From assembly GCA_026413865.1 (NCBI GenBank), contig JAOAKB010000015.1:1-35438 (forward strand): a stretch of 35,438 nt of DNA. The letters are read 5' to 3'. The notes below the pieces were generated by a model. The model had not been told where the DNA came from and did not search any database. It was given only the letters and a program-made list of their open reading frames with translations. The DNA is from Nitrososphaeria archaeon. Lineage in GTDB: Archaea > Thermoproteota > Nitrososphaeria > JACIWG01. A program made the translations under genes and the position numbers. Positions 1 through 35,438 of this stretch are shown one piece after another. Position 1 is the stretch's first letter; every line of letters begins with the position of its first letter.

Positions 1-302
1 TTTCCTCTACCGTTGCACTTTCCACTAACATATACTTACTTTATCTGGAACTGACTCTTATAGGACTTTTTTCAGGACTTCTTTATATGTCAATGCAGTA
101 TAAGATCCTACAATTAGACCCCAAAAATAAGGGGTTGTTCGCAGGCCTATTAGAATCAATAATAGGTATTGGCTTCTTACTAGCTCCTACGATTGGCGGA
201 TTTGTGGCATCTATTGACATAAAATATCCATTCTTTCTACCTCTAATTGCTTCGATTATAATTCTTGCTTTAAACTTTTTAGCTAGTTTAAGAGTTCAAT
301 AA
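1..302 (+). CDS. MFS-type transporter, C-terminal fragment
   Basis: The reading frame is open from base 3 and the gene starts before the window, so only about the last 99 residues are visible. They contain two to three hydrophobic helices joined by short loops. A GLLESIIGIGFLLAPTIGGF stretch resembles the glycine/proline-rich helix 11 region of major facilitator permeases (small residues, then P-x-x-G-G). The protein ends shortly after the last helix, as is usual for the family. Substrate cannot be told. An in-frame ATG at 87 exists but lies inside a helix and is not the start. A perfect 8-bp inverted repeat follows the stop by about 50 bp. Confidence 0.6.
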   Translation, partial: SSTVALSTNIYLLYLELTLIGLFSGLLYMSMQYKILQLDPKNKGLFAGLLESIIGIGFLLAPTIGGFVASIDIKYPFFLPLIASIIILALNFLASLRVQ

Positions 303-350
303 TATTTTATTAAATAGTTAAAATGTTATCTTTTTCTTTAATTAATTGGG

Positions 351-374
351 TATTCTAAAAATTAAGTTAGAATA
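351..374. repeat. 8-bp inverted repeat downstream of the MFS gene
   Basis: TATTCTAA (351-358) and TTAGAATA (367-374) form a perfect 8-bp inverted repeat with an 8-nt spacer. It lies between the transporter stop and the promoter of the next gene. It may be an RNA hairpin ending the transporter transcript or a binding site. No T-run follows directly, so a classical terminator is doubtful. Confidence 0.35.
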
Positions 375-471
375 AATGTATTTAAAAAAATTCTATGAAC
401 AAACAATTTTAAATTATGCTTTTTTTAAAAAAATTAAAACTTTAAATAATAAAATAAATAAACATATATTC

Positions 472-1236
472 ATGAAATATAATAGATCATTAAAAATTAA
501 GACCATACTATCTCTAATAATACTCCTTTTAACAATCGTACCATTAGCTAAAGCTGCTCCCCCAAATGGGGAAACTGGGCCAAATACGTATTTCTATGCA
601 TGGTATTATAATCCTCCAGAAGTATTTAGTCTTGAATCTCAATCTGGACGAATAATATACGGTGAAATTTGGGGTTTTGCTATAAGAGATCTTGATCCTC
701 CAGTAGGAAAAGCTGGTTTGAGTGATTTTGAACTTTTTGCAGTAAGTCATACAATATGGGGATATGACCCAGAAGATGGACAGTTTGCTGAAGCTATAGT
801 GTTTGGAACATTAAAGTATAGTGAGGACGACGGTTATTTTGTTCCAACAGATGACTCCAGTTATAGGGTTTCAGGTGGCGGTTCGTTTACTGTTAGGCCT
901 GTATCTGGTCCAGACTTTACTGATTGGGAGAAGGTTGTCTTTAAACTTAGTGCAAAAGACGTACGTGGTTCAAAGGTTTCGATAAGTGGAACATATGTCT
1001 GTGCAAGTGGACCGCCCACATATTATGTAAGTTTAACAATAATGTTAACAGGACAAGTCTATGAATATGATTACGAAGAAGATGCATGGGTGCCTACTGG
1101 AAGAACAGAAACGCACACTTTAAAATTAAGAGGATATCCTCAATACTACTATTATCTTCCACCATATGTTATATCTTCATGGGCGTATCCTAATGAACTA
1201 GTATGGTTTCCATGGTATTGGCCATTATGGGACTAA
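472..1236 (+). CDS. exported aromatic-rich protein of unknown function
   Basis: Predicted secreted protein of 254 residues. From the ATG at 472 it has a standard signal peptide: basic start (MKYNRSLKIK), a hydrophobic core (about residues 12-24) and an AKA/A-type cleavage site near residue 29. The frame also opens at an ATG at 376, but that adds a Lys/Asn-rich tail without a signal and has no TATA box. A TTTAAATAAT box at 441-450 is 26 bp before 472 and supports 472. The mature part looks beta-rich and is dense in Tyr, Trp, Pro and Gly. It ends in an aromatic run around YPQYYYYLPPY and a PWYWPLWD terminus, suggesting a surface or carbohydrate-contacting role, which is inference only. I do not recognise the family. 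No membrane anchor is seen at the C-terminus. Confidence 0.65.
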   Translation: MKYNRSLKIKTILSLIILLLTIVPLAKAAPPNGETGPNTYFYAWYYNPPEVFSLESQSGRIIYGEIWGFAIRDLDPPVGKAGLSDFELFAVSHTIWGYDPEDGQFAEAIVFGTLKYSEDDGYFVPTDDSSYRVSGGGSFTVRPVSGPDFTDWEKVVFKLSAKDVRGSKVSISGTYVCASGPPTYYVSLTIMLTGQVYEYDYEEDAWVPTGRTETHTLKLRGYPQYYYYLPPYVISSWAYPNELVWFPWYWPLWD

Positions 1237-1317
1237 GACCACTTAATATTTCTCTTTAATTTTTTTTATATTATTTAAAACTTGAATTTTTAAAAACATG
1301 TTACTAGAGATACTTAG

Positions 1318-1453
1318 GTATCAATTTTGTTCTGGAAAAAATTGCTTACTATAACATGACCCTTCTTTGCGACTATTGGATATTAGTGATAGTTTTATAT
1401 CATATAGGGTTGAAGGCTTTTCCAAACTTTAGTGATAACAAAGTATCAATTTT
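1318..1453 (-). pseudogene. possible decayed copies of the neighbouring RHH gene
   Basis: The 240-bp space between the exported protein and the RHH gene has two minus-strand fragments resembling parts of that gene. GTATCAATTTT, encoding Lys-Ile-Asp-Thr in the gene (1589-1599), recurs at 1443-1453 and 1318-1328. After the copy at 1443-1453 the minus strand reads KIDTLLSLKFGKAFN, resembling a fusion of KIDTL with the gene's C-terminal LLEKALKE. TTACTAG also recurs beside both 1318 and 1589. There are in-frame stops and no start. Chance similarity in AT-rich DNA is not excluded. A GATAC-TTAG-GTATC inverted repeat lies at 1309-1322. Confidence 0.3.
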
Positions 1454-1476
1454 TAATAAATGTTATAATTTTACTT

Positions 1477-1647
1477 TTAATTATGTTCCTTAAGGGCTTT
1501 TTCCAAAAGTTCTTCTACCAAACTACTTCTGCTTGATTTTAAATCGCTTCCACCTTCTAGTTCCTTAATTTGCCTTTGTCTTACTAGTGTATCAATTTTC
1601 GTTAAAAGTTCTTCTTTTATTGATATAGTTATCTTAACTTTTTTCAT
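1477..1647 (-). CDS. ribbon-helix-helix (CopG/MetJ-type) transcription regulator
   Basis: Small DNA-binding regulator of 56 residues. It begins KKVKITISI, the alternating beta-strand that enters the DNA major groove as a dimer. An amphipathic helix (EELLTKIDTLVRQRQIKEL) and a second helix after a SRSSL turn (VEELLEKALKE) complete a ribbon-helix-helix fold. The frame extends to an ATG at 1671, but the ATG at 1647 puts the strand at the N-terminus and is about 31 bp from a minus-strand TATA box (1673-1683), so I chose it. Inverted copies of a 9-mer flank that TATA box (see the operator entry), which suggests autorepression. No toxin gene is adjacent, so an antitoxin role is not supported. Confidence 0.75.
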   Translation of the reverse strand: MKKVKITISIKEELLTKIDTLVRQRQIKELEGGSDLKSSRSSLVEELLEKALKEHN

Positions 1648-1651
1648 ACCG

Positions 1652-1704
1652 TAATACCATAATACATTCATACTTTTATATTTTAAGATTACACCATGGT
1701 ATTA
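1652..1704 (-). promoter_or_regulatory. candidate autoregulatory operator of the RHH gene
   Basis: TAATACCAT at 1652-1660 and its exact reverse complement ATGGTATTA at 1696-1704 flank the minus-strand TATA box (1673-1683). The outer copy lies in a near-palindrome, TTACACCATGGTATTA (1689-1704). The inner copy falls at the expected transcription start. RHH proteins commonly repress their own promoters by binding such repeats. That assignment is inference. Confidence 0.45.
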
Positions 1705-1776
1705 TAATATTCAAAATTCAAGACAACAACTATTTTAAAAAAATGTATCATTATTTTATATAAAATTTTTAGAAGA

Positions 1777-2643
1777 TTAAATAAAAAGGAACATAACAAG
1801 GCCTACAATTATAATAATTGCACCTATTAGTGGCCTTGTAGAAACATTTCCTATTTCTTGGGGATAAAAGTGCGCTAACAGATATACAAATAAGGGTTGC
1901 GTATTTATTATTGGCGCAACCTTAGAAACAGAACCATAGCTTAATGCATAAAATGTGAATATCCAAGCTAAAGCCATAACAACTCCTGCAACCAACATAA
2001 GTTTAAAATCAGCCCAAGTTAATTTCCTACTTTTTCTATTATTAATATTAAAAATATAGGTAAGGTAATATAATATTAGTGCAGCTAGATTTGCAATCAC
2101 AGTTCCAAGAAATGGTTGGTTTGAAATATTAAGAGCAATTTTTCTTATAGGATCACCTAAACCACCCATAAGCACACCTAACATAGGTAATATGATATAA
2201 GCTGTTTTTGTTTTTTGATTATTATTCTTGCTTATGCTAGTTTCTATTATTATTGCTCCTGCTATTATGGATAAAATACCTATCCAAAGATTTGGAGGAG
2301 GTCTTTCTGAAAGAATTATTACAGCGAATATCGCTGATATTATGGGCTGAGCTGGCATTACAGAGGATGTTATTAAGGCACCTACCTTTTGTAAGCTCTG
2401 GAAGAAGAGTAGTCTAGCTAAACCTGGTGCAATAAGGCCGCTTAAAGCGAACAAAAGTACACTTGTCATATTTACTTGACTGAAGTCTACAAAAAATAGA
2501 AAGGGAATATAGGTTATACAACTAATAGCCGAAACAAGTAAACTACATGATACATAATCCATTCTTTGTAACCCTCTTTTTATACCAATTATATTATATG
2601 CAAATGTAAAGGATGACAGAATTGCAAAAACTATCTCAATCAT
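1777..2643 (-). CDS. EamA/DMT-family permease
   Basis: Integral membrane protein of 288 residues with about ten hydrophobic helices arranged as two EamA repeats (about residues 1-135 and 148-288). This is the usual length and layout of drug/metabolite transporter superfamily exporters. Short features such as the ISAIFAVIILSERPPPNLWIG segment (the conserved Glu at the end of helix 4 followed by Pro) and its counterpart near the C-terminus fit the family. Substrates vary widely (amino acids, nucleotide sugars, metabolites), so none is assigned. It is divergent from the bPH2 gene across a 113-bp space containing a long direct repeat. Confidence 0.85.
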   Translation of the reverse strand: MIEIVFAILSSFTFAYNIIGIKRGLQRMDYVSCSLLVSAISCITYIPFLFFVDFSQVNMTSVLLFALSGLIAPGLARLLFFQSLQKVGALITSSVMPAQPIISAIFAVIILSERPPPNLWIGILSIIAGAIIIETSISKNNNQKTKTAYIILPMLGVLMGGLGDPIRKIALNISNQPFLGTVIANLAALILYYLTYIFNINNRKSRKLTWADFKLMLVAGVVMALAWIFTFYALSYGSVSKVAPIINTQPLFVYLLAHFYPQEIGNVSTRPLIGAIIIIVGLVMFLFI

Positions 2644-2674
2644 TTATGGTTATAGGGGTGCTTATCTCAACTAT

Positions 2675-2720
2675 ATTTATTTTAAATTATACAATTATAC
2701 TATAATTTATTTTAAGTTAT
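2675..2720. repeat. 16-bp direct repeat in divergent promoter
   Basis: ATTTATTTTAAATTAT (2675-2690) recurs as ATTTATTTTAAGTTAT (2705-2720), 15/16 identical with a 30-bp offset. Each copy is preceded by ACTAT or ACTATA. It lies between the EamA gene start (2643) and the bPH2 gene (2757). It may be a tandem operator, or two promoter elements that resemble each other because both are TATA-like. Confidence 0.4.
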
Positions 2721-2756
2721 CATAAAATTTTAAATAAGAAAATCTTTTAATAAAAT

Positions 2757-3191
2757 GTGGTATACTTGAATACACCAAAAGGGTTTAGTTTAGAAGAAAA
2801 TGAAAAACCTATTTGGTATGGTCGCATGAGTTGGAAAGCAAACTGGTTTTTAATATTGCTGGCAATATTAACAATTTGGCCTTTTGGTTTAGGTATCATT
2901 TTTCTTATACTGGGCCTTCTTAGAATTCTTTCAACGGAATATTTCGTATCGACAAAAAGAATATTTATTAGATATGGTCTCTTTAAAAAAACTGTTTGGC
3001 AAATTAGAAATGAATGGGTCTCAAGTTATCTAATAAGTCAAAGTTTCTTTGGAAAGCTATTTAATTATGGCCGTATTTGGATTAGTACACCAGGATACTT
3101 TAGTGGTGTGACAATTATAAAGGATGTCTCAAACCCAATTTTCTTTAAAACAATACTGGATCCATTACTTATAACATATTCTCTAAAATAA
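2757..3191 (+). CDS. bPH2 (DUF304, YdbS-like) membrane protein
   Basis: Protein of 144 residues with a GTG start. Residues 1-25 are polar (GFSLEENEKPIWYGRMSWKA), followed by a hydrophobic hairpin (about 30-58). A beta-rich domain follows that begins TEYFVSTKRIFIRYGLFKKT, the typical entry to the bacterial PH (bPH2) domain, where a membrane-anchored PH-like fold is followed by G-x-I-x-I-x-T-P-type strands (here GRIWISTPG). Family function is poorly known; these proteins are thought to sit at the membrane. The GTG is supported by TTTAAATAA at 2728-2736. A TTG at 2766 is an alternative start. Confidence 0.75.
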   Translation: MVYLNTPKGFSLEENEKPIWYGRMSWKANWFLILLAILTIWPFGLGIIFLILGLLRILSTEYFVSTKRIFIRYGLFKKTVWQIRNEWVSSYLISQSFFGKLFNYGRIWISTPGYFSGVTIIKDVSNPIFFKTILDPLLITYSLK

Positions 3192-3206
3192 TTTTTATAA
3201 AAATGC

Positions 3207-3238
3207 AATTATCAAGTTTGATATCAAGCTCGATAATT
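3207..3238. promoter_or_regulatory. 32-bp near-perfect palindrome upstream of ADH
   Basis: The left arm AATTATCAAGTTTGAT (3207-3222) abuts the right arm ATCAAGCTCGATAATT (3223-3238). The arms pair at 14 of 16 positions around a central GATATC with no spacer. It sits just upstream of a TATA-like TTAAAT (3261-3266) for the alcohol dehydrogenase gene. The lack of a loop and of a T-run fits a dimeric regulator site better than a terminator. The regulator is unknown. Confidence 0.5.
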
Positions 3239-3290
3239 TGAATTAGATGATTTGTTAAGGTTAAATTAGTGGAAATAGAAAGGCCATTAC

Positions 3291-4364
3291 ATGCAAGCAT
3301 TAGTACTTTACCCTAATTCTGAATTTAAGCTAGAAGAAGTTAGAGAACCTGTTATTGGAGAAAATCCTTATGCTCCAAACGATACCATTTTAGAAATAAA
3401 GTATTGTGGTATATGTGGAAGTGATTTACATTATTGGAAGCATAGGAAAGAGGTTGAAGGCCCAACAAAACCAAGTATAATGGGTCATGAAGTTTCAGCA
3501 ATAATAAAAGATGTTGGCGTTAATGTAAAAGATTTTAAGTCTGGTGACAGAGTTGTTGGCGAAATAGTAACCTTCTATTGTGGTAATTGCATAAATTGTA
3601 AGCAGGGTAGAATAAATATATGCTGTAATATTCCTGTAAAAGAACAAAGAGTGCATTATACAACTGGAGGGGGATTTGCTAAATATGCAGCGTGGCCTGC
3701 TTATTCTTTACATAAGTTACCAGATAACATTGGAGACCTGGAGGCAGTTTTAGTTGAAACAACAGCTGGTTGTGTGCATACACTAATAGAAAGAGCACAC
3801 TTAATGGCAGGCGAATCTGTCCTAATTGTAGGCCCAGGTCCTAGGGGACTAATATTACTACAAGTAGCTAAAGCAATTGGTGCTTGGCCTATTATAGTTG
3901 CAGGAACAAATTTTGATGAAGAAAGAAGATTGCCTTTAGCAAAAGAATTAGGTGCAGATATTATTGTAAATGTAGATAAAGAAGATCTAATTAAAATTGT
4001 ACAAAATGCAACTCATGGTTGGGGTGCAGACGTTGTTGTTGAAGCTGCAGGAACAGAAAAGGCAGTATTGCTAGGTTATAAGTCTCTTAGACCAGGTGGT
4101 CGTATTGTTGTCTCAGGCGGTGGGATAGTAGGTGGAATTAATGTCACCTTGGATACTTATGATTTGATTACAAAAGAGATAACAATATTAGGTGAAATAT
4201 CGCATGTCTGGTATTCTTGGGAAACAGCTATTAAATTAGTTTCAACAGGAAGAGTAAAACTAAGGTCATTAATTTCACATGTTTTCAATTTAAGTGAATG
4301 GCAAAAGGCATTTGAAACGGCAATTAATTGTAGAAATGCATTAAGAGTTGTACTAAAGCCTTAA
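3291..4364 (+). CDS. zinc-dependent alcohol/polyol dehydrogenase (MDR family)
   Basis: Medium-chain dehydrogenase/reductase of 357 residues, the family's normal size. It oxidises an alcohol or polyol, or reduces the carbonyl, with NAD(P). Catalytic zinc ligands are visible as Cys42 (in CGICGSDLH) and His66-Glu67 (GHE). The structural zinc lobe is complete: Cys97, Cys100, Cys103 and Cys111. The Rossmann part has a G-P-G-P-R-G dinucleotide loop (about residues 181-186) and GADVVVEAAG. The CGICGSDLHYW signature is shared with sorbitol/threonine dehydrogenases; exact substrate is not determinable. Cofactor choice is also unclear: after the second strand it reads AGTNFDEERR. It stands alone, with a palindromic candidate operator upstream. 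Confidence 0.9.
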   Translation: MQALVLYPNSEFKLEEVREPVIGENPYAPNDTILEIKYCGICGSDLHYWKHRKEVEGPTKPSIMGHEVSAIIKDVGVNVKDFKSGDRVVGEIVTFYCGNCINCKQGRINICCNIPVKEQRVHYTTGGGFAKYAAWPAYSLHKLPDNIGDLEAVLVETTAGCVHTLIERAHLMAGESVLIVGPGPRGLILLQVAKAIGAWPIIVAGTNFDEERRLPLAKELGADIIVNVDKEDLIKIVQNATHGWGADVVVEAAGTEKAVLLGYKSLRPGGRIVVSGGGIVGGINVTLDTYDLITKEITILGEISHVWYSWETAIKLVSTGRVKLRSLISHVFNLSEWQKAFETAINCRNALRVVLKP

Positions 4365-4777
4365 ACAAAGAGCAATTTTATGTGCTATATCTACTATAGG
4401 TTTAACAATAGGTATGAACAAATAGTTATTAGCAATTTTATTAACGCCACTTGTTTTAATCTTAATTTTAAACTAATCTTCAAAAATTATATAAGCCAAA
4501 GATTATTATACACGTTCATCTATATGAACAAGAATTTTTTAATTTGTAATAAACGGTTGAGTGATAGCATATCTAAATAACATTCAATAATAACTTCATA
4601 ATCTTTTATTACATTAAAGATATAATGAGAAAAACATAAATCAAAATAAACTACATGTGAGGCATTAATCATATAGGCTTATACATGATTTCTTTTTAAT
4701 CCAATAATCGAATCAACGCTTCCTCTAAAGATTAACATTTTTTTATTCCTTAAGCTATTTATCTGATGTGATATAAA
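4365..4777. other. 413-bp intergenic region, no convincing gene
   Basis: AT-rich spacer. The only frame of note (4380-4580) encodes 66 residues of Asn/Ile/Phe/Tyr-rich low-complexity sequence without promoter or recognisable pattern, so I treat it as non-coding. A small hairpin GTTCAT-CTAT-ATGAAC (4514-4529) is followed by a T-run (4534-4539) and may act as a weak terminator. AGCAATTTTAT occurs twice (4370-4380, 4431-4441). I find no tRNA or box C/D signature. Confidence 0.5.
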
Positions 4778-5254
4778 TTGTATAATGGCTTTGTTTATAG
4801 ATTTGGTATACCTGGTAGGATTTTAGTTGCTAGGCTAAAGACGGGAAGTGATCTACTTTTGTCCTTAAAGGAAATTGTTGAAAAAAATGGAATAAGTGCA
4901 GGTGTTATACTTTCAGGAGTGGGCTTACTTGAGAAGGCTTGCATTAGAAATGTTAAGGTTATCCCAGAAAGATTTCCTATTTTGGATGAACATAGGATAA
5001 TAGTTTCATTCAATGGTCCTTTAGAAATTCTATCTTTGTCAGGAAATATTTCTCTAACTGAGAATAAACCTTCTCTGCATGTTCATGCAACTCTTTCTTA
5101 CTATAATGGCGCAAGCATTAAAGTTGTAGGTGGACATGTGATTGAAGGTTGTAAAATATTTAGTTTTGCTGAAATAATTATCATGGAAATAGACAATATA
5201 TTAATGAAAAAAGGCTTTGATGTAGAAACAAAAACTTTACAGCTTTTTGCATAA
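4778..5254 (+). CDS. PPC-domain (DUF296) DNA-binding-type protein
   Basis: Protein of 158 residues made almost entirely of one PPC (plants and prokaryotes conserved) domain. It matches the family's flow: RLKTGSDLLLSLKEIVEKNG, ILSGVGLLEKA, EILSLSGNIS, then the metal-site histidines His101 and His103 (HVHATLS) and His120 in VVGGHVIEG, and a closing AEIIIME strand. In plants the domain accompanies AT-hook DNA-binding motifs; archaeal and bacterial single-domain forms are trimeric and of unclear function. The start is TTG at 4778 with a weak TATA (4754-4762). Its end overlaps the longest possible frame of the next gene but not that gene's preferred start. Confidence 0.85.
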   Translation: MYNGFVYRFGIPGRILVARLKTGSDLLLSLKEIVEKNGISAGVILSGVGLLEKACIRNVKVIPERFPILDEHRIIVSFNGPLEILSLSGNISLTENKPSLHVHATLSYYNGASIKVVGGHVIEGCKIFSFAEIIIMEIDNILMKKGFDVETKTLQLFA

Positions 5255-5315
5255 TCCCATACTTTATTCATTTTTTAAAAAATTTATTTATTTCATTGTC
5301 TTCATCTACTTGGAT

Positions 5316-6653
5316 ATGTGTGATATAGTAGTAGCAACTTCCTCTGCGACTGAGAAAGGGGAAATGATTTTTGCTAAAAATAGCGATAGAGATCCAAACG
5401 AGGCGCAAGTTATAGAGTTTTATCCTCGACAACAACATGAGGAAGAAAAGATGAAGCTGACATATGTAGAATTTCCTCAGGTAAAGGAAACTTATTCGAT
5501 TATTATTTCAAGACCTTGGTGGATGTGGGGTGCTGAGATGGGTGCTAACGAATATGGACTTGTTATTGGTAATACAGCTGTATTCACAAAGGAACCTTAT
5601 AATGAAGTTGGAATTTTAGGTATGGATATTATCAGACTCGCTTTAGAAAGGACAAAAAATTCTAGAGAGGCAATTGATTTTATAGTTTCTGTTATCGAAT
5701 CATATGGTCAAGGTGGAAGTGGAAGCTATGAGCGTAAGCTACTGTATCATAACTCTTTTATTGTCATGGATAAGAAAGAGGCTTGGGTTATTGAGACTGC
5801 AGGTAAATATTGGGTTGCAAAAAAGATTGAATCGATATATAGTATTTCAAATGCATTAACAATTGACAAAGACTGGGATCTTGCATCAAAAAATGTTGTA
5901 GAACATGCAATTGAAAAGAAATGGTGTAAGGATGATAAAGACTTTAGTTTTGCTAAATGTTACTCAGATAGATTCTATACCTATTTTGCTCATGGTAGAG
6001 AAAGAAGAGCGTTCACTTATAAAATGCTTAAAGAAAAGGAAGGAAAAATTAACCTAGAATACATTATTAGCATACTAGCTTCACATAATAAAAAGCCTTT
6101 TAGTCCTGAAAAAGGCACCATGAAAGACATATGCATGCACTATGGTGGCTTAACGAGACCATCACAAACCGCATCCTCTCAAATATCTCAAATTAGGGAT
6201 AATCTGCAAATACATTGGTTTACAGGAATGTCATTACCATGTATGAGTTTGTTTAAGCCGATATTTTTTGAGACAGGATTGCCTGATTTAGGAAAAAAGC
6301 CTACAAACAAGTTCGATAAAGATTCATACTGGTGGTCCCATGAAAAAATTCATAGAATGTTTCAAACAGATTATAGACAAAATATGAAAATTTTCCTAAA
6401 ATTTAAAAATGAAACACAAAACAAAATAGTAGCACATACCAATTGGATTATAAATTTATATCTTGATAAAAAGGTTGGTAAAGAAGAATTATCAAGTCTA
6501 ATTAAATGGGCTTTTGATGAAGAAGAATATCTTATAAAAAATTTTAAAAGAATAATAAGCACTAAAACTATTTTATATCCAACATATTGCATCAATATAA
6601 AAAGGATTAATAAGAAAGCGGGAATAGAATTTAAAAATATAGAAACAAAATAA
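5316..6653 (+). CDS. peptidase C69 / secernin-like Ntn-hydrolase
   Basis: Dipeptidase-family (C69, PepD/secernin) protein of 445 residues. I chose the ATG at 5316 because it makes Cys the second residue (MCDIVVA). In this N-terminal nucleophile family the Met is removed and the Cys becomes the catalytic nucleophile. The following FAKNSDRDPNEAQ and WGAEMGANEYGLVIGN segments are typical. A longer frame from 5247 would bury the nucleophile behind a Phe/Ile-rich tail. A TATA box TTTATTTATTT (5283-5293) also fits 5316. Later visible family features are the VMDKKEAWVIETAG strand pair and the C-terminal W-rich WWSHEKIHR. Likely cytoplasmic peptidase or amidohydrolase; substrate unknown. Secernins are of this family but often lack shown peptidase activity. 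Confidence 0.85.
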   Translation: MCDIVVATSSATEKGEMIFAKNSDRDPNEAQVIEFYPRQQHEEEKMKLTYVEFPQVKETYSIIISRPWWMWGAEMGANEYGLVIGNTAVFTKEPYNEVGILGMDIIRLALERTKNSREAIDFIVSVIESYGQGGSGSYERKLLYHNSFIVMDKKEAWVIETAGKYWVAKKIESIYSISNALTIDKDWDLASKNVVEHAIEKKWCKDDKDFSFAKCYSDRFYTYFAHGRERRAFTYKMLKEKEGKINLEYIISILASHNKKPFSPEKGTMKDICMHYGGLTRPSQTASSQISQIRDNLQIHWFTGMSLPCMSLFKPIFFETGLPDLGKKPTNKFDKDSYWWSHEKIHRMFQTDYRQNMKIFLKFKNETQNKIVAHTNWIINLYLDKKVGKEELSSLIKWAFDEEEYLIKNFKRIISTKTILYPTYCINIKRINKKAGIEFKNIETK

Positions 6654-6710
6654 ATTATTAGAAAGAATAATGTTAGAACCAAGTTTACAATTTTTTTAAA
6701 GTTTTTATAA

Positions 6711-6725
6711 GCTTAAAATTTAAGC
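6711..6725. promoter_or_regulatory. 15-bp perfect palindrome in the thyX promoter
   Basis: GCTTAAA-A-TTTAAGC (6711-6725) lies immediately downstream of the TATA box TTTTTATAA (6702-6710) and ends 12 bp before the thyX start. A regulator bound here would block polymerase. GCTTAAAAT recurs at 7559-7567, between thyX and the reductase gene, without a good second arm. Confidence 0.4.
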
Positions 6726-6737
6726 CAAAATAGTATA

Positions 6738-7550
6738 ATGAATTCAAAAGTTTGCTTAATATCCTATACTCCAAAAATTGAAAGATTATGTGCTGCAGCT
6801 ATGAGAAGTTGTTATTCCAATAAAGCCGCTCATGAACTTTATCTTGATGAAGAAAATTTTCCACAATCGACAGTAGAGAAGCTTATTAATAAGGCAATAG
6901 AACTTGGCCATTACAGTATACTAGAGCATGGCGTTCTAACCTTTTCTCTTCAAGCAGTTAGTAGAGTTTTAACACATCAACTTGTTAGACATAGAATGGC
7001 GAGCTTTTCCCAACAAAGCCAAAGGCATGTGAATATTATTGAAGATAAGGAATGGTATATTAAACCAAATACACTAAAAGAGCATAAAGTAGAAGTTAAA
7101 TTAGATGACACAAAATTGGTTATATCTTATGATGATTTCATGAAAATATCGGCTGAATATTATAAAATGCTTTTAGAAAACATAAATAAAGAAGATGCAA
7201 GATTCATATTACCCAATGCTACATTAACCAACATAACTTTAACTGCAAATCCGAGAGAATTAAGGCACATATATAGTCTACGATGTGATCCTTCAGCACA
7301 GTGGGAGATAAGAGATGTATGCTGGGTCATGCTTGCACTTTCTTACCTTATTGCACCAAACATTTTTTCAACATTGGATGCGCCTGCAAAAAACGCTAAT
7401 GATGTTTTATCAAAGCTAGAAAAATTAAAAGCTATAATTAATGAACAAAGAAGTTATTTCGAAAAATTGGATTCTGGCAAAGTTTTTGAGTTAAATTTGA
7501 AAGAATTTGAATTAGAACATACAGTAAAGGGTTTGATAGTAAAGCTTTAA
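6738..7550 (+). CDS. thyX: FAD-dependent thymidylate synthase
   Basis: Converts dUMP to dTMP using methylenetetrahydrofolate (or a modified archaeal folate) and reduced FAD. The family signature RHR-x7-S is complete at residues 84-94 (RHRMASFSQQSQR). The upstream SILEHGVLTF and VSRVLTHQLVRH helices and the downstream RCDPSAQWEIRDV segment, which lies in the nucleotide/flavin site, are also intact. The length of 270 residues is slightly above the usual 220-260. It is followed 128 bp later by the ribonucleotide reductase, so two DNA-precursor enzymes sit together. Promoter: TTTTTATAA at 6702-6710 with a palindrome just after it. No ThyA is seen in the window. Confidence 0.95.
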   Translation: MNSKVCLISYTPKIERLCAAAMRSCYSNKAAHELYLDEENFPQSTVEKLINKAIELGHYSILEHGVLTFSLQAVSRVLTHQLVRHRMASFSQQSQRHVNIIEDKEWYIKPNTLKEHKVEVKLDDTKLVISYDDFMKISAEYYKMLLENINKEDARFILPNATLTNITLTANPRELRHIYSLRCDPSAQWEIRDVCWVMLALSYLIAPNIFSTLDAPAKNANDVLSKLEKLKAIINEQRSYFEKLDSGKVFELNLKEFELEHTVKGLIVKL

Positions 7551-7678
7551 ATTTATAGGCTTAAAATAGTTAATGCTCTTATATCTTATTTAAAAATATA
7601 AATCTTATTTTTAGCGTGAACTTATTGATAGGTAAGTTTTAAAAACAATAACTTTATTACTATTGCTAGTGTTTAACT

Positions 7679-10600
7679 TTGTCATATCCAGTGCCTAGAG
7701 TAAAAAAAGTTATTAAAAGGGATGGACGCGTTGTTGATTTTGATGCATCTAGAATTGAAAATGCTGTAAAAAAAGCTATGATTAGTGTTGGAAAATATAA
7801 CAAAGAAAGTTTGAGAAAAGTAGTTCAACATGTTTTAAAGGTTGTTAATGAGAAATTTGGGGAAGCTGAAACATATCCTCACGTAGAAGAGATACAAGAT
7901 ATAGTGGAGTTAGCTCTTGTAAAATATGGTCTCTATGAAGTTGCAAAAGCCTATATTCTTTACAGAAGGGAAAGAGAAAATATTAGAAAAGAAAAGATGA
8001 TTTTACTTGAAAAAGATTATGTTGATGAAGTTGATAAGAAATTAAGTTTGAATGCTATAAGGCTTATTGTTTCAAGATATCTTTTAAGAAATGAGCAAGG
8101 CAAGCTTATAGAAGACCCTAAAGGAATGTTTAAGCGTGTTGCAGCACTAGTTGTCATACCCGACATATTACATGACAATGAAGTTTTTTCAAAGGAAGGA
8201 AATTTATCCCCGCATCCCTTTGAGCAATTTAATTTTGAGGAATGGTGCAACAAAGTCGGTTTAGGTAAGAATAGTAATGGTTTCACATTCACATGGAACA
8301 AGCATCATCTTGAAAGAATGAAAGCATTGTATGATGAATTAAATAATGCGGGTAAAATGAAGGTTCCATGGAGCAAGTTCTGGAGCATGCTCTTAGAAGG
8401 AAAGTTCGAAAAATACTGCCAAAATTTCCATGAATATTATAATTTAATGGTTGAAAAAAGATTTCTTCCAAATTCTCCAACTTTATTTAACGCTGGTGCA
8501 AGGTTAAGCCAGCTTTCTGCATGCTTTGTTCTAGACGTCGATGATAGTATTGACTCGATTATGGATACCGCAAAAGATGCTGCACTAATCTTTAAGTCAG
8601 GAGGAGGAGTTGGCATAAACTTTTCAAAACTAAGACCAGAAGGTGATACAGTATTTTCAACAGGAGGAGTAGCATCAGGTCCAACCAGCTTTATGCAAAT
8701 AATTGACAAAGTTACAGACGTTATTAAACAGGGTGGAAAAAGAAGAGGCGCAAACATGGGTATACTAGAAATATGGCATCCAGACATAGAAAAATTCATT
8801 GCATCAAAAGGTGAAGAAGGGAAACTTGTAAACTATAACCTTTCAGTACTAGTAACCCCTGATTTCTGGAAATATTATGAAGAAGGAAAACCATATCCAT
8901 TGAGAAATCCAAGAGATGGGAAGGTCTGGAAAGAAGTTAACCCAAAAACACTTTTCCACCAAATTGCTCAAATGGCATGGAGAACAGGAGACCCTGGAGT
9001 AATCTTCTTAGACCATATAAATAGAAGAAATATACTCAAAAAAGCATTAGGAGAAATAAGAACAACAAACCCATGCATTTCAAAAGAAACTAGAGTGTTA
9101 ACACCAGACGGTTGGAAAACAGCCCTTGAAATCTTTGATCAAGCAAAAAAAGATGGTAATGTAAATAAAATTGTTATAGGAGATAAAGAAATGGATGCTT
9201 TTAAGATAAGTATTGTTACGATGGCGGAAAAAGGGATCGTATACCAAACTACTCATAACGAGGTACTTGAACTAATAAAACCTAAGACTGTAGAAGCTTG
9301 GATTTTGTGCACAGGAAGTAGAAGGGGCTTCAAAATCGAGACAGAGGAAGGATATGAAATAACTGTTACACCTGAACATCGTTTTCTAACCTTAAAAGGT
9401 TGGAAAGAGGCTAAAGACTTAGAGGTTGGTGATCAAATAGTTTTAGGCCGACTTCATCCTTATTATGTAAACCAAACATATAAGGGTGAAATAAATCTTG
9501 ATCCTGACATTGCATTCGCACTAGGATGGCTAGTAGGTGATGGTGGATTTAACAAACATTATGTCGCATGGTATCTTGGCCCCAATGATAAAATGGCAGA
9601 AGAAAGGATAAGAAGAGGAATAGAAAAATTGGGTGGAAATCCCCATTCACACACGTATACACTAAGCGTAAGTGAATATAAAATTCAGTACAATAGTTCC
9701 ACTAAAGTGTACAAGGAACTAGTAAGATTGTTAGGTGATACCATAGAAAAGGAAAGAGATAGAATAATACCAAAGATTGTGTGGAAATTAAGTTTAAACA
9801 CATTAACATCCTTTTTGAAAGGTCTATTTACAGCGGACGGTTATGTTGATAATGATAAGGCAATAAGATTAACAAGCTCTAGCCTAAAGCTTCTTAAGGA
9901 AGTTCAAGTTCTCCTGACAACCCTCGGAATTTATTCTAGAATTTATAGAAGACCTTATACAAAACAGTTTACTTATAATGCAAAAGACGGCAGTAAAAGA
10001 GTCTATAAAACAAAGGAATATTATGAATTAATAATAAACGGATACAGTCGCAAAATTTTTAAAGAACTAATAAGTTTCGAAAATAATGAAAAACAAGAAA
10101 AATTAATATTAGATAATATAAAAAGAGACCCAACATTAGCAGAGATAAAATCTATTAAAGAGGTTGAGGAAAACGAATTTTATGATTTTATCGTCCCCGA
10201 GTATAACAATTATATAGCTAATGGATTAATAAATCACAACTGTGGCGAAGAGCCTTTATATCCTTATGAATCATGTAATCTTGGGTCAATTAATGTTTAC
10301 GCTTTTGTTAGGGAAGATAATACTTTTGATTGGGACGAATTTAGAAAAACTGTTGCGATCGCTTTAAGTTTTCTTGATAACATTATAGATGTTAACAAGT
10401 ATCCTACAAAAAAGATTGAAGATCGTACAAAACGTAGTAGGAAAGTAGGTTTAGGCTTTATGGGCCTAAGTGATGCCCTCTTCGCTTTAAGAATACCTTA
10501 TAATAGTGAAGAAGGATTCGCTTTCATTAGAACATTAACAGAAAACTTAACCTATTATGCAATGAAAGCTTCAATTGAAAGGGCTAAAGAAAGAGGTGTA

Positions 10601-11488
10601 TTCCCATTATATGAAAAATCAGCTTACGTGGATGGTGAAATGCCATTTGAAGGATACTATAAAAGAGAAATCTGGACATTAGATTGGAACAAGATAGTGG
10701 ATGAAATAAAGGTACATGGGATTAGAAACGCTGAAGTCACAACTGTTGCACCAACAGGATCCATTTCCATGATATTTGATGTCTCGTCTGGAATTGAACC
10801 ACAATTTGCCTTAGTTTACGAGAAAAGAGTTACTGTTGGAAGATTCTTTTATGTTGACATAGAATTCGAAAAAGCGTTGAAGGAGAGAGGATTATATGAT
10901 GAAAAGATTTTAAAAAAGGTTGCTGATAATGGAGGCTCTTTACAGGATATTGATGAAATTCCAGAAGATATGAAGAAAATATTCCTTGTAGCATATGATA
11001 TACCATGGTGGGACCATATAAGAGCACAGGCAGAAGCACAGACTTGGATATGTGCATCAATAAGCAAAACAGTTAACATGCCCAAATGGGTTACAGTAGA
11101 AGACGTTGAAAAAGCATATCTATTCGGTTATAAAATTGGATTAAAAAGTTTAACAATATACCGGGATACTTCAAAAAGCATTCAAGTACTTGTTACACCT
11201 TCACAAAGACAAGGCACATATGCTACAATAACAGAAAATAAGACAATAGACATTATGAAAAATCTTGGAATAGATGTAACCAATATATTAGGCAAAAAAG
11301 TTGTAGAAGAAACTTTAAAAACATACAGGTTACTAGAGGAACCTAAACTTCCAACAGAAGAAAGAGAAGCAATAAAAAATAAGAAGAAGCTTGAAACATG
11401 CCAAGACTGTGGAAGTAGGAATCTTATATTCCAGGATGACTGCATAAAATGCTTAGACTGTGGATGGGTGGCGTGTCCTACATCATAA
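7679..11488 (+). CDS. nrdJ: adenosylcobalamin-dependent (class II) ribonucleotide reductase with intein
   Basis: Reduces ribonucleotides to deoxyribonucleotides with a B12-generated thiyl radical. The 1269-residue precursor is 880 residues of reductase plus a 389-residue intein (466-854). The reductase has an N-terminal ATP-cone (about 8-100, starting VKKVIKRDGRVVDFDASRI), then FLPNSPTLFNAGARLSQLSA with the first redox Cys (SACFVLDVDDS), and the catalytic NP/CGE site that the intein splits. ESCNLGSINV, GLGFMGLSDALF, the phosphate-binding PTGSIS and a C-terminal Cys-rich zinc-ribbon-like tail (CQDCGSRN, CIKCLDCGWVAC) follow, as in NrdJ. The start is TTG at 7679; TTTTAAAAA at 7637-7645 would give a leader of about 10 nt. 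There is no separate small subunit, as expected for class II. Neighbour thyX supports a role in dNTP supply. Confidence 0.95.
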   Translation: MSYPVPRVKKVIKRDGRVVDFDASRIENAVKKAMISVGKYNKESLRKVVQHVLKVVNEKFGEAETYPHVEEIQDIVELALVKYGLYEVAKAYILYRRERENIRKEKMILLEKDYVDEVDKKLSLNAIRLIVSRYLLRNEQGKLIEDPKGMFKRVAALVVIPDILHDNEVFSKEGNLSPHPFEQFNFEEWCNKVGLGKNSNGFTFTWNKHHLERMKALYDELNNAGKMKVPWSKFWSMLLEGKFEKYCQNFHEYYNLMVEKRFLPNSPTLFNAGARLSQLSACFVLDVDDSIDSIMDTAKDAALIFKSGGGVGINFSKLRPEGDTVFSTGGVASGPTSFMQIIDKVTDVIKQGGKRRGANMGILEIWHPDIEKFIASKGEEGKLVNYNLSVLVTPDFWKYYEEGKPYPLRNPRDGKVWKEVNPKTLFHQIAQMAWRTGDPGVIFLDHINRRNILKKALGEIRTTNPCISKETRVLTPDGWKTALEIFDQAKKDGNVNKIVIGDKEMDAFKISIVTMAEKGIVYQTTHNEVLELIKPKTVEAWILCTGSRRGFKIETEEGYEITVTPEHRFLTLKGWKEAKDLEVGDQIVLGRLHPYYVNQTYKGEINLDPDIAFALGWLVGDGGFNKHYVAWYLGPNDKMAEERIRRGIEKLGGNPHSHTYTLSVSEYKIQYNSSTKVYKELVRLLGDTIEKERDRIIPKIVWKLSLNTLTSFLKGLFTADGYVDNDKAIRLTSSSLKLLKEVQVLLTTLGIYSRIYRRPYTKQFTYNAKDGSKRVYKTKEYYELIINGYSRKIFKELISFENNEKQEKLILDNIKRDPTLAEIKSIKEVEENEFYDFIVPEYNNYIANGLINHNCGEEPLYPYESCNLGSINVYAFVREDNTFDWDEFRKTVAIALSFLDNIIDVNKYPTKKIEDRTKRSRKVGLGFMGLSDALFALRIPYNSEEGFAFIRTLTENLTYYAMKASIERAKERGVFPLYEKSAYVDGEMPFEGYYKREIWTLDWNKIVDEIKVHGIRNAEVTTVAPTGSISMIFDVSSGIEPQFALVYEKRVTVGRFFYVDIEFEKALKERGLYDEKILKKVADNGGSLQDIDEIPEDMKKIFLVAYDIPWWDHIRAQAEAQTWICASISKTVNMPKWVTVEDVEKAYLFGYKIGLKSLTIYRDTSKSIQVLVTPSQRQGTYATITENKTIDIMKNLGIDVTNILGKKVVEETLKTYRLLEEPKLPTEEREAIKNKKKLETCQDCGSRNLIFQDDCIKCLDCGWVACPTS
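9074..10240 (+). mobile_element. LAGLIDADG-endonuclease intein in the ribonucleotide reductase
   Basis: Protein-splicing element of 389 residues (precursor 466-854). It starts with Cys (CISKETRVLTPDG, block A), has the block B T-x-x-H as Thr564-Pro-Glu-His567, and ends with block F (FYDFIVPEYNNYIANG) and block G (INHN) before Cys855. Two dodecapeptide motifs of a homing endonuclease are present: LGWLVGDGG from residue 615 and LKGLFTADGY from residue 713. Splicing joins TTNP to CGEEPL, the canonical reductase NPCGE. All nucleophiles (Cys1, penultimate His, terminal Asn, Cys+1) are intact, so splicing is probably active. Both endonuclease motifs keep an acidic residue, so the endonuclease may be active too. 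Confidence 0.95.
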
Positions 11489-11543
11489 TATTTTGCATAA
11501 GACACTATAAAATTTAAATACAAGCTCAAAATAGTATTTTAGA

Positions 11544-12428
11544 ATGAGGATAAAATATAAAGCAATATCGCGAACACTAATTATAATCTTAGTACTAGCC
11601 TTATTAGTGGTAGCTTCAATCTCATTATACCTTACGATGCCTAAAACATCATCAACTACAACAGAACTAACCAGCTTAACAACCACCAAAACTACTACAA
11701 GCACTTCCTATACAACATCTACCAATCCTACACCTACATCTTCTTCTGTAACTACTACAACAACCAGACCTTCTACCGCAACCATTATATCTCCAACCAC
11801 AACGCCCTCTCCAAAAGAAGAACTTTATAATATAACCAACCTAAAAGACCTTTTAAATATAGTTAAGCACATAAAATATAAGTATGAAATAGAAAATAAA
11901 ACAGAAGCAGAACATAATATTTTCTCTTGCACAATCAATGATGGCGGTGATGAAATAGTTAGTGGCCAAGCAACTAGAAAAATTGAATATGAATTTTCTA
12001 GTGATGGTGAAAGTGAAAAATGTGTTATCTGGATATTGAAACAGGACTGGGATACAGTAGTTAAAGCAACTCTTAATGGTCAGGAGGTAGAATCTTATAT
12101 GTTACAGTATTTTAAATTTCATATAACATTATTACTTCTACCCTTCATATATGTATATAATTACGGAAGTATATGGGCTGGATATTATGGTGTAGGTATA
12201 GTACAACTTATTACAACAACTCAAATAACTTATGGTGAAACTACTTTAAAAGTTGAAAAATATAAGTTTACCCCAAACCTAAACTACCAGCAAAGTACTG
12301 GAATACTAAGTATGGATTATGATGTCGCTGAACTTATGAAAGATCTACATATGATAACAGGTTATAAGATAACATTTAAGGATGGAAGCTACTATTTATA
12401 TTCAGTGGAAGAATTAACTCGTCCATAA
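11544..12428 (+). CDS. membrane-anchored surface protein with Thr/Ser stalk
   Basis: Protein of 294 residues with one N-terminal hydrophobic helix (about 10-31) after a basic RIKYKAISR start, consistent with an uncleaved anchor or signal. Residues about 34-92 are nearly all Thr, Ser and Pro, a probable O-glycosylated spacer of the kind common in archaeal surface proteins. The remaining 200 residues form an external domain with mixed strands. It has a pair of Cys in the first half (FSCTINDGG and EKCVIWI) that could form a disulfide, and aromatic stretches. I do not recognise the domain. It starts 55 bp after nrdJ but has its own TATA box, TTTAAATA at 11513-11520, so it is probably separately transcribed. 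Confidence 0.7.
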   Translation: MRIKYKAISRTLIIILVLALLVVASISLYLTMPKTSSTTTELTSLTTTKTTTSTSYTTSTNPTPTSSSVTTTTTRPSTATIISPTTTPSPKEELYNITNLKDLLNIVKHIKYKYEIENKTEAEHNIFSCTINDGGDEIVSGQATRKIEYEFSSDGESEKCVIWILKQDWDTVVKATLNGQEVESYMLQYFKFHITLLLLPFIYVYNYGSIWAGYYGVGIVQLITTTQITYGETTLKVEKYKFTPNLNYQQSTGILSMDYDVAELMKDLHMITGYKITFKDGSYYLYSVEELTRP

Positions 12429-12509
12429 CTTGAAAACACCTCTACCTTTTTTTATTATATCTATTCAAACGTTCTAAAATTTAGATTTATAAAACAAAAA
12501 TTGTAAATA

Positions 12510-13541
12510 ATGCACATGAAAACTATCCAGAAGGAGAGAAAAAAATTAATGGCATATGCTACAATACTATCTGCAATATTTACTGCCACAATATTATATT
12601 CCACAATACAGCTTCCAGTCATAGCGAATGAATTTTTAAGGGAACAGTTTGTCGACTACGGCTTAAACTGGCAAGAGGCAGAAAAGTTCATCGAAGCAAT
12701 AAAACCCATAGGATATATAGCATTAATAGTAACGATTACCTTAATAATATTAGGTTTTGTTCTAAAATATAGAAAATTTTCTTTTTTAGGTTCTCTAGTT
12801 TTATATCTTCCAACATTCAGTTACTTTGCATCAGTAATGTTTTTCCTAGCAGGTATAGGCATACTCAGAATTCTTTGGCTTCCAGTAATAGAACTATCTC
12901 CTGGTACAACTTGGTCAGAAAAAATATATTTTGCAAGAAGCATTTTTGAATTAGGAGATATTGTATACTTACCATATGATATTCTAAGAATTATAGTAAG
13001 TTTCCTCGGCTACTTAAGCAATAATATCGATTTAGCAAACATGTTCGACATCCTATCCTTCTACGGAATAATTTTAGTTAGTGCTACAATATTCTTTTTA
13101 GCATGTGCAACTTGGCTATACAATAAATTTAGCAAACAAAATATCGTAACTTCAGGCATATACAATTATTCAAGACATCCACAATATCTTAGCTTCATAT
13201 TATGGACATATGCACTACTATTATATGACAAATATATTTTCACTCCTCCAAAAGGAGGATATTTTGCACCACCACCCCTACTATGGCTAACAATAACAAT
13301 GATAATTATAGCAGTAGCATTATATGAAGAAAGAGATATGATAAAACATTATAAACAAGCATACATTAAATATCGTGAAGAAACACCATTTTTAATACCA
13401 TTGCCTAAAAAGATTACAAATATTATATCATATCCCATCAAAAACCTGTACAAAAAAAGTTTACCAGAAAAAGGTATAGAAATTTTCACAACACTCTTCG
13501 TATATTATATAATTTTGATTATACTTTCACTCTTATATTAA
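12510..13541 (+). CDS. membrane methyltransferase of the ICMT/PEMT type
   Basis: Polytopic membrane protein of 343 residues. The C-terminal half carries the isoprenylcysteine/phospholipid methyltransferase signature: SGIYNYSRHPQYLSFILW (the G-x-Y-x-x-x-R-H-P-x-Y element that binds S-adenosylmethionine). After the next helix comes EERDMIKHYKQAYIKYREETPFLIP (E-E plus Y-x-x-Y-x-x-x-x-P-x-x-x-P). About six helices precede it, an extension that shorter family members lack. It probably methylates a lipid or a lipid-linked/isoprenylated group at the membrane; substrate unknown. TTTATAAAA (12486-12494) is only 20 bp before the ATG at 12510 but 26 bp before the ATG at 12516, so the third codon may be the true start. 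Confidence 0.75.
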   Translation: MHMKTIQKERKKLMAYATILSAIFTATILYSTIQLPVIANEFLREQFVDYGLNWQEAEKFIEAIKPIGYIALIVTITLIILGFVLKYRKFSFLGSLVLYLPTFSYFASVMFFLAGIGILRILWLPVIELSPGTTWSEKIYFARSIFELGDIVYLPYDILRIIVSFLGYLSNNIDLANMFDILSFYGIILVSATIFFLACATWLYNKFSKQNIVTSGIYNYSRHPQYLSFILWTYALLLYDKYIFTPPKGGYFAPPPLLWLTITMIIIAVALYEERDMIKHYKQAYIKYREETPFLIPLPKKITNIISYPIKNLYKKSLPEKGIEIFTTLFVYYIILIILSLLY

Positions 13542-13572
13542 AGCAAAAGATAACAAAGGTACTATAACTTGA

Positions 13573-13920
13573 ATGTATAAGATTATATCTTATGGAGAAC
13601 CAGACATAGATATTACCTCACTCAATTCACTCGATAAAGCTTATATGAGATCACATCAGAAACCAGCAGATTATGACCTAGACTGGGACGATTATGAAAG
13701 TAGGAGGGAATATATGGTCCTTGCAAGGTTTCGATATCCTATGAGGCTACTACTTCTGCACTTTTTTGATGGCGCTATTGTTTATCAATGGCTGCTTGGT
13801 ACTCTAAAGCCGGGAGAAACAAAAATATTACATTTTGTATATGCTGCTGGAGATACATTGGATGAGCTTGAAAAGAATATAGCTCAAGGATTTAAGATTG
13901 CTTCAACTGTCCGTCAGTAA
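13573..13920 (+). CDS. conserved-looking protein of unknown function
   Basis: Protein of 115 residues that I do not recognise. It is soluble in character: an acidic, Tyr/Asp-rich central segment (DYDLDWDDYESRREYM), then hydrophobic strands (MRLLLLHFF, AIVYQWLLG) and a helical C-terminus (TLDELEKNIAQGF). It follows the methyltransferase by 31 bp in the same direction without a clear TATA box, so the two may be cotranscribed. It converges with the ferritin-like gene, 23 bp away. Confidence 0.6.
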   Translation: MYKIISYGEPDIDITSLNSLDKAYMRSHQKPADYDLDWDDYESRREYMVLARFRYPMRLLLLHFFDGAIVYQWLLGTLKPGETKILHFVYAAGDTLDELEKNIAQGFKIASTVRQ

Positions 13921-13943
13921 TCCTTGAGCACTAAACTATTTTT

Positions 13944-14453
13944 TTAAATCATTTTTGAGATTATTTCTATCATTTTTACATGCCTTTCTTCATCCTGTAT
14001 GATCCAGTCTATCAAAACTTTTATTGTATTAATTTCTAGACCTATTTCTTCAGCCGCTAACTTTGCTAAAATTAGATGAGCTGATGTCATATATTCTTCA
14101 CCCATATAGCTTTCTAGAGTACTCATACCTTTAATTAATGATGGAAGGTCCATCTTTTCTGGTATACTGTATACTTCAGTCTTTGCTAGGTCGTCAACAG
14201 TCTTCCAAGATGCACCAAATATTTTCTCACATTCACCTTCTTCAACAGTAACCTTTTGTATGCTTTCACTCAAAAGTTTTAATAGAACAGAATGCTTTCT
14301 ACTATCAACTGAAATCACATTTAAAAGCCTTGACACGTGACGATTAGTTACTCTTTCAGCAAGACTCTGGTAAGCTTTTGAAATATGTTCTTCTAAGATG
14401 CTTGAACATAGAAACATTTTAGCAATATCGCTTCTTTCTAATTTAGAAGTCAT
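13944..14453 (-). CDS. ferritin-like (rubrerythrin-type) diiron-fold protein
   Basis: All-helical protein of 169 residues laid out like a ferritin-like four-helix bundle. Possible metal ligands: Glu21/Glu22 (ILEEHIS), Asp50 and His54 (DSRKH), Glu119/Glu120 (MGEEYM) and Glu155-x-x-His158 (DEERH). The second E-x-x-H motif is intact, but the first is degenerate: Ser51 stands where Glu is expected and an Asp sits one residue earlier. The role is probably oxidative-stress or iron related if metal is bound; it may be a structural relative. No rubredoxin domain is attached. It is transcribed toward the 115-residue gene. Confidence 0.65.
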   Translation of the reverse strand: MTSKLERSDIAKMFLCSSILEEHISKAYQSLAERVTNRHVSRLLNVISVDSRKHSVLLKLLSESIQKVTVEEGECEKIFGASWKTVDDLAKTEVYSIPEKMDLPSLIKGMSTLESYMGEEYMTSAHLILAKLAAEEIGLEINTIKVLIDWIIQDEERHVKMIEIISKMI

Positions 14454-14494
14454 ACACAGATATTTAAAAATATACTATTTATATTTTTAAACAA

Positions 14495-14848
14495 TTAGAG
14501 AAGTTTTAGTTTGCCTGTTATTGAATCAATTAAATGTTCTGGAGCCGGCCCTATACCTAATGCAGTAATGGTACCAGGTTCAAGTTGTGTTAAACCAGCA
14601 TCCTCTATCAATGAAAAGGGTAAGCCCAAAAATTCACATTTATTTTTTAATTCAATCAGCTCCTCAAGAGAGGATACTTTTAAAACAGCTTTTTTCTGAC
14701 CTGATTTAAGCCATTCACTATACCATTCTGGTCTATTCTTTCTAGCATTTTCTGATGCAGAAACAGCAGCATGTGCAACTTGTACTGCAAGTTTTCCTTT
14801 ACCCATACGTATGTCCATTCTAACTATTATCACTTGCTTATATTCCAT
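14495..14848 (-). CDS. pth2: peptidyl-tRNA hydrolase, archaeal/eukaryotic type
   Basis: Cleaves peptidyl-tRNA released by stalled ribosomes. The Pth2 features are all present in 117 residues: [20 protein letters not shown] leading into VAHAAV, a basic/aromatic middle ([13 protein letters not shown]), [21 protein letters not shown], and ITGKLKLL at the end. The frame reaches an ATG at 14869, but the ATG at 14848 (MEYKQ) places the first strand as in other Pth2 proteins. It lies just upstream of, and in the same direction as, the ferritin-like gene. It is divergent from cdvB across about 150 bp. Confidence 0.95.
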
Positions 14849-15004
14849 AATAATCATTACACTGTACATCAGTTAATGGTATATTAAAATTGTTTACAAT
14901 CCTACTGATATTGTAACCAATAATCCTGTCACCGTGGTAACATGTACTATAGTTACATCTATTATTTTGGATAGACAACTAAACCATCGCCTAGTGGTAA
15001 ATGT

Positions 15005-15643
15005 ATGTCTAAATTTGAACAAAAATGGGTAAGTGATAAGAAGCCTGGAATGGGTGAAAGAGTTAGAGAGGCAATTGTACCTCCTGGCCCATTAAAACCA
15101 AAACTTGAAAGTGCTATTAGAGCAATACAGGCTCAAATTTCAAAACTTGATGCAACCACATCAAAACTTAAAGAAAGAGATGCTATAATATTCAATAAAG
15201 TTGTATCAGCATTACAAAAACATGATACCGAACATGCTAACGTTTATGCTAATGAACTTGCTGAAATAAGAAAAATGATCAAAACTGTTACTTCATCAAA
15301 ACTCGCTCTTGAACAGATAGTGCTAAGACTTAATACTATAACTGAACTTGGCGATATAGCAGTAACATTGGCTCCAGCCATGTCAATATTAAACAATGTT
15401 AAGAAAGGTATAATTTCAGTGCTACCAGAGGCTGAAAGAGAGATAGGAGAAATAGGTAGCCTATTAAGTAGTATACTTGTGGAAGCAGGCCAAGTAAGTG
15501 GATCTACACTAAACTTTGAGGCAGCAAACGAGGATGCAGAAAAGATTTTGGCAGAAGCTTCAGCTGTAGCAGAACAGAGAATGAAAGAAAAGTTCCCTGA
15601 ACTGCCAACAGGCGTTCCAACCGGAGAATCGACATTTACATAA
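15005..15643 (+). CDS. cdvB: ESCRT-III (Snf7/CdvB) family cell-division protein
   Basis: Membrane-remodelling filament protein used in TACK archaeal division. It has 212 residues, mostly long charged helices. The N-terminal helical hairpin (about 33-110) is Lys-rich, the later helices more acidic, and alternating LxxAI/LxxxI heptads fit the ESCRT-III core. After about residue 190 there is only a short tail (FPELPTGVPTG). I see no winged-helix domain (which in CdvB binds CdvA) and no clear MIM2 proline motif, so it resembles a CdvB1/B2-type paralogue rather than CdvB proper. No cdvA or cdvC is adjacent. A hairpin terminator follows. The promoter is not obvious; a weak GTCACC-GTGGTAAC quasi-palindrome lies at 14928-14941. 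Confidence 0.85.
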   Translation: MSKFEQKWVSDKKPGMGERVREAIVPPGPLKPKLESAIRAIQAQISKLDATTSKLKERDAIIFNKVVSALQKHDTEHANVYANELAEIRKMIKTVTSSKLALEQIVLRLNTITELGDIAVTLAPAMSILNNVKKGIISVLPEAEREIGEIGSLLSSILVEAGQVSGSTLNFEAANEDAEKILAEASAVAEQRMKEKFPELPTGVPTGESTFT

Positions 15644-15659
15644 AATCCTAATGTATAAG

Positions 15660-15693
15660 GGAAAGACTAACGTCTTTCCATCTTAATTTTTTT
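15660..15693. terminator. stem-loop terminator between convergent genes
   Basis: GGAAAGAC (15660-15667), loop TAAC, GTCTTTCC (15672-15679) is a perfect 8-bp stem with a 4-nt loop. It is followed by ATCTTAATTTTTTT (T-run to 15693) and preceded by A-rich sequence on the other side. It sits between cdvB (stop 15643) and the convergent gene ending at 15715, and could serve both. Confidence 0.65.
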
Positions 15694-15714
15694 AATTCTT
15701 TATTTAAAAAAAAG

Positions 15715-16110
15715 CTAAGTGATTCTATGAAAGTTTAATGTAGCAGATACTTTAGTTCCGAGCACATTTGCTTCGTAAACCCATACCATCTTATTGTTGT
15801 TGTCTGAAAATTTTATTGTAAAGGAAATAGATACATCTCCAAGGTATAATGTTAATTTATCATCTTCTAGACTCCATTTACCGTTTCGCGAAATACTATC
15901 GTATGATATTGAAAAAGTTCCGTCTGGATTAAAAGTCCATTCTCCTGAAATTAATGAAATAGGTAACTGTAGGCTTCCAATGGATGTTGATTCAACTGTC
16001 CATTTTCCTATAATTGGTGGACGTTTTAACAATAACCCAATAACAACAACTATAACTAGTACAATTAATGCGATAATCAGAACACGCTTTATTTTTAATT
16101 TATCAGACAT
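15715..16110 (-). CDS. membrane-anchored lipocalin-like domain protein
   Basis: Protein of 131 residues from the ATG at 16110 (the frame reaches 16119). A basic start (KLKIKR) and one hydrophobic helix (about 10-29) are followed by a small external beta domain. The pattern IIGKWTVES ... GEWTFNPDGTFSISY ... GKWSLEDDKLTLY resembles lipocalin-like/DUF5004-type beta-barrel proteins, which use repeated G-x-W and F-x-x-D-G-T-F turns. Function unknown; a role in binding a small hydrophobic ligand is inference. TTTTTAAAA at 16136-16144 (minus strand) fits the chosen start. Confidence 0.65.
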   Translation of the reverse strand: MSDKLKIKRVLIIALIVLVIVVVIGLLLKRPPIIGKWTVESTSIGSLQLPISLISGEWTFNPDGTFSISYDSISRNGKWSLEDDKLTLYLGDVSISFTIKFSDNNNKMVWVYEANVLGTKVSATLNFHRIT

Positions 16111-16205
16111 ATACATCAAAAGTATTGAATCAACAGTTTTTTAAAAGATTTCTACTAACTGAAATAATATTTACAAAGGTTTATGCATTTTGCTGAAATA
16201 TACTT

Positions 16206-16418
16206 TTAACCTCCTTCAGCAAGTGGAATAAATAATATTTTTCCTATATCTTTTTTAAACTCTAATAGCCTGTGTGGTTTATCATTTTCTATTATAGCAA
16301 TCCATCCTTGTCTAGTAAGACTGTTAAAGTATTCGTTTGCATTTTTTACGTCATCAGAGCTTTTTATATCCCATTCTAATATTATAATTGTTCCCCTATT
16401 TGTAACCCTCATGCCCAA
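16206..16418 (-). CDS. small protein ending in Gly-Gly, possible beta-grasp fold
   Basis: Protein of 70 residues. Order of elements: two strands (MRVTNRG, TIIILEW), a helix (SSDDVKNANEYFNSLTRQG), a strand (WIAIIE), a short strand (RLLEF) and a last strand running to the C-terminal KILFIPLAEGG. The closing hydrophobic strand plus diglycine recalls MoaD/ThiS/ubiquitin-like carriers (typical end PPVAGG), and the strand-strand-helix-strand-strand order is compatible with a beta-grasp. It lacks the usual MoaD N-terminus, so this is only a possibility. It is divergent from the aldehyde ferredoxin oxidoreductase, 67 bp apart. MoaD-like carriers serve molybdopterin synthesis, which makes the pairing suggestive. 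The start could be Met3 at 16412. Confidence 0.65.
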   Translation of the reverse strand: MGMRVTNRGTIIILEWDIKSSDDVKNANEYFNSLTRQGWIAIIENDKPHRLLEFKKDIGKILFIPLAEGG

Positions 16419-16485
16419 CTGACAAGTATTGGATTAGCATATTATTATTAAATTTTTAATATAGCTTACAAATATACTTTAAACT

Positions 16486-18324
16486 ATGTCAGAATATTTT
16501 GGTCACATGTTACGTGTGAACCTCGATAATGATAAGATAGAAAGATTCACTGTTGATGAATTAACTTTAAAAAAGTTTGTTGGAGGAACAGGATTAGGTA
16601 TCAAGTTTCTTTACGACGAAGTCTCTCCAGGCATAGAATGGAATGATCCAAGAAATAGGTTAATCTTTGCTGCAGGCCCACTTAATGCAACACCAATAAA
16701 TGGTTCAGGTTCTGTTTCTGTTATTTCTAAAGGACCATTAACAAATGGTGTTGGTACAAGCCAAGCAAATGGTTTTTTCGGAGCATACTTGAGATTATGT
16801 GGCCTTTTTGGAATAATTGTTCAAGGTAAAGCCAATAGCATGAAATATTTGTATATTGATTCAGATTCTGTGGAGTTAAAAGATGCTGAATGGCTTTCTG
16901 GAATGAATACATATAAAACATATGATGCAATAAGGGAGAAACACGGTGCTAAAGAAAGGCAAGTATGTGTTGCATCAATTGGTCCCGCTGGAGAAAACCT
17001 TGTAAAATTTGCGGGCATATTTTTTGATTATGGCCATTCGGCGTCACATAATGGACTTGGTGCAGTTATGGGCTCTAAAAAGCTTAAAGCTATAGCAATT
17101 AAGCCTGGAAAAAATAGAGTTCCAATAAAAGATATTAGACGAGTTAGTGAAATAGCACGAAAACTTTTAGATAATGTAAAGACTCAGTATAAAGAAATGT
17201 ACGAGTACGGTACTCTAACTGGAATCCATAATAATGCAAAAGTCTTCCAATTGCCAGTAAAAAATTATACTACTAGTACATGGAGTGTGCCTGAGGATAA
17301 GTGGGTAAAGTTCAGTGGAGCTTATATTAGGAAAAAATTTTCTTTAAAAAGAAACAATTGTTGGGCATGCCAATTTCACCACTGCTATATTATGAACATT
17401 ACCGAGGGACCGTATGCTGGAGAAATATTGGAGGAGCCAGAATATGAACAGCTTGCAGCATGGGCTTCAAATATTGGAAATGATGATATAACAGGTGCAA
17501 TGATTCTTAGCAAGGATGTAGACTGTCTTGGACTTGAAACTAATGAGGCAGGCTGGGTTATAGGGTTTGCTATAGAATGCTATCAAAAGGGTATTTTAAC
17601 TAAAGAAATGCTTGATGGAATAGAACTTTATTGGGGAAATGTTGAAGGTGTAAGAAGACTTCTGGAAATGATTGCCAAGCGTAAAGGCTTTGGTGACATT
17701 TTGGCTGAAGGTGTTATGAGGGCTTCTAGAAAAATTGGAGGGGAAGCAGTAAATCTTGCTATTCACACATTAAAGGGTAATACACCAAGGGGTCACGACC
17801 ATCGTAATAGGTGGACAGAGCAGTTTGATACATGCACATCTAATACGGGTACACTGGAGACTTGGGGAATGTCACCTATAGGACCGACACCAAATTGGGA
17901 AGAATTGGTTGATTCTATGGTACATGATAAGGGTGCGATGATGTTCGAAGACTCTCTTGTTACATGCCGATTCAATACTCGTACAAATGTTGAACTTTTA
18001 TGTCAGGCATTAAATGCGGTTACAGGATGGGATTTTTCTTGGGAAGATGGTATGACCGTCGGTAAGAGAATTGTACATCTTCTTAGAGCTTTTAATGTTC
18101 GCCATGGAATAAATCATAGAGAAGTGGATAGACCATCTCCAAGATACGGGTCAGTACCGGATGTTGGACCAGCTAGTGGAAGAAGTTTAAAGGATGTATG
18201 GGACAAGATGCTTGATAGATATTATACTAAAATGGGATGGGACCTGTCTGGTAAGCCATTACCTGACACACTTAAAAAATATGGTCTAGACCATGTAGTC
18301 AAAGACTTATACGAGCATATATAA
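16486..18324 (+). CDS. aor: aldehyde ferredoxin oxidoreductase family (tungsten enzyme)
   Basis: Tungsten-bis-pterin enzyme that oxidises aldehydes to acids with ferredoxin as partner, or a close relative. Its 612 residues are the standard size. Domain 1 (about 1-210) has KKFVGGTGLGIKFLYDEV and the pterin-contacting ANGFFGAYLR and GPAGENLVKFAGI. The [4Fe-4S] cysteines are Cys292, Cys295, Cys300 and, from the distant segment LVTCRF, Cys494, as in the Pyrococcus enzyme where the fourth ligand is also far downstream. The first three are spaced C-x2-C-x4-C, one residue more than the common C-x2-C-x3-C. TTTTTAATATA (16453-16463) is the likely promoter. It stands alone as a transcript. Substrate (acetaldehyde, formaldehyde, glyceraldehyde-3-phosphate, other) cannot be read from sequence. 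Confidence 0.9.
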   Translation: MSEYFGHMLRVNLDNDKIERFTVDELTLKKFVGGTGLGIKFLYDEVSPGIEWNDPRNRLIFAAGPLNATPINGSGSVSVISKGPLTNGVGTSQANGFFGAYLRLCGLFGIIVQGKANSMKYLYIDSDSVELKDAEWLSGMNTYKTYDAIREKHGAKERQVCVASIGPAGENLVKFAGIFFDYGHSASHNGLGAVMGSKKLKAIAIKPGKNRVPIKDIRRVSEIARKLLDNVKTQYKEMYEYGTLTGIHNNAKVFQLPVKNYTTSTWSVPEDKWVKFSGAYIRKKFSLKRNNCWACQFHHCYIMNITEGPYAGEILEEPEYEQLAAWASNIGNDDITGAMILSKDVDCLGLETNEAGWVIGFAIECYQKGILTKEMLDGIELYWGNVEGVRRLLEMIAKRKGFGDILAEGVMRASRKIGGEAVNLAIHTLKGNTPRGHDHRNRWTEQFDTCTSNTGTLETWGMSPIGPTPNWEELVDSMVHDKGAMMFEDSLVTCRFNTRTNVELLCQALNAVTGWDFSWEDGMTVGKRIVHLLRAFNVRHGINHREVDRPSPRYGSVPDVGPASGRSLKDVWDKMLDRYYTKMGWDLSGKPLPDTLKKYGLDHVVKDLYEHI

Positions 18325-18338
18325 TAAAAAATTAGGTC

Positions 18339-18358
18339 AAAAATTGAGCAATTTTTTT
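18339..18358 (+). terminator. stem-loop terminator after the oxidoreductase
   Basis: AAAAATTG (18339-18346), AG, CAATTTTT (18349-18356) forms a perfect 8-bp inverted repeat that continues into a T-run. It begins 15 bp after the oxidoreductase stop. The stem is AT-only apart from one G-C pair, so the T-run may matter more than the hairpin. Confidence 0.45.
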
Positions 18359-18418
18359 CTTACAATATTTTTGATAAAATTAAAATTTTAGTAGCATTAT
18401 ATCTAACTAGATAAAGTT

Positions 18419-19441
18419 TTGGGAGCTAGACTTTCACCATTGGTTAAGACAAAAAAGATAAACCTGTCTACTTTATCAAATAAAATAGTAGCTTTTGATG
18501 CAAATAATTTACTCTACCAATTTTTAGCACTTATTAGAATACCTAATGGTACACTTTTCAAAGATCATACTGGGAGAATAACATCCCACTTGTTAGGTGC
18601 TTCCTTAAGAATTACGAGATTAATGGCCGATTATAACGTAAGACCAATAATGGTTTTTGATGGCGCACCAAATATCCTGAAAATGAAAGCGCTTGAAGAA
18701 AGGAAAAAACAGAGGACTAAAGCTTTTAAGGAATGGAAAGAAGCGATAGAAGAAGGAGACCTTAAAAAAGCATTTTCTAAAGCTGTTGTTTCTGCAACCT
18801 TAAGTAAGGAACTTATAGAAGATGCAGTAAGCATGTTTAAGTTAATGGGAATTCCTATAATTCTTGCTCAAGAAGACGCTGAGGCACAAGCCTCTTACAT
18901 ATGTGAAAGAAATGATGTATGGGCTGTTGCTACACAAGATTATGATGCTCTACTTTACGGTGCTCCTCGAATCGTAAGGTATGTCACTATTCATGGTACA
19001 GAATTTCTTCCATCAAAGATGATGATTAAACCTTTAGTACCTGAACTTATATGTTTGGAGGAAACTTTAAGGTTCCTTGAATTGAGTAGAGAACAGTTAA
19101 TTGATGTTGCAATCTTAAGTGGAACAGACTTCAACAGGGGTGTACCAATGATTGGGCCGAAAAAAGCTTACAATCTAATAAAAAAATATGAGTGCATAGA
19201 AAAGATTCCAGATAATAAAATTAGGGAAAAGATAGGTAATTTTAAAGAGATACGGCAATTATTCTTGCAGCCTAAAGTAACTTCTGAATATTCAATAGCC
19301 TTTAAAAAGCCTGAAATAGATGAACTAACAAAATTTTTTAGACAAAGAGATTTTTCAGAAAAGAATATAGACAAAATAGTTGAAAGACTTACTAAATTTT
19401 ATAATTATATTGAAGGTCCAACATTAAAAAAGTGGTTTTAA
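18419..19441 (+). CDS. fen: flap endonuclease 1
   Basis: Structure-specific 5' flap nuclease for Okazaki-fragment maturation and repair; 340 residues, normal for archaea. The start is TTG at 18419, giving Met-Gly-Ala (the family begins G-x-x-L). Metal ligands in place: Asp27 (AFDANN), Asp81 (VFDGAP), Glu152 and Glu155 (QEDAEAQ), Asp174 and Asp176 (TQDYDALL), plus SGTDFNRG. The helix-hairpin-helix region is GVPMIGPKKAYNLIKKY. The C-terminus PTLKKWF is a PCNA-interacting box. It converges with the DUF72 gene with only 10 bp between stops. Confidence 0.95.
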   Translation: MGARLSPLVKTKKINLSTLSNKIVAFDANNLLYQFLALIRIPNGTLFKDHTGRITSHLLGASLRITRLMADYNVRPIMVFDGAPNILKMKALEERKKQRTKAFKEWKEAIEEGDLKKAFSKAVVSATLSKELIEDAVSMFKLMGIPIILAQEDAEAQASYICERNDVWAVATQDYDALLYGAPRIVRYVTIHGTEFLPSKMMIKPLVPELICLEETLRFLELSREQLIDVAILSGTDFNRGVPMIGPKKAYNLIKKYECIEKIPDNKIREKIGNFKEIRQLFLQPKVTSEYSIAFKKPEIDELTKFFRQRDFSEKNIDKIVERLTKFYNYIEGPTLKKWF

Positions 19442-19451
19442 AAGAAAATCT

Positions 19452-20633
19452 TTAAGGCACCTTAAAATTCCACTCGTCTATGTTCTTAATAATATCATTT
19501 AAAAGATTAAAGGATACCTCTTTTGGAAGATACAAAAATATGCTTCCGATATGTTTACAAAACTGTTTTGCCGAAGCCCTCTTCCTCCAATCTTCACAAT
19601 CGTGAGAAATGCTTTTATCGCTTAAGCTTATTTCAATTTTATAGTCTTTTACTGTCCCCCTAATAATTTCATTTCCAATTTCAAAAATTTTAACCTTATC
19701 CTTATCTTCGTTAGCCCGCTCTAACCTCTTTTTATCAATAAACAATGAAAGCATTAAGCTAAAATCACCCTTAGAAATGATATCAGGCCCCCTGGCCTTT
19801 ATGTACCTAACAAACTCTTTTTCAAAATAATCTACTACTTTTTGTAGCCTCTCCTTTTGAATACTGTTAGCTATACCCAAAAGTTTTAGCATCTGAAGAG
19901 CATTCTTGGGAGCGAAACCTCTAAAGTGATTATTAAAGTATCCATACAGAACTTCTACATTGTTAGCAACCTGCTCCAATCTTGGAATCCATTCAATCAG
20001 CTCTTCCTCACGATATTCGTAATAGTACCATGGCCTATTACCCCGGCCATGCCATCTAACATAAGCAACTCGTCCAGTTATTTCAAGTAAAGGCGGTAAT
20101 AGGGGTTCATCAACAATACAGAATGCCACTTTATATTTACTTAACAGTTTTAAAACTTCATCATCTAACCAACTTTTATCTCTAAACTCAGCTACAAAAT
20201 CATATCTTTCAACATCAATATTACTTATAAAATCTTTAAAGTTTTCGAATATTTCATGCTTTCCTTTTGGTGGCATCTGTATCAAGAGAGCACCCAATTT
20301 ATCTTCGTTTTCAAGAGGTATTAAAACATGTAAGAATCTGTTTAGGTCATCTAAAGCACCTTTTTTAACATCTAACAATTTTTTATGCGTAATATCTTTA
20401 GGAAGCTTAACAGAAAACTTAAAATCTTTCGGAACCGTTCTAGAAATTCCTTTAATAAAGTTAGGTGTAGGAAAAGAATAAAATGTTGAATCAATTTCAA
20501 CCGTTTTAAAAATTTGAGAATATACTAAAAGCTTTTTTTCATTGGAATTATAAAATGGGCCAACCCAGTCTTCATAATCCCAGCCTGATGTTCCAATCAA
20601 AATTTTTTGGCCTAAAGACTCTATCAAAAACAT
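19452..20633 (-). CDS. DUF72 TIM-barrel protein with C-terminal SWIM-like zinc site
   Basis: Protein of 393 residues. Residues 1-250 match DUF72: ILIGTSGWDYEDWVGPFY, VEIDSTFYSFP, FKFSVKLPKDITHK, VAEFRDKSW, YVRWHGRGN and YGYFNNHFRGFAPKNA, a TIM-barrel of unknown activity. Ordinary DUF72 proteins end there (about 230-270 residues). This one adds about 130 residues with a Lys/Glu-rich helix and then His344-x-Cys346-x12-Cys359-x-His361, close to the SWIM pattern (C-x-C-xn-C-x-H) with His for the first Cys. SWIM domains often bind DNA or proteins, and the gene lies among DNA-replication genes. Divergent from the nucleotidyltransferase over a symmetric promoter. Confidence 0.8.
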   Translation of the reverse strand: MFLIESLGQKILIGTSGWDYEDWVGPFYNSNEKKLLVYSQIFKTVEIDSTFYSFPTPNFIKGISRTVPKDFKFSVKLPKDITHKKLLDVKKGALDDLNRFLHVLIPLENEDKLGALLIQMPPKGKHEIFENFKDFISNIDVERYDFVAEFRDKSWLDDEVLKLLSKYKVAFCIVDEPLLPPLLEITGRVAYVRWHGRGNRPWYYYEYREEELIEWIPRLEQVANNVEVLYGYFNNHFRGFAPKNALQMLKLLGIANSIQKERLQKVVDYFEKEFVRYIKARGPDIISKGDFSLMLSLFIDKKRLERANEDKDKVKIFEIGNEIIRGTVKDYKIEISLSDKSISHDCEDWRKRASAKQFCKHIGSIFLYLPKEVSFNLLNDIIKNIDEWNFKVP

Positions 20634-20643
20634 TCAAAAACAG

Positions 20644-20691
20644 TTATCGCATAAACATGATATAAACATTGCATTTTTATACATGCGATAA
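20644..20691. promoter_or_regulatory. shared divergent promoter with paired inverted repeat
   Basis: TTATCGCAT (20644-20652) and its exact inverse ATGCGATAA (20683-20691) lie just downstream of each of two opposing TATA boxes: TTTATAT on the minus strand (20660-20666) and TTTTTATA on the plus strand (20674-20681). Each TATA centre is about 30 bp from its start codon (20633 and 20709). Inside, ATAAACAT repeats at 20651 and 20662, an 11-bp step (one helical turn). The layout suggests one repressor controlling both genes. Confidence 0.6.
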
Positions 20692-20708
20692 ACTAGATGT
20701 TAATGTGA

Positions 20709-21428
20709 ATGAATAAAAAGGTAGAGAAAGGAGGCGTAGAGAGAACAGTATTTTATGATGAAAATAGATGGAAAATATTTAGAGAGAAAAGGGATATTGC
20801 AAAGAAACTTATTAAACTCTTACAGGACAATGGACTTTATTGCAGAACCTATGGAAGTATTGCAAGAGGAGATGTTAATAAAAATAGTGATATCGACATA
20901 TTTTTTACAGAATATGTTCCATCCTACAAAATCGAGTTTATACTAGAAAAGGAGTACACAATATATAGAAAAGAAGTAGTGCAAGCTACACCACGTTCAA
21001 CTCCAAAAGCATACATTTACCTTGACCCCTATGAGAAAATATGTATATCATTTCCCTTAGCCAAAATGCTAAAAAATGAAATAGAATTTTATGAATTTGG
21101 TGGAACAATCAATTTAAAGGAAATAGAAGATAATATTAGAAAAAAGGGTGTAAATAAAAGACTACTTCTAATAGTTCCTCAAGAATTTGGACACATAGAA
21201 AGGGCTATAATTGGAAAAGAGGTAGAAGTCGCTAGAGAATTAAATATTTCTCTAGAAACCATCATGGAAAGGGAAAGAGTATTAGGAAAAAGAGACGAGT
21301 TTGGACGTACTGGAACATTTGTAAAATTTAATATACCCCATCAAGATAGAATCGAGGAGACAATCTATAATTTTGCAGCAAAAAATTGGATGCTAAGAAA
21401 GATATTAAAGGAAAGAGGCTATTTTTAA
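20709..21428 (+). CDS. nucleotidyltransferase (pol-beta superfamily)
   Basis: Protein of 239 residues. An NTase domain is visible at about residues 30-110: GSIARGDVNKNSDIDIFF, with the G49-S50 phosphate loop and the metal-binding Asp61 and Asp63. A candidate third acidic residue is in IYLDPYEK. The C-terminal half contains PQEFGHIERAIIGKEVEVA and a GKRDEFGRTGTF segment, and is not recognised. It resembles the archaeal predicted nucleotidyltransferases that are larger than HEPN-partnered minimal NTases. No HEPN gene is adjacent. Substrate (nucleic acid, protein or antibiotic) unknown. It is divergently paired with the DUF72 gene. Confidence 0.8.
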   Translation: MNKKVEKGGVERTVFYDENRWKIFREKRDIAKKLIKLLQDNGLYCRTYGSIARGDVNKNSDIDIFFTEYVPSYKIEFILEKEYTIYRKEVVQATPRSTPKAYIYLDPYEKICISFPLAKMLKNEIEFYEFGGTINLKEIEDNIRKKGVNKRLLLIVPQEFGHIERAIIGKEVEVARELNISLETIMERERVLGKRDEFGRTGTFVKFNIPHQDRIEETIYNFAAKNWMLRKILKERGYF

Positions 21429-21545
21429 AATATATTCATAGTCGCAAAATATCTCAATTTATATTTTAAATTCATAATCTTTTTTAATAGCGTAAGCTAA
21501 TATAAGCTATATAGATCAAGTTTAATAAGAAAAGGTTAAAACACT

Positions 21546-21833
21546 TTGCTTCATATTCTTAAAATAATGCGATATCATATATTTAAGGGTGAAATAGAAT
21601 CTGTTTATCTATTAGAAGATAAATTGGTTGTTACCGTAGCCTTTCCTGATCCATCAGTGGTAAGTGTGCTTTCTAATGAATGGATTATTACTTTTGAGAG
21701 GGATGATATTAAAGATGTTAGTTGTAATGATGAATATCTTATTATTTTAACTCAAGATAATAAGGAAATTAAGCTAAATTTATATGATATAAAAAAAGCT
21801 TATATTGAAATAAAAAGGTGGATGAAAAAATAA
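21546..21833 (+). CDS. small protein of unknown function
   Basis: Protein of 95 residues from TTG at 21546, or 88 from ATG at 21567 (MRYHIFKGEIE). TTTAATAAG at 21521-21529 is 25 bp before the TTG and 42 bp before the ATG, so the TTG, or a short leader before the ATG, fits. Alternating strands (YLLEDKLVVTVAF, NEWIITFERDDI, EYLIILTQDNKEIKLNL) precede a C-terminal Lys-rich helix, suggesting a small beta-sheet protein. I recognise no family. Converges with the DedA-type gene. Confidence 0.55.
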   Translation: MLHILKIMRYHIFKGEIESVYLLEDKLVVTVAFPDPSVVSVLSNEWIITFERDDIKDVSCNDEYLIILTQDNKEIKLNLYDIKKAYIEIKRWMKK

Positions 21834-21863
21834 AACTTTAAGATTTACTGATTTTAAATAAAT

Positions 21864-22526
21864 TTACTTTTTTAGTTTAAATTTGAATGAGTTAATGATC
21901 TCATTTATTAGTGTTTTTACTCCTAATTCGATACTTTTATTGTATGATTCTACAACATTTTTCCAGTTTACCTTAATGGCAATATAAGTAATTAGTACTG
22001 TTATTATGATTAATGAGGCAAAGCTTATTTCAAAAGGAATATTATAATTGCTTGCTATTTCTATGAAGGCTTTTCCAAATAATATTGCTAGTGCTGTAAC
22101 TATTATCTTTCCAGCAAACACGGCAATGAAGTATGGTAGAAGTCTGTACCCACTTAAGCCTAGAGGAATATAGAGTACATCATCTGGTAAAGGTAATGAT
22201 GCAAATAAGAAGACTGCAATAAAACTCCACTTTTTAAAGAGATAATTAAAACATTCAAGATTTTCTTTTGTCTTTTCTGATAATATTGTTCTAAAGCTTC
22301 TGCCCAAAAAGAGTATAACAACTTTTCCTATTGTGGCCCCAAAGGCTGAAGCCAAAACAGCTAGAACTGGGGAACCGACAAATGGTGCCATAAAGACTAA
22401 CAGTGCAAGATATGGTAAACTCACATATGGGATAGAGTTTGATATTAGAGAAACGATAAGTATACCTATATAACCATAGGCTTCAATAAGTTCAGTAAGC
22501 ACTTGTATAATTTCATTGAATACCAT
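21864..22526 (-). CDS. VTT/DedA (SNARE-associated) family membrane protein
   Basis: Protein of 220 residues with five to six hydrophobic segments. The VTT-domain features are a reentrant hydrophobic region with ISNSIPYVSLPYLALLV, a small-residue helix AVLASAFGATIGKVVILFLG, and FLFASLPLPDDVLYIPLGLSG, whose Pro-x-Pro-x-D-D replaces the more common P-x-x-P-D-E element. The family is implicated in lipid scrambling or carrier-lipid recycling and in membrane homeostasis. The Lys-rich C-terminus is probably cytoplasmic. Divergent from the DHH phosphoesterase over 101 bp. Confidence 0.85.
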   Translation of the reverse strand: MVFNEIIQVLTELIEAYGYIGILIVSLISNSIPYVSLPYLALLVFMAPFVGSPVLAVLASAFGATIGKVVILFLGRSFRTILSEKTKENLECFNYLFKKWSFIAVFLFASLPLPDDVLYIPLGLSGYRLLPYFIAVFAGKIIVTALAILFGKAFIEIASNYNIPFEISFASLIIITVLITYIAIKVNWKNVVESYNKSIELGVKTLINEIINSFKFKLKK

Positions 22527-22627
22527 TTTTACTCACAAGCCCAATGTTCGAAGTTTTACTAAGAGGTAAGCTTATAAACTTTTTTATGATTAAATTTTTA
22601 TTTATCCTATGAAATATATTCTGCAAG

Positions 22628-23839
22628 ATGTTTCCTAATAAGTTTAAGGATAAAGCTTTAAGAGCTGCAGAACTATTATCAAATTTTAAGGATGTTTTCA
22701 TTGTTCATCATGATGATGCTGACGGACTTGCTTCTGCCGCTATTCTTAAAATGGCTTTTGAGCGGAAAGAATTTAATGTTAGACTTGTTTGTTTAGAAAA
22801 GTTATTTCCAAAAATTGTTGGGTTATTGCATGAAAAAGATGTTCCCATTATTTATGCAGATTTAGGTTCACCCCATGCTGACCTTATATCTTTAAAGAAT
22901 GTTAAAGGAAAACCATCTGTAATTTTAGACCATCATGATCCCGTGCCTATTTCTAATCCTTCAGTTTTTGATTTAAATCTTGAATATTTTGGATTTAAAG
23001 GTGAAACTGATTTTTCCGGTTCCACACTTTCCTACCTTTTTTCTATAATATTAGATGAAAATAATTTTGACCTCTCATATCTTGCAATTGTTGGTTCCCG
23101 GGAAATACCTAGCGAATTTGCTGGAGTAAATACTATTGTTCTAGACACTGCTTTGAAAAATAATATTTTAAAAAAGAACAAGTATTTTAAAATAGTTAAA
23201 CTTGGGCTATCCGTCGATGAACTTTTTTCAGCATTACAAATTTTTGGCTCGGTAGGATATTATAGGGGTGGGCCAAGCGTTGGTGTTAAGGTTGCATTAG
23301 AAGGCTTATCTGATGAAAGTAAGAAATTTTTGGAAACATTAGAAAATGAAAGGAAAGTGGCTAATAAGAAATTGTTAGCAATATTATATAAGTATGGTTT
23401 GAAGGAAACTAGGTATATACAATATTTTGATTCAAATAATATGTTTAAGGGTATGGGTAGTAAGGTGCTTGGAAGCTTCTGCTCTTACATTTCATATCAG
23501 AAAAGGCTCATTAAACATGACAAGTACATTTTAGGCTATATGGATATACCGGATGAAATTCCAGGGTTTGAGAGACTTGGTGAAAGGCTTGTTAAAGTGT
23601 CTGTTAGAGTTCCTGAAGGATTAAAAAATGCTATTGAAGTGGACAAGATGCCTTCAGCTATTGACATATTAGTTGTTGCTGAGGATGTTGGAGGATTCTC
23701 TGATGGACACGAATTTGCTGCAAGCTGTATAGTGCCAAAGGAGCGGTTTGAAGATTTTATTGAAGGTTTAGATAAGTTTGTTAATGATTGGGTTGATGGC
23801 GTAAGGAGAGTTAAACGTAAGAAAATTGTGTTAGAGTAG
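22628..23839 (+). CDS. DHH/DHHA1 phosphoesterase, RecJ-like nuclease
   Basis: Single-strand-nuclease-type protein of 403 residues. The DHH domain motifs are intact: His28-x-Asp30-x-Asp32-Gly (VHHDDADGLASAA), Asp78 (YADLGSP) and Asp101-His-His (ILDHHDP). The DHHA1 substrate domain near the C-terminus has GGFSDGHEFAAS. Catalytic residues look complete, so it should be active, unlike the degenerate Cdc45-like forms. Archaeal RecJ-like proteins include GAN, which binds GINS in the replisome. Whether this is the GINS partner is not shown; no gins gene is adjacent. It converges on polB with 3 bp between stops. TTTTTATTTAT (22596-22605) is the likely promoter. Confidence 0.85.
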   Translation: MFPNKFKDKALRAAELLSNFKDVFIVHHDDADGLASAAILKMAFERKEFNVRLVCLEKLFPKIVGLLHEKDVPIIYADLGSPHADLISLKNVKGKPSVILDHHDPVPISNPSVFDLNLEYFGFKGETDFSGSTLSYLFSIILDENNFDLSYLAIVGSREIPSEFAGVNTIVLDTALKNNILKKNKYFKIVKLGLSVDELFSALQIFGSVGYYRGGPSVGVKVALEGLSDESKKFLETLENERKVANKKLLAILYKYGLKETRYIQYFDSNNMFKGMGSKVLGSFCSYISYQKRLIKHDKYILGYMDIPDEIPGFERLGERLVKVSVRVPEGLKNAIEVDKMPSAIDILVVAEDVGGFSDGHEFAASCIVPKERFEDFIEGLDKFVNDWVDGVRRVKRKKIVLE

Positions 23840-23842
23840 AGT

Positions 23843-26116
23843 TTATTGAAAGAAAGCCGTTAAGCCCAAGGTTGACTTCAAATCTGATTCTTTTATTCCA
23901 AAGACTTCTAAAATTCTCATGCAAACAGGTAAAACTTGTTTTTCAACATAATAGTTCCAGTCTATTTCGTTTAAATTTGCTTTAAAATATGGTTTAACTC
24001 TTGTATAAAGTCTTCCTGTTCCCTTGACTATAACATATCCGACTTTATCACCAGGCTGTATTTTCCAGCCCTCTCCAATAAGCTTTTTCGCAACTTCAAC
24101 ATGTGGTGCTGTAGCCTCATAATCTTCTAAAGATTTTGTAATCTGTTTCCATATTATTAGCTGCTTCAACGGAACTTTCTGACTTACTAAGTTATTTATG
24201 TGTCTTCTTGCAACATTAACACCTTCCTCTACACCAACTTTTAATATGGCTTCAACAACCTCTTTTTGAGCAAGTTTAGCAACCTCACTCCAGTCACCCC
24301 TTATTGCTTCAAGTCCAACAATTTCTATGGCACCATCATCCTTTAATCCAGCATACTTCTTTTTAGCCTCAGTAAATAGTACTGTCTTATATATTTTGTC
24401 AACCTTAACTTCTAATCCGAGAACATTTTCTACCCAATTTATTAGTTCATCTATTTTCTTATCATTTTTTATAAAAAGTGAATCTGTGTCACCATATACA
24501 ATTTTAAGTTTCAATTCTTCAGCCTTTTTTATGGCATTCAATATTATTTCCCTACCTAGGGCAGCTGTAACTTCAGCTATTTCTCTTGTATACCATCTTG
24601 CACCAGCCCATCCTGTATAACCATATATTGCGTTTGAGATAACCTTTACAGCTCTCTGTCTTGCATCCAATATTATTCTTTCTGGAGAATCTCTTGGAAG
24701 CATATCCATTTTCTCTCTTATTCTTCTCCTTTCCTCAATAAGCTTCTTAAGTGCATGTGGTAGAAAACCTTCTTTGTCGCTAAACCTTATAGCCGAATTA
24801 GGTACAATAATAGGCCCATTAGGGTCTATTGTATCAAAAGATATATTATATTTTATCATAAGAGAAGGATACATCGATCTAAAGTCGAGTACAACAATAT
24901 CCTTATGCAATCCTGGAGTTGGAGACTTTACCATACCACCCAAATATGATACGTGAACAACTTCTTTCCTTGATGGAATAACTTCATTTTTTTCTACAGC
25001 AAGTTTAGAAAGATAGTTTTCGACCCTAAAGCCTGTTGATGCAGTTAGAACATAGTCTGCAGGAATGCAAGTTAACTGTGAAAGAGAAAAGATGTATTCG
25101 TCAACAACCTTATATATTTCAAAAATACCTCTAGCTCTTTGAATCAAATACTTTAATACACGATCACGATCTTTAGACCACATTTCAGCCAATTCATATT
25201 CATCAACTGTATCATATTCTATTGGCAAGTTTAAGAATTGAGTAAACTCTTCTAAAGTCTCCAATTTTATTTCAGGAGTTTCCTCAGCAAGATCATATAA
25301 ATCAATATTCAATCTACCTCTAACCGATTGATGCCCATGGACACTACCTCTTGGCACAGAATTCAAACGTCCCAAACTAAATTCTAACCCAATCCTCTTA
25401 GACCTCTCGATAAGGAAGGGAATGATCTTTCTGTTACTATTAAACCCTACAATTACATCCGGATCAAATTCTTTAATAAAATTCAAGAAATTATTCACTA
25501 GTATTTTTTCTTCTCCAACAAAAACTTTTGAAATATTATCAGACGTTACTACAGAAATAGCTATTATAGAACTACGTTCTGGATCAGGTGAGCCTTTTTG
25601 GGAATAGAAGAAGGCGTCAAACGCTAAAATTTTAAGTTGAGGGAAATATGATCTCTGAAAGTCAACTGAAACTATTTTGTTCAACCTTAAAGTACGATAA
25701 CCATTAATGTAACCTTGGTCAACAACATCAAGGTTTATCCATGATGATGGAATGATACCTTTTTTGAAAATATATTGATTTGAAAATCTTATATCATCTT
25801 CAAAAATATTCACCAAATACTTGCATTGCCTTCTAATCTCTTCCACAATATCACTTGCTCTAGCATTACCTACAGAAATTTTCAGCAAGTTAAGTGACTT
25901 GCCTTTAAAATTTTTATTAACCGATTCAATACTTTTAACACCTTCTATAACTTTAATACTTTTTGCATCCTCTTCTTGATTACTTGATTGTACATAAAAT
26001 TCGACATTAAAACGATCATTAATAATAACACGTACCTCGTCCTCAGAAATAGCCCATATTTCGACTTCATTTGATTCTTCTTCACCAGAAACATCAATAA
26101 GCCAGTACAAAGGCAT
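23843..26116 (-). CDS. polB: family B DNA polymerase with degenerate exonuclease domain
   Basis: DNA-dependent DNA polymerase of 757 residues. The polymerase motifs are complete: motif A Asp411-Phe-Arg-Ser-Met-Tyr-Pro-Ser, motif B RQRAVKVISNAIYG (Lys491, Asn495, Tyr498) and motif C YGDTDS (Asp543, Asp545). The 3'-5' exonuclease domain is present as a fold but lacks catalytic acids. Exo I reads Asp167-Ala-Phe169 instead of D-x-E, Exo II reads NSNRKII with Ile231 where Asp is expected, and Exo III keeps Tyr323 but has Arg327 for Asp. Proofreading is therefore probably lost. The C-terminus STLGLTAFFQ fits a PCNA-binding box. There is no C-terminal zinc-cysteine module. It may be a second, specialised PolB (translesion or repair) rather than the replicase. 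Divergent from the GNAT gene. Confidence 0.9.
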   Translation of the reverse strand: MPLYWLIDVSGEEESNEVEIWAISEDEVRVIINDRFNVEFYVQSSNQEEDAKSIKVIEGVKSIESVNKNFKGKSLNLLKISVGNARASDIVEEIRRQCKYLVNIFEDDIRFSNQYIFKKGIIPSSWINLDVVDQGYINGYRTLRLNKIVSVDFQRSYFPQLKILAFDAFFYSQKGSPDPERSSIIAISVVTSDNISKVFVGEEKILVNNFLNFIKEFDPDVIVGFNSNRKIIPFLIERSKRIGLEFSLGRLNSVPRGSVHGHQSVRGRLNIDLYDLAEETPEIKLETLEEFTQFLNLPIEYDTVDEYELAEMWSKDRDRVLKYLIQRARGIFEIYKVVDEYIFSLSQLTCIPADYVLTASTGFRVENYLSKLAVEKNEVIPSRKEVVHVSYLGGMVKSPTPGLHKDIVVLDFRSMYPSLMIKYNISFDTIDPNGPIIVPNSAIRFSDKEGFLPHALKKLIEERRRIREKMDMLPRDSPERIILDARQRAVKVISNAIYGYTGWAGARWYTREIAEVTAALGREIILNAIKKAEELKLKIVYGDTDSLFIKNDKKIDELINWVENVLGLEVKVDKIYKTVLFTEAKKKYAGLKDDGAIEIVGLEAIRGDWSEVAKLAQKEVVEAILKVGVEEGVNVARRHINNLVSQKVPLKQLIIWKQITKSLEDYEATAPHVEVAKKLIGEGWKIQPGDKVGYVIVKGTGRLYTRVKPYFKANLNEIDWNYYVEKQVLPVCMRILEVFGIKESDLKSTLGLTAFFQ

Positions 26117-26260
26117 AATAAAAAATATAGTTTTAAATCATATATAACTATTATTCTACTCCTCTATTAATCAAATAAAGATTTACAGAAAATCAGATAT
26201 TAGCTACAATACTAAATGTGCCATAATATTTAATAAACTATTTTTATAGCAAATTTAATC

Positions 26261-26614
26261 ATGAATGAAAATGAATTTAGGGTCGAAAAAACAAAAACCG
26301 TCTTTTATGTGAGATTACCGGATAAGACTAAGGCATACTTAAGATATAAAGTGGAAAACAACAAAATATATTTGATAGAAACATACACGCCACCTGCATT
26401 TAGAGGACAGGGTATAGCTAAACTAATGATAGAAAAAGCTATCGACTATGCTATCAGAGAAAATTTAAAAATTATACCACAATGTAGTTATGCTTTAAAA
26501 TATTTTATAAAAAATGAAGAAAGTAGACGGTTGCTATCAGACGAGTACAAGAATATGAGTGTAGAAGATTTAGAGAAGCTTTACCAACAAAAATTAGAAT
26601 ATGAAAAGCAATAG
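26261..26614 (+). CDS. GNAT-fold N-acetyltransferase, small YjdJ/GTL3B type
   Basis: Protein of 117 residues. The acetyl-CoA-binding motif A is clear: ETYTPPAFRGQGIAKLMIEKA (R-G-x-G-I/L-A). The following AIRENLKIIPQCSYALKYFIKN is characteristic of the minimal YjdJ-like GNAT group, where a Cys in the P-x-C-x-Y element is conserved. A Lys/Glu-rich helix extends the C-terminus by about 25 residues. Substrate unknown. TTTAATAAAC (about 26229-26238) is a plausible TATA for this leaderless-type start. Confidence 0.85.
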   Translation: MNENEFRVEKTKTVFYVRLPDKTKAYLRYKVENNKIYLIETYTPPAFRGQGIAKLMIEKAIDYAIRENLKIIPQCSYALKYFIKNEESRRLLSDEYKNMSVEDLEKLYQQKLEYEKQ

Positions 26615-26902
26615 AGCGAATACTTGCATCAAACTGTTTAAGCAAGTCACATATTATATTGTAAAATAATATATATGAAAAAAGACAATATTTTTAGATA
26701 AATTATAGATGAATTCATTCAAGATAAAGGATGTGGAAAAAGAGGAAAATCTTTTTTATATCTTTGTATACCACAAGAAAAAAAGAGAAAATAGATTCAT
26801 CATTGAAGGAGTAAACGTAAAAAGGTCTTTTAGCTATTAAATCTATCAATATGGATAAAGAGAACTTTTAAAGAAGTCAAAAAAGAATTTTAGATAATTT
26901 TT
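26615..26902. other. 288-bp spacer with a possible 43-codon ORF (26709-26840)
   Basis: Between the GNAT gene and the convergent phosphoesterase gene there is one short plus-strand frame from ATG 26709 to TAA 26840. It starts MNSFKIKDVEKEENLFYIFVY and continues with a Lys/Arg-rich run, FIIEGVNVKRSF and Ser-Tyr. Alternating strand-like segments make it look gene-derived. Further in-frame pieces in the other frames (GLLAIKSINMDKENF, then IWIKRTFKEVKKEF to 26894) suggest it may be the start of a frameshifted, decaying gene. No promoter or family is evident. Confidence 0.25.
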
Positions 26903-27268
26903 CTACTCTAATCTCATCAAAAGCCATTGATTTGTTCCTTTAAACTTTATAAGTTGATAAGTGCCTTTTAACTTTGTACCGTACAACTTAAATTTAATCT
27001 TATTTTCAGATCTTTCAATCAATTCATAAGTTCCTTTATCCCATATCAAAACTTTTCCAGCACCATATTCTCCCGGTGGAATTTCTCCTTCAAAATCTGC
27101 ATATTCTAGGGCATGATCTTCAACATTTATTGCAAGTCTTTTTATTCCACGTTCAAGAGGAATATCTTTAGGTATCGCCCACGATTTAAGGACACTATCC
27201 ATTTCTAACCTAAAGTCATAGTGATGATGTGTTGCCCAATGCTCTTGAACTACAAATATTGGACTCAT
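26903..27268 (-). CDS. free-standing LigD-type 3'-phosphoesterase (PE)
   Basis: DNA-end-healing enzyme that removes 3'-phosphate or 3'-ribonucleotides; 121 residues, one PE domain. All active-site positions known from Pseudomonas LigD (His42, His48, Asp50, Arg52, His84, Tyr88) are found with the same spacing: His10, His16, Asp18, Arg20, His52 and Tyr56, in VQEHWATHHHYDFRLE and VEDHALEYADFEGEIPPGEYGAG. The domain is usually part of DNA ligase D; free-standing forms are known in archaea. It follows alaX by 16 bp in the same direction, so they are probably one transcript. No ligase or Ku gene is in the window. Confidence 0.9.
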   Translation of the reverse strand: MSPIFVVQEHWATHHHYDFRLEMDSVLKSWAIPKDIPLERGIKRLAINVEDHALEYADFEGEIPPGEYGAGKVLIWDKGTYELIERSENKIKFKLYGTKLKGTYQLIKFKGTNQWLLMRLE

Positions 27269-27284
27269 TTACATCTTCATCATA

Positions 27285-27998
27285 TTATTTTGTTTGTTCT
27301 AATGAAAAGTAAACTCTCCTATTATTTTTCCCCTTGTTTTCGACCCCAACAAGTTTTAGAAAACCAACTTCTTTCGTGTTTGAAACATGTGGGCCTCCGT
27401 CAGCCTGAATATCCAATCCCTCTATCTCCACTATCCTCAATCTTTCTATATTTGGTGGCATTACTTCAGCAAGCTTAACTATTCCCGGAATTTTAAAAGC
27501 CTCTTCCCTAGATAGATAATAGATTTTCACGTTCCTGTTTTTTGAGAGTTCCTCATTTGTTTCTAAAAAGACTTCTTCAATCAACTTTCTATCAAATTTT
27601 TCAATGTTAACATCCAGTCTTGACACATCTATTCCAACCTGATTTCCTGTAATCAATGCACCAGTCCTTCTGTTAAACACAGAAGCTAAAGCATGTAAGC
27701 CAGTATGCATTCTCATTATAATGTACCTTCTTTCCCAATCAATAATTCCTCTTACTTTATCACCTGAACATAAGCCCATAGTAGTAAAATGATGGAAAAC
27801 CTTATCATACTCTTTTCTTACATGATCAACTAAATACTTTTCTTGACCTTTAAAAATTATTCCAGTATCCTCGGGTAGACCTCCGCCTCTTGGATAAAAT
27901 GCAGTTTGATCTAATACTACTTCTTCACCTACTACCTCTAAAACTTCAGCTTCAAAATCTTTTAGATAAGAATCATCCATATACAAGAGTTTTGTCAT
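27285..27998 (-). CDS. alaX: alanyl-tRNA editing protein AlaX (AlaX-M type)
   Basis: Trans-editing hydrolase that removes Ser (or Gly) wrongly attached to tRNA-Ala. Its 237 residues are those of AlaX-M: an N-terminal glycine-rich barrel with QTAFYPRGGGLPEDTG (about 31-46), then the zinc-editing domain with His98-x3-His102 (HTGLH) and the partner site DGGPHVSNTKEVG. In this last motif Asp200 occupies the position of Cys in the usual C-x3-H, while His204 is kept, so the zinc site is altered or three-ligand. First gene of a pair with the phosphoesterase; divergent from the bifunctional nuclease over a long palindrome. Confidence 0.9.
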   Translation of the reverse strand: MTKLLYMDDSYLKDFEAEVLEVVGEEVVLDQTAFYPRGGGLPEDTGIIFKGQEKYLVDHVRKEYDKVFHHFTTMGLCSGDKVRGIIDWERRYIIMRMHTGLHALASVFNRRTGALITGNQVGIDVSRLDVNIEKFDRKLIEEVFLETNEELSKNRNVKIYYLSREEAFKIPGIVKLAEVMPPNIERLRIVEIEGLDIQADGGPHVSNTKEVGFLKLVGVENKGKNNRRVYFSLEQTK

Positions 27999-28050
27999 AA
28001 TTTTAAACTAGAAAATATTGACTTAAATCTTTTACGTTTAAATAGTTATA

Positions 28051-28085
28051 AATTTTTGTTTAGTATATTATACGAAAACAAAATT
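28051..28085. promoter_or_regulatory. 35-bp interrupted palindrome in the alaX / BFN divergent promoter
   Basis: AATTTTTGTTTAGTATA (28051-28067), one central T, and TATACGAAAACAAAATT (28069-28085) pair at 14 of 17 positions. The core GTATATTATAC is perfect. It sits 8 bp upstream of the BFN TATA box (TTTATAT, 28094-28100), on the alaX-distal side of the shared spacer. A dimeric regulator site is likely. AT-rich bias weakens the outer arms. Confidence 0.45.
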
Positions 28086-28122
28086 AGAAAAGGTTTATAT
28101 GCTTTAAAAAGTAAGTTATCTG

Positions 28123-28566
28123 GTGAGATTTTTGGAAGATTTAGTAGAAACAAAAGTGTTCGATGTAGCAATAGTGAGTACAGAGGCTGGAAACGCACCA
28201 GTTGTCTTCTTAATTGATAAGGAAGACAGAGTTTTGCCAATATTCATTGATGAACAACAAGCTTTTTCTATAAAAGTTGGATTAGAAGGAAATTTACAGG
28301 TGCCTATGACACATGACCTTCTAATGGATATATTTAATGAACTTAATGTTAAAGTTTTAGGTGCAAAAATATATGATCTAATTGAAAATAGGTATTGTGC
28401 AAAAATATCACTAGATTTTAAAGGCGAAGTTAAGGATTTTGAATGTAGATCAAGTGATGCTATAGCATTAGCAGTAAGGGCGCAAAGTCCAATATTCGCA
28501 TCCAACAAAATAATGAATGAAATGTCTATTATGAAAAAAGATTTGCTGGAAGGGAAAAGTGAATAA
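28123..28566 (+). CDS. bifunctional nuclease family (DUF151) protein
   Basis: Protein of 147 residues matching the BFN domain: VVFLIDKEDRVLPIFIDEQQAFSI, RLTHD-like VPMTHDLLMDIF, KVLGAKIYDLIENRYCAKISL and the signature FECRSSDAIALAVRAQSPIFAS (D-x-R-x-S-D-A-I-A-L-A, here Glu for the first Asp). Plant and bacterial members are reported to degrade DNA and RNA; archaeal roles are unknown. GTG start at 28123 with TATA 26 bp upstream. It ends 72 bp before the DtxR-like gene. Confidence 0.85.
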   Translation: MRFLEDLVETKVFDVAIVSTEAGNAPVVFLIDKEDRVLPIFIDEQQAFSIKVGLEGNLQVPMTHDLLMDIFNELNVKVLGAKIYDLIENRYCAKISLDFKGEVKDFECRSSDAIALAVRAQSPIFASNKIMNEMSIMKKDLLEGKSE

Positions 28567-28638
28567 GCGTCAGCCTTGTCTTCTCTCCCAATTTTTTAAG
28601 CAAAAAAATTTTAAACAATACATAATAACTTTGATAAT

Positions 28639-29067
28639 ATGGTGGAAGAGTTCACTCGAGCTGTTGAAGATTACCTAGTTACAATATTACAAATTTCAAG
28701 AGAAAAAAATACTGTCAGAAATAAGGATATAGCACGTTCCCTTAAAATTGCAGCGCCAAGTGTAAGTGAAATGCTTGATAGAATAAAAAGTTTAGGGCTA
28801 ATAGAGCATAACAAATATGGGCATGTTAAATTAACAGAAAAAGGTCTTCATATCGCCAAAATTGTTGAAGAGAGGAGGAAAGTTTTCATAAATTTTCTTA
28901 ACCTGCTGCAGGTTCCTTCAAAAATAGCTGAAAAGGATGCACATGTACTTGAGCATAGTCTCCATGATGTTACTGTAAAAAATTTGATAAAGTTCCTTAA
29001 TTTCATAAATGATCATGTAGAAAGCTCTGATTTAATAGAAAAGTGGTTTAAATATTTGGCTAAATAA
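28639..29067 (+). CDS. DtxR/MntR-family metal-dependent repressor
   Basis: Winged-helix regulator of 142 residues that most likely senses Fe(II) or Mn(II) and represses the adjacent feo genes. Helix-turn-helix: NKDIARSLKIAAPSVSEMLDRIKSLGLI (about 28-55), then the wing and dimerisation helices. The C-terminal SH3-like domain of DtxR is absent, as in MntR. Probable metal ligands by alignment in memory are Asp11 (VEDYL), His102, Glu105 and His106 (DAHVLEH). His102 replaces the Cys of DtxR, and the positions of DtxR His79 and Glu83 are Arg and Ile, so the ancillary site is missing. Promoter TTTTAAAC at 28609-28616. A matching operator is found at 29095-29108. Confidence 0.85.
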   Translation: MVEEFTRAVEDYLVTILQISREKNTVRNKDIARSLKIAAPSVSEMLDRIKSLGLIEHNKYGHVKLTEKGLHIAKIVEERRKVFINFLNLLQVPSKIAEKDAHVLEHSLHDVTVKNLIKFLNFINDHVESSDLIEKWFKYLAK

Positions 29068-29094
29068 ATTTTATTAATTTAGTATTGAGAAAAG

Positions 29095-29108
29095 TTAGGA
29101 TAACCTAT
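29095..29108 (+). promoter_or_regulatory. candidate DtxR-type iron box over the feo promoter
   Basis: TTAGG-ATAA-CCTAT (29095-29108) contains the perfect TAGG/CCTA inverted repeat. It recalls the TTAGG...CCTAA half-sites of the bacterial DtxR operator. It overlaps the BRE position and the first bases of the TATA box TATAAATATA (29106-29115), about 33 bp before the first feo gene. A bound repressor would block TBP/TFB. Confidence 0.5.
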
Positions 29109-29142
29109 AAATATAGATGTATATTTTCTCATTTGGACACCA

Positions 29143-29421
29143 ATGATTAAGAAAAGGCTAGAACAAAACGATGAATATTTGGATAAAATGGCTTTAGAAG
29201 TATTTAGGTATATAAAATCAGCAGGTTATATTGATAAAAAAAGCATTATGAATAAATTTAATTTAGATTATAATGAGCTTGAACGAATTTTTTATTATCT
29301 TGAAAGAAAAGAATTACTTAAACCAGTTTTAAAAGAATGCAAGACAAACTTGTGTAAAAACTGTCCCCATATTACGAACTGTAATTTTGGTAAAATAAAA
29401 TTTTATGTTTTAGGTGAATAA
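29143..29421 (+). CDS. feoC: FeoC-like winged-helix protein with Cys cluster
   Basis: Protein of 92 residues at the head of the feo genes. Residues about 15-60 form a helix-turn-helix/winged-helix (ALEVFRYIKSAGYIDKKSIM, DYNELERIFYYLERKELL). This is followed by Cys66-x4-Cys71-x2-Cys74-x5-Cys80 in a short loop, the arrangement of FeoC proteins, which bind a [4Fe-4S] cluster or iron and act on FeoB. The cluster of four Cys and the position before feoA support the call. FeoC function is not settled. FeoA begins 2 bp after its stop, and its ribosome site AGGTGA lies inside this gene's end. Confidence 0.75.
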   Translation: MIKKRLEQNDEYLDKMALEVFRYIKSAGYIDKKSIMNKFNLDYNELERIFYYLERKELLKPVLKECKTNLCKNCPHITNCNFGKIKFYVLGE

Positions 29422-29423
29422 GA

Positions 29424-29660
29424 ATGTCTGAAGATGTTATTCCCCTATCCAGTATGCCAGAAAATTCTAAAGGCATTATAGAAGAGCTTTCTGGAGGAAT
29501 AGGTTTAACACGCAGATTAATGGAAATGGGACTAGTCCCAGGCACCGAGGTAGAGGTTGTGCAGAACAATTTAGGACCAATTATAGTTAGGATTAGAGGG
29601 ATCACCATTGCAATTGGAAGAGGTATGGCGAACCAAATTTTTGTTAGGAAAGTCAAATAA
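29424..29660 (+). CDS. feoA: ferrous iron transport protein A
   Basis: Small SH3-like cytoplasmic partner of FeoB, 78 residues. The pattern IPLSSMPENSKGIIEELSGGIGLTRRLMEMGLVPGTEVEVVQ and PIIVRIRGITIAIGRGMANQIFV is the full FeoA domain (L-x-x-M-G-L-x-P-G and R-x-x-x-I-A-I/L-x-R). A Shine-Dalgarno sequence AGGTGA (29411-29416) precedes the ATG, unlike the leaderless first genes. Followed by feoB after 11 bp. Confidence 0.95.
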   Translation: MSEDVIPLSSMPENSKGIIEELSGGIGLTRRLMEMGLVPGTEVEVVQNNLGPIIVRIRGITIAIGRGMANQIFVRKVK

Positions 29661-29671
29661 ATGAAAAAAGT

Positions 29672-31822
29672 ATGAAAATGAATGTAATGGCTTATAATAG
29701 TGGTAAAGGAAAAGAGAATGGACATAGTAAAGGATATGATTTTCTAATAGCTTTGGCGGCACAACCAAATGCCGGTAAAACAACTCTATTCAATACTCTA
29801 ACTGGAAAGACTGGTTATGTTGGAAACTGGCCTGGAAAAACTGTTGAGAGAATGGAGGGTACGTTTGTGCATCATGGTAAAATTTTTCATGTTATTGACC
29901 TTCCTGGAATATACAGTCTTTCAGCATTAACCTTAGAAGAGTTTGTAAGTAGAGAGTTTATTGTAGACGAACAGCCTCATGCTGTTGTTGTTTTGCTTGA
30001 TGCTGAAGCACTAGAAAGGTCCTTTTATTTTCTATTACAAATTCTTGAATTAATGGGTAAGGTTGTGGTTGCAATCAACAAATATGATGTTGCACAATCT
30101 AAAGGTCTTCACATTAATACAGAACTTCTGGAAAATGAACTTGGAGTTCCTGTTGTAACAATTAGTGCTATAAAGAAGACAGGTTTAGGCGAACTTTTGG
30201 ATAGAATTGTTGATGTAGCTGAAGGTAGGCTTGGGAGACAAAAAGAGTTTAAAATAGAATATGGGCCACTAGAACATTATATTAATAGAATAGAAAGTGT
30301 CTTGGCTGAATATAAACTTTTTGAAAAATATCCTCGAAGATGGGTGGCATTAAGAATCATTGAAGGGGATATTTACTTTATAAAGGAAATTGAAGAAAAA
30401 AATAGAGAAGCAGCTGAAGCGATTGTAGAAATTGTTAAGGAGATAAAAAATGTGTATAAAAAAGATCCTGTTGAACTAATAATCTTATACCGTTACGAGT
30501 TTTTAAACGAACTTATTAGTAAAACAACAGAAATGGTTAGAATTTCTGAGAAAAGGCTTATAGAAAAATTGGATAATATTTTATTAAATCCTTATTCTGG
30601 ACCTATCTTATCTTCTCTGATTTTATTGTCGATGATATTCCTAGCTTTTATTATTAATACAGGTTTCCCTCTAAACTATATTTTTATAAGCCTAGGATAT
30701 GAAAGTATAGCAGAATATATTGAAGAGAATTCTCTTTCTGCTCTTATTTCAAAAATATTTTCAGTTATTGCAGAATATTTTAGAGATTTTGCTGCCACTT
30801 ACAATATTCAGGGCTGGCCTTTGGATTTAGTTATAGAGGGGATTATACCAGGTGTTGGTAGTGTTCTCACATTTCTTCCTCTAATATTCATTGTAAACGT
30901 ATTGATGGCGCTTCTTGAAGATAGTGGGCTAATGTCAAGAATTGCAGTATCGTTTGATAGACTTTTAAAGAAAGTTGGATTAACAGGCAAAACAATATTT
31001 CCTCTAACCTTAAGTCTAGGATGTAATGTTCCAGGTATTATGGGTACAAGAATATTAGAAACAGATGAGGAGAGACTTTCTGCAATAATTTTAATGCCAC
31101 TTATAATCTGCCAAGCGAGACTATTTGTACTACTTATTATGGTTTCAGCACTTTTTACTGGTGCAATTATACAAACATTTGTAACTGCATCCATTTACAT
31201 AATTTCTCTAATGTTATTTCTTCTATTTAATAAGATTGTTTCCAAAAAGGTTTTTAAACAGAAGGAAGAACCAGAATTAATTATTGAATTATCTTCTTAC
31301 CATCTACCAAGTCTTAGGGTAATCAGATGGATTTCCTGGGAAAGAAGCAAATCATATATTATTAAAGCTGGAACACTAATATTCTTATTTAGTATAATAT
31401 TATGGGTACTTTCATATTTTGGTCCATCAGTTACACAAAATGTTAACGAAAGCTATGGAGCAATTATTGCAAAAACATTTACACCAGCACTTTCAATGAT
31501 TGGTATTGATGACTGGATTATACCCTTTGCACTAATGTTTGGTTGGGTTGCAAAAGAAATTTTTATAACAGCGATTGTAGTTGCTACAGGAAAAATTAAT
31601 CCAATAGAAGCTGTTGCATCCCTTTCACTTACACCCTTACAATCTTATGCTCTACTAATTCTTGTAATGTTTTACTCACCATGTTTAGCTGCTTTTGTTA
31701 CAGTTTTTAATGAAACAAGAAGTTTTAGGTTAACATTATTTTCTGCAATAGTTTCTTTATTAATAGGTTTTACTGGGTCAATATCAGTATATTGGATTGG
31801 ACGCATTTTAGGTTACAATTAA
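29672..31822 (+). CDS. feoB: ferrous iron transporter FeoB
   Basis: GTPase-coupled Fe(II) importer, 716 residues. The N-terminal G domain follows a 22-residue polar extension. G1 is AQPNAGKTT (Lys36; the usual first Gly is Ala), G3 is Asp76-Leu-Pro-Gly (DLPGIYSL), and G4 is NKYD. A helical guanine-dissociation-inhibitor region runs to about 310, then about eight to eleven membrane helices form two Gate domains. Each has its conserved Cys: Cys451 in LSLGCNVPGIMGTR and Cys671 in FYSPCLAAFV. The core LDNILLNPYSGP entry to the first membrane helix is also typical. It closes the feo transcript, under the putative iron box. T-rich sequence with a CAAAAAGCTTTT element follows (31835-31857). Confidence 0.97.
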   Translation: MKMNVMAYNSGKGKENGHSKGYDFLIALAAQPNAGKTTLFNTLTGKTGYVGNWPGKTVERMEGTFVHHGKIFHVIDLPGIYSLSALTLEEFVSREFIVDEQPHAVVVLLDAEALERSFYFLLQILELMGKVVVAINKYDVAQSKGLHINTELLENELGVPVVTISAIKKTGLGELLDRIVDVAEGRLGRQKEFKIEYGPLEHYINRIESVLAEYKLFEKYPRRWVALRIIEGDIYFIKEIEEKNREAAEAIVEIVKEIKNVYKKDPVELIILYRYEFLNELISKTTEMVRISEKRLIEKLDNILLNPYSGPILSSLILLSMIFLAFIINTGFPLNYIFISLGYESIAEYIEENSLSALISKIFSVIAEYFRDFAATYNIQGWPLDLVIEGIIPGVGSVLTFLPLIFIVNVLMALLEDSGLMSRIAVSFDRLLKKVGLTGKTIFPLTLSLGCNVPGIMGTRILETDEERLSAIILMPLIICQARLFVLLIMVSALFTGAIIQTFVTASIYIISLMLFLLFNKIVSKKVFKQKEEPELIIELSSYHLPSLRVIRWISWERSKSYIIKAGTLIFLFSIILWVLSYFGPSVTQNVNESYGAIIAKTFTPALSMIGIDDWIIPFALMFGWVAKEIFITAIVVATGKINPIEAVASLSLTPLQSYALLILVMFYSPCLAAFVTVFNETRSFRLTLFSAIVSLLIGFTGSISVYWIGRILGYN

Positions 31823-31951
31823 GCTATTTTATCTCCTTTTTTCAAAAAGCTTTTATAACAGTGTAATAGCAAGCTTGCATGAGAATATATGCAGAAAACA
31901 TTTATTTTCTTGATTTTATACTATTTTATGCTTAATTATAGATTTATAGAC

Positions 31952-31962
31952 CACCTAAGGTG
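31952..31962. promoter_or_regulatory. palindrome overlapping the start of the Fe-S operon
   Basis: CACCT-A-AGGTG (31952-31962) is a perfect 5-bp inverted repeat around one base; it overlaps the GTG start codon at 31960. TTAATTATA at 31932-31940 would place the transcription start inside it. A second perfect palindrome, GCAAGCTTGC, lies at 31869-31878. Either could be a regulator site. With arms this short, chance is possible. Confidence 0.3.
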
Positions 31963-33189
31963 ATACGGAGCTTGGTTGAAAGTGTAAGAGAACTTATAAA
32001 AGCGCACGCGGATGTTAGAAAAGAAGTTTACTTAGACATTGAGAATTCAGCTCCTGTTCCAGAGGAAGTTGTTAATGAAATGTTACCCTATTTTAATAAA
32101 AAAGCTTATGGTAATCCAACATTAACACACAAGCTTGGATGGGAAGCCTATGAAACAATTATTTTGTCAGCAAAAAAAGTTGGTGAACATATTGGTGTAG
32201 AAAGTCCTGAGGAAATCAATTTTACTCCTGGAGAAACTGAAGCTAACAATTTAGCCATATTGGGCACATGCATGAGTAGAAGAAATAATGGTAGGAAGGT
32301 AGTTATTTCTGAAATTGAACCATTAAGCATTATAAATGTTTGTAAAATGCTTGAAAACTATGGATTCAAGGTTGAAAAGGTTCAAGTGGACAAAGAGGGT
32401 TTCATAAAAATTGAGAAGCTAAAGGAGAAGGTTGACAAGAACACGGTGCTTGCAAGCTTTTCTTTAGTAAACAATGAAATTGGAACAGTACAGCCGATAA
32501 AAGAAGTGTTTGAAACAGTCAAGGATATAAATTCCAACACAATATTTCATATAGACCTTTCAGACTCCTATGGAAGAATATCATTTGATGTAAAGAAGAT
32601 TCCCGTAGAATTAGCTACACTAAGCAGCTACAAAATTTTGGGACCAAGAGGAGTTGGGGCACTTTATGTCAAAGAAGGTTTAAAGATTGAAAGGATCTTA
32701 GAAGGACAGATTGGTACCCAAAAACTTTGGCCAGGAATAGAGAACACTCCTGCAATAGTAGGGTTCGCGAAAGCTTCAGAACTTGCGTTCGAAAACTTTG
32801 AAGATAATGTGAACAATATGAGAAAATTAAGAGATAGGCTTATAGAAGGAATTCTAAATAATATTGAGGAGACAATACTTAATGGGCCTAGAGAAAATAG
32901 AAGTCCTGATAATGTAAATATAAGCTTTCTAAAATGTGAAGGTGAATCTTTGACTATCGAATTAAGTCTCAAAGGTGTTTACGTTTCAAGTGGTAGTGCG
33001 TGTACACGTAGAGTCTTACAGCCAAGCCATGTTTTAACAGCTATAGGTAGAAAATACGAAGAAGCACATGGAAGCATACTGATGAAGGTTACAAGATATC
33101 ATAGCATGGAGGATATAGAATATGTTTTAAAAGTTCTGCCAGAAGCTGTAAATAGGCTTAGAACAATTTATGGTTCAATGGGTGGATAA
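31960..33189 (+). CDS. divergent cysteine desulfurase (NifS/IscS-like)
   Basis: PLP fold-type I enzyme of 409 residues, first gene of the Fe-S assembly operon. The overall IscS layout is kept: YLDIENSAPVP, FTPGETEANNLAI, SLVNNEIGTVQPI, NTPAIVGFAKA and VSSGSACTRR with the catalytic Cys348. The PLP Lys225 and Asp199 are present. Several residues conserved in IscS/NifS differ: Pro121 for the PLP-stacking His (SEIEPLSI), Asp202 for Gln (HIDLSDSYG), Tyr224 for His before the lysine (SSYKILGPRG), and WPGIEN for the R-S-G-T-E-N phosphate contact. PLP binding or substrate preference is probably changed. It may donate sulfur, act on another substrate, or act as a regulator or scaffold partner. GTG start; the IscU gene follows 2 bp later. 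Confidence 0.8.
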   Translation: MIRSLVESVRELIKAHADVRKEVYLDIENSAPVPEEVVNEMLPYFNKKAYGNPTLTHKLGWEAYETIILSAKKVGEHIGVESPEEINFTPGETEANNLAILGTCMSRRNNGRKVVISEIEPLSIINVCKMLENYGFKVEKVQVDKEGFIKIEKLKEKVDKNTVLASFSLVNNEIGTVQPIKEVFETVKDINSNTIFHIDLSDSYGRISFDVKKIPVELATLSSYKILGPRGVGALYVKEGLKIERILEGQIGTQKLWPGIENTPAIVGFAKASELAFENFEDNVNNMRKLRDRLIEGILNNIEETILNGPRENRSPDNVNISFLKCEGESLTIELSLKGVYVSSGSACTRRVLQPSHVLTAIGRKYEEAHGSILMKVTRYHSMEDIEYVLKVLPEAVNRLRTIYGSMGG

Positions 33190-33191
33190 AA

Positions 33192-33698
33192 ATGTCAAGG
33201 TCACCCCTACCATATAATCCAAAAATCTTAGAACTATTTAGGAATCCAAAAAATCTTGGAAGAATGGACGATGCAACAGTCTCTGCTGTAGCAGGAAATC
33301 CTTCATGCGGAGACATGATAACATTCTACCTTAAAATTGATGAAGAAAAGGAAGTTATTGTAAAGGCATCCTTTGAAAGCTACGGTTGTGCAGCAAATAT
33401 TGCAACATCAAGCATATTAACTGAAATGGTAACGGGTAAGAGTCTAGAAGAAGCATGGCAGACTTCTTGGAAGACTGTCGCAAAGGAGGTTGGGGGTCTT
33501 CCTAATGTAAAATTCCACTGCGGCATATTAGCCGTTGGCGCGTTAAGAAGGGCGATAAGACAATATTATCGAATTAAAGGAAAGAAGCCAGAATGGTTGC
33601 CAGAAGAACAGACATTTGAAGAAAAGCAAGCACTGGAAGAAGAGGAGCTTGCAGAAATGCTTTCAAAAAGGGTAAGTTTACCTGAAAGTGAAGAATAA
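33192..33698 (+). CDS. iscU: Fe-S cluster assembly scaffold, IscU/SufU family
   Basis: Scaffold for building [2Fe-2S] and [4Fe-4S] clusters; 168 residues. Ligands are complete: Cys39 with Asp41 (NPSCGDMI), Cys66 (SYGCAANIATSS) and His109-Cys110 (KFHCGILAV). A true IscU has no insert between the second and third ligand regions, and here the spacing is IscU-like, without the SufU insertion. The C-terminus adds about 40 residues, basic then strongly acidic (PEWLPEEQTFEEKQALEEEE), not part of the core family. It starts 2 bp after the divergent desulfurase, with GGTGG as ribosome site, and its stop overlaps the sufS ATG (TAATG). Confidence 0.93.
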   Translation: MSRSPLPYNPKILELFRNPKNLGRMDDATVSAVAGNPSCGDMITFYLKIDEEKEVIVKASFESYGCAANIATSSILTEMVTGKSLEEAWQTSWKTVAKEVGGLPNVKFHCGILAVGALRRAIRQYYRIKGKKPEWLPEEQTFEEKQALEEEELAEMLSKRVSLPESEE

Positions 33699-34933
33699 TG
33701 TTTGACCCATATAGTGTTAGAAAAGATTTTCCAATTCTTGAAAGAAAAGTTAATGGTCACGATATTATTTATTTTGATAATGCTGCAACATCACAAAAAC
33801 CTTTACAGGTTATTGATGCTGTAAAGAATTTTTACAAAAAATATAATGCGAATGTTCACAGAGGCTTACATAAGCTATCGCAGGAAGCTTCAGAACTTTA
33901 TGAAGACGCTCACTTTGAGGTTGCAAAATTTATTAACGCAAATAGTATTGAAGAAATCGTTTTCACAAAAAACACTACAGAGGCAATAAACTTGATAGCC
34001 TACTCTTGGGCACTTCATAAGCTTGGAGAAGAGGATGAAGTTTTAACAACATTAATGGAGCATCATAGTAATATTGTTCCATGGGAAATATTGTCAAAAA
34101 TAAAGGGTTTCAAGGTCAAATATGCTGATATAAAAGAAGATGGTGCACTAGACTACGAAAGCTTAGAAAATCTTGTTACCCAAAAAACAAAACTAATAAC
34201 AGTTACACATGCATCAAACGTCACTGGAGCAATAAATGATATATCAAAAATCGCAAAACTTGCTCATGAAAATAATGCAGTATTAGTTGTTGATGGAGCG
34301 CAATCAGTTCCTCACATGCCGCTTGATGTAAAAAGATTAGACCTAGACTTTCTAGCATTTTCTGGCCACAAGATGCTTGCACCTACAGGTATAGGTGTAC
34401 TATATGCTAAAAGGGAACTTTTAGAAAATATGGAGCCATTTATTGGAGGAGGAGACATGATAAGATCGGTAAAATATGATAAAGTTAAAGGCTGTATGAT
34501 AGAATGGCATACTTTACCATGGAAATTTGAAGCTGGAACACCAAATGTAGGCAGTGCAATTGGATTAGCTGAAGCCATAAGATACCTTAATAAACTTGGA
34601 ATGGAAAACGTTCAGCAGCATGAGCGTCAACTTACACAGTACGCTTTAAAACTTTTACAAGAAGACAATAACATAAGTATCTACGGTCCAAAAAATGTGT
34701 CAACAAAATGTGGAATAGTTTCCTTTAACATCAAAGGCATGGACTATCATGATGTTGCACTATTTTTGGACGATTTTGGTATAATGGTTAGAAGCGGATA
34801 CCATTGTGCGGAACCTTTACATCAAAGATTAGGTTTAAATGGTTCAGTTAGGGCAAGCTTTTACATATACAACACTAAAGAGGAAATTGAAAGATTCGTA
34901 GAAACTTTAAAGGAGATAGAAAATGTCAGATGA
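33698..34933 (+). CDS. sufS: cysteine desulfurase SufS
   Basis: Group II cysteine desulfurase that mobilises sulfur from cysteine as a persulfide; 411 residues. Canonical motifs are intact: YFDNAATSQKP, NVHRGLHKLSQEAS, the PLP-stacking His in LMEHHSNIVPW, VDGAQSVPHM, Lys225 in SGHKMLAPTGIG, FEAGTPNV and the active-site Cys370 in VRSGYHCAEP. It shares one base with the iscU stop, so they are translationally coupled. Together with the divergent paralogue upstream it brackets the scaffold gene. It is probably the working sulfur donor of the operon. Confidence 0.96.
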   Translation: MFDPYSVRKDFPILERKVNGHDIIYFDNAATSQKPLQVIDAVKNFYKKYNANVHRGLHKLSQEASELYEDAHFEVAKFINANSIEEIVFTKNTTEAINLIAYSWALHKLGEEDEVLTTLMEHHSNIVPWEILSKIKGFKVKYADIKEDGALDYESLENLVTQKTKLITVTHASNVTGAINDISKIAKLAHENNAVLVVDGAQSVPHMPLDVKRLDLDFLAFSGHKMLAPTGIGVLYAKRELLENMEPFIGGGDMIRSVKYDKVKGCMIEWHTLPWKFEAGTPNVGSAIGLAEAIRYLNKLGMENVQQHERQLTQYALKLLQEDNNISIYGPKNVSTKCGIVSFNIKGMDYHDVALFLDDFGIMVRSGYHCAEPLHQRLGLNGSVRASFYIYNTKEEIERFVETLKEIENVR

Positions 34934-35198
34934 AGAATTTAAAAAATATGTCTCGCATGTAGAAGAAGCATGCGGAGAAGAAAAAGATATTATTGTAATG
35001 CTAAAATATGATACAAAAGATGAAGCAATAAATAAAATTTTGAAAAGAGGAAAAATTGTAAAATCTATTGCAAACGTTGTCTACGAACTATCTTATGATG
35101 ATAAGGTGTTAAGATTATATAATACAGGAAATATATTGATGAAAAAGTTTAAAGACAGGAAAGAGGCTGAAGAGGTTCTAAAACAATTATTAATTTGA
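34923..35198 (+). CDS. small acidic/basic protein coupled to sufS, function unknown
   Basis: Protein of 91 residues overlapping the sufS end by 11 bp and preceded by a strong ribosome site AGGAG (about 34913-34917), so it belongs to the Fe-S operon. It has an acidic N-terminus with one Cys (VEEACGEEKD), then helix (DTKDEAINKILKRGKIV), strands (NVVYELSYDDKVLRLYNTGN) and a Lys/Glu-rich helix ending EEVLKQLLI. I recognise no family. The single Cys18 could be an acceptor or regulatory residue; that is speculation. Confidence 0.7.
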   Translation: MSDEEFKKYVSHVEEACGEEKDIIVMLKYDTKDEAINKILKRGKIVKSIANVVYELSYDDKVLRLYNTGNILMKKFKDRKEAEEVLKQLLI

Positions 35199-35266
35199 CA
35201 AACATCAATATTATTAGAAACAAATTTTAAATAAGATTTAAATAATAAAGTTAGAAAAAACTGCTT

Positions 35267-35438
35267 ATGATCGTAATAAATACAATATTTGTTCCAGGAT
35301 TAAAGGTTCCTCCACCATTTACAAGAGAATTAAAGGTTATTCTTGATCCTACAGTTGGCAACTATGATAAGGCAACAATGCTATTATCTTATATTGAACC
35401 CAAAAGTTCTACTGGACTACATAAACACGGTTCAGATG
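35267..35438 (+). CDS. cupin-domain protein, N-terminal part
   Basis: The first 57 residues of a gene cut by the window end. They begin MIVINTIFVPGLKVPPPFT and reach STGLHKHGSD, whose H-x-H at the end of a beta strand is the start of cupin motif 1 (metal-binding HxH). Function cannot be assigned from this part. Its own TATA box TTTAAATAAT (35238-35247) lies 25 bp before the ATG, so it is separate from the Fe-S operon. Confidence 0.65.
   Translation, partial: MIVINTIFVPGLKVPPPFTRELKVILDPTVGNYDKATMLLSYIEPKSSTGLHKHGSD

Follow-up and report, generated by a model that had tools for sequence, protein, structure and literature searches.

Most archaeal family B DNA polymerases (PolBs) proofread, and eukaryotic Pol alpha and Pol zeta have inactivated exonuclease domains. 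The stretch of DNA analysed here, 35,438 nucleotides long and hereafter called the window, encodes an archaeal PolB3 with intact polymerase motifs in which most of the exonuclease metal ligands are replaced. The question raised by this locus is whether the gene is broken or whether it specifies a polymerase that does without proofreading and, in that case, for which task. Relatives across an archaeal branch have the same loss. This argues for a long-standing division of labour among DNA-copying enzymes and against a broken gene. The best overall explanation, given a probability of about one half, is an active PolB3 whose exonuclease site would have been dismantled long ago, whose fold has been kept, and which would carry out short-patch synthesis.

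State of the exonuclease and polymerase sites

The gene (23843..26116, minus strand) encodes a protein of 757 amino acids that is assigned to PolB3 by Pfam (DNA_pol_B, 3.5e-67; DNA_pol_B_exo1, 9.2e-19), by its best PDB match (PolB3 from Pyrobaculum calidifontis, 5mdn, 2.1e-172), by structural comparison and by its position in the tree. The strand, the length and the three residues singled out by the first-pass annotation (Phe169, Ile231, and Arg327) proved exact. In the alignment with 5mdn, the ExoI site, D-I-E in 5mdn, reads D167-A-F169 instead of D-x-E (25610..25618); the ExoII site, where 5mdn has the Asp of N-x-x-x-F-D, reads N-S-N-R-K-I231-I-P-F-L, with Ile for the catalytic Asp (25412..25441); and the ExoIII site, Y-x-x-x-D in 5mdn, reads Y323-L-I-Q-R327, with Arg for the catalytic Asp (25136..25150), all on the minus strand. 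Thus, three of the four metal ligands are replaced (E169F, D231I, and D327R) and D167 is kept, so that the earlier claim of a loss of all three motifs overstates the case for ExoI. The column of the replaced ExoI Glu has a conservation of 1.00 in crenarchaeal PolB3. Since only one of the four ligands is kept, the protein is classed as an exo-dead variant and not as a proofreading PolB3. A displaced copy of the ligands was considered as well, the candidate being D178-P-E180, and was rejected because PolB3s that retain D-x-E at positions 167-169 have this P-x-P loop as well.

The polymerase site, on the other hand, is as perfect as the first-pass annotation had described it. Motif A reads D411-F-R-S-M-Y416-P-S (24863..24886), motif B, K491-x3-N495-x2-Y498-G499, reads KVISNAIYG (24620..24646), and motif C reads Y-G-D543-T-D545-S (24479..24496), again on the minus strand, and the Y-x-G-(G/A) motif is canonical. 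At the C terminus there is a PIP-box-like tail, T-L-G-L-T-A-F-F-Q (23846..23872, minus strand), in which T749-x-x-L-x-x-F-F fits a PIP box except for the leading Gln. Tails of the form L-x-x-F-(F/M/L) are present in relatives, and the tail is disordered in the AF2 model. The PCNA tether that had been proposed is therefore plausible, as a prediction from a tail which resembles a PCNA box without being a complete one.

The AF2 model (mean pLDDT 89.4, pTM 0.84) holds the complete domain set, with the N-terminal, exonuclease-fold, and polymerase domains all present in a protein of the PolB3 size class (about 750-850 aa), and Foldseek aligns it with 5mdn over the entire length at a TM of 0.90/0.89. 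A block of the exonuclease fold, G-H-x-S-x-x-G-R-x-N-x-D-L, is conserved; as S258-x-x-G-H-x-S-x-x-G-R-x-N-x-D272 it is kept in both dead and live PolB3s, with several positions invariant, whereas invariance of the four ligands is confined to the live ones. In two congeneric genomes the orthologues are 83% and 74% identical and show the same ligand loss. Against these congeners, dN/dS is about 0.11-0.12 over the full gene and, by NG86, 0.10-0.14 for the exonuclease part and 0.06-0.09 for the polymerase part, low values that place both domains under purifying selection. The shared loss and the low dN/dS rule out an assembly error, chance or a pseudogene, and a viral origin was discarded, the best viral match being just 26% identical. 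Taken from model and sequence, the dead exonuclease domain appears to be kept as a scaffold. There is strong support from sequence, tree and predicted structure for reading the enzyme as a non-proofreading polymerase, and the protein is very probably proofreading-dead, conserved, and polymerase-competent.

A further position of this domain, column 256, holds His in 82% of dead PolB3s, is variable in exo-intact crenarchaeal ones, and holds Arg (R256) in the window's family. The His could possibly reflect a role gained by the dead exonuclease domain.

Spread and origin of the loss

A scan of named genomes together with 60 genomes spread over the phylum yielded 145 distinct PolB3s, in which the number of ligands kept is bimodal: all four in 86, three in none, two in one, one in 44, and none in 14, that is, 86 complete sites against 59 with at most two. 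In all 59 dead PolB3s the polymerase residues D411, Y416, K491, N495, Y498, G499, D543, and D545 are present. The replacing residues, for the most part hydrophobic or basic, differ from lineage to lineage, Arg being the commonest at ExoIII (29 of 59), and the ExoII Asp persists in 25 of the 59. Among the nearest 61 genomes searched, every PolB3 found (17/17) was without the ligands. Dead PolB3s occur in Bathyarchaeota, Korarchaeota (Methanodesulfokora), Brockarchaeota, Aigarchaeota (Wolframiiraptor), Geothermarchaeota, Conexivisphaera-like Thaumarchaeota (a label that is inferred), the window's own family, and a Methanomethylicota-like pair, while all four ligands are intact in the sampled crenarchaeal, Asgard, euryarchaeal, and DPANN PolB3s. 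Instead of the single odd enzyme that the first-pass annotation described, the protein is thus one member of an ancient exo-dead PolB3 clade.

This clade was recovered from alignments in which the exonuclease motif columns were omitted, with SH-aLRT 98 for 29 rows, SH-aLRT 99 for 45 rows, and UFBoot 100 / SH-aLRT 99 in a bootstrap tree that united 22 of 22 rows. The Methanomethylicota-like pair (L049 and L161) falls outside the main dead clade, no bootstrap tree supports a single origin, and the pair represents a second, independent loss of the exonuclease. Inside the main clade the sole ligand retained varies by sublineage, being the first ExoI Asp in Nitrososphaeria-side groups and the ExoII Asp in Bathyarchaeota. 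A single inactivation, after which the sublineages decayed separately, would account for this difference, and two inactivations within the clade are a possible alternative.

In a tree that included PolB1 and PolB2 rows, all 30 PolB3 rows form one clade (SH-aLRT 99) with the dead clade nested inside, and the window protein groups with neither PolB1 nor PolB2. A PolB1 identity is discarded by this position and by the separate exo-intact PolB1 of the same genome, and a PolB2 identity is excluded by tree position together with the intact motif C. The enzyme resembles archaeal PolB2 (Dpo2) in being a B-family polymerase with an inactive exonuclease domain that stands beside other PolBs. In a typical PolB2, however, motif C is altered, ExoIII is missing and iRadA and PPB2 genes lie alongside (PMC7544198, PMC11791011), whereas the window PolB3 has a D-T-D motif C, a full exonuclease fold and an aligned ExoIII region, and no gene for an inactivated RadA or a small helical PPB2 lies adjacent to it. 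In clade, length, domain order, fold, and polymerase motifs it is like the archaeal PolB3s from P. calidifontis (5mdn), Aeropyrum pernix and Sulfolobus (Dpo3). It differs from these characterised enzymes, which keep their exonuclease motifs, in the replacement of three of four ligands; the exonuclease of the A. pernix enzyme is weak, and conserved exonuclease motifs have been ascribed to PolB3 (PMC5911459).

Like the catalytic subunits of Pol alpha and Pol zeta, the enzyme combines an inactivated exonuclease with a polymerase activity, here a predicted one, and stands beside proofreading replicases. Unlike them, it is a single chain of 757 aa without a Cys-rich C-terminal domain, the sequence having no Cys cluster at this end, and its origin is independent, as the loss arose inside archaeal PolB3. 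In reviews, PolB2 is the sole archaeal group said to be inactivated, and PolB3 counts as a proofreading enzyme of replication or repair (PMC4104785, PMC7544198). No prior report of an exo-dead PolB3 clade was found in the literature searched, to which subscription journals did not belong, and an earlier report is possible.

PolD-bearing genomes of two families (f53 and f57; loci L157 and L159) have a PolB3 with four ligands that groups with crenarchaeal PolB3, perhaps acquired by gene transfer. In an ammonia-oxidiser-like family of the same class (f3), no PolB3-level match was found in its genomes.

Companion polymerases and gene neighbourhood

The window's genome encodes three PolBs, namely the dead PolB3, a PolB1 with four ligands, and an exo-less enzyme of 629 aa. 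The first-pass annotation had raised the matter of a second, exo-proficient PolB or a PolD in the same genome; the exo-intact PolB1 was found there, as in all 30 genomes checked, and PolD was found in sister genomes. The large subunit of PolD (DP2) is absent from the window's own assembly, which is 77% complete, and present in four of four searched relatives from its family, so that the absence is put down to incompleteness. Across 60 genomes, PolD is present in 28 of 30 with a dead PolB3 and two of 30 with an intact one (Fisher p 3e-12 as a strong raw association); independent tree pairs are too few (about 1.5 concordant and 0 discordant, of 8), and the association is mostly one shared ancestry. 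PolD presence was rejected as the explanation of the loss, since the exonuclease is intact in Euryarchaea (with PolD according to PMC4104785) and in Asgard rows, f53 and f57 combine PolD with an intact exonuclease, and another family (f5) is dead without DP2. Given the few independent pairs and these exceptions, PolD is at most permissive, and the other proofreading replicases are likewise seen as permissive rather than causal.

In f5 itself (G010, G013, G040, and G056) a DP1-type match occurs without a match to the DP2 N terminus, also in a 99%-complete genome, a pattern that resembles an inactivated DP1 group without DP2 (PMC7544198). The third PolB of the window's genome (L220, 4259-6145, minus strand) has an intact motif C, Y-G-D-T-D-S, and is also found in L221-L223. 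It forms a long branch separate from other PolB2-like rows, a RadA-like neighbour is not evident by eye, and it may constitute a separate PolB group.

The immediate neighbours of the window PolB3 are a DHH-family protein, a GNAT protein, and a LigD-type phosphoesterase. The DHH protein (22628..23839, plus strand) is RecJ-like, has 403 aa and is convergent with PolB3; it matches Pfam DHH at 9e-08 and RecJ_archaeal at 2.6e-44, the latter below the cut-off, and a PDB search finds it homologous to the structures of RecJ, GAN, and RecJ2. A DHH gene adjoins PolB3 or lies near it in 29 fetched loci, some of which are overlapping records of the same genome, and most copies retain the DDADG and DHH motifs. 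These loci come from dead and live lineages alike, so the adjacency is not specific to exonuclease loss, and a role of the DHH protein as a proofreader compensating in trans is disfavoured on the same ground. In Geothermarchaeota (L183-L189), seven of seven loci show a co-directional operon of PolB3, DHH protein and ATP-dependent DNA ligase, in which the genes are spaced by -52 to +19 bp (the ORF starts being approximate) and a ligase recognised by Pfam in two of the seven. In the window, the DHH gene is not co-directional with PolB3 and no ligase is adjacent.

Synteny with other PolB3 loci is conserved in that the DHH neighbour recurs together with a nucleotidyltransferase (20709..21428, plus strand; Pfam NTP_transf_2), a family that recurs close to PolB3 in 21 loci, some of them crenarchaeal. 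A FEN1-type flap endonuclease (18419..19441, plus strand; Pfam XPG_I 1.6e-21, XPG_N 7e-15), a possible partner, is encoded 4.4 kb away from PolB3. A Toprim protein, which we take to be DnaG, is the convergent neighbour of PolB3 in crenarchaea and Bathyarchaeota; dnaG has been reported in that neighbourhood (PMC4104785). The LigD-type neighbour in the window is a stand-alone 3'-phosphoesterase domain of 121 aa (26903-27268, minus strand), a 3'-end repair enzyme encoded 0.8 kb upstream of PolB3.

Proposed role and competing explanations

The specific role proposed, with some hesitation, is PCNA-held synthesis that fills gaps and displaces strands during lagging-strand maturation, excision repair, or both. 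Sequence and phylogeny support an ancient loss of the 3'-5' exonuclease ligands that was passed down a large clade, an intact polymerase centre, an exo-intact PolB1 in the same genomes, and PolD in sister genomes. With proofreading replication covered by PolB1 and PolD, PolB3 would then have become available for short-patch synthesis. With PCNA holding its C-terminal tail, the enzyme would fill gaps and displace the downstream strand, a displacement that should be favoured without idling or proofreading, and a flap or 5' nuclease (FEN1 or the neighbouring DHH protein) together with DNA ligase would finish the job.

A maturation or repair role is taken as the likeliest of the candidates because of the linkage to DHH and ligase genes and of the literature on strand displacement. 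A parallel is offered by the PolB from Thermococcus kodakarensis, a PolB3-group enzyme that also stands beside PolD, serves in strand displacement and Okazaki maturation, in which it is better than PolD, and tolerates an exo-dead allele at its native locus (PMC13136892); unlike the window PolB3, it proofreads, and Euryarchaeota are without PolB1 (PMC4104785). In Pol delta, inactivation of the exonuclease alone suffices for strand displacement without PCNA (PMC4417170). For pol gamma, on the contrary, the exonuclease is reported to be needed for ligatable ends, and the exo-minus enzyme can overrun nicks and leave unligatable flaps (PMC4557304), which would disfavour an Okazaki role unless flap cleavage is efficient. 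Somewhat more speculative is the extension of this role to the non-crenarchaeal TACK archaea, where the ancient dead PolB3, the RecJ-like DHH protein, and ligase might form a strand-displacing maturation or repair machine beside PolB1 and PolD. If true, this would be an independent parallel to the way in which eukaryotes divide the work between exo-plus replicases and the exo-minus Pol alpha and Pol zeta.

The main rival, considered unlikely, is a translesion or extender function similar to that of Pol zeta, in which a polymerase without proofreading extends mismatched or lesion-bearing primer ends. Extenders such as Pol zeta and archaeal PolB2 have typically lost the exonuclease (PMC11791011), as the sequence shows for the window PolB3. 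Moreover, deletion phenotypes of Sulfolobus PolB3 are damage-related (PMC8100216): the mutants are sensitive to 4-NQO, and the sensitivity is greater still in polB2 polB3 double mutants (PMC8100216, PMC7785828). However, the polymerase motifs and Y-x-G-(G/A) are canonical, with none of the remodelling of the active site seen in PolB2, the third, exo-less PolB could serve instead, no damage-response gene was seen beside the window PolB3, and the ligase gene that clusters with PolB3 in relatives hints at synthesis during maturation or repair. DHH adjacency and the PolB3-DHH-ligase operons are the reason why gap filling, Okazaki-type maturation, and repair are preferred. The translesion or primer extension role offered by the first-pass annotation is one option among several and gained no specific support.

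Primer extension in the manner of Pol alpha, in which the enzyme would elongate RNA or RNA-DNA primers from primase and hand them to PolD or PolB1, is improbable. It would match the exo-dead, B-family Pol alpha working beside exo-proficient replicases, given the PolB1 intact in 30 of 30 genomes and the PolD of sister genomes, but no primase gene was seen within the window, the C terminus has no Cys-rich part for binding a B subunit, and the adjacent Toprim/DnaG-type gene, although frequent, is common to exo-intact crenarchaea too.

Still less probable is relaxed selection, by which the exonuclease would have decayed, with no new role gained, in a PolB3 made dispensable once PolB1 and PolD replicate the genome. 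The absence of a PolB3-level match from the f3 genomes fits it, as does the ratio of exonuclease to polymerase divergence, which is 1.35-1.6 in dead PolB3s and about 1.0-1.4 in crenarchaeal ones. Decay nevertheless predicts pseudogenes and intermediate ligand counts, and three ligands occur in 0 of 145 PolB3s; polymerase residues are kept across a deep clade, residues of the exonuclease fold are invariant, and dN/dS is about 0.1 in both domains. A re-engineered exonuclease whose metals are held by other residues is hardly credible, despite the D167 kept here and the ExoII Asp of 25 of 59 dead relatives, as no substitute conserved acidic residues were found in the site and the residues now at the ligand positions, chiefly hydrophobic or basic, vary among lineages.

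The clade-wide loss of proofreading in PolB3, in major uncultured archaeal lineages that keep PolB1 and mostly PolD, indicates that B-family polymerases dedicated to exo-minus synthesis have arisen in archaea as well, alongside proofreading enzymes. The job of PolB3 when it is not the replicase becomes directly testable, the clade would be a natural source of exo-deficient and probably thermostable polymerases, and such enzymes should not be annotated as proofreading DNA polymerases.

Elsewhere in the window, an adenosylcobalamin-type ribonucleotide reductase of 1269 aa (7679-11488, plus strand) contains an intein with a LAGLIDADG domain, and a ThyX gene (6738-7550) is located just upstream of this intein-split gene.
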